The notes beneath the pieces were generated by a model that was given only the letters and a program-made list of their open reading frames with translations, was not told where the DNA came from and searched no databases. Made by a program: the position numbers and the translations under genes. A stretch of 64,000 nucleotides of DNA from Cytobacillus firmus (GTDB lineage Bacteria > Bacillota > Bacilli > Bacillales > Cytobacillaceae). The stretch covers positions 2,938,001-3,002,000 of the forward strand of contig NZ_CP098323.1 of NCBI RefSeq assembly GCF_023657595.1, written 5' to 3'. Below, one piece after another: positions 1 to 64,000 of this stretch; positions within the stretch are counted from its first letter, which is position 1; each line of letters starts with the position of its first letter.

Positions 1-560
1 ACTCGGAAAGCAGGAAAACCGGGTTTTGTGTCGGAACCCGAGGCTACTTCGGACTCAGAAAGCAGAAAACCGCGGTTCTGTGCCTGAACCCAAATCAACT
101 TCGGACTCAGAAAGCAGAAAACCGCGGTTCTGTGTCCGAACCCGAGCCAACTTCGGACTCAGAAAGCAGAAAACCGCGGTTCTGTGTCCGAACCCGAGCC
201 AACTTCTGACTCAGAATACTGGAAACCGCGGTTCTGTGTCCGAACCCGAGCCAACTTCGGACTCTGAATGCCGGAAACCGCGGTTCTGTGTCCGAACCCG
301 AGCCAACTTCGGACTCAGAAAGCAGAAAACCGCGGTTCTATGTCGGAACCCGAGCCAACTTCGGACTCAGAATACCGGAAACCGCTGATGAGTCTGAACC
401 CGAGCCAACTTCGGACTCAGAATGCCGGAAACCGCGGTTCTGTGTCCGAACCCGAGCCAACTTCTGACTCAGAAAGCAGAAAACCGCGGTTCTGTGTCCG
501 AACCCGAGCCAACTTCGGACTCAGAATGCAAAAAACCGCTGATCTGAGTCCGAACCCGAG
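1..560. repeat. Tandem array of a 51-52 bp repeat (about 10-11 copies, continues left of window)
   Basis: Every unit carries the dyad GTCCGAA-N11-TTCGGAC (or a one-base variant), then CAGAAAGCAGAAAA and the palindrome AACCGCGGTT. The first copies are cut by the window edge and the last (about 530-560) decay. The array lies beyond the 3' end of the MutS2-like gene at 621. Open frames across it exist only because the period is close to a multiple of three; they lack credible ribosome sites and encode low-complexity peptides. The same unit recurs inverted at 39420-40440 and as a small patch at 30817-30918. Confidence 0.9.
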
Positions 561-620
561 CAGCTTCAGACAAAAATACACAGTTAAAAGGCGATCCTCC
601 ACGCGGAGAATCGCCTCATT

Positions 621-2525
621 CTATTCCTCCTTCCTATTCCTAATCTCCTTTTCAACCTTTCGCAGCGCCTTTTTCGACCCTCTCTCCATGTCATGCTGCA
701 GTTTCCGTTCATGGTAACTGGTAAATAAGGTATTCCTGTCATACCCTTCCGGATATAGCTCGCTTGCTTTAATGTTCAATTCAATCCGCTTGCTATTCAC
801 TTCCACTATTTCATTTTTATAGAACAGCTTAATGTTATTAAATTTATCTAATGGCTCATAAACAATAGCGTAGTCATCCTGGCTGATCCATTTTACCCTG
901 TCACCGATTTCATAAGGATGTTCGTCTATGTTCTGCTTCACTTCAATCACTGGCTTCCTTATTTTGTTCTCTCTTACTGCTTCCAGATTATAATCCTTGT
1001 TTTCAATATACTTTTGCGCGCGCTTCAGGACATGTTCGCGGATATTCATCTTTCTGGAAATCCAAAGGGCATTGCTCTCTCCTGATTCACCTATTAACAG
1101 CTTATACATCGGCTTCAATTCCGCGCTATCGAATAACATTGCTGCATTCATAAAATCATCATGCATTTCAGAATAACGTTTAATCTCACCATAGTGAGTA
1201 GTGGCAATCGTGATGCATCCCATATGATAAAACTCTTCCAGAATGGCAATGGCCAATGCAGCCCCTTCATTCGGCTCTGTTCCGCTGCCAATCTCATCGA
1301 ATAAAAGCAGCGTATTATTAGTGGAAGCACTAAGGATTTCGGAAATATTTTTCATATGGGAAGAAAACGTGCTTAGCGCGTTCTCTATGCTCTGATTATC
1401 GCCAATATCAACAAAGACATGGTCAAAGATGGCTATTTCACTCCCCGGCTTCGCCTTAATATGAAATCCGGACATGACAGCCAGAGTTAGAATTCCGATT
1501 GTCTTTAGGACGACGGTTTTCCCGCCTGCATTTGGGCCTGTTATGACTAAGCTTCTATAGTCCTTCCCGATTTCAAAATCCAGCGGGACAACGTTTCCTT
1601 CTAATAAAGGATGTTTACTGTTTACTAATTTGATATACCCATGATTATTAATCGCCGGTTCAATGCCGTCAGTACTTTTGCTGTACTTCGCTTTTGCGAA
1701 AATCATATCATACTGACTGATGCACTCAATATTGATGCGGATCTCATGAATGGCTTCGAGAATCGCGCCTGAAAGTGTGGCCAGTATTTGATATTCCTCT
1801 ACTGACTCCTCCGATTTCAGCATGGCCAATTCCACATTGAGCTTTGAAACGGCATCAGGCTCCATAAAAACAGTCGACCCTTTTGAAGATGTTTCAACTA
1901 CTGTTCCTGCTACCTGATTTTTAAAGGATGCTTTAATCGGAATCGTAAAAAGGTCATCCTTCTTACTTATATAAAATTCTTGAATGTATTCCTTATTAGC
2001 ACTGCTCCGCAAGAACTTATTCAATCGTTCTTCAATTTTCTCTTCGGTTTTGGCAACATGGTTTCTAATCCGTCTCAGCTCTTTGCTGGCACCTGAGTCA
2101 ACCATGTTTCCTTTGATTGCATATAAGATCTCTTCTTCGATCTGTCTGAATTCCGTCATAGATAATGCATACGTGTAGAGAACTGGCGCAAAAAATTCTT
2201 TATCTGCCATAAACTTTTTGATTTTTCGGCAGCCTCTTAGAAAATCGGATACAGCGTTTAACTCTGATGGAGTTAATATGATTCCTTTTTCCACCTTTTC
2301 AATAATACTGGTGATATTGGAAATGCCGGTTAATGGCAGGTGCTTTTCGGCATCCAGTAGCCTTCTGGCCTCGCTTGTTTCGTTTAAGCGATTGCGGACG
2401 GCTTTTATATTTGAGCTCGGCTCGAGCTTATCGATCAGCACTTTCCCTAAACTGCTGACGCAATGCTGTTTCACTTTATTTTTTAATTCTTGGTATTGTA
2501 ATTTTTCAAATGTCATTTCATTCAT
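621..2525 (-). CDS. MutS2-like ATPase lacking the Smr domain
   Basis: This 634-residue protein belongs to the MutS family and is closest in layout to MutS2: an N-terminal helical core and clamp (about 1-300), then an ABC-type ATPase with Walker A GPNAGGKT (330-337), the STFSSH signature (385-390) and Walker B LLLFDEIGSGTEP (406-418). Full MutS2 is roughly 780 residues and ends in an Smr endonuclease domain. Here the chain ends in a basic tail (RKVEKEIRNRKEE) with no Smr motif. MutS2 proteins bind branched DNA and, in Bacillus, collided ribosomes, so a nuclease-free paralogue could be an ATP-driven remodelling factor (inference). ATG follows GAGG with 8 nt spacing. A long structured leader precedes it. 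Confidence 0.88.
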   Translation of the reverse strand: MNEMTFEKLQYQELKNKVKQHCVSSLGKVLIDKLEPSSNIKAVRNRLNETSEARRLLDAEKHLPLTGISNITSIIEKVEKGIILTPSELNAVSDFLRGCRKIKKFMADKEFFAPVLYTYALSMTEFRQIEEEILYAIKGNMVDSGASKELRRIRNHVAKTEEKIEERLNKFLRSSANKEYIQEFYISKKDDLFTIPIKASFKNQVAGTVVETSSKGSTVFMEPDAVSKLNVELAMLKSEESVEEYQILATLSGAILEAIHEIRINIECISQYDMIFAKAKYSKSTDGIEPAINNHGYIKLVNSKHPLLEGNVVPLDFEIGKDYRSLVITGPNAGGKTVVLKTIGILTLAVMSGFHIKAKPGSEIAIFDHVFVDIGDNQSIENALSTFSSHMKNISEILSASTNNTLLLFDEIGSGTEPNEGAALAIAILEEFYHMGCITIATTHYGEIKRYSEMHDDFMNAAMLFDSAELKPMYKLLIGESGESNALWISRKMNIREHVLKRAQKYIENKDYNLEAVRENKIRKPVIEVKQNIDEHPYEIGDRVKWISQDDYAIVYEPLDKFNNIKLFYKNEIVEVNSKRIELNIKASELYPEGYDRNTLFTSYHERKLQHDMERGSKKALRKVEKEIRNRKEE

Positions 2526-2552
2526 TCTCTTTGCCTCATTCCAAATAAAATA

Positions 2553-2606
2553 GCCCGCGAAAGCCTTCCCCGCTCCAATGTGAATTGGGCAGAAGCTTCC
2601 GCGGGC
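2553..2606 (-). terminator. Terminator-like hairpin just upstream of the MutS2-like gene
   Basis: On the minus strand the arms GCCCGCGGAAGC (2606-2595) and GCTTTCGCGGGC (2564-2553) pair over 12 bp with one G-U wobble and enclose an inner CCAAT/ATTGG hairpin. The next bases are TATTTTATTT, as in an intrinsic terminator, yet the start codon lies only 27 nt further on. It therefore sits in the 5' leader, as expected for an attenuator. It could also terminate transcripts arriving from further upstream. Confidence 0.6.
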
Positions 2607-2708
2607 GTTCTACTTTTCGAACAGGCATAAACAAACTAAACCCTAAAACAGGCATAGTGTCTAAAGCTACACGAATATATAGAAATGGAAGCAGTCTGAT
2701 AGCAGGCA

Positions 2709-2729
2709 TTCAAACATGTATTGTTTGAA
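2709..2729 (-). other. Leader dyad TTCAAACA/TGTTTGAA
   Basis: A perfect 8-bp inverted repeat with a 5-nt loop lies in the middle of the MutS2-like leader. It is flanked by direct copies of AATGCC on the minus strand. The related motif AACAGGCATA occurs twice more at 2620-2629 and 2647-2656. These repeats could offer alternative RNA pairings within the leader (inference). Confidence 0.45.
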
Positions 2730-2779
2730 AAAAAGGCATTCTTAATAAACTGGCAAAAACCAGAAAATTAGCACCTTAT

Positions 2780-2799
2780 TCAACTAAATAATTAGTTGA
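2780..2799 (-). other. Leader dyad overlapping the leader-ORF stop codon
   Basis: TCAACTAA-N4-TTAGTTGA is a perfect 8-bp hairpin. Its 5' arm contains the last codons and the TAA of the 7-codon ORF at 2792-2815, so a ribosome paused there would prevent this hairpin from forming. Confidence 0.5.
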
Positions 2800-2815
2800 C
2801 ACCTGCAATCGACAT
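2792..2815 (-). CDS. Putative 7-residue leader peptide MSIAGVN
   Basis: ATG at 2815 is preceded by AAAAGGTG with 9 nt spacing, stronger than the site of the main gene. The frame reads MSIAGVN and then TAA. It lies about 30 nt downstream of a plausible -10 element and about 270 nt ahead of the MutS2-like start. In Bacillaceae such short ORFs followed by hairpins commonly control antibiotic-inducible genes by ribosome stalling. That role here is inference; the ORF, ribosome site and hairpins are directly visible. Confidence 0.45.
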   Translation of the reverse strand: MSIAGVN

Positions 2816-2846
2816 ACTTCACCACACCTTTTTATAATATAAAATT

Positions 2847-2876
2847 AATGTAGCACGGAACTGCAAGTCCAGTCAA
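2847..2876 (-). promoter_or_regulatory. Putative sigma-A promoter of the MutS2-like transcription unit
   Basis: TTGACT (2876-2871) and TACATT (2852-2847) are separated by 18 bp in an AT-rich context. Transcription from here would give a leader of about 310 nt. Confidence 0.5.
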
Positions 2877-2906
2877 TCCGCATTTGAAAATATGAATTTA
2901 TGACAA

Positions 2907-2947
2907 AAGAAAAGCACACCTAACTGCAGCAGGTGCACTTTCTTTTG
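2907..2947 (-). terminator. Rho-independent terminator of the small lipoprotein gene
   Basis: Minus-strand arms AGTGCACCT and AGGTGTGCT are flanked by A-rich and T-rich tracts (AAAAGAA and TTTTCTTTT). The hairpin begins about 10 nt after the TAA of the lipoprotein gene. Confidence 0.8.
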
Positions 2948-2956
2948 ATATAGTGT

Positions 2957-3130
2957 TTACTCAGTTTCTTCTTCAGTTCCATCTTCGCTGTCTTCTTCAG
3001 TGCCTTCTTCTGTTCCCGTATCTTCAGTTTCTTCTGTGTTCGTCTCGTCGGTGTCTTCCTCATTGCTGCAGCCTGTCGCCACACCTGTAATCATTAAAGC
3101 TGCCATCAAAGCTAAAACCCATTTTTTCAT
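2957..3130 (-). CDS. Small acidic lipoprotein
   Basis: The 57-residue product starts MKKWVLALMAALMITG and reaches a lipobox-like ATGC, so Cys20 would be lipidated and the protein anchored outside the membrane. The mature part is almost entirely Glu, Asp and Thr (EEDTDETNTEE type), a disordered anionic tail. I chose ATG at 3130 because AAGGAGG lies 8 nt upstream; the in-frame ATG at 3136 is too close to it. Function is unknown. Acidic lipoproteins of this sort are common in Bacillus. It is monocistronic, with its own terminator. Confidence 0.75.
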   Translation of the reverse strand: MKKWVLALMAALMITGVATGCSNEEDTDETNTEETEDTGTEEGTEEDSEDGTEEETE

Positions 3131-3455
3131 TTTCATTTCCTCCTTGGCTGCTATATTTGTTACAGTAGTAATCATAGAAGAATCCGAACGGAAATAGAAG
3201 GTCATAATCCATTATTTTACATACCTTAACCTTCTTTTAAGAAAGTTTATGAAAATAAAACATAGCTTTTTCGTACACCGGGACTAAAAGCCCTTCACAA
3301 ATTAATAGATTCGAATTCATGATCTAAGTTATCCTTAGTAATCTGCAGAAGCTCTTCTAGTTCAAAAAAAATCACGTAATCTATACACTGAGTTTACCTG
3401 ACCTTAATATTCAGAGGATATGATTGGTTTATCAACGAATGAGGAGGCAAAATAA
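3131..3455. other. Intergenic region without recognised gene
   Basis: This AT-rich spacer lies between two divergent genes, so it must hold both promoters. I saw no RNA gene, long inverted repeat or convincing reading frame. The only clear signal is GAGGAGG at 3441-3447, the ribosome site of the following gene. Confidence 0.5.
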
Positions 3456-4244
3456 ATGAATATGCGTGCAGTATTTATTGATATGGATGGTACACTCCTG
3501 AAGGCCTCAAATAACATTTCCCGCCGAAACATGGAAGCCATTTATCGGCTCATAGATCAGGGAGTCATGGTGTTTCTAGCTACAGGCCGTCATTATGAAG
3601 TAACCGCTCCCTACCATAAAGAACTTGGGTTACAAACTCCGATGATTTGTTTGAATGGGGCCTCTATTCATGATGCCCAGACAGGAATGGCTACTCAAAT
3701 AAAAACCGTACGAGTGAACGAGGAACGCTTTCACCATCTGACGGCAGAAAGTCAATGTAATGTTTTGATCCATACATCAACTGGGCTATATTGTAAGGAA
3801 ACCAATGAAGAAATCGATTATTGGACTCAAGTTGGGCAAATTCCACCGCAGTATATCGGTGATTTAAGACTGGCAACTTATCAGGATGTTCTTAAATATA
3901 GTGTTCGAACAGGTTCCCCAAGTCCTGAATTATCCGCTATATTTAAAACAGAAGCAGGGGTCATCGATTGGAATGACGGGTTTGAGCTGGTTGCTCCTGA
4001 TGTATCCAAATGGGCTGCTATTAAAAGCTTGCTGGACAAATTTCGAATCAGTCCAAGTGAAGTCGCAGCCATTGGAGACGGACCGAATGATATAGAGATG
4101 CTTCGTCATGCCGGTACTGGTGTGGCAATGGGGAATGCCAGCGAAAAGGTTAAAGCCGCAGCTGACTTTATTACAGGACACCACGAAAATGATGGATTAG
4201 CTGAGTTTATAGAACGTTATCTTATTAAATCTTATGCGATTTAA
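3456..4244 (+). CDS. Cof-type HAD-IIB family phosphatase
   Basis: The 262-residue protein has the HAD nucleophile motif DMDGTLL at residues 9-15, a Thr in ATGR near 45 (motif II), and motif III/IV GDGPNDIEM near 208-216. The type IIB cap lies between motifs II and III. Such cytosolic Mg-dependent phosphatases act on sugar phosphates, nucleotides or flavin precursors; the substrate cannot be read from sequence. ATG has GAGGAGG 8 nt upstream. It is a single-gene unit with its own terminator. Confidence 0.9.
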   Translation: MNMRAVFIDMDGTLLKASNNISRRNMEAIYRLIDQGVMVFLATGRHYEVTAPYHKELGLQTPMICLNGASIHDAQTGMATQIKTVRVNEERFHHLTAESQCNVLIHTSTGLYCKETNEEIDYWTQVGQIPPQYIGDLRLATYQDVLKYSVRTGSPSPELSAIFKTEAGVIDWNDGFELVAPDVSKWAAIKSLLDKFRISPSEVAAIGDGPNDIEMLRHAGTGVAMGNASEKVKAAADFITGHHENDGLAEFIERYLIKSYAI

Positions 4245-4273
4245 TGTATTTTACTGGTCTTTCGGCATTATTT

Positions 4274-4301
4274 AAAGACAGGTGAACTACCTGTCTTTTT
4301 T
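4274..4301 (+). terminator. Rho-independent terminator
   Basis: Stem AAAGACAGGT / ACCTGTCTTT with a 5-nt loop and six T follows the HAD phosphatase gene by 30 nt. Confidence 0.9.
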
Positions 4302-4370
4302 GATAGCAATATTCTAAGGTTAATAGTGAAAACAACTCCTGCACACAACCCGCTTAAGCCCTTTTTCACA

Positions 4371-5057
4371 TTAGGCACCGATCATCTTCTTTAACGCCTG
4401 CACTCTCTCAGCATTAATGGCATACTCATAGCTGGATTCCACACGGACCCCGGTGCCGAAATGAACTTCAGTGACAGGCACTTCATCCAAAAATACTTTA
4501 ATATTATCAACTGACAGACCTGCACCAGCCATAATTTTTAAATGACTATCAGCGGTAAGCTCATGCAGGCGTTTCAGCCTTTCTGATGCATCGGCAGCAC
4601 TACTCTGGCCGCCTGATGTAAGGATTCTCGAAATCTGCGGATACTCCTTGATCACTTCCAAAGCCGCAAATTGATCATCAGCCTCATCAAATGCCCTGTG
4701 GAAAGTTATATCCAAACCACCTGCTGCATCGATTAACCGCTTTAAATGATCGTTATGTACTTGATGGTCAGGTGTAAGTACGCCAAACACTACACCTGCC
4801 GCTCCTGATTTATTGCACATTTTAATATCCTGAATCATAATTTCAATGTCTTCTTCCGAATAGCAAAACCCGCGGCTGTGCGGACGTATCATCACATTCA
4901 CGGGAATCCTTAATTCCCTGCACACTCTTTCAATGACGCCACAGCCTGGTGTCAGCCCCCCCTCTGCGAGCCCGGTTACCAGTTCAATTCTGCCTGCGCC
5001 GGCTTCCTGGGCAATTAGCGCATCACTTAGTGTATCTGCGATCACTTCTATTAACAT
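4371..5057 (-). CDS. cutC: Copper homeostasis protein CutC
   Basis: The 228-residue product is a TIM-barrel CutC-family protein, with N-terminal MLIEVIADTLSDA, GRIELVTGLAEGGLTP (about 23-38), NVMIRPH (about 54-60) and ILTSGG (about 145-150). The family was linked to copper tolerance in E. coli, but the biochemical role is uncertain. Here it is the last gene of a minus-strand run after the asparaginase and ROK genes, 33 bp apart, and not near copper genes. Co-transcription with a sugar-type regulator suggests a metabolic enzyme role (inference). ATG follows AAAGGAGA. Confidence 0.9.
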   Translation of the reverse strand: MLIEVIADTLSDALIAQEAGAGRIELVTGLAEGGLTPGCGVIERVCRELRIPVNVMIRPHSRGFCYSEEDIEIMIQDIKMCNKSGAAGVVFGVLTPDHQVHNDHLKRLIDAAGGLDITFHRAFDEADDQFAALEVIKEYPQISRILTSGGQSSAADASERLKRLHELTADSHLKIMAGAGLSVDNIKVFLDEVPVTEVHFGTGVRVESSYEYAINAERVQALKKMIGA

Positions 5058-5090
5058 TTATGTATCTCCTTTAATAGTGCTGGAATTTAC

Positions 5091-6107
5091 TTAATTTAAT
5101 GGCAATTTCTCTGACTGGAAGATTTCCTTTATAGATCCCACTTCCATTCCAGCATTATTTCGAATAACGGAAGGTCTCAGGCTTCTCAGCTTATTTATGG
5201 TGTCATGATTGCTGTAGTGTATTTGTTCAAGAATAGATGCTACAATGTTTGGCCAGACATCCTCAGATCCATTTAACACTTTGAGGGCAAATCCAGCACG
5301 TTCTTTTTTAAGTCCGAAGCAATACACACCCTGGGCTCCGCCTTTAGCAACAATATTCTTGTCTTCCAATAAAATCGAACAGATAAAATGCTGTGAGGCA
5401 ACCATATTGAACTGGTTATTCATAGTGGCGGTCATGTTAATGACTGCCTGCTGCAGCTGGAGATCTTGAATCAAATCGGGACAAGCCAGCTTAAGGTATA
5501 CCTCGGACATCTTTTTTAAGGGTATGGCAAAAACAGGAGCTCCGCAGCCATCAATACCAATATGAATTGCAGAGACCGGGATGCCTGATAAATGAGAAAG
5601 AATTTCCAATATATGCTTTTGCAGAGGATGGTCTTCTTTCCAGTATCCCTCCACCGGAAATCCCCATTCACGGCATACGGTAATAAATCCCATATGTTTG
5701 CCTGCACAATTGTGATAAAGCTTTCTTTTCTGAACCCCTTGTCTGATCATCTCTTCTCTTGGCTGTATATTTAAAGGATAAGAAGGAGGGCAATAAAGCT
5801 CTTCTTCCTTTACAGGAAGTTTTGCCAGCATGGATTCCAGAGCCTTAATATGGTAGGGTTCTCCCCGATGGGAAGCTGTAAACAATGCTGCTTCCTGCTC
5901 TGTTAAACCGTATTTCTCAATTATGTCAGTCAGAAAGACCGGCAGGGCCTGGATTGGCTTAGATGCGGAGCGAAAGTATGTGTAATGCTCTTCATCACCA
6001 ACCTGATAAAAAGATTCTAATTGATCATCCACTCCACAAATGATACCTGTATGAATATTCTCAACCAGTCCTCCCCTGACTTCCTCTACTAATGCAGTAT
6101 ATTTCAC
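5091..6107 (-). CDS. L-asparaginase family protein (thermolabile, PF06089 type)
   Basis: This 338-residue protein matches the asparaginase family described from Rhizobium etli. Conserved stretches are FRSASKPIQALP (about 45-56), ASHRGEPYH, NCAGKHMGF (about 133-141) and GIDGCGAPVFA (about 185-195). It would hydrolyse asparagine to aspartate and ammonia in the cytosol, though many homologues are uncharacterised. It starts at GTG with AAGGAGA 8 nt upstream and lies 28 bp after the ROK gene, so the two are probably co-transcribed. Confidence 0.88.
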   Translation of the reverse strand: MKYTALVEEVRGGLVENIHTGIICGVDDQLESFYQVGDEEHYTYFRSASKPIQALPVFLTDIIEKYGLTEQEAALFTASHRGEPYHIKALESMLAKLPVKEEELYCPPSYPLNIQPREEMIRQGVQKRKLYHNCAGKHMGFITVCREWGFPVEGYWKEDHPLQKHILEILSHLSGIPVSAIHIGIDGCGAPVFAIPLKKMSEVYLKLACPDLIQDLQLQQAVINMTATMNNQFNMVASQHFICSILLEDKNIVAKGGAQGVYCFGLKKERAGFALKVLNGSEDVWPNIVASILEQIHYSNHDTINKLRSLRPSVIRNNAGMEVGSIKEIFQSEKLPLN

Positions 6108-6135
6108 TTCAGTTCTCTCCTTAAAATTGGCTTAG

Positions 6136-7290
6136 CTACTCAAGTTCCAGCATAAGATTTTGTGCCTGTATGGCCGCCCCAAGAACAACTCCGTTATCAC
6201 TTAATTCCGAATAGACGATTCTCACCGTTTGCTTCAATGGCTCCCAAATATATAACTCGCATTTTTGCTCAATAGCTTCCTTCATTTCAGGCAGTTTCTC
6301 AATCGTATTGCCGCTCAAAATAATGACTTCAGGATTATAAAGGCAGAGGAGATTGCTGATGGCCAAAGCAATATAAGTGGAGGCTCTATCCATGATATTT
6401 AATGCCCAGGGCTCACGGTCCCGGTAGGACTGGAACACATCTTCTATAGAAGATATATCCTTCACTTTCCTGCTGTCTGCAAGGATTGCCCCTTCAGAAA
6501 TATAAGTTGCGAGACAGCCTATTTTGCCGCAATTGCAGACATTGCCTGTAGGGTCAATTACTGTATGCCCGATTTCCCCGGCATTATTGGTTTCCCCTCT
6601 GTAAATTTCTCCATTAAGCATGATTGAAGAACCAATTCCTGATCCAATGCCTATTAAGATGGAATTCTGTGAATTCTTTGCTTTCCCTGTAAAGCTCTCT
6701 GCGACAATCTTCATTTTTAATTCATTATCAACAATGACGTTAAAGGAGGTAAGCTTTTGCAGATCTTCAGCTAAGTTTGCATCTTTCCACTTTAACTGAT
6801 CCGATACCTTTACAATCCCGTTTTTATAATCAATATATCCAGGTAAACCGACAGCGAGTCCCATTATTTTAGCAGCAGGAATTTCGTTTTCATCCATGAT
6901 CTTTCGAATAGCCATATTTATTTTATGGAGCGTTTCCATATAACTCTCTGATTCATTTCTTTTACTCTTAAGTAATGAAACCATTTCTCCAATATAATTG
7001 ACAATTCCGACCTTTAGCAGAGATTTATCAATTTCAATACCAACTGTATAAAGTACATCGCCGCGAACCTCCAGCAAGGTAGCTTTTCTCCCGACCCCTG
7101 ACGCAACTGCCTCTGTTTCCCTCAGGTAGCCCTGCAGCTGAAGTTCATTGACAATTCGTGTTATAGAAGTCGGGCTCATCCCCGTTATTTTCGCAATATC
7201 AATCCTTGATATAGGGGACTTAGTCTTTAAAATATCAAGAACAAGATTTTTATTTTGTCTTTTCATTAAAAGCTGATCTTGTTTCTCCAT
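6136..7290 (-). CDS. ROK family transcriptional regulator (NagC/XylR type)
   Basis: The 384-residue protein has an N-terminal winged helix-turn-helix (about 15-65, with ISRIDIAKITGMSPTSITRIV) and a ROK sugar-kinase-like domain. The latter shows GIGSGIGSS (about 213-221) and the zinc motif CNCGKIGC (about 253-260). ROK regulators sense free or phosphorylated sugars and usually repress adjacent sugar uptake genes. It precedes asparaginase and cutC and lies just below the importer/isomerase operon, which it probably controls (inference). Confidence 0.88.
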   Translation of the reverse strand: MEKQDQLLMKRQNKNLVLDILKTKSPISRIDIAKITGMSPTSITRIVNELQLQGYLRETEAVASGVGRKATLLEVRGDVLYTVGIEIDKSLLKVGIVNYIGEMVSLLKSKRNESESYMETLHKINMAIRKIMDENEIPAAKIMGLAVGLPGYIDYKNGIVKVSDQLKWKDANLAEDLQKLTSFNVIVDNELKMKIVAESFTGKAKNSQNSILIGIGSGIGSSIMLNGEIYRGETNNAGEIGHTVIDPTGNVCNCGKIGCLATYISEGAILADSRKVKDISSIEDVFQSYRDREPWALNIMDRASTYIALAISNLLCLYNPEVIILSGNTIEKLPEMKEAIEQKCELYIWEPLKQTVRIVYSELSDNGVVLGAAIQAQNLMLELE

Positions 7291-7431
7291 TATCCTACCT
7301 TCTTTATGACTGCAGATTTAGACTTCCAACTCTGAAGGTGCATTTATAGAATCGTAGTGACTCTCGCCTTCATAGTAAAATCCAACAAAATCCATTAAAC
7401 TTGATCACATTTCTGTGCAAGTCCGGTAAAA

Positions 7432-7466
7432 CTTCCAAAAGAGAAATGCCTATTCCATTTTGGAAG
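7432..7466 (-). terminator. Probable terminator of the importer/isomerase operon
   Basis: On the minus strand CTTCCAAAA and TTTTGGAAG form a 9-bp stem with a 17-nt loop, followed by TTTTA. It lies 55 nt beyond the last gene of the 16034-7521 run and before the ROK gene. Confidence 0.5.
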
Positions 7467-7520
7467 CTTCCATTGGAAATCCCCATCTCATTATACACTT
7501 TGTTCAAAGCATGAATCCAT

Positions 7521-8408
7521 TTACCTAAAGCTTTTAATGAATCCTACCGCTTCTGAGATATCACTTATTGGATTTTGATTCACTTCTCTTTCAATCGTCA
7601 AATACCCCTGATAATTAATTTCGTTCAAAGCATTGAAGTAAGCCTCAAAATCAACGGCTCCTTTTCCGAGCGGCATCTCCCTAAAATATTCACCTGAGGC
7701 AACCATTTCAGCAATCTTCTCATGATCTGTGCCGCCTCCATATCCAAGGAACCCGTATACATCACGGGGATCAGCAGGTTTAAGCCTCTTTCCATCCTTC
7801 ACATGTGTATGGACAATATAATCCTTTAGAAGCCTGACACCATTTGCCGGGTCATCTCCTGTCACCATCACCATATTCGCAGGATCAAAATTTACTGATA
7901 CCCCATTCGTGCTCAGCGTATCCAGAAAGTTTCTGAGCCTGGCGGATGGTTCAGGTCCTGTCTCAATGGCAAAGTAGGCATTCATGCTTCTTGCATAAAG
8001 AGCCAGTTCCTCACAAGCTGCCTGCATGGCTTCATAGATGGGGCTGTTCTGCTCCTCAGGGATAATGCCAATATGCGTCGTCACAATATTTGTTCCCAAT
8101 TCTGCAGCGAGATCCAAAATGCGTTTTGATTTTTCAATCTTAACAGGATTTTGTTCAATATCCTGAAACCCATGTCCTCCAAGGTCACCGCAAAGTGCCG
8201 ATATTTCAAGGCCAATGGATTCCAAATAGCTTTTAAGTTGTTTCCGGGAGTTCTGATCCATATTTTCAGGAGCCATTTCTCCTTCAACCGCATATATTTG
8301 TACACCATCAGCTCCCATATCTTTGCAGACTTTAAGTCCTTCGTACAATGGCAGCCTGAGGCTATCCACCATCACACCAATTTTATTTGAGAGTTTTACA
8401 GTCTCCAT
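7521..8408 (-). CDS. Sugar phosphate isomerase/epimerase family TIM-barrel protein
   Basis: The protein (295 residues from this start) has the xylose isomerase-like TIM barrel fold. It carries the metal-site elements FAIETGPEP, VNFDPANM, HTHVKDGK and the C-terminal TIEREV. Related enzymes isomerise or epimerise sugars, inososes or their phosphates using a divalent metal. ATG at 8408 lies one base after the preceding stop codon. A TTG at 8417 would overlap that gene but sits only 3 nt from GAGGTGA. It is the last gene of the importer operon and a paralogue of the one at 9477. Confidence 0.85.
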   Translation of the reverse strand: METVKLSNKIGVMVDSLRLPLYEGLKVCKDMGADGVQIYAVEGEMAPENMDQNSRKQLKSYLESIGLEISALCGDLGGHGFQDIEQNPVKIEKSKRILDLAAELGTNIVTTHIGIIPEEQNSPIYEAMQAACEELALYARSMNAYFAIETGPEPSARLRNFLDTLSTNGVSVNFDPANMVMVTGDDPANGVRLLKDYIVHTHVKDGKRLKPADPRDVYGFLGYGGGTDHEKIAEMVASGEYFREMPLGKGAVDFEAYFNALNEINYQGYLTIEREVNQNPISDISEAVGFIKSFR

Positions 8409-8409
8409 T

Positions 8410-9480
8410 TTAAACAAAGGTCACCTCACTTTTCTTATCTGCCGCTTCATAAATGCCAGCGAGGATCTTCATCATTTCCACCCCATCTTCAACGGGCGCC
8501 AAAGGATTTGTTCCTTTTATACAGCTCGAAACAAAGGAATCGATCTGATTCTGAAAGGCATTGGCAAAATCAAATGTTAAATGATCCATCTGCGGGTGAA
8601 TATTTAAAATGGTGTTATTCTCTTCACTTACAATGGCCAACTCAGGCTCCAGTTCTGCCCCGCCTTTTGTGCCATATAATTTGACTCCAATTTCATCTTG
8701 TTTTGCATGAAGTGTAAAGGATACATCGACAAATAAAGATGCGCCATTTTCGAACGTAATCAGTGCATTCGCCAAATCCTCAACTGTGTTACGATCTTTT
8801 TGATAATCTGCCGCTTTATAAAAGCGTAAATTCTCAACATTCCCTCTGTTCCCCAGCTTGCTGTACACATTTCCGGAAATCGACTTCACTTTAGGGCGGC
8901 CCATCAGGTACCAGCACACATCGATGACATGGACACCCAGGTCAATTAACGGACCTCCCCCAGAGCGATCTTTGTCTGCAAACCAGCCCCCCGGATTTCC
9001 GAGACGGCGCAGGCATGATGCTTTTGCATAGTAAATGTCGCCTAAAGTACCGTTGTCAACAAAAGCCTTCAGCACTTTTGTGTTTGTAGCAAACCTCCTG
9101 ACGAATCCTACCTGCAGGGTTTTCCCGCTATTCCTTACAGCTGCTTGCACTTTTAACGCCTCTTCCACATTCATGGCTAAAGGCTTTTCTACCAGAACAT
9201 GTTTTCCAGCGTTTAATGCCCCAACAGATAATTCCGCATGGCTATTATTCCAGGTGCAAATGCTTACTGCATCGACATTCGGATCACTATATACTTCTTC
9301 TATATTTTTATATACACGGCTGATACCATACTCCAGCGCTTTCGCTTCCGCTCTTTCCGCAGAATAATCAAACACCCCGCACAGGACAGCATCAGAATTG
9401 CCGGCAAAGGACTTGAAATGCATATCAGATATAGATCCGGCTCCTATAATACAGACTCTTAAAGGCTCCACTTTCTTCAC
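8410..9480 (-). CDS. Gfo/Idh/MocA family oxidoreductase
   Basis: The 356-residue product has an N-terminal Rossmann domain with VCIIGAGSISDMH (about 9-21) and the family motif EKPLAMN (about 98-104), in which Lys is the likely catalytic residue. The C-terminal substrate domain contains GGGPLIDLGVHVID (about 173-186). These NAD(P)-dependent enzymes oxidise sugars or cyclitols to keto forms. It overlaps the upstream isomerase gene by 4 bp and is followed at once by a second isomerase, suggesting an oxidise-epimerise-isomerise sequence on one imported carbohydrate (inference). Confidence 0.9.
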   Translation of the reverse strand: MKKVEPLRVCIIGAGSISDMHFKSFAGNSDAVLCGVFDYSAERAEAKALEYGISRVYKNIEEVYSDPNVDAVSICTWNNSHAELSVGALNAGKHVLVEKPLAMNVEEALKVQAAVRNSGKTLQVGFVRRFATNTKVLKAFVDNGTLGDIYYAKASCLRRLGNPGGWFADKDRSGGGPLIDLGVHVIDVCWYLMGRPKVKSISGNVYSKLGNRGNVENLRFYKAADYQKDRNTVEDLANALITFENGASLFVDVSFTLHAKQDEIGVKLYGTKGGAELEPELAIVSEENNTILNIHPQMDHLTFDFANAFQNQIDSFVSSCIKGTNPLAPVEDGVEMMKILAGIYEAADKKSEVTFV

Positions 9481-10385
9481 CCTTTCAAAACCGGCTTAGA
9501 TTCATTCACTGCCTGCACTTCATTCCATAATCTTCTTACATTATCCATGCCAATTTTGGAACCAGTCCTGCAATCTTCCATACCTTCAAATTCCACTGTC
9601 AAATAACCGTCATAACCGGAGCCCTTTATCAATCTAATAATCTCGCGTATATTTAAATCTCCGTGGCCAACGATGGCTCCGCGGAGATAGTTTTCATTTA
9701 CTGTCCTGAACCAGACTCCATCACCCGGATTTTCAAAATATGGGCGAATATAGAAATCTTTTAAATGGACCGTTGCTGCGTATTTTAGATTCTTTTTTAC
9801 TCCAACGAGCGGATCCTCATCTATGCAAAGGAAGTTGCCGACATCGAGAGTTGTTTTGAAGTTAGGACGGTCCACCTCATGAATGACCCGCTGAACGCGG
9901 TCGCTCGATTGGACGTTGAATCCGTGGTTTTCAATGGTAGTTGTAATGCCGTATTGTGCTGCGTAATCTGCGATTTGACGGCTTCCTTCTACTAGCGTAT
10001 CAAAATGCTCTTCAAAGTAGTGAATCGTCATTTCTTCCGGCTTCAGCTGAAATGCTGTTACATCATGGCGCATAATCTTAATGCCCATGAGATTAACGAT
10101 GTCCACATGCTCTTTCAGCCGCTCCACTTCTTGTTCGAATGCTTCCTGTGTCGGCTGGACAAAATTGGCCGGCAGGGAATAGGCAGAAAGTTCAATCCCG
10201 GCTGCTTCTGCTCTCTTCTTAATTTGATGTGCAAGCTCCGCATTATCCACAACTGAAAAACCATAAGGGACGATCTCCATGTGCTCCCCGCCATTTTCGG
10301 CAATCCAGTCAATCACATCCAAAACCGTCATATTGCCATCTCTTAATTCTCTTACTAAACTGTACGTGCTAAGTCCAACCTTCAT
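9477..10385 (-). CDS. Sugar phosphate isomerase/epimerase family TIM-barrel protein (second paralogue)
   Basis: This 302-residue TIM-barrel protein has the metal-binding strands TIENHG (about 150-155), TTLDVGNF (about 177-184), HLKDF (about 209-213) and LTVEFEG (about 267-273). It belongs to the inosose dehydratase/epimerase superfamily. Its ATGA overlap with the dehydrogenase gene indicates translational coupling. It lies 210 bp below the last transporter gene on the same strand. The exact substrate is not evident. Confidence 0.87.
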   Translation of the reverse strand: MKVGLSTYSLVRELRDGNMTVLDVIDWIAENGGEHMEIVPYGFSVVDNAELAHQIKKRAEAAGIELSAYSLPANFVQPTQEAFEQEVERLKEHVDIVNLMGIKIMRHDVTAFQLKPEEMTIHYFEEHFDTLVEGSRQIADYAAQYGITTTIENHGFNVQSSDRVQRVIHEVDRPNFKTTLDVGNFLCIDEDPLVGVKKNLKYAATVHLKDFYIRPYFENPGDGVWFRTVNENYLRGAIVGHGDLNIREIIRLIKGSGYDGYLTVEFEGMEDCRTGSKIGMDNVRRLWNEVQAVNESKPVLKG

Positions 10386-10424
10386 GAAAATCCTCTCCTA
10401 TTTCTTGTATTTTTATAGTGAATT

Positions 10425-10560
10425 TGCAGGAACGCAGATATTCCGCCAATTGACCCATAAATCAAAAATGTGACCTGTAAAATTAAATTCTGATCGATAC
10501 TATGAAAAGTTGAGAGATAAACAGGGCATGTGACCGATAAATTCCTGTCAGAGTGTAAAA
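10425..10560. repeat. Degenerate short repeats between the importer and isomerase genes
   Basis: Diverged units resembling TTTATYGGTCA-N10 (minus strand) recur four or five times at about 20-25 bp, for example tttatcggtcac and tttatgggtcaa. The pattern resembles 49945-50030. No reading frame or strong terminator is visible here. Confidence 0.4.
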
Positions 10561-10595
10561 TCCTTAGGAAAAACTCATTGAATCGGCACGTTCTG

Positions 10596-11570
10596 CTAAT
10601 CCATTAAATGACATGCAACAAAATGATCTTCCGCCAGCCCTTTTTTCACCTCTGGTTCCACTGTTCTGCAAATATCCATACAGGCAGGACACCTCGTATG
10701 AAAACGGCACCCGGAAGGAGGGTTAACCGGACTCGGCAAGTCTCCCTGCAGGACTATCCGCTCCCTTCTCAGCCTCGGATCCGGGACTGGCACAGAAGAT
10801 AGCAGTGCTTTTGTATAAGGATGCTGCGGATTTGAGAAGATGACATCCTTCGGGCCTGATTCTACTATGGTGCCAAGATACATGACCCCGATGCTGTCGC
10901 TGATGTGTTCGACTACACTTAAATCATGTGAAATAAAGAGATACGTAAGATTAAATTCAGTCTGCAAATCCTTTAGTAAGTTCAGGATTTGAGATTGAAT
11001 CGAAACATCAAGAGCGGATACGGGTTCATCAGCTATAATGAGCTTAGGTTTCATAATCAGCGCCCTGGCTATGCCGATCCGCTGGCGCTGGCCGCCGCTG
11101 AATTCATGGGCATACCTGTCTGCATGATGTTCTGTCAGTCCAACGGTTTCCAGCATTTCGCTGACTAATCTATTCCGTTCGGCTTTTGATAGTTTCGTAT
11201 GAATCACAAGCGGTTCGGCTATAATCTCTCTTACTTTCATTCTTGGATTAAGAGATGCATAGGGGTCCTGAAAGATCATCTGCACCTTTTTTCGAACCAA
11301 TTTCAGCTGTGATTCTTTCTTTTGTGAAATTTCTTCGCCATCAATCCAGATTTCACCGTGGCTGGGAGTCAGCAGCCTTGAGATCAGCCGTCCTGTTGTA
11401 GACTTGCCGCACCCGCTTTCTCCAACGAGACTGTAAGTAGTTCCCTGCTCAATGCGGAACGACACATCATGAACTGCCTTTAATGATCTCTTTTTGGCGA
11501 ACATGCCGCCCGGAAGTGTGAAGGACTTTTTCAACCCATTTATTTTCAGCAGAGTCTCAGGCATATACAT
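10596..11570 (-). CDS. Oligopeptide/dipeptide-type ABC transporter ATPase (OppF/DppF-like)
   Basis: The ATPase has Walker A GESGCGKST, Q-loop MIFQDPYASLNP, signature SGGQRQR, Walker B LIIADEPVSALD and the H-loop SHDLSVV. Its C-terminal oligopeptide-transporter extension has the Cys pattern CRFHTRCPACMDIC, a likely iron-sulfur site. It pairs with the OppD-like ATPase. The start is ATG at 11570 (next ATG at 11564), both behind GGGAGG and overlapping the end of the upstream gene. It is the fifth gene of the importer operon. Confidence 0.92.
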   Translation of the reverse strand: MYMPETLLKINGLKKSFTLPGGMFAKKRSLKAVHDVSFRIEQGTTYSLVGESGCGKSTTGRLISRLLTPSHGEIWIDGEEISQKKESQLKLVRKKVQMIFQDPYASLNPRMKVREIIAEPLVIHTKLSKAERNRLVSEMLETVGLTEHHADRYAHEFSGGQRQRIGIARALIMKPKLIIADEPVSALDVSIQSQILNLLKDLQTEFNLTYLFISHDLSVVEHISDSIGVMYLGTIVESGPKDVIFSNPQHPYTKALLSSVPVPDPRLRRERIVLQGDLPSPVNPPSGCRFHTRCPACMDICRTVEPEVKKGLAEDHFVACHLMD

Positions 11571-12546
11571 TTTTCCTCCCTTCTTCAATCATCCAGCAGC
11601 TGCACATTCTCCCATCTCCCAAGTCGGTTGCAGCCGGCTCTTCCTCTAAACAAATGGATTTGGCTTCATTGCATCTCGGAGCAAACTTGCAGCCCTTCGG
11701 CATATTGCCGGGGTCGGGAACATTCCCTTTAATGGATGTCAGTTTATCCTTTCTCTGTCCTATTTTTGGAACTGATCCTATCAGTCCTTTCGTATAAGGA
11801 TGCTGCGGGCTTTCAAATAAATCGAATACATTCGCTTCCTCTACTACCCGGCCTGCATACATGACGGCTACCCGATCACACATTTCCGCCACTACACCGA
11901 GATCATGGGTAATTAATAGAACGGACATGCCTTCCTCACGCTGCAGCTGTTTCATCAATTCCAGTATCTGCGCCTGAATTGTTACATCCAGTGCCGTCGT
12001 CGGTTCATCTGCTATTAGAAGCTGAGGATTGCAGGACATGGCCATGGCAATCATAATCCTTTGCCGCATCCCTCCAGAAAGCTGATGGGGAAATTCATAA
12101 ACGATTTCTTCCGCCCGGGGAATCCCCACTTTCTTTAAAATAAATATCACATGCTCCTTGGCCTGTTTTTCGTTTAAATCAAGATGCAGCCGGATGGGCT
12201 CCAGCAGCTGTTCGCCTATTTTCATGACGGGATTTAAGGAAGTCATCGGCTCCTGAAAGATCATGGCCATTTGTTTCCCCCGGATTTTTCTCATTTCCCG
12301 CTCTGATTTATGAGTAAGATCCTCGCCTTTGAAGGAAATACTTCCGCCCGATATTTCTCCGCTTGTGCCTTTAAATAACTTCATGATTGACAGGGAGGTT
12401 AGACTTTTGCCGCAGCCGGATTCTCCTACGAGCCCGAGTACCTCTCCTTTATTGATATGGAAACTGACACCCCTCAAAATTTTCAGTTTTTCTTTATCCT
12501 TTGTAAATTGCGTCTCCAGCCCGCTTACCTGCAATAGCTTCTCCAT
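11557..12546 (-). CDS. Oligopeptide/dipeptide-type ABC transporter ATPase (OppD/DppD-like)
   Basis: About 329 residues with Walker A GESGCGKSL, Q-loop MIFQEPMTSLNP, signature SGGMRQR, Walker B LLIADEPTTALD and H-loop THDLGVV. The C-terminal oligopeptide-transporter domain includes CKFAPRCNEAKSIC. ATG at 12546 was chosen because AGGGAG is 10 nt upstream; the TTG at 12555 abuts that site. It overlaps the OppF-like gene by about 14 bp, consistent with one operon and a heterodimeric motor. Confidence 0.92.
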   Translation of the reverse strand: MEKLLQVSGLETQFTKDKEKLKILRGVSFHINKGEVLGLVGESGCGKSLTSLSIMKLFKGTSGEISGGSISFKGEDLTHKSEREMRKIRGKQMAMIFQEPMTSLNPVMKIGEQLLEPIRLHLDLNEKQAKEHVIFILKKVGIPRAEEIVYEFPHQLSGGMRQRIMIAMAMSCNPQLLIADEPTTALDVTIQAQILELMKQLQREEGMSVLLITHDLGVVAEMCDRVAVMYAGRVVEEANVFDLFESPQHPYTKGLIGSVPKIGQRKDKLTSIKGNVPDPGNMPKGCKFAPRCNEAKSICLEEEPAATDLGDGRMCSCWMIEEGRKNVYA

Positions 12547-12561
12547 TTTTTTCAATCTCCC

Positions 12562-13458
12562 TTACTCATTCTTCGTTTTCGGGTCCAGGACATCCCGGAG
12601 CCCATCTCCGACAAGATTGAAAGCAAGCACTGTCAAAAAGATCGCTAATCCCGGCATCATGACAACATGGGAAGCTGTTCCTAAATAATCACGTCCAAGG
12701 CTGAGCATAGCACCCCAATCCGGTGTTTCAGGACTGGCACCGAGACCCAGGAAACTCAAACTGGAGGCCGCTAAGATTGCCGTTCCAATTCTCATCGTAA
12801 TAAATACGATTAAGCTTCCAAGAGTTTCAGGGAAAATATGCTTGAACATAATCCTCCGGTGCGAGGCTCCCATTGATTTCGCTGCTTCCACAAAGACGGT
12901 CTCTTTTCCCTCTAAAGTCGAGCCCCTCACCAGTCTTGCAAAAGATGGGATACTGAAAATGGACACGGCAATGACCACGTTCGTTAATCCCGGTCCTAAA
13001 ATGGCCACAATGGCGATTGCCAGCAGCAGATCCGGAAACGCAAACATAACATCACTGCCGCGCATAATAAGCCGATCCAGCCAGCCGCCAAAATAACCGC
13101 TCATTAGCCCAAGAATGATTCCTCCAGCCGCTCCTAAAAAAACAGCCAGAAAACTGACACCAAGCGAGATTCTTGCACCGACGAGCAAACGGCTGAAAAT
13201 ATCGCGGCCGTATTCATCCGTGCCTGCCCAATGTTCATTGCTTGGACCCTGCAGCGTCGTATTATAATCGGGCTCATACGGATCATAGGGTGCAATATAG
13301 GGTCCAATAATGGCGATGATGATTAGCAGCAGGATAAAAATGCTTGCCCCAAATGCCATTTTTTGCTTTTTCCAATTCTTAAAAAATTCTTTAACAGGTG
13401 AGTATTTTTTCTTTGGAATCACTGGGGTATAGGCATTTACTTCTTTTATGATTTCCAT
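12562..13458 (-). CDS. Oligopeptide/dipeptide-type ABC transporter permease (DppC/OppC-like)
   Basis: The 298-residue membrane protein has an N-terminal segment with one membrane helix (about 35-57). GTDEYGRDIFSRLLVGARISL (about 97-117) is the typical OppC entry region, and five further helices include the EAA loop around VEAAKSMGASHRRIMFKHIFP. It forms the translocation channel with the DppB-like partner 12 bp upstream. AGGAGGGG precedes the ATG. Confidence 0.92.
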   Translation of the reverse strand: MEIIKEVNAYTPVIPKKKYSPVKEFFKNWKKQKMAFGASIFILLLIIIAIIGPYIAPYDPYEPDYNTTLQGPSNEHWAGTDEYGRDIFSRLLVGARISLGVSFLAVFLGAAGGIILGLMSGYFGGWLDRLIMRGSDVMFAFPDLLLAIAIVAILGPGLTNVVIAVSIFSIPSFARLVRGSTLEGKETVFVEAAKSMGASHRRIMFKHIFPETLGSLIVFITMRIGTAILAASSLSFLGLGASPETPDWGAMLSLGRDYLGTASHVVMMPGLAIFLTVLAFNLVGDGLRDVLDPKTKNE

Positions 13459-13470
13459 GATTCCCCTCCT

Positions 13471-14394
13471 CTAGGAAACGTAGCGTATCTTCGGATTCAG
13501 CATACTGTACATGATATCTACTATTAAATTAACGAGAATAAATTCAATGGAAAAAAGCAATAGTTCGGCCTGGATGACTGGATAGTCCCTGAAGGCAATG
13601 GAGTCAATCAGCAATCGTCCCATCCCCGGAAAACTAAATACAGTTTCTACTACCACTGATCCCCCAAGCAGGAAGCCAAACTGCAGCCCGGCAATGGTTA
13701 CGACAGGAATTAATGAGTTTCTAAGTGCATGCTTTGGAATAACTACAGATTCCTTTAATCCTTTTGCTCTTCCAGTCCGGATAAAATCGGCTCTTAACGT
13801 CTCAAGTAAAGATGACCGTGTAAATCTGGCAAGCATGGACATGATTCCCGCCCCTAAAGTGATAGAAGGCAATATATAGCTTTTCCAGCTCTCTGCTCCA
13901 CCTGTTGGAAACCATCCGAGCTGGACAGAAAAAATCTGAATAAGAATCAAACCAAGCCAGAATCCCGGCATGGAAATACCCGAAACGGCTGTGACCATCC
14001 CGAGATAATCCGGCCATTTATTTTTGAATACTGCTGATAAAGTGCCTATTAACAAACCAAGCACCAATGCCCAGCCCATACTCATGAATGTTAAATAGAT
14101 GGAGGGCATAAAGCGGTCAGCAAACATTTCTGAAACCGGAAGACCTGTCTTTAAGGAAGTCCCCAAATCTCCTTGAAACAAATTGCTCATGTATGTAATG
14201 TATTGATCCCAAATCGGTTTATCGAGCCCCAGCTCCGCTCTGATAATAGTAACCTCTTCAAGAGTTGCATCCTTTCCGGCAACTAATCTGGCAGGATCTC
14301 CAGGAATTAAATGAGTGAAGAAAAAGATTAATATGGAAACAATAAATAGGATCGGGATCATTTCCAGGATTCTCTTTAAGATATATTGAAGCAA
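13471..14394 (-). CDS. Oligopeptide/dipeptide-type ABC transporter permease (DppB/OppB-like)
   Basis: This 307-residue inner-membrane permease begins with the family's typical LKRILEMIPILFIVSILIFF helix. It has the periplasmic-side GDPARL segment, six predicted membrane helices and the EAA-type loop RTGRAKGLKESVVIPKHALRN. The start is TTG with AAAGGGG 8 nt upstream; no better ATG exists. It follows the binding-protein gene after a 74-bp gap that holds a hairpin. Confidence 0.92.
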   Translation of the reverse strand: MLQYILKRILEMIPILFIVSILIFFFTHLIPGDPARLVAGKDATLEEVTIIRAELGLDKPIWDQYITYMSNLFQGDLGTSLKTGLPVSEMFADRFMPSIYLTFMSMGWALVLGLLIGTLSAVFKNKWPDYLGMVTAVSGISMPGFWLGLILIQIFSVQLGWFPTGGAESWKSYILPSITLGAGIMSMLARFTRSSLLETLRADFIRTGRAKGLKESVVIPKHALRNSLIPVVTIAGLQFGFLLGGSVVVETVFSFPGMGRLLIDSIAFRDYPVIQAELLLFSIEFILVNLIVDIMYSMLNPKIRYVS

Positions 14395-14418
14395 AATGAA
14401 AACCCCTTTCTTAGAAAG

Positions 14419-14454
14419 GAAGAGGCATTGGAGATTACCTGCCTTTGCCTCTTC
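14419..14454 (-). other. Intercistronic hairpin between binding-protein and permease genes
   Basis: GAAGAGGCA and TGCCTCTTC form a 9-bp stem with no T-run after it on the minus strand. Hairpins at this point in ABC importer operons often stabilise the binding-protein mRNA or partly stop transcription, giving more binding protein than permease (inference). Confidence 0.5.
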
Positions 14455-14468
14455 TGCTTGCCTTGCTT

Positions 14469-16034
14469 TTACTTAAGATTCGCGTCTGTGACATTGATTC
14501 CGCCTGTTGGAGAAATGAAGACACCCTCTACATTAGATCTTGAACCTGCAAGGATCTCATCTACACCTAAGAAAATCCAAGGTGCATCTTTGTAGATGGT
14601 TGATTGAATATTGTTGTAGATTTCTGCCTGCTTGTCAGGATCTGCTGTTTGATTTACCTCTGTAATCCACTTATCTACATCATCATTTTTGTAGTATGCC
14701 GTATTTGCTCCATCCGGCGGGAATGAGCTGCTGCTGAACAATGGCTTCGTTGCATTAGTGGTGTCGGATGGATACGCAGACCAGCTGACATACCACATTT
14801 GCACCTTTGCTTCTTCCGGTGTCTGAGCTCCATAAATCTCATCTGATAATGTGCCTTCTTCCATTGATTTAATCTCTACCGTAATGCCAATTTCTTTTAA
14901 CTGCTGCTGGATAAACTGCATTCCCTTCAATGTGTCTGAATTGGTGTTCCCCCAAATTTCAGCATTGAAGCCATCTTCAAACCCAGCTTCTTTCATTAAT
15001 TCTTTTGCTTTCTCAATGTTGTGATCATAGGTTTCCTGTTTGGCGTAAAACTGGGTTTTGTTTGGAATAATCGAGTCCAGCGGCAAGCCGTAGCCGGAAT
15101 TGACAACACTTATAAATGCCTCTTTATTCACAGCATAGTTAATGGCCTGGCGAATTCGTACGTCATCATACGGTTCTTTCATCGTATTAATGGATACATA
15201 TCGGGCAATCGTCGAAGGAATTTTATGAATTTCAACATCTGAATTGCTCTCCAATTCCTTTAAGTTTTGTACTGGCGCCGGATAGATTACATGTGCTTCG
15301 CCTGTTTTCAGCATAGCTACACGAGAGCCATTTTCCGGAACAGGCTTGTACGTAATCTTTTTCACACGATCGGCCTTATTCCAATAATCATCGAATCTTT
15401 CAACTGTTAAATGGTCCCCCTGAACCCATTCCACAAACTTGAATGGACCGGTGCCAACTGGTGTTTTGCCGATATCGCTGGAAGAGTCATTAATCAGCTT
15501 CGGGCTTAGGATTTTAGCGGAAACAAATCTTGTCAGCATACCAGCATAGGGTTCTTTTAAAGTGACTTTAATTTGAAACTCATCCATTACATCAATGCTG
15601 GTAATAAGATTAAATCCGCGGCTGTTTAAACGAAGGCTTTCATCCTTCATAATCCTTTCAAAGCTGGTTTTAACCGCCTCTGCATTAAACGGCTCTCCAT
15701 CGTGGAAGGTAACACCCTGACGAAGCTTGAACGTATATTCCAGTGCATCATCACTGACACTGTATTCCTCAGCCAGCTGCGGAATGATTTGTCCCTCTTC
15801 ATCCGATCCCAGCAATCCCTCCAGCATGGCAGTCTGGACGGAATTTGAATTCGTATCGCCCGTATTATGCGGGTCCATTGAAATGAAGTTTTCATTAACA
15901 GCAATGACTAACTCCTGATCCTTGCCGCTTGCTGATTTACCCGAATTCTCCTTTTCCGAAGTTCCGCCGCTTTCTTCGCTGGAACAGCCAGCCATCAGCA
16001 TTAATGAAATCAAAAGAACACAAAGATTTTCCAA
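14469..16034 (-). CDS. ABC transporter substrate-binding lipoprotein (family 5, peptide/nickel/oligosaccharide type)
   Basis: About 520 residues with a lipoprotein signal (LLISLMLMAGC) followed by a family 5 binding protein: SMDPHNTGDTNS, YTFKLRQGVTFHDGEPF, VGTGPFKFVEW and VRQAINYAVNKEA-like segments. It would capture substrate outside the membrane. Family 5 proteins bind peptides, metals or oligosaccharides; downstream sugar enzymes favour a carbohydrate or glycoconjugate (inference). The start is uncertain. TTG at 16034 gives a signal without basic residues. An in-frame ATT at 16052, 6 nt after GAGGGGG, would add MEKITR and make a standard signal. Confidence 0.88.
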   Translation of the reverse strand: MENLCVLLISLMLMAGCSSEESGGTSEKENSGKSASGKDQELVIAVNENFISMDPHNTGDTNSNSVQTAMLEGLLGSDEEGQIIPQLAEEYSVSDDALEYTFKLRQGVTFHDGEPFNAEAVKTSFERIMKDESLRLNSRGFNLITSIDVMDEFQIKVTLKEPYAGMLTRFVSAKILSPKLINDSSSDIGKTPVGTGPFKFVEWVQGDHLTVERFDDYWNKADRVKKITYKPVPENGSRVAMLKTGEAHVIYPAPVQNLKELESNSDVEIHKIPSTIARYVSINTMKEPYDDVRIRQAINYAVNKEAFISVVNSGYGLPLDSIIPNKTQFYAKQETYDHNIEKAKELMKEAGFEDGFNAEIWGNTNSDTLKGMQFIQQQLKEIGITVEIKSMEEGTLSDEIYGAQTPEEAKVQMWYVSWSAYPSDTTNATKPLFSSSSFPPDGANTAYYKNDDVDKWITEVNQTADPDKQAEIYNNIQSTIYKDAPWIFLGVDEILAGSRSNVEGVFISPTGGINVTDANLK

Positions 16035-16101
16035 CCTAGTAATCTTCTCAATTCCTTTCCCCCTCTTAACCAGTTTTTTATCTAGTTATCTCTGGATGAA
16101 A

Positions 16102-16136
16102 AAAGAGATTTAAATAAAGAATTATTAAATCTCTTT
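16102..16136. promoter_or_regulatory. 12-bp inverted repeat upstream of the importer operon
   Basis: AAAGAGATTTAA and TTAAATCTCTTT are perfect arms around an 11-nt AT-rich spacer, 50-70 bp upstream of the binding-protein start. Without a following T-run it is more likely an operator or leader hairpin than a terminator. The nearby ROK regulator is a candidate ligand (inference). Confidence 0.45.
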
Positions 16137-16138
16137 AT

Positions 16139-16234
16139 ATTATTTTCATCATGTTAATAAATACAGAGAAAATTAAGTAAAAAATAAAATTTTTTAAGTA
16201 TTTATTAATTATTTTCTCCATTGATGAAAATAAT
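16139..16234. promoter_or_regulatory. Nested AT-rich inverted repeats upstream of the importer operon
   Basis: ATTATTTTCATCA (16139-16151) pairs with TGATGAAAATAAT (16222-16234), and TTAATAAATAC (16154-16164) pairs with GTATTTATTAA (16198-16208). The two perfect pairs are nested and could form one long cruciform or act as paired regulator sites. Confidence 0.45.
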
Positions 16235-16415
16235 TAAATTTATTATAAAACCAAGATGCGATAATTACAATATAAAATTCTGAAAAGTATAAAAATATTT
16301 GTTTCCATCTCAGTCTGCCTTTTTCTTCTGTTTCGAACTAAACCAACACAATAGGCCGCTAATATGGAATCGCCTTTTGTTCCTATTTATTAAGAGTTAA
16401 TGAAGCAGCTTTGTT

Positions 16416-16560
16416 CTATTTATTTCTCTCCTGCGGATAAAGTGTCAATGCTTCATCGTTTGCTGCAGCTTCAATCCCATAATCCGTTGCAAAAACCATG
16501 TGGGTAACTGTCAGAGCACCTTTGTTTTCGTTTTCATCTCTATCCGGATTGTTTATTTCC
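16416..16560 (-). pseudogene. Possible 3' remnant of a small gene
   Basis: A minus-strand frame reads DENENKGALTVTHMVFATDY, continues GIEAAANDEALTLYPQERNK and ends in TAG at 16416. Composition looks protein-like, but the frame has no start codon and closes upstream at a TAA near 16570. I do not recognise the family. It may be a decayed gene or a chance frame. Confidence 0.3.
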
Positions 16561-16610
16561 TTTTAAAAAGGAAACATTAAAAACATATAGGAAAAAGGGA
16601 GGCATATAAT

Positions 16611-16769
16611 ATGAGCGAAAATACCACGCAGGATGTAAACCGCATTCAGGAGGAAGCACAAAAACAGGATCGGGAAGCGAAGAAAGCACAGGAAGTCGTG
16701 GATGATGCCATTTCCAAAATGACTCCGCAGCGGCAGTATGAAAAAGAAAAGGAACAGAATAAGCGATAA
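16611..16769 (+). CDS. Small charged, helical hypothetical protein (52 aa)
   Basis: ATG at 16611 has AAAGGGAGG 8 nt upstream. The product is rich in Glu, Lys, Gln and Arg (for example QEEAQKQDREAKKAQEVV) and should be one long, probably coiled-coil helix. It lacks Cys, Trp and membrane segments. A 9-bp dyad TTTCCTTTT-A-AAAAGGAAA at 16556-16574 lies between promoter and start. I do not recognise the family; small proteins of this style are frequent in spore-forming Bacillaceae. Confidence 0.65.
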   Translation: MSENTTQDVNRIQEEAQKQDREAKKAQEVVDDAISKMTPQRQYEKEKEQNKR

Positions 16770-16819
16770 AGTGAAACTTCAAACAGTGGGGGTTTTCCTT
16801 ATCTCCCAATGATTGTTAG

Positions 16820-16950
16820 TCGCGTTCTAGTGTCGCTAAGATCTCCGCTAGCGCTTCGATCAATCGACACTACGAACCCGATTGGTTCAACTAAGCCTCT
16901 GCCTGCGCGTCGGCAAGTTTCACTGTATCTCACCAATCGGGCCTTTACAT
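16820..16950. other. Two nested/adjacent hairpins in non-coding DNA
   Basis: Arms TAGTGTCG (16828-16835) and CGACACTA (16865-16872) extend with GTTC/GAAC. Next, CCCGATTGGT (16877-16886) pairs with ACCAATCGGG (16932-16941) around a 45-nt loop. No coding frame fits. This is the first half of a folded 320-bp block between two genes. Confidence 0.55.
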
Positions 16951-16956
16951 TATAAA

Positions 16957-17070
16957 GCGAGGCGACTTGCCCAGGGGTGACAAGCATAAGACGAGCAGCT
17001 GGAGGGAAGTGCCTTTCTTCCCACCAGCTGATTGGCTTATGACCTCGAGCCCCTAGGAGCTGCAGCTAGA
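16957..17070 (-). repeat. Dispersed Bacillaceae-type intergenic hairpin element
   Basis: Read on the minus strand it begins TCTAGCTGCAGCTCCTAGG and passes CTCGAGGTCATAAGCC. It folds through CATAAG/CTTATG, CAGCTGG/CCAGCTG and GGGAAG/CTTCCC pairs. I recall similar TCTAGC...CTCGAGG...GGCGCTT elements between genes in many Bacillus and Geobacillus genomes. A shorter relative is at 27614-27680. Confidence 0.55.
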
Positions 17071-17072
17071 TT

Positions 17073-17139
17073 GGGCAGTTTGACCCCCGCTTATCCTCCT
17101 TTGAGTCCTCTGAGTCTTGAAGTGGGGGTCATACTGCCC
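17073..17139. other. 20-bp imperfect inverted repeat
   Basis: GGGCAGTTTGACCCCCGCTT pairs with AAGTGGGGGTCATACTGCCC, two mismatches in 20. It adjoins the preceding element and lies just before the terminator of the YwaF-like gene. There is no T-run directly after either arm. Confidence 0.55.
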
Positions 17140-17151
17140 GTTAGACTGCGA

Positions 17152-17194
17152 TAAAAAAAGCCGTAATCCTGCCCGCCAGCAGGATACAGCTTTT
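17152..17194 (-). terminator. Rho-independent terminator of the YwaF-like gene
   Basis: The inner stem ATCCTGC/GCAGGAT with flanking AAGC/GCTT pairs is followed on the minus strand by seven T. It begins at the stop codon of the gene at 17193. Confidence 0.8.
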
Positions 17195-17909
17195 AATTGT
17201 CCCGAACTCTTTTTTGTTCTGCTCTCTGCAAATAATGCATCGGTAAAAAAGTGATAAAAAAGACAAATAGCGCAGCTGCTTCTAGCGTTATATAATACCA
17301 GACACCATTACCAAAAAATGACAGAAGGGTTTTGGTTTCTGTCGGGCTCGCCAAATAGAAGAAATTGGTCCCCAGCAGCAGATTTAAAAAGAAGACTGGC
17401 ACCGCAATCACATTGAGTGTTAAAAAGCCGGTCAGCACCGCTTTTTTCGGCACCCTGTATCCTTCAAACAAAATAAAATATAGTACGGCCAAAGGAATAG
17501 CTGAATGATGAAGAAAGTATTTGATGTAGCGGTAATGAGGAAATTGGTAAACCATATCAGGTGTCACCATGCTTAAAATGGGAGGAATTGTACCAATAAA
17601 ATAAAGCAGCCAAAAAGCCTTTTGATTAGGCTTTAAAAATAGGAAAAGTGCAATAAAAGTGCTCAGGGAACATAACTGGAGAGGCAGATTTGACACATCC
17701 CACTGATTTGTCAGGACCAGCCATACATGATACGTCACTTCACAGGCAAGCAGCGTAAAAAACAGCGTCCATTTCATGATTTTCCGATAAGCCCTGAGCG
17801 CCTGCCTGTAATACACCAGCCACCAGGCCGTAAAAAAGAAAAGAAACAACGTAACCAGATGCATAAGCGAAAATATTTCAAAACCCTGCATTCCCGTTAC
17901 CGAAAACAT
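17193..17909 (-). CDS. YwaF/TIGR02206-like multi-pass membrane protein
   Basis: About 238 residues with seven or eight hydrophobic helices. Conserved features are LPLQLCSLSTF (about 84-94), YFIGTIPPILSMVTPD, RYIKYFLHHSAIPL and PTETKTLL near the C-terminus, matching the TIGR02206/YwaF integral membrane family of unknown function. ATG at 17909 is preceded by GAGGGGTG with 10 nt spacing, preferred over the TTG at 17927. It stands alone with its own terminator. Confidence 0.85.
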   Translation of the reverse strand: MFSVTGMQGFEIFSLMHLVTLFLFFFTAWWLVYYRQALRAYRKIMKWTLFFTLLACEVTYHVWLVLTNQWDVSNLPLQLCSLSTFIALFLFLKPNQKAFWLLYFIGTIPPILSMVTPDMVYQFPHYRYIKYFLHHSAIPLAVLYFILFEGYRVPKKAVLTGFLTLNVIAVPVFFLNLLLGTNFFYLASPTETKTLLSFFGNGVWYYITLEAAALFVFFITFLPMHYLQRAEQKRVRDN

Positions 17910-18035
17910 GATGTCATCACCCCTCAATATTCATTGAAGTGCTGTTTGATTCATTGTATTCACGGCTGGGAAAATTAACACGGTTCATATGCGGAAAAAT
18001 TGAATTGATGACCACTGCAGAAAGGTTTACAACAA

Positions 18036-18078
18036 AAAAACAGCAAAGGAAATTCAAATCCGAATTCCTCTGCTTTGT
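18036..18078 (-). terminator. Rho-independent terminator of the RsbR-like gene
   Basis: Minus-strand arms AAAGCAGAGGAATT and AATTTCCTTTGCTGTTT pair with small bulges and end in TTTTTTTG. It starts 7 nt after the stop codon. Confidence 0.85.
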
Positions 18079-18084
18079 TCAATT

Positions 18085-18927
18085 TTACCCATGCAATTCT
18101 TCAAATGCCTGATACACATTGGCCCTTACCTGAACGCCATTCAGATTAATGCCTAGCGTAACAATCGTCTGTGCTACTTCCGGGCGGATTCCTGTAATGA
18201 TGGTCCTAACGCCGACAAGCGATAAGGCTTCAATTACTTTAAACAGCTGATCTGCAACCATGGTATCGACAATCATGACACCGGAAAGGTCTAAAATTAA
18301 ATGAGTCAGCTTTAGGTGTGCAGATTGTTTTAATGTTTCTTCCATCAGAAGCCGTGCTCTCTCTGTATCAATATTGCCAATTAGCGGCAGGATGCCCACC
18401 CCTTTAGATAGGGGTACAACCGGGACAGATAACTCAAGGAAAGCCTGCTTTGCATTCTCGAGGGTTAACTGATGGTATTGGACATAAGCCATGCTGAAAC
18501 AATGAATGGAATGATCCAGAAGGGGGTCTATCAAATAGACAACCTTTATAACCTCTGATGCTGTCATTTTATGCTCCATCATCGTTTCCTCTAGTTCTTT
18601 CCAGATATATTTCCGATAATATCCCGCATCCTTTAGAGCTTCATCCAAAGGGATTCCGAGCTTAAAGAAATACTTGCCTGTCTCCTTGCACCATTTTTCA
18701 ATCTTGTCCATAGCTTCGTCTTTGTTCTCATGATTCAGCAAAGCTACACCGAACAATTCAATAAACTCAGCACGAATCTGAACAATGAGCGTTTCCATAT
18801 TCTCAGCCTGTACTCTCTCTGTTTCTGTCATTTCGACGTCGCTCATTCGATCCTTATGCAGTTTTTTCGCTATTGTGTCCTTCTCTTTTAAAAGCTTTTC
18901 CCCTAAAAGAAGCATCTGATTGTTCAT
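18085..18927 (-). CDS. RsbR-type stressosome protein with C-terminal STAS domain
   Basis: The 280-residue protein has an all-helical N-terminal non-haem globin-like sensor region (1-150) and a C-terminal STAS domain (about 165-275). The STAS domain shows LILDLSGVMIVDTMVADQ and RTIITGIRPEVAQTIVTLG, where the Thr residues correspond to phosphorylation sites of RsbR proteins. RsbR paralogues build the stressosome with RsbS and RsbT and relay stress to sigma-B. No rsbS, rsbT or sigB is adjacent, so this is an orphan paralogue. A good sigma-B promoter lies upstream. Confidence 0.9.
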   Translation of the reverse strand: MNNQMLLLGEKLLKEKDTIAKKLHKDRMSDVEMTETERVQAENMETLIVQIRAEFIELFGVALLNHENKDEAMDKIEKWCKETGKYFFKLGIPLDEALKDAGYYRKYIWKELEETMMEHKMTASEVIKVVYLIDPLLDHSIHCFSMAYVQYHQLTLENAKQAFLELSVPVVPLSKGVGILPLIGNIDTERARLLMEETLKQSAHLKLTHLILDLSGVMIVDTMVADQLFKVIEALSLVGVRTIITGIRPEVAQTIVTLGINLNGVQVRANVYQAFEELHG

Positions 18928-19338
18928 GTTCTCCCCCTATAGCACCTGGATTTAATCCTTTAATACTGAGTCCGCTTCGTCCTAAACACATCACTTTACC
19001 CGGTTGTTTTATAGAATAAACCTTTGAATAAATTTTTTAGGACTATTTATGATTACCTGCTCCTTTTTCTATAGGAAGAGTACTTGAAGTTATTCCTCCT
19101 GATTAACTACCATTTTGTAATCCCCTCCTGCTTTTTCGCCTGCCTTTTGATTAACTACCATTTTCCTGCACGTACCTGCTTTTTGGTCAACATAAACCGC
19201 CATGACTATCAAAATCCTTCCTTCCCCCCTCATCCCCATCTCAAGCAAATCCCTGCCCCCCACCTCTGTCCGCCCATTTTCACCATGGACACTCACCCGC
19301 CTTATCCCACTCTGAATATAGTGTAGGAGTTAGAGGGG
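18928..19338. other. Intergenic region with degenerate repeats and a pyrimidine-rich stretch
   Basis: This region separates two divergent genes. It holds the sigma-B-like promoter, a duplicated motif TGATTAACTACCATTTT (19099-19115 and 19149-19165, 50 bp apart) within degenerate repeats, and a C/T-rich plus strand at 19200-19270. No credible gene is seen; the minus-strand frame across the repeats is low complexity. Confidence 0.5.
18996..19021 (-). promoter_or_regulatory. Sigma-B-type promoter of the RsbR-like gene
   Basis: On the minus strand GTTTAT, 14 nt, GGGTAA closely matches the sigma-B consensus GTTTAA-N12-15-GGGTAT. It lies about 70 nt upstream of the start codon. Confidence 0.65.
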
Positions 19339-20085
19339 GTGACTAAGATCAGCCATTTATATACTGCCAGCTCCTCCAGCCTGAAGAGTCTAGAAGATTG
19401 GCAGCTGAATGCCTTAGATAAATTTCAAACCAAGATGACCGACAAAGAAAAACCCTTCCCCTGCATCCCTGCAACCATCGGGTTTGCCAAAAATCAGCTT
19501 CGTTATGGATTTGCGGACGATCCAGGAGATTCGGCCACCATCCAGCTGACAGCATCCATCCTGAAAGAATTCACAAAACACTCAAGAGATTACGGAAGCT
19601 ACACTTCACTGATCATTTTTTATAAACATAAGGATAATTTGAGTGTGGAGGAATATGAGCAGCTTTTTTGGGATCAGCTGACTGGGCTGTCTGAAATAGA
19701 TGAAGTGGAGTGGCCAAACGGAATCCCTATAGACCCGCACGATCCGCTTTGGGAGTTCTGCTTTCATGGGGAAAAATACTTTATGTATTGTGCCACTCCT
19801 GCGCATAAAAATAGGCAGAGCCGCCATTTTGATACAATGATGCTTGCCATTACGCCAAGATGGGTTTTGGAGGAGTTCATGAAAAAGGAAACATTTGCAT
19901 CCCGCATTAGAAATCAGGTTCGCAAACGGCTCCAAAAATATGACACTATCAGCATCCATCCTGATCTGAACAGTTATGGCGCCGAAGATAATTTTGAATG
20001 GAAACAATATTTTCTTCGCGATGATGATTCAACCATTTCCAAATGCCCTTTTCATCGCCTGCTGGGGACGTTCAAGCATAAATAG
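19339..20085 (+). CDS. YqcI/YcgG family protein
   Basis: The 248-residue product matches PF08892: FPCIPATIGFAKNQLRYGF (about 40-58), DYGSYTSLIIFYK, WPNGIPIDPHDPLWEFCFHGEKYFMYCATPAH (about 135-165), NRQSRHFDTMML and the terminal CPFH. Haem-dependent N-hydroxylases such as GntA share this family, and the conserved His and Cys residues are present, so an oxygenase role is possible (inference). GTG was chosen because AGGAG lies 9 nt upstream; no in-frame ATG exists in the N-terminal part. It converges on the DUF421 gene. Confidence 0.85.
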   Translation: MTKISHLYTASSSSLKSLEDWQLNALDKFQTKMTDKEKPFPCIPATIGFAKNQLRYGFADDPGDSATIQLTASILKEFTKHSRDYGSYTSLIIFYKHKDNLSVEEYEQLFWDQLTGLSEIDEVEWPNGIPIDPHDPLWEFCFHGEKYFMYCATPAHKNRQSRHFDTMMLAITPRWVLEEFMKKETFASRIRNQVRKRLQKYDTISIHPDLNSYGAEDNFEWKQYFLRDDDSTISKCPFHRLLGTFKHK

Positions 20086-20116
20086 GAGAACAGAAGCGAC
20101 TTCTGTTCTCTATTTG
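20082..20116. terminator. Bidirectional terminator
   Basis: GAGAACAGAAG / CTTCTGTTCTC with a 3-nt loop is flanked by AAATAG and TATTTG, and lies between two convergent genes. Confidence 0.8.
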
Positions 20117-20799
20117 TTTCTTCTATCGATATATAGAGTACCGTCGCGTTGTACTTGTGCAAAGAAAACATCTTCTGCTGAAAGGATATTTGCTTTTTGC
20201 AGTTCCATTTCAAGCCAGCTTTTCTCTAAATGTAATTTAGACAGATTTTCTGAATTGATCTTTCCATCTGAAATAACATCTGTGGGTAATGGAAAGAGAA
20301 CATTTTTTATGCTCTGAATGTTTAAATCCATTTTCGTAACTGGCTGCTGACTCTCTTTTTTCAAAACAGACAGATCTCCGTTTGACTCCAGGATGGCACA
20401 ATCGACATCCTTAAAGGAGAATATATCCTTCTGCCTTAATAACGCCTGAAGCTCATCCAGGTCCACCCTTGCTGTTTTAAGAGCGGCTTCCATAATATTG
20501 CCTTCTTTTATAACAATCAATGGGTCACCTGTTGTAACTGACCTTCCCTGTTTCGATTTGAGGTCGATGATATCCAATGCTACGGTGTAGGCCGTCCAAA
20601 CAATTAGTGCGATTACTCCATCTTTGATGGGGGTACTGTCATCCACGACAAGGTTTCCGGCGATAGACCCGATTCCGATGGCTGAAGCCCAATTGAAAAA
20701 GGTCATTTGCCCAATTTCCTTCCGCCCCATCAGCCGTGCCAGCATAAATAACACCAAAAACGAGATGGTTACACGGAGTATCGTCTCATTGACTGACAT
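20110..20799 (-). CDS. DUF421 (YetF/YdfR-like) membrane protein
   Basis: About 229 residues: three N-terminal membrane helices containing LMGRKEIGQMTFFNW and AIGIGSIAGNL, then a soluble domain with GDPLIVIKEGNIMEAALKTARVDLDELQALLRQKDI typical of DUF421. Relatives include sporulation and membrane-stress proteins of Bacillus; the molecular role is unknown. ATG at 20799 follows AAAGGTGTG by about 9 nt; an upstream TTG at 20820 with its own AAAGG is possible. Confidence 0.88.
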   Translation of the reverse strand: MSVNETILRVTISFLVLFMLARLMGRKEIGQMTFFNWASAIGIGSIAGNLVVDDSTPIKDGVIALIVWTAYTVALDIIDLKSKQGRSVTTGDPLIVIKEGNIMEAALKTARVDLDELQALLRQKDIFSFKDVDCAILESNGDLSVLKKESQQPVTKMDLNIQSIKNVLFPLPTDVISDGKINSENLSKLHLEKSWLEMELQKANILSAEDVFFAQVQRDGTLYIDRRNK

Positions 20800-20881
20800 T
20801 TTAAGCCACACACCTTTCAAGATATACCTTTTTTAAAAGAGCCTTATAACCTCCCTGGAGCAATACAGCCAATCTACAATA

Positions 20882-21448
20882 TTAAGTCAACATTTTTATC
20901 ACTTCATCAGCCGTCACAATCACTGCAAACTCTTTATGCAATGCCGCGAGCTCCAATTCCTGCACAGTCTCCGCCGAATGGACAACTCCCTTATGATCAG
21001 TGATGTCAAAAGCGGCAACCGCATCTGACACCAAATAAGTTATAAACCCTAGATTTCCGCTCATTCTCGTTGTAGTTGATACACAATGCTGTGTGGACAG
21101 GCCTGTGATAAAAACAGATTTGATCTGCTGCTGCCGCAATTGGATTTCAAGTTCTGTGCCGATGAAGGCACTGTTCACATTCTTTGTGAAAACCTGTTCC
21201 CCTGATTTTGGAGCCAGCAGGTCCTTAAATTGGATTCCCGCTTCATTTTTGTGATAAAGAGGCGATTGCGGGTCAAGCGACAAATGCTTTGAAAAGAAAA
21301 TAGGCCACTTCCGCTTCCTCCATTCTGTCAGCAGGCGAAACGCATTGTTTTCAGCCTGGGGATTGTTCCGCTTCCCCCAGTATGGGTCGTCAAATCCCTT
21401 TTGCATGTCCAAAACCAACAATGCTGGTGCAGTAGGAAATCTATTCAT
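20882..21448 (-). CDS. Isochorismatase-like cysteine hydrolase
   Basis: The 188-residue protein carries the isochorismatase-fold triad: Asp in LVLDMQKGF (about 14), Lys in FTKNVNSAF (about 89) and Cys in STQHCVSTT (about 123). Members hydrolyse nicotinamide, N-carbamoyl compounds or isochorismate; the substrate here is not evident. It is followed by an unrelated strand-matched gene pair at 21473-22714 and may be read from the same transcript. Confidence 0.9.
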   Translation of the reverse strand: MNRFPTAPALLVLDMQKGFDDPYWGKRNNPQAENNAFRLLTEWRKRKWPIFFSKHLSLDPQSPLYHKNEAGIQFKDLLAPKSGEQVFTKNVNSAFIGTELEIQLRQQQIKSVFITGLSTQHCVSTTTRMSGNLGFITYLVSDAVAAFDITDHKGVVHSAETVQELELAALHKEFAVIVTADEVIKMLT

Positions 21449-21472
21449 TTCACTTCCCTCCTAAAAGGATCG

Positions 21473-21925
21473 TTAATTTACTCTGGCGACTCCGTTTGCA
21501 AAATGCTCCCAGAGGATTGCTTCAACCTGTTTTCCTTCTTCTTCATGGCAGCCAATAATCAAAATAACCTCAGACTTTACTCCTTTTAACAGCCGCTTAT
21601 TTCTAGTTCTTAGCTTAATAAGTGTGAAATCAATTGCAAAGCCAAGCAGAAATCCAACCGCAGCCCCAATCAATCCCCAATAAATTGGTCCCCATTCCAA
21701 TATAAATCCTCTGCTGGCTCCAACAACTGAGAACATTACCGCCAGTACCATCCCTTTATTTATAAGTGATACTCCATCTGACTTGTGAATTGTGTCAAAC
21801 ATCCCCGGATCCTCCGTCCGGTTATCCAGTGGGACCGAATATATGTCAGTTATCCCCTGCTGTTCCAGCTTCCTGATTGCAAGTTCAAGATAGGGTGAAT
21901 GGTCAAATGTTGCAAATACCTGCAT
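21473..21925 (-). CDS. Hypothetical membrane protein with N-terminal ferredoxin-like half
   Basis: The 150-residue protein starts like a small regulatory or permuted fold (QVFATFDHSPYLELAIRKLEQQG). Two adjoining hydrophobic segments follow (about 57-100, GMVLAVMFSVVGASRGF and WGLIGAAVGFLLGFAIDF, Gly-rich), then a cytosolic tail with VILIIGCHEEEGKQVEAIL. It resembles Bacillus proteins that put a small sensor domain beside a glycine-zipper hairpin. Its ATG abuts the preceding TAA (TAAATG), so it is translationally coupled to the 262-aa membrane protein. Confidence 0.75.
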   Translation of the reverse strand: MQVFATFDHSPYLELAIRKLEQQGITDIYSVPLDNRTEDPGMFDTIHKSDGVSLINKGMVLAVMFSVVGASRGFILEWGPIYWGLIGAAVGFLLGFAIDFTLIKLRTRNKRLLKGVKSEVILIIGCHEEEGKQVEAILWEHFANGVARVN

Positions 21926-22714
21926 TTACTTCACCTTAATGCCTTTCTGTAAATGAAATGAATTTGTTTGATAATACTTTCTTAAGAACTTCTTCTGCTC
22001 GGTATCATATAATTTATTGTTTTCAACAACGTTCATATAGGTATCATAAAGTGTAAAAAAATAAAATGATGGCAAATAAAGCAGCCACTGTGCATTTAAA
22101 ACTTGAGATGATTTCTTAAGTTCTCCTATTAGGAGGTAATGGAATGCTTCGATAAAATGAGAAAAATGGACAAGTACAACCGTCATAACCAATGTAAAAA
22201 AGGCGCCAAAGATTCTATGAATGTATAATTGGCCAAGGCTTGGGATGGTCAACGACCATAAAATAGCGGCTATGGGGTCTCTCTTATCCAGGTAATTGAT
22301 CTCGAATGGTTTTATCACTAATCTCTCTATGGTGCTTGCGTCTTTTTCGTTCAGAAGAAAAATTTTATTCATGTCTACAGTTGTCCGGTAACTATCCCAG
22401 ATGGCGAAAATATATACAGGAATATACAAATGCATGTATCTGATATCTATTACATCTTTTGCTTTTTGAATATCTCCGATGAAGCTATAAACCATGGCTG
22501 AATTCAAATGAATCATTTGGTTTATAAATAATTCCCAAATAACCAGGGAAAAGCCCCTAAGATATTTATTTAACAGCAGATGACCGTAGCCCGGAAATAC
22601 TGCAGACCACATAGCAACTACATAGGGATTTCTCAAATGAATTTGTGAGGTTCCAAAAATACTTAAATACGCAAGCTTAGGAACCGCTTTTTGATTCTTG
22701 TATGTATATGGCAT
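21926..22714 (-). CDS. Hypothetical membrane protein with duplicated TM2/DUF5683-like motif
   Basis: This 262-residue protein has about six hydrophobic helices arranged as two halves. Each half carries a PxxGxLxxxxxxxG signature: FPGYGHLLLNKYLRG (about 40-54) and IPSLGQLYIHRIFGA (about 157-171). This resembles the TM2/DUF5683 membrane hairpin, so it looks like an internal duplication. Both halves are followed by a similar helix ending in an IWDSYRT or LYDTYMN segment. Function unknown. It is coupled to the next gene without a gap. Confidence 0.78.
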   Translation of the reverse strand: MPYTYKNQKAVPKLAYLSIFGTSQIHLRNPYVVAMWSAVFPGYGHLLLNKYLRGFSLVIWELFINQMIHLNSAMVYSFIGDIQKAKDVIDIRYMHLYIPVYIFAIWDSYRTTVDMNKIFLLNEKDASTIERLVIKPFEINYLDKRDPIAAILWSLTIPSLGQLYIHRIFGAFFTLVMTVVLVHFSHFIEAFHYLLIGELKKSSQVLNAQWLLYLPSFYFFTLYDTYMNVVENNKLYDTEQKKFLRKYYQTNSFHLQKGIKVK

Positions 22715-22895
22715 AAATCCACCCCAGCTTTATCTGAAAAAACCATTATTGGTATTTTCCATCAAGAAGGATCTTTTCATACATCTTTCAGAGTCATTTA
22801 GCATTGTATTTGATGAAACTGTAAACGAAAGTTGATATAAAGTTTATTTTCATTTTGTAAGATAATCCTTGAAATTAGTTTTAGGAGGCATTTAT

Positions 22896-25022
22896 GTGAA
22901 AAAACTGCTGCATGGGGTTACAGATTGGGTTTCCACCAAACGGGGAATGTGGATTACGATTATCGGCTGGCTTGTGCTGATGATCGGCTTAAGTGCAGGT
23001 CCGATGCTTGGAGATTATAAAACAAATAATTTCCAGTCGCTTCCTGATGACGCGAAATCCATAATTGCCCAGAATAAAACAGAAGAATATTTTCCAAACA
23101 AACAAGGAACTCCGGGCATCCTGGTTTTCCATAATGAAAATGGCGAGGTTGAAATCGACGAAGCTAAACAGATTCTGGAAGGAATCATGAAAGAAGACAT
23201 CGATGGAGTCAAGACGATTATCGATATCAGCAAGCTTCCGCCGCAAGCCCTCGGTTCTTTCATTTCTGAGGACAAGACTACCTTGATTGTTCCGATGGAG
23301 CTTGAACAGGGCCTTGGCAATGACCAGTATGCAGAGATCAATGATCATGCCTCAAAAGCAGGCAATAAAATTGCGGAGGATCTCGAAAGCACTTCCTTTT
23401 ATATCACAGGTCCAGCCGGTATTGCCGGAGATACGGTCAAGCTGTTCGAACAGGCGGACTTTGTACTCCTGATTGCCACTGTTGTCATCATTCTTGTCCT
23501 GCTTATAGCCATTTACCGTTCACCATTGCTAGCCATCATTCCGCTTCTCGCAACAGTGATCGTCTACCAGGTCGTGAACCAGAGTGTTGCATTAATGGGT
23601 GCCGGCGGACTTGAGATCAATAACCAGACGACCTCCATCATGAGCATTTTGCTGTTTGCTGCCGTGATTGATTATTCATTATTTGTTTTCTCCCGTTACC
23701 GTGAGGAGCTTAACCATTTCGAAAACAAATATGAAGCCATGAAACATGCCATGCGGGCAACCGGCGAACCTGTTTTCTTTGCGGGTGGAACGGTTCTTGC
23801 TGCCATGCTGGTTCTGTTCTTCGCGGATTTCCGTGATTATCAGAACTTTGCCCCGATTTTTGGAACAGCGATGTTTTTTATCATGCTGGCTTCCGTTACA
23901 CTGGTTCCAGCTTTATTCACCCTGTTCGGACGCAAGGCGTTCTGGCCGAAGGTTCCTAAATACGGTGCTGAAACAGAAGTTAAACATAGTGTCTGGGGAC
24001 CCATTGCCAGATTCGTTGTGAACAAGCCCGGCCTCTCAGGAGGAATTGTCGGCATTTTCATGCTCATCACAGCGTTTAATATTTTTAACCTTGTTTATGA
24101 ATTCGACACCGTCAAGAAATTCCCGGAGGACCTGCCATCACGGGTCGGCTATGAAATAGTCGAAGCCAGATATGACAAAGGCGAGCTGGCTCCTTCGACA
24201 CTTCTGGTTGTCAGTGATCAGCAATTGGCTGAAAATGATACAGCAGCGATAAGTGAAAAGCTGCAGGAATTTGATGAAGTTGCCTCTGTCCGCCTGTCTG
24301 CCCTATCAGAAGACGGCAAGGCGGCAAAAATGAGTGTCGCCCTATCCATCAATCCATATTCAAATGAAGCCATATCCTTTATGAAAGATTTGCGTGACGA
24401 CACACCTGAGCTATTAGAAGAAATTGGTGTGGAAGCTGAGTCCTACTATAGCGGGGTCACTCCGAAAATAGTGGACGAACAGGATGTCAACAGCGATGAT
24501 ATAATGAAAATTGTCCTGCTTGAAACGGTCCTGATACTTGCTCTGTTATTTGCGCTAACGAAATCCATCAGGATGCCGATCTATATGATGGCAACTATTT
24601 TGCTCTCATTTGTCTCGGCTTTAGGGCTTGGGATTTTCCTGGTTGATGTATTATTCGGCTTTGAAGCCATCAGTTCGCGTGTTCCTGTCTATTCATTTAT
24701 TTTCCTTGTAGCATTGGGGATTGATTACAACATCATCCTGGTTTCGCGTTTTATGGAGGAAAGGAAGAAACACCGGGTGAAGGACGCTCTTGAAATTTCC
24801 ATCCGCAATACAGGCGGCGTTATTTCTTCCGCAGGCCTCATTCTGGCTGCTACCTTTGCTGCCCTTATGACCATGCCAATCGCGGACTTATTCGTCTTTG
24901 GCTTCATCGTTGCCATGGGAATATTGATTGATACCTTCCTTGTGAGGGGGATGCTGCTTCCGGCATTAATCTTATTTTTCGAAAAAGATAAGGAAACTTC
25001 CCGGGAAAAAATTTCGGAATAG
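22896..25022 (+). CDS. MMPL/RND-type membrane transporter
   Basis: 708 residues from GTG at 22896, which has TTAGGAGG 7 nt upstream; the longer frame lacks a site. It shows the MMPL layout: one N-terminal helix, an extracytoplasmic loop of about 150 residues, five to six helices with the VIDYSLFVFSRYREEL proton-relay segment (about 260-275), and then a second such half with LGIDYNIILVSRFMEE (about 615-630). Homologues export lipids, siderophores or drugs using proton motive force. The two-component genes directly downstream point to regulated envelope export. Confidence 0.92.
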   Translation: MKKLLHGVTDWVSTKRGMWITIIGWLVLMIGLSAGPMLGDYKTNNFQSLPDDAKSIIAQNKTEEYFPNKQGTPGILVFHNENGEVEIDEAKQILEGIMKEDIDGVKTIIDISKLPPQALGSFISEDKTTLIVPMELEQGLGNDQYAEINDHASKAGNKIAEDLESTSFYITGPAGIAGDTVKLFEQADFVLLIATVVIILVLLIAIYRSPLLAIIPLLATVIVYQVVNQSVALMGAGGLEINNQTTSIMSILLFAAVIDYSLFVFSRYREELNHFENKYEAMKHAMRATGEPVFFAGGTVLAAMLVLFFADFRDYQNFAPIFGTAMFFIMLASVTLVPALFTLFGRKAFWPKVPKYGAETEVKHSVWGPIARFVVNKPGLSGGIVGIFMLITAFNIFNLVYEFDTVKKFPEDLPSRVGYEIVEARYDKGELAPSTLLVVSDQQLAENDTAAISEKLQEFDEVASVRLSALSEDGKAAKMSVALSINPYSNEAISFMKDLRDDTPELLEEIGVEAESYYSGVTPKIVDEQDVNSDDIMKIVLLETVLILALLFALTKSIRMPIYMMATILLSFVSALGLGIFLVDVLFGFEAISSRVPVYSFIFLVALGIDYNIILVSRFMEERKKHRVKDALEISIRNTGGVISSAGLILAATFAALMTMPIADLFVFGFIVAMGILIDTFLVRGMLLPALILFFEKDKETSREKISE

Positions 25023-25062
25023 AGTGAGGGTCCCTCCCTATTCCCTTTAAGGAGGCCCTGCT

Positions 25063-25734
25063 ATGAAAATACTAGTCGTAGATGATGATGTTCATATACA
25101 GAAGCTTGTTACGATTCATCTGAATCATGAAGGCTATCAGGTTCTGCGTGCAAATAATGCTCAAGAAGCATTGGCGCTCCTGGAAGAGCAGACGGCAGAT
25201 TTAGCTGTTGTCGATGTCATGATGCCTGGCATGAATGGATTCGAACTCACCAGAGTTTTGACTGACGACTTCGGAATCCCTGTTATTCTCCTGACGGCAA
25301 AGGGACAGCTCAGTGATAAAGAACAGGGCTTCCTATCCGGATCTGAAGATTATATCGTCAAGCCGTTTGAAGTGAAGGAACTGCTTTTCCGGGTAGCCGT
25401 GGTGTTAAGAAGAGCCGAGCGGGCGATGGAAACAGTCGTTAAAGCCGGTAATCTAACCATTGACAGAAAAAGCTTTGAAGTGGAAATCAATCAGGAGACC
25501 ATCCTTTTTCCATTAAAGGAATTTGAGCTCCTGAGCCTGCTTTCGGCCCGCAAAAATAAAATAACACAGAGGGCCGCATTGATCGAACAGGCATGGGGTG
25601 CGGATTATGAAGGCAGCGAACAGACATTAAATACCCACATCAACCGAATTCGGGACCGGTTGAAAAAATACGGGGCAACCGTTGAGATTCAGACCATCCG
25701 CGGCATCGGGTATAAGCTTGAGGAAACGAAATGA
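25063..25734 (+). CDS. OmpR/PhoB-family response regulator
   Basis: The 223-residue protein has a receiver domain with acidic pocket DDD (7-9), phospho-acceptor Asp in VVDVMMPGMNG (about 51), Thr in LLTAKG and Lys in YIVKPF. A C-terminal winged helix follows (about 130-220, ending ETIRGIGYKLEE-like). It lies 40 bp after the MMPL gene and overlaps the histidine kinase start by 4 bp, so the three are likely one unit with feedback on the transporter. Confidence 0.94.
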   Translation: MKILVVDDDVHIQKLVTIHLNHEGYQVLRANNAQEALALLEEQTADLAVVDVMMPGMNGFELTRVLTDDFGIPVILLTAKGQLSDKEQGFLSGSEDYIVKPFEVKELLFRVAVVLRRAERAMETVVKAGNLTIDRKSFEVEINQETILFPLKEFELLSLLSARKNKITQRAALIEQAWGADYEGSEQTLNTHINRIRDRLKKYGATVEIQTIRGIGYKLEETK

Positions 25735-27125
25735 AGACGCTCTACCGGAAATTTATTGCAGCTACACTTGTGATTTTAGCCATTAGTATCCTGCTTTCCT
25801 TCTTTTTAACCAACTGGGTCTATATGGCTTCTACAAAAGGAAAAATCGACAGACACAATGTCGTGATTGCAGAGGAAATCGCGAATGGCCTCGAACAAAT
25901 GCATTCCTCCGGTTCCACGTATGAAACGTACTTAAATTCGATGAGCAAGCTCGGCTATCAGCTCTATATCGTGAGTGAGTCCGGAGATGGAGAATTCTTC
26001 GGGCAGCCTTTCAATAAAACAGATCTGCCTGAAGAAGCTGAAAAGGTACTCACTGATCAGAAAGTGTATCATGGGATGGATAGCTTTGCCGGCCAATTTC
26101 TGATGATGGGCCATTTTTCAAACGACCTTGAAAATACGGTCGGCGTCCCTTTTACCATGGACAACCAGAATTACGGGCTATTTCTCCGTCCCGATAATAA
26201 GCTGCTTTTCTCGGACATTCACATGATCTTCGCGTGGTTCTTTGTCGCTATTGCCGTTGTCAGCATTACCGGGGTGATCTGGTTCGCCAAGCATCTGATC
26301 AAGCCGATTACGAAGCTGACGGAGGCGACCAAGGAAATTACCCGGGAGAATTTCAACTTCCCGTTGAATATTGAACGAAGGGATGAAATTGGACAGCTCG
26401 CGGAAAGCTTCAGCCGCATGCAGGATCAGCTGCAGCACAATGATGAGGCCCGCAAGTCATTCATCAACAATGTGTCCCATGACTTTCAATCGCCTCTTAT
26501 GAATATTCAAGGGTATGCGGAACTTTTGCAGACACAGAAACTGTCAGATGAAGAACATTTCGAATATGTACAGATTATCGATCAGGAGTCAAAGCGGCTT
26601 TCCAATCTGACCAAACAGCTTCTGCTTTTGACTTCACTTGACCAGAAATCTTATCCGATGAAGCTTTCGGAGGTGAAACTGGACGAACAGATCAAGGAAA
26701 CCATCCGAAGACATCAATGGCGGCTGGAGGAAAAAGAAATCGAGATCTCCTACAAGCTCGCGCCCGTCAGTTTGAAGGGGGACCCGGAGCTTTTGGTGAA
26801 TATCTGGGACAACCTTCTGACAAATGCGATAAAATATAACTCGCATGGTGGCAGCATTCTGATCAGCCTGTCTCAAACCCAAACAGCAATTGAAGCTGTT
26901 TTTAAAGATACCGGGATTGGAATATCAGAGAATGCGATCAGCCAGATTTTTGAGCGCTTTTACCGGGTGGACTCGGCCAGGAAAAAAGATGGCACAGGAC
27001 TCGGGCTATCGATTGTAAAACAAATCATTGAGCTGCATAATGGGGAAATCAAGGCAGACAGCAAGGCTGGCGAAGGCACCACCTTTACCATTACATTTTT
27101 CAGGGAGAAACAACGGGAGGAATAA
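25731..27125 (+). CDS. HAMP-containing sensor histidine kinase
   Basis: 464 residues: membrane helix 1 (about 8-28), extracytoplasmic sensor region (about 30-160), membrane helix 2 (about 163-185), HAMP (about 186-240), HisKA with phospho-accepting His in NNVSHDFQSPL (about 249) and HATPase with N box NLLTNAIKYN, G1 DTGIGIS and G2 GTGLGLSIV. It would phosphorylate the adjacent response regulator. The ATGA overlap indicates coupled translation. Confidence 0.94.
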   Translation: MKTLYRKFIAATLVILAISILLSFFLTNWVYMASTKGKIDRHNVVIAEEIANGLEQMHSSGSTYETYLNSMSKLGYQLYIVSESGDGEFFGQPFNKTDLPEEAEKVLTDQKVYHGMDSFAGQFLMMGHFSNDLENTVGVPFTMDNQNYGLFLRPDNKLLFSDIHMIFAWFFVAIAVVSITGVIWFAKHLIKPITKLTEATKEITRENFNFPLNIERRDEIGQLAESFSRMQDQLQHNDEARKSFINNVSHDFQSPLMNIQGYAELLQTQKLSDEEHFEYVQIIDQESKRLSNLTKQLLLLTSLDQKSYPMKLSEVKLDEQIKETIRRHQWRLEEKEIEISYKLAPVSLKGDPELLVNIWDNLLTNAIKYNSHGGSILISLSQTQTAIEAVFKDTGIGISENAISQIFERFYRVDSARKKDGTGLGLSIVKQIIELHNGEIKADSKAGEGTTFTITFFREKQREE

Positions 27126-27130
27126 ACATT

Positions 27131-27529
27131 ATGGAACAAAAATGGAGTATTAGATTAATAAGATTTGCAGCTATCTTTGGCATTATCGGAACCTACCTTG
27201 GGTCGCATATGTCCGGGCAGATGGATTATTCGTTAAGGCCCATTCATGCCCACATCCTGCTGGTAGGATGGCTTTCCGTCTTTGCCTGGGGAATCTTTTA
27301 TAAAGTCTACCGCGTAAAATATAAAAAGCTCGTATCCATTCACAGCATCCTTGGAATGGCAGGAGCACTTGGTCTGACTATCGGCATGTGGATGTATACT
27401 TTAAATCCGTTTAATTTAGGAGATACCTTTGTTCTGGTCTTCTTTATTGTCGGCGGAACCCTGCTGTTGTTTGCCTTTGCACTTTTTGTGGCGATTACCT
27501 TTTTAACTGAAAAAACATCGGAACAGTAA
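27131..27529 (+). CDS. Small four-helix membrane protein with conserved His residues
   Basis: 132 residues with four hydrophobic helices. GSHMSG (about 24-29) and RPIHAHILLVGWLSVFAWG (about 36-54) place His residues near membrane faces, a pattern reminiscent of haem-copper oxidase subunit I-like and NnrS-like proteins. Redox or haem binding is inference only. It starts 5 bp after the kinase stop and ends before a strong terminator, so it is the last gene of the MMPL/two-component unit. Confidence 0.75.
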   Translation: MEQKWSIRLIRFAAIFGIIGTYLGSHMSGQMDYSLRPIHAHILLVGWLSVFAWGIFYKVYRVKYKKLVSIHSILGMAGALGLTIGMWMYTLNPFNLGDTFVLVFFIVGGTLLLFAFALFVAITFLTEKTSEQ

Positions 27530-27534
27530 ATTAT

Positions 27535-27577
27535 AAAAGCAATGCAATCCTCTTTTGGAGGCTGCATTGCTTTTTTA
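27535..27577 (+). terminator. Rho-independent terminator
   Basis: AAAGCAATGCA...CCTC / GGAGG.TGCATTGCTTT with a TTTT loop and a following T-run closes the MMPL/two-component unit. Confidence 0.9.
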
Positions 27578-27613
27578 AAATGATAAGAAAGGAGAAATTT
27601 TAACTTTGAGAAC

Positions 27614-27680
27614 TGTCTAGCGCAAGCAGCCTGCCCCCCCTCGAGGTGTCGGAGGTGACCAAGGCGCTTGCGCTTTTCTT
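27614..27680 (+). repeat. Short dispersed intergenic hairpin element
   Basis: AGCGCAAGC (27619-27627) and GCTTGCGCT (27666-27674) enclose CCCCCCTCGAGGTGTCGGAGG and are followed by TTTTCTT. The 5' TCTAGC and central CTCGAGG match the element at 16957-17070 read on its minus strand. It could also act as a second terminator. Confidence 0.55.
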
Positions 27681-27683
27681 TAG

Positions 27684-28049
27684 TCAGCCTTGCTGCAATG
27701 AATTCCAATAGGCTTTAGCTTCCGCTTCCAAAACTTTTAATCTCTTATAATAGTCAGGAAACTCGTTAAGATGTGCCAGTGCAATTTTCCCTGTAAGAAG
27801 CGGATCATCTCCAGTAACATTAGTCTCCCTTGATCGTTTTCCATGTTCCAGTTCTGTATTGACACCCATCCAGAATTCATTCAAATCAAACTGTGTTTTC
27901 GTAAAATCGATTCCCAATAGCAGTGCAATGGCTGCGGCCTCTTCTTTGGAAAATCCTTCCATTTGTCTGCTGGTATTTGGAAAAGACTGATGATTCACAT
28001 GTCCTCTGCCTAAGTGATACCCGTAAGGATTATAAGAGTAATACAACAA
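27684..28049 (-). CDS. DUF5661 family hypothetical protein
   Basis: The 121-residue product has a Tyr/Gly-rich N-terminus (YSYNPYGYHLGRGH) and a conserved core: FSKEEAAAIALLLGIDF, GVNTELEHGKRSRETNVT, DPLLTGKIALAHLNEFPDYY. Function is unknown. The start is one of two consecutive TTG codons behind GAGGTG. It is on the strand of the ars operon but separated from it by a terminator, so it is probably independent. Confidence 0.72.
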   Translation of the reverse strand: MLYYSYNPYGYHLGRGHVNHQSFPNTSRQMEGFSKEEAAAIALLLGIDFTKTQFDLNEFWMGVNTELEHGKRSRETNVTGDDPLLTGKIALAHLNEFPDYYKRLKVLEAEAKAYWNSLQQG

Positions 28050-28123
28050 CTTTCACCTCTCATTGCCAGATACCATAATGTATGTGAATGATTTTTTTAG
28101 GAGCATGGACTTGAACAAAATTA

Positions 28124-28145
28124 AAAAGGGCCCAAAAGGCCCTTT
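28124..28145 (-). terminator. Terminator of the ars-HesB operon
   Basis: AAAGGGCC / GGCCCTTT around CAAAA starts 2 nt beyond the HesB-like stop codon and is followed by TTTTTAA on the minus strand. Confidence 0.85.
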
Positions 28146-28146
28146 C

Positions 28147-28425
28147 CTAACAGCATCTTCCTGTATTACCGATCATCGAGATCCCGCTTCCGTTACCGCT
28201 CCGCTCTAAAACAAGATCTTCGGTGTTTGGTTCAATAATCGGGTCGATTGCTACTTTGATTTCATTGATTGTGACAATAATATCATCTGCTTCCGGCTCA
28301 TCCAGAGCCAGTCCTATTCTTGGCTGTCCTCAGCCATAGCCTTCAAAAAAGATGCGGACGCTGCCGGCATTTTGTTCTTCCAGCATTTTTCTTAATTCAT
28401 CACGCGCATTGTCTGTGATTTTCAT
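28147..28425 (-). CDS. HesB-like selenoprotein with in-frame UGA (TIGR01911 type)
   Basis: ATG at 28425 follows AAGGGGG by 7 nt. The 93-codon frame runs to TAG at 28147 with one internal TGA at 28332-28330 (codon 32), inside FFEGYG-U-GQPRIGLALDEP. In HesB-like relatives this position is a conserved Cys that binds iron or iron-sulfur. The end NTGRCC is also typical. From 19 nt after the UGA, CUGGCUC pairs with GAGCCGG over 7 bp around UGGAU, so the G-containing loop lies 26-30 nt from the UGA as in bacterial SECIS elements. Reading past UGA as selenocysteine is the best explanation; a nonsense mutation is the alternative. It is 37 bp after arsC. Confidence 0.8.
28293..28311 (-). promoter_or_regulatory. 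Putative bacterial SECIS hairpin
   Basis: Minus-strand arms CUGGCUC (28311-28305) and GAGCCGG (28299-28293) with loop UGGAU lie inside the HesB-like coding sequence just after the UGA. Loop distance and the G residues fit the bacterial SECIS consensus; SelB recognition is inferred. Confidence 0.6.
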
Positions 28426-28462
28426 GCCTGTTCCCCCTTTTAGATGTTTTCAAGTATATTAT

Positions 28463-28882
28463 TTACTTTCCTGTTTCGGCAAATGTTTTAATCCGAGCGC
28501 CGATTTCATCCCGTACACGCTGAAAGAAAGCCCATTTTTCTTCTTCTGTTCCTTCTGCTTTCGCAGGGTCATCAAATCCCCAATGCTCGCGTTTTACATG
28601 TGGAGGTGTCATCGGGCATTTATCAGCTGCATCGCCGCAAAGTGTGACAACCAAATCGGCATTATTGAGGATTTCAGGATCAATGATATCAGAAGTCTGT
28701 TTGGAGATGTCAATCCCAGCTTCCTTCATTGCTTTTACAGCGTTCGGATTCAAGCCATGTGCTTCAATCCCTGCACTATAAACATTCCATTCTTCACCTA
28801 AATGCTGTTTTGCCCATCCTTCTGCCATCTGGCTGCGGCATGAGTTGCCTGTGCATAGAAAGTAGATCGTTTTTTTAGTCAT
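28463..28882 (-). CDS. arsC: Arsenate reductase, thioredoxin-coupled
   Basis: The 139-residue enzyme has the LMW phosphatase-type loop CTGNSCRS (Cys10 nucleophile) and the redox pair Cys82 and Cys89 in [11 protein letters not shown], characteristic of the Staphylococcus/Bacillus ArsC class. It reduces arsenate to arsenite in the cytosol, using thioredoxin. It follows arsB by 16 bp and precedes the HesB-like selenoprotein. Confidence 0.95.
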
Positions 28883-28898
28883 ATTGAGATTCTCCTTT

Positions 28899-30194
28899 TT
28901 AGATAATCATTAGCCAAATGTACAATCCGGTTAATGTGATAAACAGTGTTGGGACCGTTAGTATGATCCCTGTTTTAAAGTACGTTCCCCATGAGATTTT
29001 AACTCCCTTCAGGGACAATACATGAAGCCACAGCAAAGTTGCGAGGGATCCAATCGGCGTGATCTTCGGGCCTAAATCCGATCCAATCACGTTCGCATAG
29101 ATAAGGGCTTCACGGATGATTCCGCTTGTATCGGTTTCAGCAATGGCCAAAGCGTCAATCATAACGGTTGGCATATTGTTCATGACAGAAGAAAGGATGG
29201 CTGCAATGAATCCCATTCCGATTGTTGCTGCAAATAGTCCCTGGTCAGCTGTCATTTGAATTAAATCTTCCAAAACATTTGTAAGACCAGCGTTTCTAAG
29301 TCCGTAAACCACTACATACATGCCAATCGAAAAGAATACGATAGCCCAAGGTGCACCCTTGATGACCGTGCGCGTATTCACGGCTGGGCTTCTCCGCGCC
29401 ATGATCAGAAAGAACAACGTTACAATGCCTGCGATGAATGAGACTGGGACACCAATCCACTCACTGGCAAAATAGCCTATTAATAAGATTCCTAAAACAA
29501 GCCAGGACAATCGGAACATTTTGCTGTCTTTAACTGCTTCTGCTGGTTTTTTCAAATGAGATAAATCATAATTCTTTGGTATGCTTTTTCTAAAGTATAA
29601 GAATAAAACCAAAATGCTGGCACCCAGTGAAAAGAAGTTCGGAATAATCATGCGGGACGCATATTCCACAAAGCCGATGCCAAAAAAATCAGCGGAAACG
29701 ATGTTGACCAGGTTGCTGACAACCAATGGCAAAGACGTTGTATCTGCAATAAATCCACTTGCGATAATAAACGGAAAAACCAATTTTTCTTCAAATTGAA
29801 GGTTTCTCACCATCGCAAGGACAATTGGCGTGAGAATGAGTGCCGCTCCATCATTCGCAAAGAATGCTGCGACAACCGCTCCCAAAATGGAAACATAAAT
29901 GAACATCTTCACTCCGCTGCCCTTAGCCGCTCTTGCCATATGTAAAGCGGCCCATTCGAAAAACCCGATTTCATCTAAAATCAGCGATATAATGATGATG
30001 GCAATAAAGGTTAATGTGGCATTCCAGACAATGGATGTAACATCTATAACATCATTGAAATCCACCACACCGGCTATTAAAGCGAGGATAGCTCCGCCGC
30101 ATGCGGACCAGCCGATGGACAGACCTTTTGGCTGCCAAATGACTAATATGAGGGTGACCAAGAAAATCACCGAAGCTAAAATTATTTGAGTCAA
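28899..30194 (-). CDS. arsB: Arsenite efflux membrane protein ArsB
   Basis: 431 residues with about 11-12 membrane helices of the ArsB/NhaD ion transporter superfamily. Conserved segments are [24 protein letters not shown] (about 113-136), [24 protein letters not shown] (about 152-175) and [12 protein letters not shown] (about 344-355). It extrudes arsenite, which ArsC produces. It is 14 bp after arsR in the operon. Confidence 0.95.
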
Positions 30195-30208
30195 TGTGTT
30201 CCCCCCTC

Positions 30209-30553
30209 TTACTCACAGGAACTTCGCAATCCCTGCTCTTCCAATTCTGTTAATAAACAATCCTGGCTTGGAAGGTGATCAAGCACATTCTGAACCAGCG
30301 GGTAATAGTCACTTTCCTGATTCAATGAATAAATAATCCACTGACCCCTCCTGTTTTCCCTGACCACACCTGCATCTTTTAGTTTCCGAAGATGCTGGCT
30401 AATGGCTGGCTGGCTCATTTTAAAAATCTCCACAAATTCACATACACAGCAATCATGGTTATTTAATAGCTTCACCATTGTGAGCCGTGTTTTATCGCCT
30501 AATAATTTTAAAATGGATGCTGCCTTGCCGATTTCGACTGTGGATTCTATCAT
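30209..30553 (-). CDS. arsR: Arsenic-responsive repressor ArsR
   Basis: The 114-residue protein has a winged helix with the As(III)-binding motif DCCVCEF (about 33-39) directly before the recognition helix [14 protein letters not shown]. Cys residues near the C-terminus (DCLL, SSCE) may add ligands. Arsenite binding releases it from DNA. ATG at 30553 has GGAGGTG 8 nt upstream; the longer start at 30577 has no site. A perfect 20-bp palindrome lies just upstream. Confidence 0.93.
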
Positions 30554-30593
30554 GATCTCATCACCTCCGCTTTGCACATATTAATATATAATG

Positions 30594-30613
30594 ATTTGCT
30601 TATATAAGCAAAT
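30594..30613. promoter_or_regulatory. ArsR operator, perfect 20-bp palindrome
   Basis: ATTTGCTTATATAAGCAAAT is its own reverse complement and sits 41 bp upstream of arsR. AT-rich dyads in this position are the usual binding sites of ArsR in Firmicutes. Confidence 0.75.
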
Positions 30614-30993
30614 GGTTTTTTTCATATTTACAATAACTTTACATATAGTTTGCTTTTTTATTTTAGCAGTATTCGTTTGGTTTGCCTGTTTTGAAAAAGG
30701 AGAAGTTTACTTGTGTGGCTGCCTTACTTCATGCACTTTCAGACAGGGACTGCTCACGGGAGGTGCGGGGCCACTCTCCATTCATTCGGACAGGGAAGGA
30801 AGATATCCGGGAGTTCCTGTTCGAACCTTGTTTATCTTCGGACTGACAATCCGGAAATCCTAGTGTTCCTGTCCGAACTTTGTCCAGCTTCGGACTAACA
30901 ATCCGGAAATCTGAGTTATCCTAATCTGGCAGCCCACCGAACATATAGAAAAACCCGACAAAAAAACGGCTATACTAATAGCCGCACTTCTAT
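30614..30993. other. Intergenic region between the ars operon and the acetyltransferase gene
   Basis: Plus-strand frames here (around 30591-30898) overlap the 51-bp repeat relics and have no ribosome sites, so I treat them as non-coding. Besides two repeat copies at 30817-30918 I see no RNA gene. The hairpin GCCGTTTTTT.../...GCCG near 30965-30985 may help end the acetyltransferase transcript. Confidence 0.5.
30817..30918. repeat. Two diverged copies of the 51-bp dyad repeat
   Basis: The units contain GTTCGAA-N11-TTCGGAC and GTCCGAA-N11-TTCGGAC, each followed by AATCCGGAAATC. The N11 dyad is kept although the remainder differs from the arrays at 1-560 and 39420-40440. Confidence 0.75.
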
Positions 30994-31491
30994 TTAAAGG
31001 AGTTTTTCCATAGCCATCACATCAACAAATTCTCCATCCAAAACACCCTGATTTTGAAATATGCCAACTTCGCGATACCCCATTTTTTTATAGAGTCCCT
31101 GTCCCAGGCCATTAAACGGAAAAGTAAACAAAACCAGCTTATGGAACTTGTTTTCTCTTGCTTTCTTTTCGAGGGCAGAAAGCAGCTTCCCGCCTGCCCC
31201 TTTGCCTCTGAATTCCCTGGAAATATAGACTGAGATATCTGCCACTCCATTATAAGCACAGCGGTTACTGTACCGATTCAGAGAAGCCCAGCCGATTACT
31301 TGACCCCCTTTTTCTGCGGCAAGCACACTAAATCGTCCCTGATGCTGGTCAAACCAGTCTGCCATATAGGAAAGATCTTTTTCCTCTGTTTCCAATGTAG
31401 CAATGCGGTCTTTTATTCCCTGATTATAAATCTCCATAATCTCTTCCAAATCTGTCTTCTTCGCTAAACGAACAACAGTCTCCCTGATCAT
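30994..31491 (-). CDS. GNAT acetyltransferase, ArsN1/phosphinothricin-acetyltransferase-like
   Basis: About 165 residues with a GNAT fold. It shows VRLAKKTDLEEIMEIYNQGI (N-terminus), LNRYSNRCAYNGVADISVYI (about 82-101), the acetyl-CoA motif RGKGAGGKLL and LYKKMGYREVGIF. This resembles Bacillus proteins annotated as arsinothricin-resistance acetyltransferase ArsN1. Such enzymes acetylate the amino group of phosphinothricin-like amino acids. ATG at 31491 has GCGGGG 7 nt upstream. It is the last gene of the MarR-controlled run, next to the ars operon. Substrate is inference. Confidence 0.82.
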   Translation of the reverse strand: MIRETVVRLAKKTDLEEIMEIYNQGIKDRIATLETEEKDLSYMADWFDQHQGRFSVLAAEKGGQVIGWASLNRYSNRCAYNGVADISVYISREFRGKGAGGKLLSALEKKARENKFHKLVLFTFPFNGLGQGLYKKMGYREVGIFQNQGVLDGEFVDVMAMEKLL

Positions 31492-31504
31492 TGCAGTTCC
31501 CCCG

Positions 31505-32752
31505 CTAATAAGATTCACAAATCTCTTTTTTTATGAAAGTGTTTAACCTCTTGGCTAAAACTGTCCAAATCGCAGCTAAAATAAGCAGTATGAACGAACC
31601 GCTCCAATATAAAAATGTAAAACCAGCTTCTAATTGGATTACTATGTAACTAATTGAAGGTCCTAAAGCTGCCCCTACATCTTGAAAGATGGTGTATACC
31701 GTAAGGAAAGAAACCACGTTTGCAGTTTTTGCTGTGTCCAGGGCAATTGTATCCAGAATGGTTGATAAAATAGTAGCACCGGCCATCACTAAAAGAGTAA
31801 CTGCTATCCAAAGCCATAATGGAAGTTTAGCAGATACCAAGCCAAAGACACCCCCTGCAAAAATCAGCGAAACAATAAAAATCGGCAGCCTCCCCGGCGC
31901 CCCATCAGACCAGTGCCCCACTGTTTTCCCCAGAAAGGGTTCCCATGTCCACCTTACCGCTTGGATTAGGCCAGATAAAAAAGTAACACTGACAACCACA
32001 TTCCATATTGATATACTCTCTCCGTAAAAATGTTCAATCAAGGAGCTCATTGTGGATGTCACTATTCCCTGATATAGCATGGCAAGGAGAAAGCCTGATA
32101 CAATAATCGCTGCTTTATATGCTGTCCTGCCAATGAAAGGCTTCTCTTCAGCCATTGTATCAATCTTTCCGGGTGTCTCCTCAACTTGATTAATTTTAGA
32201 ACTCAGCATTAGAGGAAGCCCCAACAGGGACAATAATCCAAATGCAATTGAAACCGTACTCAAGCCTATAATCGGAACGAGCAAGCCCCCAACCAGCATT
32301 CCGACCAGGCTTCCTGTACGGTAGAGCCCGTTATATAAACCCATAGAACTTCCACGCTTATTGTTTTCTGCATAAACAGCAACAACCGACAATCCTCCTA
32401 TCCGAAAAAATGACCAGGCAATTCCCCATAAAGCACGGAGGATTACCCAGGCCGCAAATCCTTCGAAAACACCATATCCTATCGTTGTGAATCCGCCTAA
32501 CAGGACAGCAATGATCAGGCCGGCCTTTAATGAAAGGTGTTTATATATCCAGCCTGCAATTGGATTAAAAGGCAATCGTATGAAACGGTTTATGGAAAGG
32601 AGCACACCCACTTGCCAAATAGATTCAAGCCCAGCAGTTTCCCAATAAATAGGCAAGGCAATATACAGCATGGAATCACCTAAGAGACTTAATGCTGTGA
32701 CGAAGGCGACTATTATAATTGGCTGTGAAGATAAGTGATTTTTAATAGTCAC
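31505..32752 (-). CDS. MFS efflux transporter
   Basis: The 415-residue protein has 12 predicted helices in two halves. A motif-A-like NRFIRLPFNPIAGWIYKHLSLKAG lies between helices 2 and 3 and a loop of about 20 charged residues divides the halves (about 195-215). It starts 22 bp after the small-protein gene and ends 13 bp before the acetyltransferase, which suggests it exports the acetylated or oxidised product. No family-specific substrate motif is visible. Confidence 0.9.
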   Translation of the reverse strand: MTIKNHLSSQPIIIVAFVTALSLLGDSMLYIALPIYWETAGLESIWQVGVLLSINRFIRLPFNPIAGWIYKHLSLKAGLIIAVLLGGFTTIGYGVFEGFAAWVILRALWGIAWSFFRIGGLSVVAVYAENNKRGSSMGLYNGLYRTGSLVGMLVGGLLVPIIGLSTVSIAFGLLSLLGLPLMLSSKINQVEETPGKIDTMAEEKPFIGRTAYKAAIIVSGFLLAMLYQGIVTSTMSSLIEHFYGESISIWNVVVSVTFLSGLIQAVRWTWEPFLGKTVGHWSDGAPGRLPIFIVSLIFAGGVFGLVSAKLPLWLWIAVTLLVMAGATILSTILDTIALDTAKTANVVSFLTVYTIFQDVGAALGPSISYIVIQLEAGFTFLYWSGSFILLILAAIWTVLAKRLNTFIKKEICESY

Positions 32753-32774
32753 CAGGATTCATCCTCTCCGGTTA

Positions 32775-32990
32775 TTAAAATTTATCATTCGAATGTTTAA
32801 TTAAATCCCGATAAGCCAAAATAAATTGTTCATACGTTTCCTGCCCCATTTCAATCTCCTGCAATCGAAACAGCCTTTCAAACGTTTTATCTTTTGCTTC
32901 CTCAACAGAACATCCGAAAGCATTCATAATTAATTTCATATAGGAAATAAAATATTCTTTCTTGAGTGCTCCGGCATGATTTATGGTCAT
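32775..32990 (-). CDS. Small hypothetical protein (71 aa) in the detoxification operon
   Basis: ATG at 32990 is 6 nt after AAAAGGTG. The protein is soluble and helical (INHAGALKKEYFISYMKLIM, CSVEEAKDKTFERLF, ETYEQFILAYRDL) with one Cys. I do not recognise it. Its place between flavoprotein and exporter genes, with gaps of about 40 and 22 bp, makes it part of the operon. Roles as a small carrier or regulator are only possibilities. Confidence 0.65.
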   Translation of the reverse strand: MTINHAGALKKEYFISYMKLIMNAFGCSVEEAKDKTFERLFRLQEIEMGQETYEQFILAYRDLIKHSNDKF

Positions 32991-33029
32991 TATAATCACC
33001 TTTTCAATTACATTTTAAGGAGCAGCGAA

Positions 33030-34406
33030 TCAATTACAGCAGGATGATGCAGACTCTTCAAAGGAACTTTTAAAATTAACGCTGCATACACCAGTTTCCG
33101 GCAGATCCAGCTCCACTTTTTCTGCAGCAGCGATATCACCGCTTAGATAAGCTGCCACTGACCTAACCTGCTCATAGCCTGTCGCCATCAAGAAGGTTGG
33201 AGCACGGCCATAACTTTTTGAACCCACAATATAAAAATTTCTCTCAGGCTGTCTTAATTCTTTTTCTCCATGGGGACGAACCGTACCGCAGCTATGAATA
33301 TTAGGATCAATTAATGGTGCCAATGCATCTGCACTTTCAGTTGCAGAATCGATGGAAGTACGAAGTTCACTTATGATAGAAAAATCCGGGCGGTTTCCTG
33401 TATTGACAATCATTTCATCGATTCCATACAGGCTTCTCATATTCCCGTTTTGGCTGCCTATTAACTCGATCCCCTTTTCCGTCGACTCTTTGACCAGCTG
33501 GATACGAAATGGGGTAACGGCCTTCACTTGCCCTTTATCGACCAATTGATGGATTCTGCTTCCGAGGCGCCCGCGTGCTGCAAGTGCATCTTTTTCTTCT
33601 CCTCCGTAAGCATCCTCAACCTGATTTCTTCTCATAATCCATAAAATCTCCGTTTCGGGATAAGACTCTTTCAAATCAGCTAAATCCAGCAAGGCATTAA
33701 TCGCTGAATGACCTCCGCCGACAACTGCAACTCGCTTATTCCGATAGCGCTGCTGCTCACTCCCTAATACATCGGGTATTCCATAAAATATCTTTTCCTT
33801 CAGTTCCTTCTCATCAGCCAGCCAAATTCCGCTTGATGAAGCCGGATTTGGATTACCCCAGGTACCTGCAGCATCAATTACTGCTCTCGATTCGAATGTT
33901 TTGTACTCTCCATTCTGCTCAGCATGGATAACAAAGGGACTGTTTTCCCGGTTTGCGGTTTTCATTTTATCGGTGTCTTTTCTGCCAACTGATAAAACTT
34001 TCGTATTAAGGTGAATGAAAGGCTTTATTTCAGGTAAGCTGGACAGCGGCTTTAGATAGTGTTCAACAAGTTCCTCTCCGGTAGGCAAAGCTTCCAATTG
34101 CGGCTGTACCCAGCCATTTGCGCTTAATAAACTGGCTGCAGCTTTATCAATATTGTATCGCCATGGTGAGAATAACCGAACATGTCCCCAGGTTTTAATA
34201 TTGGCTCCCGCTTGCTTGCCCGCTTCGAGCAAAATAAATGATTGCCCCCTGCTTGCCAGGTGTGCAGCAGCTGCCAGCCCAACAGGTCCGGCGCCAATTA
34301 TTGCTACAGGCAGCGCTTCAGCTTTCCCCTTGCTTTGTGAATTCTTTTCTAATTCGTTTTTCTTAGATGTGCAGCATCCTTTTACAAGATCATTTTGGTT
34401 AGTCAT
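33030..34406 (-). CDS. FAD/NAD(P)-binding flavoprotein with Cys-rich termini
   Basis: About 458 residues. The N-terminal GAGPVGLAAAAHLASRG binds FAD and the central VAVVGGGHSAINALLDLA binds NAD(P), the two-dinucleotide layout of flavin monooxygenases and reductases. AGTWGNPNPAS and YGRAPTFLMATGYEQVRS are conserved-looking. Both ends carry Cys pairs: GCC near residue 11 and SSCCN at the very end. Such pairs could bind As(III) or take part in thiol exchange. It is the first gene after the palindrome at 34446. ArsO-like monooxygenases occur in ars operons, but assignment is inference. Confidence 0.82.
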   Translation of the reverse strand: MTNQNDLVKGCCTSKKNELEKNSQSKGKAEALPVAIIGAGPVGLAAAAHLASRGQSFILLEAGKQAGANIKTWGHVRLFSPWRYNIDKAAASLLSANGWVQPQLEALPTGEELVEHYLKPLSSLPEIKPFIHLNTKVLSVGRKDTDKMKTANRENSPFVIHAEQNGEYKTFESRAVIDAAGTWGNPNPASSSGIWLADEKELKEKIFYGIPDVLGSEQQRYRNKRVAVVGGGHSAINALLDLADLKESYPETEILWIMRRNQVEDAYGGEEKDALAARGRLGSRIHQLVDKGQVKAVTPFRIQLVKESTEKGIELIGSQNGNMRSLYGIDEMIVNTGNRPDFSIISELRTSIDSATESADALAPLIDPNIHSCGTVRPHGEKELRQPERNFYIVGSKSYGRAPTFLMATGYEQVRSVAAYLSGDIAAAEKVELDLPETGVCSVNFKSSFEESASSCCN

Positions 34407-34445
34407 GCTTTCTCCTCTTTTCTTCAGATTTAGGTTGATTGATTT

Positions 34446-34464
34446 TACTTGCAAAATGCAAGTA
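34446..34464. promoter_or_regulatory. MarR-type operator 1
   Basis: TACTTGCAAAATGCAAGTA is a perfect dyad with 8-bp arms and a 3-bp centre, 40 bp upstream of the flavoprotein gene and just after the MarR gene. Confidence 0.7.
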
Positions 34465-34482
34465 TTACATCCAGGGGAATTT

Positions 34483-34932
34483 TTACCCCTGAATTGGCTT
34501 ACAGCATGCATTGGACTTTGCCATCGCATTATTTAACAAATGAATTGAGCGGATGACTGTTTCTTTTTCAAACTCATTCATTTGTGAAAAAACTTCATGT
34601 AAAAATGCATTCATCTGCTGATCAATTGAACCTGCAATAAATCTGCCTTCAGCGGTAAGCGAAAGAATACTGATTCTCTTATCTTCAGGGTCCGGCGTTT
34701 TCTTAATTAAGTTCATTTTCACTAAAGATTGAACCTGCCTGCTGAAAGTTGTAATATCCGTCCCTAAGGTATCTGCAATCTGCTGCATGGACGGATAATG
34801 CTGATTGTCAATCTCATAAAGAATATGGCTTTGAATGAGGGAAATATCGCATCCGCCTACACTGCAGCAATTTTTATTGAGTAAGCCAAAACGGCGAGTC
34901 ATTACTTGAAACAAACTGCGAAGATTTTCCAT
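34483..34932 (-). CDS. MarR-family regulator with paired cysteines at both ends of the fold
   Basis: About 149 residues with a MarR winged helix: MQQIADTLGTDITTFSRQVQSLVKMNLI and the wing DPEDKRISILSLT. Unusual Cys clusters flank it: KNCCSVGGC (about 22-30) before the DNA-binding domain and NACCKP at the C-terminus. This suggests a thiol or metalloid sensor rather than an aromatic-ligand MarR (inference). ATG at 34932 follows AGAGGTG. Matching dyads lie in front of this gene and of the flavoprotein, so it likely autoregulates and controls the downstream operon. Confidence 0.85.
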   Translation of the reverse strand: MENLRSLFQVMTRRFGLLNKNCCSVGGCDISLIQSHILYEIDNQHYPSMQQIADTLGTDITTFSRQVQSLVKMNLIKKTPDPEDKRISILSLTAEGRFIAGSIDQQMNAFLHEVFSQMNEFEKETVIRSIHLLNNAMAKSNACCKPIQG

Positions 34933-34965
34933 TATTTTCACCTCTTGGTTACATTATATGTATTT

Positions 34966-34984
34966 TATTTGTAATTTGCAACTA
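34966..34984. promoter_or_regulatory. MarR-type operator 2
   Basis: Read on the minus strand, TAGTTGCAAATTACAAATA matches operator 1 at 15 of 19 positions and lies about 35 bp upstream of the MarR gene. Confidence 0.55.
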
Positions 34985-35004
34985 ATTTTTATTTATTTTT
35001 TACC

Positions 35005-35033
35005 AAAAAAGCAGACCAGCATTCAGGTCTGCT
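35005..35033 (-). terminator. Terminator of the SMR pump operon
   Basis: AGCAGACC / GGTCTGCT around 8 nt, followed by TTTTTTGG on the minus strand, 23 nt beyond the second SMR gene. Confidence 0.85.
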
Positions 35034-35055
35034 TCTTCTATAGCTTAAAGTCTTT

Positions 35056-35370
35056 TTAAGATGTCATTCCCAGACCAATTACTCCAATTAAGATAAAAGC
35101 CAGGGCCAAAAACTGTTTATATCCGAATCTTTCTTTAAACCAGAACAAACCGGCGAGTGTTATGCCAATGCTTCCCACTCCAGTCCAAATAGCATAAGCC
35201 ACACCAGCTGGAATCCTTTGCATAGCCATAGATAAACAGAAGAAAGAGAAAATAAAACCAACTGTCATTACAGCGATCGGCCATTTCTTTCTCGTTCCAT
35301 CCATATATTTCATGGCAATTGTGGCGATTACTTCTTCGATCCCCGCCAGGACCAATAATCCCCAAGCCAT
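35056..35370 (-). CDS. SMR family efflux subunit (second of a pair)
   Basis: The 104-residue protein has four membrane helices and the SMR signature: Glu in GIEEVIATIAMKY (about 12), IPAGVAYAIWTGVGSIG (about 53-69) and FWFKERF. Paired SMR proteins of the EbrAB/YkkCD type act as heterodimers exporting cationic drugs or guanidinium. It overlaps the partner gene by one base. Confidence 0.9.
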   Translation of the reverse strand: MAWGLLVLAGIEEVIATIAMKYMDGTRKKWPIAVMTVGFIFSFFCLSMAMQRIPAGVAYAIWTGVGSIGITLAGLFWFKERFGYKQFLALAFILIGVIGLGMTS

Positions 35371-35705
35371 TAAGATTCCCCTCCCGCTTCAGTATTTTCC
35401 TGTTTCGTAAAATTCTTCATGCCCATAATTCCTGCCACTAATATCACCAGAAAGAATACTTGAATTACCGAAAAAGGCTCCCCCATTAACACACCTAAAA
35501 TATAGGTGCCTACTGTTCCAATCCCGACGAATACGGTATAAGCCGCTGCAACAGGAATTACCTTATATGAGCGGATCAATAATATGAAACTTGCTGCAAT
35601 CAGCATAGTGGTAATCGTCCAATCCAGGAATGAATCTGCATATTTTAGACCTGAAGCCCACATCACTTCGAGGATGCCGGCAGTAAATACTAACATCCAT
35701 TTCAT
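35370..35705 (-). CDS. SMR family efflux subunit (first of a pair)
   Basis: 111 residues with four helices, Glu in GILEVMWASGLKYAD (about 13) and IPVAAAYTVFVGIGTVG (about 50-66), ending in a charged tail. It resembles YkkC. No ykkC-type guanidine riboswitch is visible upstream. Instead a dyad identical to one in front of the TetR gene lies 20 bp before the start, so regulation by the adjacent TetR protein is likely. Confidence 0.9.
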   Translation of the reverse strand: MKWMLVFTAGILEVMWASGLKYADSFLDWTITTMLIAASFILLIRSYKVIPVAAAYTVFVGIGTVGTYILGVLMGEPFSVIQVFFLVILVAGIMGMKNFTKQENTEAGGES

Positions 35706-35724
35706 TTATTCTCATCCCCCTCTG

Positions 35725-35741
35725 AATGACAGTCAGTCATT
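35725..35741. promoter_or_regulatory. TetR operator upstream of the SMR genes
   Basis: AATGACAGTCAGTCATT (arms AATGAC/GTCATT) has the same 17-bp sequence, in opposite orientation, as the site at 36388-36404. Confidence 0.75.
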
Positions 35742-35780
35742 TTTCTTTAAATAAAAATTATTGGAAGCAGTCCAATAATT

Positions 35781-36365
35781 TTAGTCCGTGACTAATGATT
35801 TCCTGATAAATTTAAAAAGCTCCTCTTTATAAACCGTCAGGGACTCATCCTGCTCGAGGCCAATATAATATCTTTCAGCAGCATTTTCAATAAGGTTAAT
35901 GATGGTCCTTGAGGTCCATTTCACATTAATGTCCGGATAAATTTCTTCTATTTGAACTGCCTTGCTGATTTCAATTTCAAGCCATTCGTAATATGGCCGA
36001 TATACCTCTTCCCATTTTTCCAGGGAATGATTGAAAGCGAGTCCTGAGTAAACAAGTACTATGATATCTTTATGTTCATCGGTAACCTTAAAAGTCTCAT
36101 CAATTACGGCATCTAAAGTGCTCCAGAAGCTTTCTGTACCCTGCACCTTCCTCTTCATCCGTTCCAGAATCTTCGTGAGGAGTGAATTGGCGATCGCAGG
36201 AACTAAATCACTCTTTGAAGAAAAATATAAATAGAACGTTCCCTGAGCGATCCCTGCTTTTTTAACGATCTCAGATACCGAGGATTTTTCAAGTCCCTTT
36301 TCAGAAATAACCTCTATAGAAGCGCTCAGTATTCTGCTGTATTTATCATCTGGCCTATCCTGCAT
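35781..36365 (-). CDS. TetR-family regulator of the SMR pump
   Basis: About 194 residues with an N-terminal TetR helix-turn-helix (SASIEVISEKGLEKSSVSEIVKKAGIAQGTFYLYFSSKSDL, split over residues 14-54) and a helical ligand domain. ATG at 36365 has TAAGGAGG 8 nt upstream. It lies 75 bp above the SMR genes on the same strand. The same dyad precedes both this gene and the SMR pair, so it probably represses itself and the pump until a cationic compound binds. Confidence 0.9.
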   Translation of the reverse strand: MQDRPDDKYSRILSASIEVISEKGLEKSSVSEIVKKAGIAQGTFYLYFSSKSDLVPAIANSLLTKILERMKRKVQGTESFWSTLDAVIDETFKVTDEHKDIIVLVYSGLAFNHSLEKWEEVYRPYYEWLEIEISKAVQIEEIYPDINVKWTSRTIINLIENAAERYYIGLEQDESLTVYKEELFKFIRKSLVTD

Positions 36366-36387
36366 GAATTTAGCCTCCTTACACAAA

Positions 36388-36404
36388 AATGACTGACTGT
36401 CATT
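36388..36404. promoter_or_regulatory. TetR operator upstream of its own gene
   Basis: AATGACTGACTGTCATT is the exact reverse complement of the site before the SMR genes and lies 22 bp upstream of the start codon. Confidence 0.75.
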
Positions 36405-36491
36405 CATTATACCGATTTTTTTCCTTTCTATCAAGAATAATGAAAAAGCCCTTAAAGCTTGGTAATTTTCCAGAACTAATTACTTTGCACA

Positions 36492-36513
36492 AAGTATATT
36501 ATCGATTATACTT
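36492..36513. promoter_or_regulatory. Inverted repeat upstream of the SDR gene
   Basis: AAGTATA-N8-TATACTT lies 45 bp before the SDR start, in a promoter-like AT-rich segment. It is a candidate operator; the cognate regulator is not known. Confidence 0.4.
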
Positions 36514-36558
36514 GTTTTGTAAACGTATTTTAAAAAGATAATCCAAGGGGGCATTATC

Positions 36559-37293
36559 ATGGGTAAATTCGATAATAAAATTGTATTAGTTACTGGCGGA
36601 GCATCAGGAATGGGAAAACGCATGACTGAGCTTTTAGTTGAGGAAGGCGCATATGTTATTGCAGCGGACATTAATAAAGAGCTCTTGGACGTTGTCAGCC
36701 AAAATGAGGCAGTGGAAGGCAAATTGCTGAATGTCATGTCAGAGAATGATTGGAAAAAGGCAGTGGAAGAAATTGTTGCCGATCATGGAAGAATCGATGT
36801 TCTTATCAATAATGCGGGCATTTCAAGTGAGAAGCATATGAATGATGTGACAATTGAAGATTGGGATCTCATGATGCGGATCAATGGGTTCGGGCCATTT
36901 GCAGGTATGAAGCATGTTTTGCCGCAAATGGTCAAACAGCAGAGCGGTGCCGTTGTGAATATTTCCAGCTACACAGCCATGGTGGGAATGGGAACAAACA
37001 CGTACACTGCTTCAAAAGGTGCTGTCAGAGCCATCTCCAGAGCGGCAAGCACACAGTTCGGCCGATTTGGGATCAGAGTTAATGCCGTTTTCCCTGGCGT
37101 CATTAAAACGCCGATGACAGAAAATCTGTCAGAATCCAGTGAAGTGCTGCAAAGACTAATTCAGGCGACTCCGCTTCAAAGACTTGGTGAGGCTGATGAC
37201 GTAGCACGTGCTGTATTGTTCCTTGCTTCAGATGATGCTTCTTATATTACAGGAGCAGAACTTGTTATTGATGGCGGTTTCTCTGCACAATAA
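36559..37293 (+). CDS. SDR family NAD(P)-dependent oxidoreductase
   Basis: 244 residues of the classical SDR type: cofactor motif TGGASGMGK (about 12-20), NNAGIS (about 88-93), catalytic Ser in VVNISSYTA (about 137) and YTASK (about 151-155), and terminal TGAELVIDGGFSAQ. Asp in the ADINKE segment after beta-2 suggests NAD(H) preference. The substrate is unknown. GGGGG is present upstream with longer spacing. Monocistronic. Confidence 0.92.
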   Translation: MGKFDNKIVLVTGGASGMGKRMTELLVEEGAYVIAADINKELLDVVSQNEAVEGKLLNVMSENDWKKAVEEIVADHGRIDVLINNAGISSEKHMNDVTIEDWDLMMRINGFGPFAGMKHVLPQMVKQQSGAVVNISSYTAMVGMGTNTYTASKGAVRAISRAASTQFGRFGIRVNAVFPGVIKTPMTENLSESSEVLQRLIQATPLQRLGEADDVARAVLFLASDDASYITGAELVIDGGFSAQ

Positions 37294-37336
37294 ACACAAA
37301 AAACTGTTCCCGCTGCGGGACAGTTTTTTTTGTGTT
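37293..37336 (+). terminator. Rho-independent terminator of the SDR gene
   Basis: AACTGTTCCCG / CGGGACAGTT with a 3-nt loop is followed by eight T; AACACAAAA/TTTTGTGTT extends the stem. Confidence 0.9.
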
Positions 37337-37478
37337 CCCTCATCTGCCACGTTATGACACAGCAGCTTTTCCTCCTGTTCTTCCGCTTGGTAATCCAATG
37401 CTGCTTGCATTAAAATGACATTAGGGTATGATATCCTGTATTCGAGCAAAGGTATTGTCTAAAAAGGAGTTACCAATC

Positions 37479-37994
37479 ATGTCTATCCAAATTGTCATTC
37501 TCGGTCTGTTAAAAGAGAAAAAATATCATCCATATGAAATGAAAAAAGTCATTTTAGAACACAAATGGGATCACCTATTCCCCGTTACGGACGGCAATTT
37601 ATATCACGCCATCCGCAAACTCGAAAAGCATAAGTGGATCCAGGCGGAAAAGCAGGAACAGGTGAATAACCGGCCAAACCGGACTGTCTATCAAATTACT
37701 GAAGAAGGAAAAAATCAGCTTTCAGATGAAATCATTGAGGTGTTTAAAAAGCGGATGCCTGAACCGCGCTCCCTTTATCCGGCCCTATTGTTTGTTCAAT
37801 CAGCCCAAGTTCCCGAAGCAGCTGAACATATAAAAAACTGGATTTCCGACTTGAAGGCAGAGAGCAAAGTAAAGCATGACTACCAGGCGGTCATCCCTAA
37901 TCTGATACAGGAACATTATAAGGGCTTAAATGAATTTTACATGAACTGGCTGACAAAGATTCTCCAAGTAGTAGAGTCTCCGGATGAGAGGTAA
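37479..37994 (+). CDS. PadR-family transcriptional regulator
   Basis: 171 residues with an N-terminal PadR winged helix (SIQIVILGLLKEKKYHPYEMKKV; DGNLYHAIRKLEKHKWI; NRPNRTVYQITEEG) and a C-terminal helical dimerisation domain (Vir-type PadR_C). ATG at 37479 has AAAAAGGAG 8 nt upstream. PadR proteins often control a neighbouring transporter, and the MFS gene 170 bp downstream is the obvious candidate. Confidence 0.9.
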   Translation: MSIQIVILGLLKEKKYHPYEMKKVILEHKWDHLFPVTDGNLYHAIRKLEKHKWIQAEKQEQVNNRPNRTVYQITEEGKNQLSDEIIEVFKKRMPEPRSLYPALLFVQSAQVPEAAEHIKNWISDLKAESKVKHDYQAVIPNLIQEHYKGLNEFYMNWLTKILQVVESPDER

Positions 37995-38162
37995 GGGGGT
38001 ATATCCACTTACCTTCTTTAATATCAACCCAACACCCTGTAAAAATTTTACCAATTCCCCCAAAAGCTATGTACTTTTCACTCGAAAGCACTTATACTAT
38101 TCTGAATATTGTTTTTTCGCAAAACGAAGGATGTTCGAAATACCTATAGGGAGTGTCTTGAG

Positions 38163-39398
38163 TTGAGAACTACAGCAAAAATGGATTCAAAAAAAAACCT
38201 TTTACTAATGGCTGGAATTATCTTTGTAGCTTTTAATTTACGCCCTGCTATTACATCAGTCGGGCCATTGATTGGGGCAATACGGGATGAGACTGGAATT
38301 TCCAATGGTGCAGCAGGTCTTCTGACCACCTTGCCGCTTGTTGCCTTCGCTCTGCTCTCCCCTTTTGTGCCGAGGATCGCCCAAAAGCTTGGCAGTGATT
38401 GGAGCATTCTTTTGGGGTTAACGATTTTAGGAGCCGGCATTGCGGCCCGTTCTGCAGGAATGCTGCCTCCGCTGTACATAGGAACTATTTTAATAGGATT
38501 AGGGGTAGGTCTTTGCAATGTCCTTCTTCCGGGAATGGTCAAAGAAAAATTCCCGCAGAAGGTTGGCCTGCTGACAGGAATTTATACATTTTCAATGGGA
38601 ATTTGTGCAGGACTTGCCCCAGGTTTCAGTGTCCCGCTTGCTGAGGGTATTGGGGTAGGCTGGAGGCTCTCGCTTGGAGCATGGGCTGTCCTGATCTTAA
38701 TTGCCATCATTGTCTGGCTTCCTCAGCTAAAAAAGAAAAAGAAAAAAACGGAAGTATCTGCTGTATCTGCACCAAAGTCTTCCATGTGGACCTCTCCCAT
38801 CGCCTGGCAAGTCACATTGTTTATGGGATTGCAATCAATGGTCTATTTCAGCGCTACTACCTGGCTCCCTGAAATTCTTCATAGCCAGGGACGGGAAATC
38901 GCCGCAGCTGGATGGATGGTAACGGTTCTCCAGTTTTCAGGACTTCCTGTTAATTTTATTATCCCTGTTCTTGCCGATCGGCTTCCTAACCAAAAAGGGA
39001 TTGCCCTTGGCATCGGCATTTTCACTTTTGCCGGCATTACAGGTCTGCTTTTAAATGTTAATGGCATCATCACTAACATCAGTATCGTTCTAATCGGAAT
39101 CGGGCTAGGCGCTGCGATCAGCCATTCCTTAACCCTGATCGGCCTTCGTGCTGAAAATGCAAAACAGGCTGCCAGTCTTTCAGGAATGGCGCAATCCGTC
39201 GGCTATCTTCTCGCCGCAGCTGGACCGATTCTCATTGGCTCACTATATGACCTGTTCCAGTCATGGACCATTCCGCTGGCCTTGCTTTTGGTAATAACTG
39301 CAATCTTTACAATATCCGGAATTGGAGCGGGGCGTGATCAATTTGTTTTGCAAGAAAGAGACCAAAAACAGAAAAAGACCGCTTCAACCAGTGCTTAA
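38163..39398 (+). CDS. MFS transporter of the CynX/NimT family
   Basis: About 411 residues with 12 helices. It shows the family's N-terminal FVAFNLRPAITSVGPLIG and GLGVGLCNVLLPGMVKEKFP. TTG at 38163 follows AGGGAG by 9 nt; the upstream TTG at 38109 has no site. CynX/NimT proteins transport cyanate, nitroimidazoles or small organic anions. It ends directly before the second 51-bp repeat array, with no clear terminator. Confidence 0.9.
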   Translation: MRTTAKMDSKKNLLLMAGIIFVAFNLRPAITSVGPLIGAIRDETGISNGAAGLLTTLPLVAFALLSPFVPRIAQKLGSDWSILLGLTILGAGIAARSAGMLPPLYIGTILIGLGVGLCNVLLPGMVKEKFPQKVGLLTGIYTFSMGICAGLAPGFSVPLAEGIGVGWRLSLGAWAVLILIAIIVWLPQLKKKKKKTEVSAVSAPKSSMWTSPIAWQVTLFMGLQSMVYFSATTWLPEILHSQGREIAAAGWMVTVLQFSGLPVNFIIPVLADRLPNQKGIALGIGIFTFAGITGLLLNVNGIITNISIVLIGIGLGAAISHSLTLIGLRAENAKQAASLSGMAQSVGYLLAAAGPILIGSLYDLFQSWTIPLALLLVITAIFTISGIGAGRDQFVLQERDQKQKKTASTSA

Positions 39399-39419
39399 TA
39401 CTAGTAATCTTTCAATTCG

Positions 39420-40440
39420 TTTCGAAGCTGGACCGGGTTCTGACTCTGACCCAGGGTTTCCTCCTTTCTGTGTCCGAAGTTGACCGGTTTCGGACTCTGA
39501 TCCAGGGTTTCCTCCTTTCTGTGTCCGAAGTTGGACCGGGTTCTGACTCAGATCTCCGTTTTTCTGCTTTCTGTGTCCGAAGTTGACTCGGGTTCGGACT
39601 CTGATCCAGGGTTTCCTGCTGTTTGTGTCCGAAGTTGACCCGGATTCTGACTCTGATCCAGGTTTTCCTGCTGTTTGTGTCCGAAGTTGACCCGGGTTCT
39701 GACTCTGATCCAGGTTTTCCTCCTTTCTGTGTCCGAAGTTGACCGGAGTTCTGACTCTGAGCCAGGTTTTCCTCCTTTTTGTGTCCGAAGTTGACCCGGG
39801 TTCTGACTCTGACCCACGTTTTTCTCCTTTTTGTGTCCGAAGCTGGACCATGTTCGAACTCAGATCTACGTTTTTCTGCTTTCTGTGTCCGAAGTTGACC
39901 CGGGTTCGGACTCTGATCCAGGTTTTCCTCCTTTCTGTGTCCGAAGTTGACTCGGGTTCGAACTCTGACCCACGTTTTTCTCCTTTTTGTGTCCGAAGTT
40001 GACCGGGGTTCGGACTCTGATCCAGGTTTCCCTCCTTTCTGTGTCCGAAGCTGGACCGGGTTCTGACTCAGACCTCCGTTTTTTTGCTTTCTGTGTCCGA
40101 AGTTGACTCGGGTTCGGACTCTGACCCACGTTTTTCTCCTTTTTGTGTCCGAAGTTGACCCGGGTTCGGACTCTGATCCAGGTTTTCCTCCTTTCTGTGT
40201 CCGAAGTTGACTGGGGTTCGGACTCTGACCCACGTTTTTCTCCTTTTTGTGTCCGAAGTTGACTGGGGTTCGGACTCTGATCCAAGTTTTCCTGCTGTTT
40301 GTGTCCGAAGTTGACCCGGGTTCGGTCTCTGATCCAGGTTTTCCTGCTGTTTGTGTCCGAAGTTGACCCGGGTTCTGACTCTGGTCCGGATTTTCCTGCT
40401 GTTTGTGTCCGAAGCTGGACCGGTTTCTGACTAAAGCACA
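39420..40440. repeat. Tandem array of the 51-52 bp dyad repeat (about 20 copies, inverted relative to the first array)
   Basis: Units read TGTGTCCGAAG, TTGACCCGGG, TTCGGAC, CTCTGATCCAGG, TTTTCC and TCCTTTC or TGCTGTT. The dyad GTCCGAA-N11-TTCGGAC is preserved or changed by one base in every copy. Units vary at a few fixed positions, which suggests unequal crossing over. It fills the space between the convergent 3' ends of the MFS and MocR genes. Frames of up to 273 codons across it are an artefact of the period. Confidence 0.92.
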
Positions 40441-40524
40441 CTAATTTCGTCCAAACCTGCTGCTGGCTCCGCCGTATCCGCTTATAACTATTTTGATAGG
40501 GCGCTGCCTGCTGCAGGGAATACT

Positions 40525-41916
40525 TCAATTGCTATACCAGGCTTCCGAAAGATGCCGCAGGGCCACTTCCAGCTCTTCCTCCGACATCAGGGCAAAACCC
40601 AGCAGTATGGTATGTCCTTCATTCATACCAAATTGCGATACCGGGTATACTTTAACCCCTGCATCAGCAGCTTTCTTAATAAGTTCTTGTTCGGTCATCC
40701 CATTATTTGGACGGACTAGGATGTGCAAGCCTGAATCCTGTCCAATTACTTCAGCACAAGGAGGAAAATACTTCGAAATTGCTGTCATGAGACTGTCACG
40801 TTTTTTACGATACACGACCCTCATTTTCTGGATATGCTTATCCCAGTAACCCTCCTGAAGAAATTTTATCAAGATCTTCTGATCAATCCGGGAAACAGTT
40901 TGAGCATAAAAGAAATAATCTTCCTGATAAATTTTCAGCAAAGGCCTTGGAAGGACCATATAACTAATCCTTAAAGAGGGAAGCAGGGCTTTTGAGAATG
41001 TGCCCATATAAATGACTTTTTCATCCTTATCCAATCCCTGGAGAGCTGGAATCGGCTTGCCTGTGTAACGGAATTCACTGTCATAATCATCTTCAATGAT
41101 ATAACGGCCAGGCTTTCCCTTTGCCCATTGTAAAAGCTGCATCCTTCTGGCAATAGGCATAATCATACCGCATGGGAATTGGTGCGATGGAGTGACAAAG
41201 ACGATATTTGCTCCTGACTTTTTCAGCTTTGATAAAATAAGTCCATCTTCATCCAGTGGAATGTCCCTCACATTTTCCATTCCTTTTTCAAAGATGACGA
41301 GCTTGCGGTGATATCCCGGATTTTCGACTGCAAAAATACTTCCTTCAAGCAGCTGCAATAAACTTTTCATTAGATATTGTGTTCCTGAACCAAGAATGAT
41401 TTGGCTGGGGGAACAGTTTACTCCCCTGGATTTATAAAGATACTTCGCAATCTCGTTCCGCAGCTCCAGCTCTCCTTGAGGATGGCCAAGCAATAGAACC
41501 TCACCATTATCCTTTGCCAGTACTTGATTTGTTAATTTCCGGAACACAGAAAATGGGAACGTCCTGATATCCACTCCGGAATGAGTAAAATGATATAGGT
41601 ACTTACCGTCAATATGCTTCTTTTCTTCAGCGAGAGGCTCTTCATTTGCTGAAGAAAAGACGGGTTGTTCAACTGCACACACGAAATACCCTTTACGCGC
41701 CTTCGATTCAATATAACCTTCAGCCATAAGCTGTTCATACGCAGATTCAATTGTGTTCTCACTGACCTCAAGATATCTGGCAAATTTCCTTTTCGAAGGG
41801 AGCTTTGCCATTACGGTCAGATTGCCTGTCTTAATTTCGTTTTTAATATATTTATATAATTGCACATATAGTGGCTCACTGCTGGTAAAGTCTAGATTTG
41901 GAGTTAACTCGGACAT
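40525..41916 (-). CDS. MocR/PdxR-type regulator (GntR helix-turn-helix fused to aminotransferase domain)
   Basis: 463 residues. The N-terminal GntR winged helix (about 10-80; LPSKRKFARYLEVSENTIESAYEQLMAEGYI) is joined by a linker to a fold-type I PLP aminotransferase domain (about 120-460). The domain shows EDDYDSEFRYTGKPIPAL and the PLP-Lys region MGTFSKALLPSLRISYMVLP. Such regulators sense PLP or amino-donor ligands. It is divergent from an EamA-family exporter gene, its likely target. Confidence 0.92.
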   Translation of the reverse strand: MSELTPNLDFTSSEPLYVQLYKYIKNEIKTGNLTVMAKLPSKRKFARYLEVSENTIESAYEQLMAEGYIESKARKGYFVCAVEQPVFSSANEEPLAEEKKHIDGKYLYHFTHSGVDIRTFPFSVFRKLTNQVLAKDNGEVLLLGHPQGELELRNEIAKYLYKSRGVNCSPSQIILGSGTQYLMKSLLQLLEGSIFAVENPGYHRKLVIFEKGMENVRDIPLDEDGLILSKLKKSGANIVFVTPSHQFPCGMIMPIARRMQLLQWAKGKPGRYIIEDDYDSEFRYTGKPIPALQGLDKDEKVIYMGTFSKALLPSLRISYMVLPRPLLKIYQEDYFFYAQTVSRIDQKILIKFLQEGYWDKHIQKMRVVYRKKRDSLMTAISKYFPPCAEVIGQDSGLHILVRPNNGMTEQELIKKAADAGVKVYPVSQFGMNEGHTILLGFALMSEEELEVALRHLSEAWYSN

Positions 41917-41965
41917 TAATCTGACCCCCTTTAATATTAATAATCTGACCCTTCTAACAACACCA

Positions 41966-41993
41966 GTTATTATCTATAATACATGATAATAAC
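41966..41993. promoter_or_regulatory. Candidate MocR operator in the divergent promoter region
   Basis: GTTATTATC-N10-GATAATAAC is a perfect 9-bp inverted repeat. Two direct copies of TAATCTGACCC lie next to it (about 41917-41928 and 41941-41951), the direct-repeat pattern often reported for MocR regulators. Confidence 0.5.
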
Positions 41994-42017
41994 AAAAACA
42001 GTAAGGAGATATACAAC

Positions 42018-42947
42018 ATGAGCATTTCACGCAGGCTGGGACTGGCCATGATCATAAGCGGAGCTTCTTTGTGGGGATTATCTGGTCCAATGCTCCAGTG
42101 GTTTTTTCAGGAAACCCGCTTATCATCAAGCGATTATTTAGTTATCAGATTAATTACGGCAGGCATCTTCACGCTCATTTTCCTATCCTGCCGGAAAGTA
42201 AATGTATTTGCGATTTGGAAATATCCCCGCCACTGGATACAGCTTCTTCTTTTTGCTGTTTTGGGAATGCTTGGAGGGCAATATGCTTTTATTGAAACCA
42301 TACAGGTGAGCAATGCCGTTACAGCCACCCTGTTTCAATTTGCCGGCCCGGTGCTGATCACGATTTATGTCGCAATTGAGTCGCGAAGATGGCCAGCCAA
42401 GATCCATTTGCTTGCCATTGTCACAGCTCTTTCAGGAATTTTCCTGCTTATTACCAACGGATCTCTGGACCAGATTCTTTTATCAAATAAGGCTTTATGG
42501 ATTGGTTTTCTAACAGCGCTTGGATTTGCCTTTTACACCTTGCAGCCTGTTTCTCTTATTAAAACCTGGGGAACGATGACAATCATCGGTTGGGGAATGC
42601 TTCTGGGAGGAATAGTCCTATATTTGCTGATGCCATCATTCAGCTTTGCCAACTTGGCAGGAGCCCTTAATTTTGGTAAATTATCTATGTTAATCAGCAT
42701 CATAGTGATCAGCACTCTCTCCTTTTTGCTCTATATAGGGAGTCTGAAGTATCTTTCCCCCACAGAAACCAGTCTGTTATCCAGCATTGAGCCTCTTGTG
42801 GCAGCTTTGGTATCCTTCCTGTGGCTAAAAGAAACCTTCGGAAGCTATCAATTGCTTGGCGGTGTTTTCATCATGGCAGGAGTACTATTCCTATCAATGA
42901 AAGAAAAAGATGAGGAAATCATTATTTTGCAGCAAAAAGGGGCTTAA
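42018..42947 (+). CDS. EamA/DMT family transporter
   Basis: 309 residues with ten predicted helices in two EamA repeats. It begins RRLGLAMIISGASLWGLSGPMLQW and has ATLFQFAGPVLITIYVAIESRRWP at the end of repeat one and SLLSSIEPLVAALVSFLWLKETFGSYQLLGGVFIMAG in repeat two. DMT proteins export amino acids or related metabolites. The divergent MocR regulator suggests induction by an amine or PLP-related signal. AAGGAG precedes the ATG. Confidence 0.92.
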   Translation: MSISRRLGLAMIISGASLWGLSGPMLQWFFQETRLSSSDYLVIRLITAGIFTLIFLSCRKVNVFAIWKYPRHWIQLLLFAVLGMLGGQYAFIETIQVSNAVTATLFQFAGPVLITIYVAIESRRWPAKIHLLAIVTALSGIFLLITNGSLDQILLSNKALWIGFLTALGFAFYTLQPVSLIKTWGTMTIIGWGMLLGGIVLYLLMPSFSFANLAGALNFGKLSMLISIIVISTLSFLLYIGSLKYLSPTETSLLSSIEPLVAALVSFLWLKETFGSYQLLGGVFIMAGVLFLSMKEKDEEIIILQQKGA

Positions 42948-43063
42948 GCCATACCATTTTGAATCATTAAGAAATCCAATAAGCCTTATTAAACAATCGG
43001 TGAAGCGGTTCTCCTTTCCTATGATACGGTTAAGATATCAAATGAACGAAAGGGGATCTCGCT

Positions 43064-44107
43064 ATGGAAGCACAAAAAATTCAAGAATATGTAATAGAAG
43101 AACCTAAAAAAAAACAAAAGGCTATCGGGTTTGCGAAAGGATTATCCCTGACCCTTTTCCTTGCGGTTCTGGCTGGACAAATTGCCCATCTTCCCTTTTT
43201 CTCCATTCTCGGAATCATGATCCTCTCCATTCTGCTGGGAGGCATTTGGGGAAATACGCTTTCTGTTCCTGTGGACGCTCATTCAGGTGTACAGTTCTCA
43301 AGCAAGGTATTGCTTCGTGCAGGGATTATTTTATTGGGCTTTAGGCTGAATTTGCAGGAAATTATATCAGCAGGCTTTTCCATCATGCTCATCGATGTAG
43401 TAGTCATCGTTTTTACCATGAGTTTGATCCTGCTTTTGGGCAAAGTGTTCAGAATCAATAAGAAATTGTCAGCTTTACTTGCTGCAGGCACTGCTATTTG
43501 CGGAGCGGCAGCCATAATTGCGATCGCCCCAATTGTCAAAAGCAAGGAAGAGCAAACCGCTGTGGCAGTATCATGCATAGCGGTTTTAGGGACCATTGGG
43601 GCGATTTTGTATATTGTTTTATTTCCCTTGCTGCCTATCAGTGAGCAGGAATATGGTGTTTTAGCCGGGGCAACACTGCACGAACTTGCCCATGTAGTGG
43701 CGGCAGGGGTTCCGGGCGGAGATGTCAGCAGTGACTCTGCCATTCTTGTAAAACTGGGAAGAGTGCTGCTGCTGATACCAGTTGCCCTTATCATAAGCTT
43801 TGTTTACAGCAGAAAAAACAGCAGTAAGAGCCGCAATATAGGGAAGCTGCCAATCCCATGGTTTATTTTCGGATTTCTCCTTACCAGCCTGATCAATACT
43901 ATGTTCTCCATACCCGGCAGCATCATCAGCATCTTTTTGTTACTGAGCACCTACCTCCTCGCAATGGGTATGGCAGGGCTGGGGCTTAATATTAAATGGA
44001 AAGACTTTGTGAAAGTTGGCTTTAAACCTGTTGCTGTTGCCATTGCAGGCTTCCTGGGTCTTCTTGCCATAACCCCGCTGCTGCTCTTACTATATAAAAT
44101 TTTTTAA
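43064..44107 (+). CDS. YeiH/PSE family putative sulfur-anion exporter
   Basis: 347 residues with about ten helices: LLRAGIILLGFRLNLQEI (about 87-104), LLAAGTAICGAAAIIAIAPIVKSKEEQTAVA (about 140-170) and GATLHELAHVVAAGV (about 207-221). These match the YeiH family, named putative sulfate exporter. A LysR gene follows at once, as for yeiH/yeiE. Since the taurine genes 6-12 kb away release sulfite, sulfite or sulfate export is an attractive role (inference). Confidence 0.88.
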   Translation: MEAQKIQEYVIEEPKKKQKAIGFAKGLSLTLFLAVLAGQIAHLPFFSILGIMILSILLGGIWGNTLSVPVDAHSGVQFSSKVLLRAGIILLGFRLNLQEIISAGFSIMLIDVVVIVFTMSLILLLGKVFRINKKLSALLAAGTAICGAAAIIAIAPIVKSKEEQTAVAVSCIAVLGTIGAILYIVLFPLLPISEQEYGVLAGATLHELAHVVAAGVPGGDVSSDSAILVKLGRVLLLIPVALIISFVYSRKNSSKSRNIGKLPIPWFIFGFLLTSLINTMFSIPGSIISIFLLLSTYLLAMGMAGLGLNIKWKDFVKVGFKPVAVAIAGFLGLLAITPLLLLLYKIF

Positions 44108-44166
44108 ATGCCCCCTAATCGATTACAATAGATAGAGGGAAGTTACATGTTTGAAGGAGGATATCC

Positions 44167-45054
44167 ATGAACCTCGACTATCTGAAAGTATTTTATGTCA
44201 CAGCAAATAATAAAAGTTTTTCCCAGACTGCCAAAGATCTTCACCTCTCTCAATCAAGTGTCAGCCTTCAAATCAAACAACTCGAAGAACAGTGGGACTG
44301 TCAGCTCTTTGAACGGACAACAAAAAAAATCTCGCTGACACCCGCAGGGGAAATCCTCTATCATAAAGTCAAAAAGCTGATAGCTTTAATGAATGAAACT
44401 GAAAATGAACTGGAAGAATTAAAGGGAAGTGTACATGGGGACTTAAAGGTCGGAGCCAGCTTAACGATCGGGGAGCATGTACTCCCCTTTTTATTAGCCG
44501 ATTTTTCGAGTCTCTATCCAAAAGTCAGCCTGCATTTAAATGTATATAATTCCAGGCATATTGTTGAGAAACTATTAAATCATGAAATTAACTTAGGGTT
44601 CATTGAATCCATGCTCTCCTATCCAGCCTTAAAACAAGTTCCTTTTGCCAAAGATGAGCTGATTATCATAGCCTCCCCTGAAAATAAATTCATTAAGACG
44701 GACAATATAACCATCGAGGAGCTCCTGTCAGTTCCTATTATTATCCGTGAGAAAGGATCAGGAACACGGCAAGTGATGGAGGATTCCTTTAGAAGATGCC
44801 ATGTAGATGCATCCAAATTGAATGTCATTATGGAATTGAAGCACACCGAAGCCATAAAAACATGTGTCGAAGCAGGATTAGGAATTTCCATCATCTCAAA
44901 ATCCGCTGTGAAAAAAGAACTTCGGCTGGGAACTTTAAAACAATTACATATAGACGGAATTTCAATGCAGCGGGACTTTTACATGATCTATCATGAGGAA
45001 GCCCTGAAACATACCAGCAGGAAGCTGATGGAATATATCTCATCGAGACATTGA
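44167..45054 (+). CDS. LysR-family transcriptional regulator
   Basis: 295 residues with the N-terminal LysR helix-turn-helix (YLKVFYVTANNKSFSQTAKDLHLSQSSVSLQIKQLEEQ, split over residues 4-41) and a periplasmic-binding-like effector domain (about 90-290). It resembles CysL/YeiE-type regulators of sulfur metabolism. It lies 59 bp after the YeiH-type gene and probably regulates it. GAAGGAGG precedes the ATG. Confidence 0.9.
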   Translation: MNLDYLKVFYVTANNKSFSQTAKDLHLSQSSVSLQIKQLEEQWDCQLFERTTKKISLTPAGEILYHKVKKLIALMNETENELEELKGSVHGDLKVGASLTIGEHVLPFLLADFSSLYPKVSLHLNVYNSRHIVEKLLNHEINLGFIESMLSYPALKQVPFAKDELIIIASPENKFIKTDNITIEELLSVPIIIREKGSGTRQVMEDSFRRCHVDASKLNVIMELKHTEAIKTCVEAGLGISIISKSAVKKELRLGTLKQLHIDGISMQRDFYMIYHEEALKHTSRKLMEYISSRH

Positions 45055-45067
45055 GGGATTAAAGACA

Positions 45068-45102
45068 TATAAAAGCTCAGAGCCGCAGACTCTGAGCTTT
45101 TG
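45068..45102. terminator. Bidirectional terminator
   Basis: AAAAGCTCAGAG / CTCTGAGCTTTT with a 7-nt loop lies between the convergent LysR and APC permease genes. Confidence 0.9.
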
Positions 45103-45106
45103 TTAA

Positions 45107-46588
45107 TTAAGCGTCAATTTTAATATTAACCTGGCTATCCGTTTTATCTTCCATTCCATTTGTATCTGTACTGCCTAAAATATAATAATCAAGTGTACTT
45201 TTAGGTATTTGATTGTATTCTTTCCTTTTATATAAATAGAATGCTAATCCTAATACTGACCAAACGATTAAGGCGATCAGTGAAGGTGCTCCTAGTGCTG
45301 AGGGAGATCCGGGAACGAGCAGCAAGCCAAGAAATGCAAGCCCGCTTAGCGCTCCTATCATAGCAACCAGTTTTTTGCCGGGCGAGACCATTTTTCCATC
45401 GGCTGCTTCTGTCCAGCTGAATAGCTTATAGGCTGTGTAACAAGTATAAAAGTAGGCAATGGTTACTCCTGTTGCTGACATGTCAACAATCCATAATAGG
45501 ACTGGACGCCCAAACCATGGAGCAAACAGGCAAAGGGCACATGTGAACAGAATCCCTACATAAGGGGTGCCATGCTTCGGGTGAAGCCTGGAAAATGCTT
45601 TAGGAACTACTTTAGCTCTCCCCATCGCAAACAATAAACGGCTGGAAGATACATAGAATCCGTTAAGGCCTGTGAATACACCCATACAAAGGGATATTGC
45701 GAGAAGAAGCACTCCGAAGGCACCTAACGTATCAGAGATGACATCACCTGTCCCCCAAATCGGCTTTCCGGCAACAAGGTTTTGCCATGGCATTGCCACT
45801 GCTGTTGCAATAATCATGAAGGAGTATAAGACACAAGCTACAATTAACGAATATATGATAAGCTTGAATGCCTTCTTAGGAGGAAAATTAAATTCTTCAG
45901 CGGCCTGCGGAATGTTATCAAACCCTACATATGCCCATGGAGCAATCGCGATGATTGCGATAATTCCAGTCAGGGCAGGAATCCCCGGTTTAAAGAAAGG
46001 CTGAAGATTTGACAGGTCTGAAGATGGACTTAAAATCATGCTGATGGTGAGCAGAAACACACCGGCAACGAGGATAATACAGAATATATATTGTAGACTG
46101 CCAGAAATGGAAGCACCTTTTATATTAAAATAGGCAAAGATCAGAAGTGCTGCAGTCGCAATCAATACTTCACCCAAATATACCTGCCAGCCGCCTATTT
46201 CATATAACAGTCCGATGTTTGTCAGCGAGGGAAGCATAAACTTTCCGAGCAATGCCAATGCAGACGCATTCAGAGCTACAATACAAATATAGCCAAGAGT
46301 CAGAAACCATCCGCAAATAAAGGCATGTTTCCTCCCAAATCCAATATATGCATAAGCAAACTCACCCCCTGAAACAGGAAACTTTTCAATTAAAACCCCG
46401 TAGCTGACAGCAATGACCATCATTAGTAATGCACCAATGGTTAACCCGATCACTGCACCAATTGGCCCTGCTTTCCCCATCCATTCTGCCGGCAGAATAA
46501 AGGCTCCCCAGCCAATGGCAGAACCGAGCGCGATAGCCCACACCCATTGCGGTTTAAACGTTTTCTCCAGCTGTACCCTTTCTTCCAT
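45107..46588 (-). CDS. APC family amino acid permease
   Basis: 493 residues with about twelve membrane helices and the N-terminal APC signature WAIALGSAIGWGAFILPAEWMGKAGP. FPVSGGEFAYAYIGFGRKHAFI and PWAYVGFDNIPQAAEEFNFPPKKAF are also typical. It would import an amino acid or amine with protons or sodium. It is the most distal minus-strand gene of the taurine region and could carry the substrate or a product such as alanine (inference). Confidence 0.9.
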   Translation of the reverse strand: MEERVQLEKTFKPQWVWAIALGSAIGWGAFILPAEWMGKAGPIGAVIGLTIGALLMMVIAVSYGVLIEKFPVSGGEFAYAYIGFGRKHAFICGWFLTLGYICIVALNASALALLGKFMLPSLTNIGLLYEIGGWQVYLGEVLIATAALLIFAYFNIKGASISGSLQYIFCIILVAGVFLLTISMILSPSSDLSNLQPFFKPGIPALTGIIAIIAIAPWAYVGFDNIPQAAEEFNFPPKKAFKLIIYSLIVACVLYSFMIIATAVAMPWQNLVAGKPIWGTGDVISDTLGAFGVLLLAISLCMGVFTGLNGFYVSSSRLLFAMGRAKVVPKAFSRLHPKHGTPYVGILFTCALCLFAPWFGRPVLLWIVDMSATGVTIAYFYTCYTAYKLFSWTEAADGKMVSPGKKLVAMIGALSGLAFLGLLLVPGSPSALGAPSLIALIVWSVLGLAFYLYKRKEYNQIPKSTLDYYILGSTDTNGMEDKTDSQVNIKIDA

Positions 46589-46733
46589 GTTTTCCCCTCC
46601 ATTATTAAGGCTTCTCTCAAAATCTATTAAGAACTGCTTAATCTTGTTGAGCTAATGCCTTATCCTTAAATTGGAGCAAAAAGCTGACCCCTGCTTTTGC
46701 TTCAGTATTGAGGATTTTTTGAATAGCGGTTTT

Positions 46734-48398
46734 CTATGAATGAGTGTAAGCTTTTTCTGTATTCTCCCACACAACCTTACCGGAAATAATGGTCGCCAAT
46801 ATAGGAATATCCTTTAATTCCATTGCTGGACAAGTAAGAGGGTCGGCATCCAGGACAACAAAATCTCCTCTTTTTCCTTCTTCAATGGTGCCTGCGGAAT
46901 CTTCTTCAAAGTTCAGAGCTGCCCCGTAAGACGTCATCGCTTTTAAAGCATCCAGAACATCAATTTTCTGATCAGCACCAAGAACATCCCCTTCTAAAGT
47001 GATGCGGTTCACAGCCGCCCATATGGAAAACAGGGGCGAAATGGGAGTAATTGGGCAATCAGAATGCAGTGTGAACAGCAAATTGCGGTCAACTGCATCA
47101 GCCAAAGGATTAATTCTTGCCGCTCTCTTCTCACCGAGGAATATCCTGCGGTGCCGATCTCCCCAAAAATAAACATGATTGATGAAAAAGGAAGCAGCCA
47201 CACCTAATCTTTGCATGACATCAAGGTCATCACTGCCTGCAGTCTGTACATGTTCAATGCGATGCCTGTGGTCTTCCATCGGACTTTTTGACAGAACATA
47301 ATCGAAGGCCTCAAGGATAGATTCGATTGCCCGATCTCCGTTTCCATGAATCGCAATCCTAAACCCTCTATTATGGAGATCCAGCATTTCTTCTGCAAAT
47401 TTGTTTTGATCATGCAAGAGTTCACCGTATACAGATTCATCAGAATGATAAGGTTCGCGGAGTGCACCTGTAAGTCCCTGGATGGATCCATCCTGAAATA
47501 ATTTAGCACTATCCAGAGAAACTCTGTTTTTAGTTCGTCTCTTTAATTCAAGGTCCAGCTGATCGGCAGTATAACCGGAAAAAGCACTGCCATCTCTTAA
47601 AAGATGATGCAGGATCATTAGCCGCATATTCATCGGATTCTTCCCTGAATTAATGGCCGCTATATGCGCATTTAATTCTTCTATTCCTCTGTCAAGGCCC
47701 ACGCCGGCATCTGTACATGTGGTGATCCCCTTAGACAGGTACACCTTTGCCGCATTCTCTATATTTTTAATTTGTTCATCGCTTGACGGGGAAGGCAGGA
47801 ATGGAAAAATAAATTCCAGAGCGGGAATTTCGTGAATGACACCGTCCAGCCTTCCATTATTATCGCGTGTAAAGTACCCGCCATGCGGATTCGAAATGCT
47901 TTCATCGATTCCAGCCATTTCAAGAGCTTTGGAATTGGCAGCACCAAAGTGTCCGGAAATATGCCGGATAAAAACGGGATTGTTCGGAGCTGCATGATCT
48001 AAATCACACCTGTCCGGATGCCTTTTATCCTCCAGGAGGGTATCATCATACCCCCACCCCATGACCCATTCTCCAGGTTTCGCTTTACCCGCCCTTTCTG
48101 CTATCTCTCGCTTTATATCACCAATGTTTTTATTCCGCGGGGATCTGCAATCAACATAATTCAGCATTTGCCCGTACATTAATAAATGACTATGTGTGTC
48201 AATAAACCCCGGAAGCAGCGTGGCTCCTTTTAAATCCTTGATCTCGACATCAAGACTATTTGGAATTTCCGAACGGTCCGGTTCGGTTTTATCCCAAATT
48301 TTTTCGATGATGCCATTCCTGACAAGCAATGATTTTGCCTTAGTGTTTTGTTGATCAAACGTAATAATATTTGCATTTTTTATGATAAGGATACTCAC
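46734..48398 (-). CDS. Amidohydrolase family protein (YtcJ-like)
   Basis: 554 residues of the metal-dependent amidohydrolase superfamily: PGFIDTHSHLLMYG (about 67-80, HxH metal site), IAIHGNGDRAIE (about 345-356), RHRIEHVQTA and LHSDCPITPISP. YtcJ-like proteins hydrolyse N-acyl or formamide bonds. Its place between the symporter and permease genes raises the idea of N-acyltaurine or another conjugate as substrate (inference). It starts at GTG after AAGGAGG and is 15 bp from the symporter gene. Confidence 0.88.
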   Translation of the reverse strand: MSILIIKNANIITFDQQNTKAKSLLVRNGIIEKIWDKTEPDRSEIPNSLDVEIKDLKGATLLPGFIDTHSHLLMYGQMLNYVDCRSPRNKNIGDIKREIAERAGKAKPGEWVMGWGYDDTLLEDKRHPDRCDLDHAAPNNPVFIRHISGHFGAANSKALEMAGIDESISNPHGGYFTRDNNGRLDGVIHEIPALEFIFPFLPSPSSDEQIKNIENAAKVYLSKGITTCTDAGVGLDRGIEELNAHIAAINSGKNPMNMRLMILHHLLRDGSAFSGYTADQLDLELKRRTKNRVSLDSAKLFQDGSIQGLTGALREPYHSDESVYGELLHDQNKFAEEMLDLHNRGFRIAIHGNGDRAIESILEAFDYVLSKSPMEDHRHRIEHVQTAGSDDLDVMQRLGVAASFFINHVYFWGDRHRRIFLGEKRAARINPLADAVDRNLLFTLHSDCPITPISPLFSIWAAVNRITLEGDVLGADQKIDVLDALKAMTSYGAALNFEEDSAGTIEEGKRGDFVVLDADPLTCPAMELKDIPILATIISGKVVWENTEKAYTHS

Positions 48399-48413
48399 CC
48401 TTATCCCTCCTTA

Positions 48414-49874
48414 TTAGACAGCCTTGTTTTCTGCTGAATTGATATCGTTTATCTTTCTTTTTGCTGAAGGGAGGTCTTCCCAGTAAACAGCCTTTACATT
48501 TTCTGATGGTGAATGTTTTGTCCAGAAACTAATTATGACAAGCGAACAAAAGGACATGATAAAGCCAGGTATGGTCTGATCGATTCCTGAATGGAGAAGA
48601 GGCCATAGAATGGTCGTGAAGCAGGCCAGGAGCATGCTCGAAATGACAGCGGTGTTGGTTGTCCTCCTCCAGAACATAATGGCCAGAAACGGAAATACAA
48701 GAGTTGTTGCTGACAGCCTGAGTGCCCATTGATACATACTGACAATATCTGTTAATGCAAAGGCGACTAACAGTGATAATACCGATATAATCACTACACT
48801 CAAGCGGGAAACAAACATCATTTGCTTTTCTGTTGCATTGGGATTTAATAGCCGGTGATACAAATCCTGAGTAATATTAGAGCTTCCTTGTAAAATGAAG
48901 GAGTCTGCACCTGTCATAAGTGCTGATAGGAGTCCGATTAGAATAATGCCTCCAATATATGGAGGAAGCATTTCCACGGTTACATAGGAGAAAATTAAAT
49001 CTGGGTGAATATCGGCTGGCACAAATTGCCTTGCCATAATTCCTATACTATATGGAAGCACAGAAATGCATAAAGTAATGGCATAACCGGTCAGGCCTGC
49101 TTTAATGGCAATATCTTCTGTCTTAGAAGCAAAAATCCGCTGCCATGTGGATTGCCAAACTAAGTAGAACGGAGCCACAGAAAGGGCAAAAAGCAGTACA
49201 TCCCCAAGGCCATTCGCCCCAAGCGGTGTTAAAAAATTTTTCGGCGTGCTACTGAGAATGTGCTCCATTCCTCCGCCAAATTGCAGGGCTGCATATGCGA
49301 GCATTACAATCCCTACAATTAGGATCACGCTTTGAATGGCATCCGTTACAATTGTCGCTACTAAGCCGCTTAAAATCGTAAAGCCGAGGATCAGAATGAA
49401 AGAAAGCACAATTCCCGTTTTCACGTTCATATTAAAAGCAATGCTGAATACGGTACTCATCCCTACAATCTGCAGGGCAGTTGTGGGAACAGAATATATG
49501 AAAGCAGATAACACGGATGGAATGATACCGGTTTTTGATCCAAACCTTTCACTAAAAAGGTCCGCAAGTGTATATAATCTCTGTCTTCTTAATGGACGGC
49601 TAAAAAAGAAGATCAAGAGCATACTGACAAGCATGGCTGGTAAGGCAAATTTAAAAAATCCAGATACGCCCATTGTGAATCCCATTCCAATCCAGCCAAT
49701 AAAAACGGCAGCACCGCAATTCGTGCTGATGATGGTTCCGACAATATTCCAAAAACCCATATTCCAGCCTGCAATCAAATAACTGTCAGAGGTTTTAATT
49801 TTTGTAAAATAATAGATTCCAATTGCGAACATGAATATGAAATACGCTAAAATATATCCAAAATACCAGCTCAT
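48414..49874 (-). CDS. Sodium:solute symporter family transporter
   Basis: About 486 residues with 13 hydrophobic helices. It contains SWYFGYILAYFIFMFAIGIYYFTK, GTIISTNCGAAVFIGWIGMGF (about 47-67) and GLLSALMTGADSFILQGSSNI (about 315-335, the SSS Na-binding region). ATG at 49874 follows AAGGAGG. It is in the taurine gene run, so taurine or a related sulfonate or acid is a plausible substrate (inference). Confidence 0.9.
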   Translation of the reverse strand: MSWYFGYILAYFIFMFAIGIYYFTKIKTSDSYLIAGWNMGFWNIVGTIISTNCGAAVFIGWIGMGFTMGVSGFFKFALPAMLVSMLLIFFFSRPLRRQRLYTLADLFSERFGSKTGIIPSVLSAFIYSVPTTALQIVGMSTVFSIAFNMNVKTGIVLSFILILGFTILSGLVATIVTDAIQSVILIVGIVMLAYAALQFGGGMEHILSSTPKNFLTPLGANGLGDVLLFALSVAPFYLVWQSTWQRIFASKTEDIAIKAGLTGYAITLCISVLPYSIGIMARQFVPADIHPDLIFSYVTVEMLPPYIGGIILIGLLSALMTGADSFILQGSSNITQDLYHRLLNPNATEKQMMFVSRLSVVIISVLSLLVAFALTDIVSMYQWALRLSATTLVFPFLAIMFWRRTTNTAVISSMLLACFTTILWPLLHSGIDQTIPGFIMSFCSLVIISFWTKHSPSENVKAVYWEDLPSAKRKINDINSAENKAV

Positions 49875-49939
49875 CGACTGCCTCCTTTTTCTCAATATTC
49901 TGTAAATTATTGACAGCAATACATTGAACATCTTCAACT

Positions 49940-50035
49940 CAATTCGATATATCGGTCAACTTTACTATTTATTGGTCAATTTTTATTTTTATCGGCTGCT
50001 TTTCCACTATAGCGGTCAGTTCGCGTCATAACAAT
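49940..50035. repeat. Degenerate 20-23 bp repeats
   Basis: Four diverged units resembling TATCGGTCAACTTTACTAT (for example TATTGGTCAATTTTTATTT and TAGCGGTCAGTTCGCG) occur in tandem between xsc and the symporter gene. The pattern resembles the 20/21 bp array at 56205-57030 and the relics at 10425-10560. Confidence 0.5.
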
Positions 50036-50088
50036 TTTCTCATATCAGCACTAAACTGCCATTCTCCAAAAAACGCAACTATCTTTTA

Positions 50089-50123
50089 AAAAGGAGCTTA
50101 ATCAAAAATCAATTAAGCTCCTT
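50089..50123 (-). terminator. Terminator of xsc
   Basis: AAGGAGCTTAAT / ATTAAGCTCCTT around 9 nt, followed by TTTTTAAAAG on the minus strand, 10 nt after the xsc stop codon. Confidence 0.88.
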
Positions 50124-50132
50124 CTATTTTAC

Positions 50133-51902
50133 CTACCAGTTTTTATGATCAAGGTGAGCATATTTCGGCAGAAGACGAGTCGGCATCTTTAACGCATCCT
50201 TGCGGAAAGGAGGTGCCAATTGCGTGCCATCCACCTGAATATCAATAACTGTCGGTTTATTGGATTCTATTGCACGGCGAATAGCTGGCCCAACATCCTC
50301 AGGTTTATCCACACTAATTCCCTGTGCCCCCATGGACCTTGCAACCTCTGCAAAGTCAGGATTCTGGATATCCGCTCCTACAAAGCGATTATTATAAAAA
50401 TCTACTTGGTTTTTCTTCTCCGCACACCAGGCATTGTTATTAAAAACACATGCAACTACTGGAATGTTCTCCTCAACCGCCGTACTTACTTCATGCAGGC
50501 TCATTCCCCATGCACCATCCCCTACGATGGCTACTACAGGGCTATTCGGATTTGCAAGCTTTGCACCTAATGCTGACGGATAGGCAAAGCCTGTATTCCC
50601 AAATGTTAAGGCTGCAACATGCTTGCGGCCGGAATTGAATTTTAAATAGGCATTTGCAGTGGAAGATACATTCCCGATATCTGTAGTTACAATTGCGTTT
50701 TCCGGAAGGACCTTTGTAAGCTCAAGGAGTGCCCTGCGCGGATTGATAGGATTTCCATCCACCATTGCCAGATCGACAAGCTCTTTTTCCCATTGCTCTT
50801 TCTCATTTGCCACTCTTGCCATTCTCTCAGAATTGAATTGCTTATTTGGCACTTTTTCTTTTAGCCGTTTGGCGATTTCAACTGAAGCTGCTTTTGCATC
50901 TCCAATGATCCCGATCTCTACTGGATGGGTCCTCGCGATATTGCGGGGATTGATATCGATTTGAATAATCTTTGCGTTTTTCGGAAAGTAATCAATGTCA
51001 TAGCATGGCAATGTTCCAAATACAGATAATCTGGTGCCGATAGCGAGCACCACATCTGCATCCTTTAATGTGTTCATAGCTGCTTTTGACCCCATATACC
51101 CAATAGGTCCTACCGCTAAAGGTTCATTTGCCGGGAAAGCATCATTATGCATATAGGAAACAGCTACAGGAATCGTCAAGTGATTGGCAATTTCCTTCAC
51201 AGCCTCTATACCATTTGAATCCACTGTCCCCCTGCCGGAAATGATCACAGGATTTTTGGCAGATGCAAGCAATTCCACAGCCTGATCAATCTGTTCTAAT
51301 GATCCGCAGCCCCTATTATCCACACGATACTGATGAGGTTCTAGGATTACATCTTCCACTTCCCCATAAAAATAGTCCCGCGGAATATCAAATAACACTG
51401 GACCTCTCTCTGCATAAGCAATTCTAAAGGCAGTCCTCAGGCAATCCGCCACCCGTCCCGGATGTGTGACCCGAACGGTTTCCTTTGTAATCGCTTTAAA
51501 GACTGAAACCTGATCGCATTCCTGGAAACCGTCCCATCCGACGGTCGGTGTTCCTGCTGAAGGAGAAATGACAACCATAGGTGTATGAGCCTGATTTGCA
51601 GCTGCAACAGACGTTACCATATTCGTGATTCCTGGCCCATTCTGGCCAATTACTACCCCGGCAACTCCGCTTACCCGGGTATAGGCATCTTCCATGTGGG
51701 CTGCGCTTTGCTCATGCCTCACGCCGATGAATCGGATCCCGGCAGTTGGAAGCAAGTCTAATAGATCCATGAAAGCTGACCCCAAAATTCCGGAAATATG
51801 TTTGACACCTTCCTTGACTAATGTTTCTACAATAGCCTCACTTGGTGTCATTTTCACCTTTCTTGTTTTGATTTCTGCTAGTTCTTTTTCTGCTTTTGCC
51901 AT
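50133..51902 (-). CDS. xsc: Sulfoacetaldehyde acetyltransferase
   Basis: About 589 residues of the ThDP-dependent acetolactate synthase-like superfamily. Diagnostic for Xsc rather than acetolactate synthase are [27 protein letters not shown] and the C-terminus [12 protein letters not shown]...LPKYAHL. The ThDP/Mg site is [12 protein letters not shown] (about 467-478) to NNNAW. It converts sulfoacetaldehyde and phosphate to acetyl phosphate and sulfite. ATG at 51902 follows AGGGAG by 8 nt; a GTG at 51911 abuts that site. It follows the aminotransferase gene that makes its substrate. Confidence 0.95.
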
Positions 51903-51995
51903 TACGGGCACTCCCTTTCCGAATAATGAAATTTCGTATATTTAAATGGATAGGATCCCTGTCTAAAGAGCCCTAATCCAGATTAAACTTTTTGT

Positions 51996-53357
51996 CTAAA
52001 GTTCCTTAAATACACTTTCGACAGTCTCAACAACAAATCTTAAATCTTCTTCTGCAGATGAAAGCGGCGGAGCTATAATAAGGACATTATTGAAACCAGG
52101 CACAGTATCACCGTTTCTTCCAATAATCAGGCCTTTTTCTTTACATAGTGAAATGATCTTTGCCATTAATTGATCAGATGCCGGCTGCTTCGTTTCCTTG
52201 TCTTCAACCATTTCAATGCCATACAAGAAACCGGCGCTTCTGACTTCGCCTACATTTTTATGAAACTGCAGCTCTTTTAAGCTGCCTAAAATGCTTTCAC
52301 CCAGCACCTCTACCCTGCTGACAATATTCTCTCTTTCTATGATTTCGATATTTTTCAATGCTACTGCGCAGCTTGCCGGATGTCCTCCATAGGTTGATAC
52401 ATGGCGGAAGTGGTTATCTGTACCCTGCTCCTTAAACTTCTCATAAATTCTGGAATGAACTGCCGTAGCCCCAAGCGGAAGATAGCCGCTGGTCAACCCT
52501 TTAGCCATCGTTACGATATCGGGCTGAACACCATCCGAATGCATAAATCCAAACATTTTGCCCGTTCGCCCGAATCCGGATACAACCTCATCCATTATCA
52601 GCAGGACATCATGTTTTTTGCAGATTTGTGCCACCCTCTGCAGATATTCAGGAGTTGGGATAATAACCCCCCCGCCTGAAATGAAAGGCTCCATTATGAC
52701 CGCAGCAACCGTTTCGGCACCTTCCCATTGGATGACCTGGTCGATCATGTCAGCTGCAACTTTATCGCAATCCTTCACATCCTCCCCAAATGGACAGCGA
52801 TAGCTGTAAGGAGGCGGAACATGCAGGAATCCCGGCATGCCAGGATCGTATTTCACTCTCCTGTTGGCCTGTGCAGTAGCACTTAATGCTCCTAAAGTTG
52901 AACCGTGGTAGGCACGGTATCGCGAAATAAATTTGTATTTACCGGGATTGCCATTCTGATTATGATACTGCCTCGCTATTTTGAATGCGGTTTCATTTGC
53001 TTCCGAACCGCTATTTGAGAAAAAGGTTTTATAGGAGTCCCCCAGCAATTCACTAATTTTTGCAGATAACTGGATGGCTGGTGCATGGCTTAAAGTTAGA
53101 GGGAAATACGACAGCTTCATCATTTGCTCCGCAGCGGCCTCTGCAATTTCTTTCCTGCCATGTCCAAGGTTCAGGCACCAAAGACCGGATACACCATCCA
53201 AATATCGATTTCCGTCCATATCAGTAAACCAGGAGCCTTCACCTGATTGGGCAATCATCGGACTGCTTCCTTCTGTATGCCGGCTCATCGCATGCCATAA
53301 GTGTTTCTGATCCTGATCTGTTAACTTTTTGTGATCATTTAGTTCTACTGTAGACAT
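51996..53357 (-). CDS. tpa: Taurine:pyruvate aminotransferase
   Basis: 453 residues, class III PLP aminotransferase: FSNSGSEANETAFKIARQY (about 114-132), YRAYHGSTLGALSATAQ, DEVVSGFGRTGKMFGF and the PLP Lys in MAKGLTSGYLPLGA. The xsc and ald neighbours make taurine:pyruvate aminotransferase the natural reading: taurine plus pyruvate to sulfoacetaldehyde plus alanine. Family members with other omega-amino donors look similar, so specificity rests partly on context. GGAGG precedes the ATG. Confidence 0.9.
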   Translation of the reverse strand: MSTVELNDHKKLTDQDQKHLWHAMSRHTEGSSPMIAQSGEGSWFTDMDGNRYLDGVSGLWCLNLGHGRKEIAEAAAEQMMKLSYFPLTLSHAPAIQLSAKISELLGDSYKTFFSNSGSEANETAFKIARQYHNQNGNPGKYKFISRYRAYHGSTLGALSATAQANRRVKYDPGMPGFLHVPPPYSYRCPFGEDVKDCDKVAADMIDQVIQWEGAETVAAVIMEPFISGGGVIIPTPEYLQRVAQICKKHDVLLIMDEVVSGFGRTGKMFGFMHSDGVQPDIVTMAKGLTSGYLPLGATAVHSRIYEKFKEQGTDNHFRHVSTYGGHPASCAVALKNIEIIERENIVSRVEVLGESILGSLKELQFHKNVGEVRSAGFLYGIEMVEDKETKQPASDQLMAKIISLCKEKGLIIGRNGDTVPGFNNVLIIAPPLSSAEEDLRFVVETVESVFKEL

Positions 53358-53407
53358 ATTGCTTGCCTCCTTCTATTTAATAAACATTCAGGTTTGCATC
53401 ATGGGAA

Positions 53408-54541
53408 TCATGTTGCGGCTGGAATTTTGTGTGTTGATTCATGGGTGGGTGTATAAGGGTAATTATGCGCCTCTGCAACTCTCTGATGAGTGACCTTTCC
53501 ATTCATGGTATTGACCCCTTTTTCAAGAAAAGGATACTTTAAAATAGAATTTTCGATCCCAGTATTAGCGAGCATTAAGGCATATGGTGCTGTAGTATTG
53601 GCGAGGGCATAAGTGGAAGTTCTTGCTACAGCGCCCGGGATGTTTGGAACAGCGTAATGCAAAACACCATGCTTTACATATGTTGGAGTATCATGTGAGG
53701 TAATATGATCGATGGTCTCGATTGAACCGCCCTGATCAATGGCAACATCAATAATGACCGAATTCTTCTCCATTTGCATAACCATTTCTTCGGTTACTAA
53801 CTGAGGTGCTTTTGCACCGGGGATGAGAACAGCCCCTATCACTAAATCGGCAAGTTTTACTTCCTGGGCGATATTGAACGGATTTGACATGACCGTTCTC
53901 ACCCTGCCAGAAAAAAGATCGTCCAGCTGGCGGAGTCTTTCAGCGCTAATGTCGATGATGCTTACATCCGCACCGAGTCCAACTGCCATTTTTGCGGCAT
54001 TTGTCCCAACAACTCCACCGCCAATAATCACCACTTTTCCAGGCTTCACACCAGGAACTCCGCCTAAAAGGACTCCTTTTCCACCATGAATCTTTTCAAG
54101 GAATTGAGCTCCAAGCTGGACAGACATCCTTCCTGCAACTTCGCTCATAGGTGTTAGGAGAGGCAATGATTTGTTATCCAGCTGAATGGTCTCATAAGCA
54201 ATAGAGGTAACTTCTTTTTCGACCAAAGCCTTTGTCAATTCAGGCTCGGCTGCAAGATGCAAGTAAGTAAAGAGAATTAATCCTTTTCGAAAATATTGGT
54301 ATTCATCTGGCTGCGGCTCTTTAACCTTCATGACCATATCCGCAGACCAGGCCTCTTCTGCACTTGAAACAACCGTTGCACCAGCTTTTTCATATTCCTG
54401 ATCAGAGATGCCGCTTCCTGCACCTGCACCCTTCTCAATCCAGACCGTATGGCCGGCATTAACAAATGCAGAAACACTTGCCGGTACAACAGAAACCCGA
54501 TTTTCATTATTCTTTACTTCCTTTGGCACACCAATAATCAT
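53408..54541 (-). CDS. ald: Alanine dehydrogenase
   Basis: 377 residues with the full family pattern: [29 protein letters not shown] (substrate Lys/Arg region), TYLHLAAEP, the NAD motif [23 protein letters not shown] (about 171-193) and [23 protein letters not shown]. It oxidises alanine to pyruvate and ammonia with NAD. In this operon it regenerates the pyruvate used by the taurine aminotransferase. It is 50 bp upstream of tpa. Confidence 0.95.
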
Positions 54542-54587
54542 GTCATCACTCCATCCTGCAAAATAAAAATATTTATCCTCTCATCAT

Positions 54588-54598
54588 GACATCATGTC
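54588..54598. promoter_or_regulatory. Small dyad upstream of ald
   Basis: GACAT-C-ATGTC lies 47 bp upstream of the ald start, where a GntR-family operator would be expected. The dyad is short, so support is modest. Confidence 0.3.
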
Positions 54599-54733
54599 GT
54601 CCGTACCAGTTGTTGTATGACTAGCCTCAGTTGTAATTAAAACACAACCTTTATCCATTTTCAATATTTTCTAAAGATTTTATATTATCGGAATTATCAA
54701 TAGATATTATTACAAAATTGAATAACAGTGCAT

Positions 54734-55459
54734 TTAACTATAATTCTTTGATAGTTTTATTCTAAATGAATACATATCCGAGCGAAAAAAAGCAGAATAG
54801 TATTCTATTAAATTTCCATTTATATCTGATAATAACCGCTCTATATGAAGCACACTCAAGGAGCATGGAACACCCAGCAGATCGGCTTCTTCTTTTGATA
54901 AATAAGTACTTGTTATAATCTGTTCGGCTTCAGCAAACCTTAAGTCTAAACTTTGCTCGAGCAGATCATACAGTGTTCCTTTTTCAATATCATATTGGGC
55001 GAGGTTTTCACCAATTTCTACAGGATAGTACTGGTTTTCAAGTGCCAATGGCTTATCGTTTGCATAGCGAATACGCTTTATAAAGTATGCCTCTGTAAGC
55101 CCGCTGGCTTCCACAATTTCTTTTGCTGGAACAACGATCCCATTGTCAAGTAATTTTGAATCGGGCTTCATCCCCATATTATTAATCACTTCTGTTGTAC
55201 TGGTAATATTCCCAAGCCATTCCTCAATCGGTTTCCTTGAAATAAAAGTGCCTTTTCCATGGACTTTCTTTAGCACACCCTCGTTTACTAAATGGGAAAC
55301 TGCCTCTCTCACCGTGCTTCTGCTTACTTTATAGGTATCCATCAGTTCTCTTTCGCTTGGAATTTTCTCATTGAAAGAACGGTTGTCTATTAGCTCCTGC
55401 AGTTTATTCTTTAGTTGTATGTGAAGTGGAATAGGACTTTTGGAATCTAACTCTCTCAT
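54734..55459 (-). CDS. GntR-family regulator with UTRA domain
   Basis: 241 residues: N-terminal GntR winged helix (IPLHIQLKNKLQELI; KIPSERELMDTYKVSRSTVREAVSHLVNEGVL; KVHGKGTFIS) and a C-terminal UTRA ligand domain (about 85-235; YFIKRIRYANDKPLALENQYYP). It belongs to the HutC subgroup. ATG at 55459 has AAAGGAGG upstream. Placed directly above ald-tpa-xsc on the same strand, it is the likely taurine-responsive repressor. It differs from the MocR-type TauR of proteobacteria. Confidence 0.9.
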   Translation of the reverse strand: MRELDSKSPIPLHIQLKNKLQELIDNRSFNEKIPSERELMDTYKVSRSTVREAVSHLVNEGVLKKVHGKGTFISRKPIEEWLGNITSTTEVINNMGMKPDSKLLDNGIVVPAKEIVEASGLTEAYFIKRIRYANDKPLALENQYYPVEIGENLAQYDIEKGTLYDLLEQSLDLRFAEAEQIITSTYLSKEEADLLGVPCSLSVLHIERLLSDINGNLIEYYSAFFRSDMYSFRIKLSKNYS

Positions 55460-55496
55460 AATGGATGCCTCCTTTATTTTCTCTAAATGCAAAATG

Positions 55497-55510
55497 TATA
55501 ATTAATTATA
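55497..55510. promoter_or_regulatory. AT-rich palindrome upstream of the GntR gene
   Basis: TATAATTAATTATA is a perfect 14-bp palindrome, 37 bp before the start codon. It may be the -10 region, an autoregulatory operator or both. Confidence 0.4.
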
Positions 55511-55674
55511 TAGATTACCTGAATGAATATCCATGCTTTTACAGCAGAACCAGATGGACGTATTTAAAAGTTTAGCTATTTGCAGGCTGTAAAGTCAGCA
55601 GATGATTTGGAAAACTGGCGCAAGAATGGTATTAATTTAAGCAGAATCAATTAATTGAAAAAGGATGATTAGAA

Positions 55675-56127
55675 ATGAATCACTTCATGAAACGGGCTAT
55701 TGAACTGGCCATTAACAATGTAAAAGAAGGAGGCCAGCCCTTCGGTGCCGTTCTGGTAAAAGATCAGGACATCATTGCTGAGGGCGTCAATGAATTGCAT
55801 AAAAAGCATGATGTAAGCGGGCATGCGGAATTGCTTGCAATCCGGCGGGCACAGGAGCAGTTTCAAACGAATGATTTAGCCGGATTTACCATGTATGCAA
55901 GCGGGGAACCCTGCCCGATGTGTTTAACTGCCATTTATTTCGCAGGCATCGATAAGGTGTACTATTGCCAATCAGTCGAGGATGCTTCTATTGCAGGTTT
56001 AGGCAAGTCTAAAATGATTTATGAGGATTTAAAAAACGCTAAAGATGACAGGGGACTAAAATTGGTCCAAATGCCATTAAATGAGGATCAAGACAATCCA
56101 ATGAAGCTTTGGAAAGAACACATTTAA
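55675..56127 (+). CDS. Nucleoside deaminase (guanine deaminase-like, CDA fold)
   Basis: 150 residues with the zinc site His in GHAELLAIR (HAE, about 50-52) and PCPMC (about 79-83), the cytidine/deoxycytidylate deaminase signature. The family includes B. subtilis GuaD and tRNA adenosine deaminase. The length and the C-terminus ending in LWKEH favour a free purine deaminase. It is cytosolic, monocistronic and closed by a terminator. Confidence 0.9.
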   Translation: MNHFMKRAIELAINNVKEGGQPFGAVLVKDQDIIAEGVNELHKKHDVSGHAELLAIRRAQEQFQTNDLAGFTMYASGEPCPMCLTAIYFAGIDKVYYCQSVEDASIAGLGKSKMIYEDLKNAKDDRGLKLVQMPLNEDQDNPMKLWKEHI

Positions 56128-56132
56128 CACTT

Positions 56133-56170
56133 AGCCTCCCTTCTCAAAGCAGCGGGGAGGCTGATTGTTT
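56133..56170 (+). terminator. Rho-independent terminator
   Basis: AGCCTCCC / GGGGAGGCT with a 13-nt loop follows the deaminase stop codon by 6 nt; the T-run is interrupted (GATTGTTTCTT). Confidence 0.75.
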
Positions 56171-56204
56171 CTTCACCTTTTAATATTCTCACTCATTCTG
56201 CTCA

Positions 56205-57030
56205 TCTATTTGCAGGTTTGCTCATCTATTTGCAAGTTTGACTGGTCTATTTGCAGGTTTGCTCATCTATTTGCAGGTTTGACTGGTCTATTTGCAATTT
56301 TGACTGGTCTATTTGCAGGTTTGCTCATCTTTTTGCAGGTTTGACTGGTCTATTTGCAGGTTTGCTCATCTATTTGCAGGTTTCACTGGTCTATTTGCAA
56401 GTTCGCTCATCTATTTGCAAGTTTGACTGGTCTAATTTGCAAGTTTGCTCATCTATTTGCAGGTTTGCTCATCTATTTGCAAGTTTGACTGGTCTATTTG
56501 CAAGTTGCTCATCTATTTGCAGGTTTGACTGGTCTATTTTGCAATTTTGCTCATCTATTTGCAGGTTTGACTGGTCTATTTGCAGGTTTGCTCATCTATT
56601 TGCAGGTTTGACTGGTCTATTTGCAGGTTTGCTCATCTATTTGCAATTTTGACTGGTCTATTTGCAGGTTTGCTCATCTATTTGCAGGTTTGACTGGTCT
56701 ATTTGCAGGTTTGCTCATCTATTTGCAAGTTTGACTGGTCTATTTGCAGGTTTGCTCATCTATTTGCAGGTTTCACTGGTCTATTTGCAAGTTGCTCATC
56801 TATTTGCAGGTTTGACTGGTCTATTTTGCAATTTTGCTCATCTATTTGCAGGTTTGCTCATCTATTTGCAATTTTGACTGGTCTATTTGCAGGTTTGCTC
56901 ATCTATTTGCAGGTTTCACTGGTCTATTTGCAGGTTTGACTGGTCTATTTGCAAGTTTGCTCATCTATTTGCAGGTTTGACTGATCTATTTGCAGGTTTG
57001 CTCATCTATTTGCAAGTCTGACTGGTCCAT
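56205..57030. repeat. Tandem array of alternating 20/21 bp repeats (about 40 units)
   Basis: Two unit types alternate: TTTGCTCATCTATTTGCAGG (20 bp) and TTTGACTGGTCTATTTGCAGG (21 bp), so the main period is about 41 bp. Single-base changes (GCAGG/GCAAG/GCAAT) and insertions are shared between blocks. A run around 56490-56570 recurs at about 56780-56860, showing larger duplications. Open frames across it are repeat artefacts. It lies between convergent gene ends. Confidence 0.92.
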
Positions 57031-57078
57031 CTTTTTTTACTTCGCTGTTTCACTAATATGTTCATCCAGTTCCCCCTC

Positions 57079-57106
57079 ACTTGCAAATACAATTGTATTT
57101 ACAAGT
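57079..57106. other. 28-bp near-perfect palindrome
   Basis: The sequence starts ACTTGCAAATACAA and is the reverse complement of itself except at one pair. It lies 45 bp beyond the 20/21 bp array and upstream (plus-strand sense) of the terminator hairpin at 57114. It could be a hairpin-forming end of the array or a protein-binding dyad. Confidence 0.55.
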
Positions 57107-57113
57107 ATTGTTT

Positions 57114-57152
57114 GCTAAAAAAAAATAGAGGTTCACTTTCGTGCCTCTATTT
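57114..57152 (-). terminator. Terminator of the 78-aa hypothetical gene
   Basis: AATAGAGG / CCTCTATT followed by TTTTTTTT on the minus strand; the stop codon of the gene lies in the first arm. Confidence 0.85.
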
Positions 57153-57383
57153 TAGTCCTATTCTATTTTTCACATCATCTCTAATGAGCCCGACCATCTC
57201 TTCAGACAAGTTCGCTGGAAGCGACGAGCCATCATTAAATACCCAGGCGTTGATCACCTCAAGATCCGCTTTTTTAAATGTGATGCTATAAGTATTGTGT
57301 TCATGAAGAAATTCTGCCGTCACATATTCTTCCCCATCAAATTCATCATCCACAATCATTCCTGTTATTTCGTAAGGATACAC
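57147..57383 (-). CDS. Hypothetical protein (78 aa)
   Basis: A small acidic soluble protein (YPYEITGMIVDDEFDGEEYV; TYSITFKKADLEVINAWVF) that looks like a compact beta-strand fold and ends in KNRIGLK. GTG start with AAAGGAGA 8 nt upstream. I do not recognise the family. It is read alone and is followed by its own terminator. Confidence 0.72.
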   Translation of the reverse strand: MYPYEITGMIVDDEFDGEEYVTAEFLHEHNTYSITFKKADLEVINAWVFNDGSSLPANLSEEMVGLIRDDVKNRIGLK

Positions 57384-57449
57384 TCTACTATCTCCTTTAG
57401 CTTTTTATAGCTTAGGATGCATCGGGCCCCTCAAATTATTCGAATATGT

Positions 57450-58070
57450 TTAAGTTTTCATTAAAATGGTATCTATGGTTTTATAAGCAACCAAAAATGT
57501 GGCAAGGGAGTATGCCGCTTCGGTGAGTCCGAATAAAAAAACCGAACTTCCAAAAAGCAGGGTATTCATGATCAAAATGCATTGCCCGATGGTGAACGGC
57601 AGGCGCTCGCTGAATAATATCGCTAAAACCTCTGTACCATCCAGGCAGGCTCCGAACCGGATAATGAGCCCCACTCCCGTACCGAGCAAAAGTCCTCCAA
57701 TGATAATGATCAGCAGGGGATGGTTAGTCACTTCCTCAAAGGGAGCCAATATGTATGTTTCCCCTGCCAGTACGGAACTGGCAAACAGGCTTAACACCAA
57801 AAATCTTCCTCCTAAAAAGAAAAAGCCTGCCGCTAAAAACGGGAGATTCAACAGCAGGATCAAGGCACCTACATCTACATGAAAAACATGTGAAAGGAGA
57901 ATGCTCAATCCGACAATGCCACCGTCAATGACATAATTTTTCACAAGGAATAATTGCAGGGATACAGCCACAAGTGTTGCCCCTAATATGATAATCAGCC
58001 CATTTTTAAATGCGGAAAAAGTGCCGTTTCGACTCTGACCTAAATAGTTTGGAACTCTATTTCTATACAC
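57450..58070 (-). CDS. YitT-family membrane protein without the C-terminal DUF2179 domain
   Basis: 206 residues with five hydrophobic helices matching the YitT/DUF161 core: GATLVAVSLQLFLVKNYVIDGGIVGLSILLS and GTGVGLIIRFGACLDGTEVLAILFSER. Typical members have about 280 residues with a cytosolic DUF2179 domain after the VAYKTID segment. Here the chain stops ten residues past the membrane part (TIDTILMKT), so it is a short form or truncated. No continuation is seen in other frames downstream. Transport role unknown. Confidence 0.85.
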   Translation of the reverse strand: MYRNRVPNYLGQSRNGTFSAFKNGLIIILGATLVAVSLQLFLVKNYVIDGGIVGLSILLSHVFHVDVGALILLLNLPFLAAGFFFLGGRFLVLSLFASSVLAGETYILAPFEEVTNHPLLIIIIGGLLLGTGVGLIIRFGACLDGTEVLAILFSERLPFTIGQCILIMNTLLFGSSVFLFGLTEAAYSLATFLVAYKTIDTILMKT

Positions 58071-58319
58071 CGTCCATCTCCTTTTGTTCAGTCTGGCTTA
58101 TGTATTGAAATATATTCCGTCAAATCAATAAAATGCGGATGCTTTCTTTTAAATTTTTAATGGTTTTCCAGAAAAAAAAAGATAGAATTCCTTCATATCA
58201 GAGTGTAAAATAAATTCAGCCAGCTGAAAAACTGGTATAGGAAACACAAAAAGAAATACGTCAAGCAGCACTAAAATATATTGAATTTTCAGAAAACTAA
58301 ATAAAAGAGGTTGATGTAC

Positions 58320-58964
58320 ATGGCAATGGATGCATCTATTAAGGAACAAACGATTTTTGATCATGCTGGAAATAAAATTATTACAGAGGATCGGGAAATT
58401 CATATAATCGCTAAATTCGCAGAACCATTAATTGTGGTACTGGGAAATGTTTTGAGCGATGAAGAATGTGACCAGCTGATTCAGCAGTCAAAAGATCGCA
58501 TGCAGCGTTCAAAAGTTGCCAACTCTCTTGAAGTGGATGAACTGAGAACCAGCAGCAGTACGTTTTTCGAGGAAGGGGAAAATGAACTCGTCGCCAGAAT
58601 TGAAAAAAGAGTATCCCAAATCATGAACATTCCAGTTGAGCATGGTGAAGGGCTGCAAATTCTTAATTATAAAATAGGCCAGGAATATAAAGCACACTTT
58701 GACTTTTTTTCTTCAACCAGCAAAGCAGCAAGCAACCCGAGAATCAGCACGCTTGTCATGTACCTGAATGATGTGGAACAGGGCGGGGAAACGTATTTCC
58801 CAAAGCTTAACCTCTCCGTATCACCACAAAAAGGCATGGCCGTGTACTTCGAATATTTTTACAATGACCAGAACTTAAACGATCTGACCCTTCATGGCGG
58901 AGCACCTGTTGTCATTGGTGATAAATGGGCTGCCACACAGTGGATGAGAAGAAAGAAACTATGA
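58320..58964 (+). CDS. 2OG-Fe(II) oxygenase, prolyl 4-hydroxylase-like
   Basis: 214 residues with the P4H catalytic core: RTSSSTFF (about 77-84), metal ligands His and Asp in KAHFDFF (about 125-131), the distal His in LTLHGG (about 190-195) and the 2-oxoglutarate-binding Lys in GDKWAATQW. Bacillus P4H-like enzymes hydroxylate proline in peptides or proteins such as elongation factors; the target here is unknown. ATG at 58320 follows AGAGG by 9 nt. Its terminator overlaps the 3' end of the small convergent gene. Confidence 0.9.
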   Translation: MAMDASIKEQTIFDHAGNKIITEDREIHIIAKFAEPLIVVLGNVLSDEECDQLIQQSKDRMQRSKVANSLEVDELRTSSSTFFEEGENELVARIEKRVSQIMNIPVEHGEGLQILNYKIGQEYKAHFDFFSSTSKAASNPRISTLVMYLNDVEQGGETYFPKLNLSVSPQKGMAVYFEYFYNDQNLNDLTLHGGAPVVIGDKWAATQWMRRKKL

Positions 58965-58967
58965 AAA

Positions 58968-59005
58968 AACGCTTGGGAAATTTATTCCCAAGCGCCTTTC
59001 TTTAA
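58968..59005 (+). terminator. Rho-independent terminator
   Basis: CGCTTGGGAA / TTCCCAAGCG with a 5-nt loop and a T-rich 3' side (CCTTTCTTT) ends the oxygenase gene and may serve the small minus-strand gene too. Confidence 0.85.
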
Positions 59006-59121
59006 AACCACAGTCTCTTATGATAGTCATAATCAGAGGTATCGAAATTCTCTTCCCCTTCTATATTGGGGGCACACTCTTCACAAGGTCCTTCCTGCTG
59101 GCCATGTTCACATTGCTCCAT
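59002..59121 (-). CDS. Small Cys-containing protein (39 aa)
   Basis: ATG at 59121 is 8 nt after AGGTGG. The product reads MEQCEHGQQEGPCEECAPNI and then an acidic/aromatic tail ending YDYHKRLWF. CxH and CxxC spacing (C4, H6, C13, C16) could bind one metal ion. A GTG ten bases further up could add four residues. It converges on the oxygenase gene and shares its terminator. I do not recognise the family, and its small size makes the call moderate. Confidence 0.6.
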   Translation of the reverse strand: MEQCEHGQQEGPCEECAPNIEGEENFDTSDYDYHKRLWF

Positions 59122-59218
59122 TAAAAGTTCCACCTGAACGCATCCCCTTTCCTATCTGATACTTCAATTATAATTGAAAGCGTTTACACCTGTCTTGTAC
59201 AATTTGTTGGAAAATCGT

Positions 59219-59250
59219 TAAAAAGTGCCTATCCAATGGCACTTTTTAAC
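59219..59250 (-). terminator. Terminator of the amine oxidase gene
   Basis: AAAAAGTGCC / GGCACTTTTT around 8 nt lies 35 nt beyond the amine oxidase stop codon. Confidence 0.85.
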
Positions 59251-59284
59251 GTCAAAAACAGACATCTCTGTCGCATTTTAGCCT

Positions 59285-60775
59285 TTAAGACCACTTATAA
59301 TAGCCCCTTAGCAAATCGGTCACTTCACTTGCAGCCCTTATGCCTGATTGAATCGCTCCTTCTATCCAGCCCGGGGCTGTGGAAGTATGTTCCCCGGCGA
59401 AATGAACTCTTCCCTCAGGAACAGGAATAGACGGGTACAGCTCTGTTTCCTGGCTCGGCTTGAACATGGAGAAGGCTCCGCCCGAAAAAGGGTACTGCGA
59501 CCAGCTATGGGAAGCTCCTGTTAAGAAATGCCCATAAACCTGATTGCCATGAACAACAGCCAAATTGTCAAGGGCATTCCGGATCCGGTCACCTTCCTTA
59601 AGGTTATCCCAGGATAACGTATCATCTTCCCATGTATAGCTTGCCATAATAACTCCGGAACCTGAAGATCCGATCAGATGGCTCGGATAAGCAGCGAATC
59701 GAATGGGCAGATCTGTCATCAGCTTCCCTCCCTGCAGTCCTTCTCGTTCCCAGAATCGCTTCTTGAACTGAAGCCCGATTTTCGTGGACGAAACATAATG
59801 AAGTTCCCGAATGGCTTTCCATTTATTATGTGAAAATGAATGCCGGGGAACGACTTCAACGAAGGAGAGCAAAGAAAAAGGAATCGTGATAATGGCCAGA
59901 TCACCAGTTACGGCCAAAGGCCTTTGGCTCAAGGTATGGCTGGCATGAATGGTAACCTGCTGATGATCCTGTACTATTTTTGTCATCTGATAGCCGAAAT
60001 AAAGATCTTGTTTTAACTGAGGCAAAAAAGCATTTGGAAGCTTATCATTGCCTCCCTCTATTTCATAAAAATGAATGTCCGGGGTAAATAAAGGAAGCAG
60101 CTCCCTCAGAATGGCCGGAAAGCTCAGCTCCGGAAACCCTTCCAGGCCCAGCAGAACCTTAATGCTTTCAAGGGCTCCAGGCGATAGGCTGGGCCCCACT
60201 GGATTATATCTGAGAAAAAAACTCATGGGATACCTATCAAACTCTCTAACTACGGTATTCCAATTTTGTGCGGGGTTTTGGTTAATAAAATCTGCAACCG
60301 GCTTTATTGCCATCATGAGCAGTTCTTCGGCTGTCTTTCCTTTTTCATGCGGTGCAACCGGGTAGCCCAGCATATCCGGATTCTTCTTATAGGCAGTTCG
60401 ATTGGTTTTTATTCCATTGGCAAAGATCAGATCCTGGGGTGTTGTGTTCCTGAATTCATTTACTTTTAAACGGAATTTTTTAATATACTCAAGGACTAAT
60501 GGATGAATATGAGGAATTCGCATGGCGCCCACATCCAGGTACAAATCGTCCATGAACGGCTCTCTCATCGTAAAAATCCTGCCGCCAACCCTTTGTGTTG
60601 CTTCTAAAACCGTTACATCATGACCGGCATCCTTCAGCAGTGAAGCAGCCACCAGCCCGGACATACCGGCTCCGACAACAATAATCTTCTTCTGAACCTG
60701 TGAAATGCCGAGTCCGTTTCTGATGATAGAAAGCATTTCTTCTGGTGATAACTGCGGATCCCGATAATAGGCCAT
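59285..60775 (-). CDS. Flavin amine oxidase (L-amino acid/monoamine oxidase-like)
   Basis: 496 residues with the FAD dinucleotide motif VVGAGMSGLVAASLL (about 34-48), GGRIFTMREPF (about 63-73), LDVGAMRIP and the C-terminal FAD motif HFAGEHTSTAPGWIEGAIQSG (about 462-482). It would oxidise an amine or L-amino acid to the imine with release of hydrogen peroxide. No signal peptide is visible. It is a single gene with a terminator and no obvious partner. Confidence 0.9.
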   Translation of the reverse strand: MAYYRDPQLSPEEMLSIIRNGLGISQVQKKIIVVGAGMSGLVAASLLKDAGHDVTVLEATQRVGGRIFTMREPFMDDLYLDVGAMRIPHIHPLVLEYIKKFRLKVNEFRNTTPQDLIFANGIKTNRTAYKKNPDMLGYPVAPHEKGKTAEELLMMAIKPVADFINQNPAQNWNTVVREFDRYPMSFFLRYNPVGPSLSPGALESIKVLLGLEGFPELSFPAILRELLPLFTPDIHFYEIEGGNDKLPNAFLPQLKQDLYFGYQMTKIVQDHQQVTIHASHTLSQRPLAVTGDLAIITIPFSLLSFVEVVPRHSFSHNKWKAIRELHYVSSTKIGLQFKKRFWEREGLQGGKLMTDLPIRFAAYPSHLIGSSGSGVIMASYTWEDDTLSWDNLKEGDRIRNALDNLAVVHGNQVYGHFLTGASHSWSQYPFSGGAFSMFKPSQETELYPSIPVPEGRVHFAGEHTSTAPGWIEGAIQSGIRAASEVTDLLRGYYKWS

Positions 60776-61030
60776 TCCGATTCTCCCTCCGGCAATCTGT
60801 CAAATAGCTATTACTTCATCATATTGCCGGTCAGCTTTACAATATGCTTCTTTTATGATTAACCAGTTTTACCAATAAAAAAATCAGCGAAAATTTTATC
60901 CTACCCCCAAAACCCAGGAATGAAAGCCTAAATTTTTGTTGATGGTCATTTTTAATAGAATTAATGAAGGGTTGGGAGTACAGGCGTCCCCCTCTTACAT
61001 AATTAACATTACATCTTGGGAGGAATAAAT

Positions 61031-64000
61031 TTGGATCGTTTTTTCAGGTGGGTTGTCAGATCCCTGTTTGCCCCTGTCTCTGGTACCGCAGGAGCAATCG
61101 CAAGTACTATGGGCTTTTTTCTGGCATTTTTACCTTTGGATAGTTACAGAGTTTCATTGTTGTTTGCTTGTTCACTGTTTCTGCGCCTTAATATTATTGC
61201 CTTGTTCCTGGGCTCTCTGATTACTGTTTTTATCCCATACATACATAAGCTGCCTTACATGGATTTTGGCCCATTAGACGATTTCTGGCTGATTTCAAAT
61301 CTTAAAAGCGGAATATTATCTTCCGATTCAGTTGTTTCAGGTATTTTAGGAGGGATTGTTGGACTTGTCTGCTATTTTTTCTTCCACTGGTTTTATAATC
61401 TGGGGCTGAAAACAAATGATGGAAAACAGGAATCTATATTTCTTGATCCAGCTAAACGGCGCTGGTCTCTAATCAAACGAATGACTGCAGGCTTCGTTCT
61501 ATTAATTGCAGTGATATCAGCATTTTTTATTGAGAGCCTTAATACGGCTCCCAAGGTACCTGCATTGAATCTGGAGCAGCACACTTCAAGCCAACAAATA
61601 GAGCCGATTGACACACCCTTCCATGAAAAGGATACGGCATCTCGGGCTCTGGAAACAAACTCTGCTGCCAAAATTCCAGAAAATCAAGATCAAGAAGTGT
61701 ATGGATTCTATGTCAATTGGGACGAGAATAGTAAAATATCTTTCAAGAAAAATAAAGAGTCAATAACTACTTTGGTACCTGAATGGATGCAGGTTACACC
61801 AGATCTAAAGGTCAATTCCTCCATTGACCCATCCATTGTAAAAGAAGCTAAAGAACATCAAATCAAGGTTTTGCCATTAGTAAATAATTTTATAGACGGC
61901 AAATGGGATTCAGATGTTCTGCATAGGTTATTCACTGTTCCAGGGGCAGAAGATCGCTTTATTGAAGAAATGATTTTTTATGTGGTATCAAATAATTTCG
62001 ATGGGATTAATATTGACTTCGAAGCGATTAAACCCTCTGACCGGGATCATTTTACACGATTCATGAGTAAGGTGTACAAAGCCTTTCATAAGGTAGATTT
62101 AATGGTAACATTGGATGTTCCGCCGAATGATGAAAGCTATGATTATGCTTCTTTGGCTAAATACGCCGACCGTGTCATTGTGATGCTTTATGACCAGCAT
62201 TACTCCATGAGCGCACCAGGGCCTGTCGCTCAAACAGATTGGGTAAAGGAGAACTTGAATCAAACTGATATTCCCTCCGACAAATTGGTTGCAGGCCTGG
62301 GAACATACGGTTACAACTGGGAAGAAAATTCAAGTGAACCCGCAGCTGAAATGACGTTTGGGGATATCATGAAGATGGGCAGGGAAGCGAACCTCCATAT
62401 CAATTGGAGTATGGAAGCTGGAAACCCCTACTTACGATATACACAGAATGGAAAAAATCATACTGTCTGGTTTTTGGATGCTGCTACTTTTTATAACCAG
62501 ATGAACCTTGCGCTAAATAGCGATTCTACCGGGATTGCCATATGGCGGCTCGGTTCCGAGGATCCTTCGATTTGGAATTTTCTTGACAAGACTAATGAAG
62601 CCAAAAAACCATCTCAAGTGCTTAGTACCTTTGATAGTCATTTTTCAGCCATTCATACTAGTAACGGAGAGGTAATGCAAATTGCTTCAGAAACAGAAAA
62701 AGGAAAAAGGACAATTGAATTGGCTTCGAATGGAATGATAGAAAAGGAATCCTATGTCAAATACCCAAAGCCTTTTGAAGTAATCCGCCATGGAAAATCA
62801 AGTAAAAAAGAAGTCGTCCTTACGTTTGATGACGGTCCTGATCCAGCCTACACTCCGGAAATACTGGACATATTGAACAGGTATCAGGTGAAAGGCACTT
62901 TTTTTGTCGTAGGGGAAAATGCGCTGATGCATCCTCAGCTTGTTAAAAGAATTTATGATGAGGAGCATGAAATTGGAAACCATACCTTTACACATCCAGA
63001 TATTACATCCATCACACCTTCTCGTTTGCGGATGGAACTAAATGCAACACAACGCTTAATTCAAGGCATAACCGGCCATTCTATGACTCTTTTTCGGCCA
63101 CCTTACATTGCAGATACGGAGCTTAGTACAAAACAAGAGCAGCTTCCTGTTTTGGAAGCCCAGAAACTTGGCTATACCATGGTCGGCCAATCCATTGACT
63201 CTGGAGATTGGCAAGGAGCCACAGTTGATGATCTTGTAAATCAAACATTGGATCAGCTGTCAGAAGGAAATGTCATTTTGCTTCATGATGCCGGCGGTGA
63301 CCGCTCCAAAACAGTTGAGGCCCTTCCGATTATTATTGAAACACTTAAAGGCCGCGGCTATACATTTTCAACTACTGCCGGCTTAATTGGGAAAAGTGAC
63401 AGTGAGATCATGCCTTTTGCTGATCAGGAAAACCCTTATTCTGTATATAATAGTGCCGTTTTTAAAATCCTTAAAAACTGGAATACCGGCATCAGCTTTT
63501 TGTTTTATTCAGCCATCCTTTTAGGAATTTTGCGTCTGATTTTTCTTGTTTTCCTGTCCAGGAAACAGGTTAAGAGGTATAAAGAGACAAAGCTTGACCC
63601 TGGATTTACTCCATATGTCAGTGTAGTCATTGCTGCTTATAATGAGGAAAAGGTCATCTGCAAAACTATAGATTCTATTTTAACCAGTGACTATTCTGCT
63701 TTTGAAATACTGGTTATTGATGATGGCTCAAAGGATCAGACGGCCCGTGCCGTTGAGGAAGCTTTTGCAGACAATTCCCGCGTCAGATTAATTAAAAAAG
63801 CCAATGGCGGAAAATCTTCAGCTGTAAACCTTGGATTCAAGGAAGCTAAGGGGGAAATTGTGATTGCTTTAGATGCCGATACGCTTATCGCCGAAAATGC
63901 TATTTCACTGCTTGTCAGCCATTTTAAAGATGATCAGGTGGCTGCTGTGTCAGGTAATGTCAAGGTTGGCAATAAAGGGAATCTTCTGACGAACTGGCAG
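61031..64000 (+). CDS. GH18-CE4-GT2 fusion, cell-surface polysaccharide enzyme (partial, runs off window)
   Basis: TTG at 61031 has GGGAGGAA 6 nt upstream, and 990 codons stay open to the window end. Order of parts: about four membrane helices (1-120), another at about 150-170, a GH18-like domain with catalytic DGINIDFE (324-331), and a CE4 deacetylase with TFDDGPD (598-604), HTFTHP (651-656), RPPY (689-692) and LLHDAGG (750-756). A membrane helix (about 821-845) and a GT2 domain with AAYNEEK, IDDGSKD (D897, D898) and DAD (948-950) follow. It likely synthesises, deacetylates and trims an N-acetylglucosamine polymer, like PgaB plus PgaC in one chain (inference). Confidence 0.9.
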   Translation, partial: MDRFFRWVVRSLFAPVSGTAGAIASTMGFFLAFLPLDSYRVSLLFACSLFLRLNIIALFLGSLITVFIPYIHKLPYMDFGPLDDFWLISNLKSGILSSDSVVSGILGGIVGLVCYFFFHWFYNLGLKTNDGKQESIFLDPAKRRWSLIKRMTAGFVLLIAVISAFFIESLNTAPKVPALNLEQHTSSQQIEPIDTPFHEKDTASRALETNSAAKIPENQDQEVYGFYVNWDENSKISFKKNKESITTLVPEWMQVTPDLKVNSSIDPSIVKEAKEHQIKVLPLVNNFIDGKWDSDVLHRLFTVPGAEDRFIEEMIFYVVSNNFDGINIDFEAIKPSDRDHFTRFMSKVYKAFHKVDLMVTLDVPPNDESYDYASLAKYADRVIVMLYDQHYSMSAPGPVAQTDWVKENLNQTDIPSDKLVAGLGTYGYNWEENSSEPAAEMTFGDIMKMGREANLHINWSMEAGNPYLRYTQNGKNHTVWFLDAATFYNQMNLALNSDSTGIAIWRLGSEDPSIWNFLDKTNEAKKPSQVLSTFDSHFSAIHTSNGEVMQIASETEKGKRTIELASNGMIEKESYVKYPKPFEVIRHGKSSKKEVVLTFDDGPDPAYTPEILDILNRYQVKGTFFVVGENALMHPQLVKRIYDEEHEIGNHTFTHPDITSITPSRLRMELNATQRLIQGITGHSMTLFRPPYIADTELSTKQEQLPVLEAQKLGYTMVGQSIDSGDWQGATVDDLVNQTLDQLSEGNVILLHDAGGDRSKTVEALPIIIETLKGRGYTFSTTAGLIGKSDSEIMPFADQENPYSVYNSAVFKILKNWNTGISFLFYSAILLGILRLIFLVFLSRKQVKRYKETKLDPGFTPYVSVVIAAYNEEKVICKTIDSILTSDYSAFEILVIDDGSKDQTARAVEEAFADNSRVRLIKKANGGKSSAVNLGFKEAKGEIVIALDADTLIAENAISLLVSHFKDDQVAAVSGNVKVGNKGNLLTNWQ

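Follow-up and report, generated by a model that had tools for sequence, protein, structure and literature searches.

The last gene of an arsenic resistance (ars) operon in Cytobacillus firmus belongs, as judged from sequence comparison, to a HesB family accessory to ars operons, of which it is a form encoded with UGA; it lies below the curated limit of TIGR01911, and both its predicted use of selenium and its place in the operon are well supported. It was found in a window of 64,000 nucleotides (NZ_CP098323.1, positions 2,938,001 to 3,002,000; "the window" denotes this whole stretch), in which arsR, arsB, arsC and hesB(UGA) follow one another in this order on one strand, with 37 nt between arsC and hesB. 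The elements of the operon, in window coordinates, are the following.

28147..28425, minus strand: HesB/IscA-like gene of 92 codons plus TAG, predicted to be read as selenocysteine (Sec) at codon 32 (open reading frame, TIGR01911 score, comparison with 80 relatives, dN/dS)
28330..28332, minus strand: in-frame UGA, predicted Sec codon, residue 32 (conservation of the codon in relatives)
28293..28311, minus strand: SECIS-type hairpin, 7 bp, loop UGGAU (core invariant in 77 of 77 distinct genes; covariation with distant relatives)
28150..28155, minus strand: Cys91-Cys92 at the C-terminus (present in the majority of Sec and Cys forms, a few of which have one terminal Cys)
28463..28882, minus strand: arsC, thioredoxin-type arsenate reductase (TIGR02691, 242 bits, above cut-off)
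28899..30194, minus strand: arsB, arsenite efflux pump (TIGR00935, 755 bits, above cut-off)
30209..30577, minus strand: arsR, ArsR/SmtB repressor, start possibly the ATG at 30553 (NF033788, 94.9 bits, above cut-off)
30594..30613, no strand: 20-bp perfect palindrome ATTTGCTTATATAAGCAAAT located 5' of arsR (exact string search)
28123..28147, minus strand: terminator-like hairpin and T-run closing the operon (its first base is the last base of the hesB stop codon)

The reading frame begins with an ATG at 28425, preceded by the Shine-Dalgarno-like sequence AAAGGGGGAACAGGC, and ends with a TAG at 28149-28147, a single in-frame TGA standing as codon 32; its translation reads MKITD...GYGUGQP...NTGRCC. 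A preliminary description of this DNA had reported a 93-codon frame with one TGA, a good ribosome site, clean coding to NTGRCC followed by a terminator, and the last place in an ars operon. The frame stands, its length being 92 codons plus the TAG, and the ribosome site, the uninterrupted coding, the terminator hairpin (28147-28123) and the place behind arsR-arsB-arsC were all recovered. Cysteine occurs in the predicted protein only at positions 91 and 92, leaving Sec32, Cys91 and Cys92 as the sole residues of that chemistry.

The palindrome upstream of arsR is possibly the ArsR operator, a role that we infer for it; among four close relatives examined, the exact string was found in L025 and L026 and was absent from L027 and L030. 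Upstream of the operon, window positions 30994-34529 encode a GNAT-like protein, an MFS-like transporter and an FAD oxidoreductase, the last of which reached 54.8 bits against ArsO, far below the cut-off of 425. Genes like these adjoin ars operons in relatives, so that a larger arsenic island may be present. Directly past the operon terminator, a DUF5661 gene (63 bits; 27684-28049) was observed, which is also found in L025 and L027.

The genome, assembled as one contig of 4.98 Mb, harbors the complement of genes for which the preliminary description had proposed a search: selA (547 bits), selB (370 bits) and selD (425 bits) were all found above their cut-offs, together with a tRNA-Sec scoring 58 bits against a gathering score of 47. 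The selD gene itself (G000:C1:2206523-2207449; L021) is a predicted selenoprotein gene, with one in-frame UGA in the motif KGGUGCK. Relatives of the window gene were collected by a scan of genome contigs, which gave 100 loci, and the best 80 of these 100 were used. UGA was found at this codon in 78 of the 80, the two exceptions being L083, where the match begins past the codon, and L104, a frameshifted draft gene; such conservation argues against a sequencing error. That the TGA falls exactly where relatives carry a conserved Cys, as had been proposed, was borne out by seven near homologues and 13 plasmid homologues with Cys at this position. On the 3' side of the UGA, differences from nine relatives fell mostly on third positions (dN 0.007-0.217, dS 0.16-1.37), a contrast seen in frame and absent from the other two frames. 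Judged by these substitutions, the coding sequence beyond the UGA is under purifying selection.

The preliminary description had also pointed to a 7-bp hairpin with a G-containing loop 26-30 nt after the UGA, and this structure was located at 28311-28293 with the loop UGGAU, so that a SECIS-type hairpin just past the UGA, with a G in its loop, is present. Its core, GGCUCUGGAUGAGCC, was identical in 77 of 77 distinct genes, as was the core string GGCTCTGGATGAGCC; these 77 derive from 80 sequences (the window gene, its paralogue and 78 loci), L083 and L104 having been left out of the codon comparison. The hairpin codons GCT, CTG, GAT and GAG were used in all 77 genes, and elsewhere in the same genes they made up 29, 16, 62 and 23% of synonyms, respectively. 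Other conserved codons nearby do vary among the 77 genes, such as those for Gly and Pro right after the UGA. Folded alone, the hairpin reached -12.7 kcal/mol with a z of only -1.69, which makes folding energy by itself weak evidence. No Rfam family was found at its gathering score in four sources, including the window.

The hairpin is also present in relatives with UGA from other families of the phylum. From a distant set of 28 loci (L161-L188), two Cys forms and one sequence that has an additional residue were excluded, and L164, L167, L172 and L177 were dropped by the fixed offsets, leaving 21 lined up; the covariation set of 32 sequences joined 12 hand-picked genes of the 77 close ones to 20 of these 21 (L175, nearly the same as L174, was left out). 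In the distant relatives, G-C pairs give way to A-U and C-G pairs to U-A. Across the 32 sequences, paired cells amounted to 95.1% against 86.9% in shuffles, two-sided changes to 24 against 7.8, and the covariation score to 0.416 against 0.255, a value that none of 500 shuffles reached; when the hairpin was slid by 1-3 columns, the score did not exceed 0.172. The shuffles ignore relatedness and the slid controls preserve it. The number of pair types did not rise above the shuffles in the same 32 sequences (10 against 9.0, a value attained in 144 of the 500 shuffles), and the change in the fourth pair accompanies Ala to Thr and Pro to Ser replacements, so the covariation is not purely synonymous.

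It is therefore almost certain, as far as sequence comparison can tell, that the gene encodes a small selenoprotein of HesB/IscA fold whose UGA is read by means of a SECIS hairpin lying inside the coding sequence. That the UGA is instead a true stop or a sequencing error, leaving a pseudogene or a 31-residue peptide, has a negligible probability: Sec insertion is so far a prediction and the curated family cut-offs are missed, but the UGA common to 78 of 80 relatives, the purifying selection past it, the conserved and covarying hairpin and the Sec genes of the genome stand against it, and the codon conservation, dN/dS and hairpin led us to reject a pseudogene or sequencing error. A reading of UGA as Trp or Cys by another code was set aside because the Sec machinery and the SECIS element account for the codon.

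A second UGA-bearing HesB-like gene, 59% identical, was found in the same genome (G000:C1:1185943-1186218; L009:1510-1788). This paralogue has a hairpin and T-run right past its stop and is flanked by a SpoVR gene on one side and a rhodanese/CsoR-like cluster on the other, with no ars gene within 1.5 kb.

The distribution of UGA copies follows that of the Sec trait. Among 193 genomes of the family to which the window belongs, selA exceeded its cut-off in 172 and was missing from 21, of which 13 belong to genus g20, so that the 21 are not independent; two of the 21 do have a tRNA-Sec, in genomes only 80 and 81% complete. The best 150 protein-profile matches were spread over 108 genomes, all of them with selA, and none fell in the 21. 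One TGA was found in 149 of these 150 matches, and the remaining one (L125, in G010) carries TAA at that codon in a gene otherwise intact and with the hairpin string kept, which we read as a mutation or sequencing error. A separate search of the 21 selA-less genomes returned seven intact near relatives in seven genomes (L136-L142, 75.7-94.3 bits), all of which read Cys in a GCCGP motif and none of which has the hairpin string, as well as nine weaker matches (22.7-27.8 bits). In relatives without Sec machinery, the Cys form thus has GCCGP in place of GUG(Q/G)P. Genome G171 carries a UGA copy (L135) that lacks its N-terminus and has a conserved Gly changed, and shares with G175 a distant UGA homologue of 27.6 bits (L147 and L144, respectively); neither genome has selA over the cut-off or a tRNA-Sec, and their UGA copies are possibly decaying remnants, fossils of a lost Sec trait.

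The linkage to arsenic genes was followed on chromosomes, with a flank of up to 5 kb, and on plasmids. In 46 of the 80 loci (best 80 of 100), ars core genes lie upstream on the same strand, and the pump position of these 46 is held by ArsB in 33, Acr3 in eight and an aquaporin-like gene in four, one being undecided. The aquaporin-like gene stands where the arsenite pump would be in L031, L036, L038 and L040; its representative reached 163 bits against an NCBIfam cut-off of 171, and the Acr3, ArsD and ArsA groups, each judged by a single representative, exceeded theirs. The six commonest neighbour families over the 80 loci were ArsR-like (44), ArsC (41), ArsB (28), ArsA (26), ArsD (23) and dual-specificity-phosphatase-like (19). 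The last name was taken from plasmid annotation, NCBIfam giving nothing at 1e-10; the gene was seen in 19 of 80 loci (e.g., L050 from -459) and in many plasmid ars operons (e.g., L152:5530-5949). According to the available text of PMC4562236, orf8 of Bacillus sp. CDB3, likewise named a dual-specificity phosphatase, conferred arsenate resistance in E. coli.

The plasmid search found 19 places in 18 records, each record being viewed at its best place (the second place of H1 was left out), and ars genes lie beside the best match in 18 of 18. The UGA form is found in five records, from Cytobacillus, and the Cys form in 13, from Priestia, Paenibacillus, Planococcus, Niallia, Peribacillus, Alicyclobacillus and Bacillus arachidis. 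All 13 Cys relatives carry GCCGP, and the hairpin string is absent from the seven whose codons were printed. In the plasmid gene table, which describes itself as incomplete, no feature lies under the match in five of five UGA loci, and all 13 Cys copies are annotated, as adhesin or as iron-sulfur cluster biosynthesis family protein. Upstream of L162, a Cys copy on the chromosome of a bacterium from a different family of the order, arsA was likewise found. The gene thus stands repeatedly on the same strand behind ars core genes, and hesB(UGA) is very probably, by its genomic setting, accessory to the ars operon, its product presumably being made together with ArsR, ArsB and ArsC.

No ars gene was found upstream within the flank in 34 of the 80 loci, 13 of which follow a SpoVR gene, like the paralogue of this genome. 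Most of these loci keep the same Sec and Cys-Cys tail, which makes an arsenic-only job unlikely. In a tree of 91 proteins over 92 columns (L083, L104, L095 and L096 left out; 19 of 88 inner branches open; long Cys branches meeting; five Cys forms with no assigned place), the count came to at least 14 switches between an ars and a non-ars place and one between U and C, with no direction claimed. Copies outside ars operons carry the same residues, which suggests either a site of broader use that was taken over for arsenic or the opposite course.

As to family membership, the preliminary assignment to the HesB-like selenoproteins of TIGR01911 held for a UGA-encoded relative of HesB type and failed at the curated cut-off, since the window gene scored 48.8 bits (with C for U) against 66.35. 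In a DNA search, TIGR01911 gave 46 bits for the window gene and 47.8 for the paralogue, and Pfam PF01521 (Fe-S_biosyn) gave 20.6 against a gathering score of 26.3; with scores below the TIGR01911 and Pfam limits, the gene does not count as a member and is a divergent relative. The motif is UGQP in the window gene and UGGP in the paralogue, and UxGP is printed for HesB-like selenoproteins in the available text of PMC13188914. A structure model built from 53 sequences, with C for U, had a mean pLDDT of 91.7, the last two residues (67) being the least certain part. Its best solved matches were IscA entries, 1r94 (E 1.9e-05, TM 0.71) and 1s98 from E. coli (TM 0.72), followed by other IscA/SufA-type entries and, lower, by the PdhI/YneR model 9a4q (TM 0.57, E 4.9e-03). 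The predicted fold is hence IscA-like, and in a profile alignment Sec32 aligns with the first IscA cysteine.

IscA/SufA carriers have three conserved cysteines, the last two forming a CxC. The window protein shares with them the fold (TM 0.71-0.72 to IscA) and the place of the first ligand, but its relation in sequence is far (best PDB profile match of 28 bits), its first position is Sec32 and it ends in Cys-Cys-COOH in place of the C-terminal CxC. Elsewhere the genome has an ordinary gene of IscA/SufA-like type (L011), in which the usual GCG motif is found.

As(III) favours three soft ligands. From the IscA-like site, the three residues Sec32, Cys91 and Cys92 and the place in the operon, we infer that the protein most likely captures and relays arsenite; the main rival reading is Fe-S repair. 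Sec32 and the Cys91-Cys92 end would form a soft three-ligand site where IscA holds iron or an Fe-S cluster; this site would catch cytosolic As(III) and keep it or hand it over to the efflux pump, the capture would spare thiol and Fe-S targets, and selenium would bind arsenite more tightly or faster than sulfur. The claim that the protein catches As(III) through Sec32 and the Cys-Cys end, keeping it or relaying it to the pump, falls a little short of an even chance. The three-ligand idea is weakened by forms that do not end in Cys-Cys, namely four non-ars Sec forms (L093, L095, L096 and L103) and four of the 13 ars-linked plasmid Cys forms (L153, L154, L159 and L198). The narrower proposal of a selenium-dependent arsenite chaperone, in which As(III) held on one selenolate and two thiolates would be passed to ArsA/ArsB or Acr3, is tentative and on balance unlikely; if it were true, arsenic resistance would depend on selenium supply. 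Taken as a whole, the best explanation, which combines Sec insertion, an accessory role in the ars operon and arsenite binding, stands at about an even chance.

An A-type Fe-S carrier or repair factor, carrying iron or an Fe-S cluster like IscA and rebuilding clusters damaged by arsenite, in line with the protection of Fe-S assembly proposed in the preliminary description, is less probable and on balance unlikely. It would agree with the IscA fold and with a first ligand at the IscA position, and a place in the ars operon would time the protein to arsenite stress; however, the CxC end of IscA is replaced by a terminal Cys-Cys, the Pfam Fe-S_biosyn score lies below the gathering score, and the genome already has the ordinary GCG-motif gene (L011). 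Improbable to a further degree is a redox factor of selenol-thiol type that would act together with thioredoxin reductase, for example by reducing oxidised thiols of ArsC, of the phosphatase or of ArsD. A thioredoxin-reductase-like gene was found in eight of the 46 ars-linked loci and also in plasmid operons, and the available text of PMC13188914 regards many selenoproteins as likely redox proteins. Nevertheless, that gene is absent from most of the 46 loci and from the window operon, neither a CxxU nor a UxxC motif is present, and the Cys-Cys end is distant in sequence from Sec32.

Pyruvate dehydrogenase is an arsenite-sensitive enzyme, and a protein-binding regulator like B. subtilis PdhI/YneR, of which an ars version would slow this enzyme under stress, was considered as a very remote alternative. 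The available text of PMC10090944 describes pyruvate dehydrogenase as the known partner of PdhI/YneR, which blocks its E1 component via Tyr31; the PdhI model among the fold matches and an aromatic residue, found in 67 of 77 genes at the second position ahead of Sec, would fit, but such a role leaves Sec, the Cys-Cys end and the ars linkage unexplained.

ArsD, a proposed As(III) metallochaperone, is also encoded in ars operons; it is small and has a pair of adjacent cysteines, with another cysteine close to them. The HesB protein resembles it in being small, ars-encoded and endowed with adjacent cysteines, but belongs to an unrelated family; the two genes co-occur in many operons, so that hesB is no replacement for arsD.

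HesB-like selenoproteins are a known selenoprotein family, according to the available text of PMC1794560 and PMC13188914, which makes no mention of a link to ars operons. Like those covered by TIGR01911 and by NF038090 (IscA_HesB_Se), the window gene is of HesB/IscA type with Sec, but it scores below both curated cut-offs, has UGQP at the place of the printed UxGP, and its kind is often found in ars operons. HesB genes inside ars operons have likewise been described, as orf7 of ars1 in Bacillus sp. CDB3 (PMC4562236, available text; PMC5481582) and in Exiguobacterium (PMC8779447, available text). The CDB3 ars1 operon shares with the window type a HesB-like gene and, according to the same text, also has the adjoining dual-specificity phosphatase gene, and selenium is mentioned for neither the CDB3 nor the Exiguobacterium gene in what is available of these three sources. 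By analogy with the Bacillus arachidis plasmid copy, and not from its own sequence, CDB3 orf7 would be of the Cys type. Sec forms of other arsenic or metal proteins, namely arsenate reductase, arsenite methyltransferase and Sao proteins, are listed in the available text of PMC13188914; they belong to other families, none of HesB type, and a general tie between arsenic and selenium is thus not new. A literature search over titles and the beginnings of abstracts, in which few subscription journals were covered, returned no report joining Sec, HesB and ars, and so did not bring up a HesB-type selenoprotein as part of the core ars operon in many Bacillaceae.

No function is assigned to HesB-like selenoproteins in the literature consulted, and the ars operon gives this branch a concrete, testable substrate, in soil bacteria that can be cultured. 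The lack of a listed feature under the five UGA-type plasmid matches suggests that annotation passes over a conserved ars gene. The proposed role predicts that arsenite tolerance would rise with selenium supply, with the Cys forms as natural controls. If the UGA is read as Sec, arsenic defence would be tied to selenium in many related bacteria.
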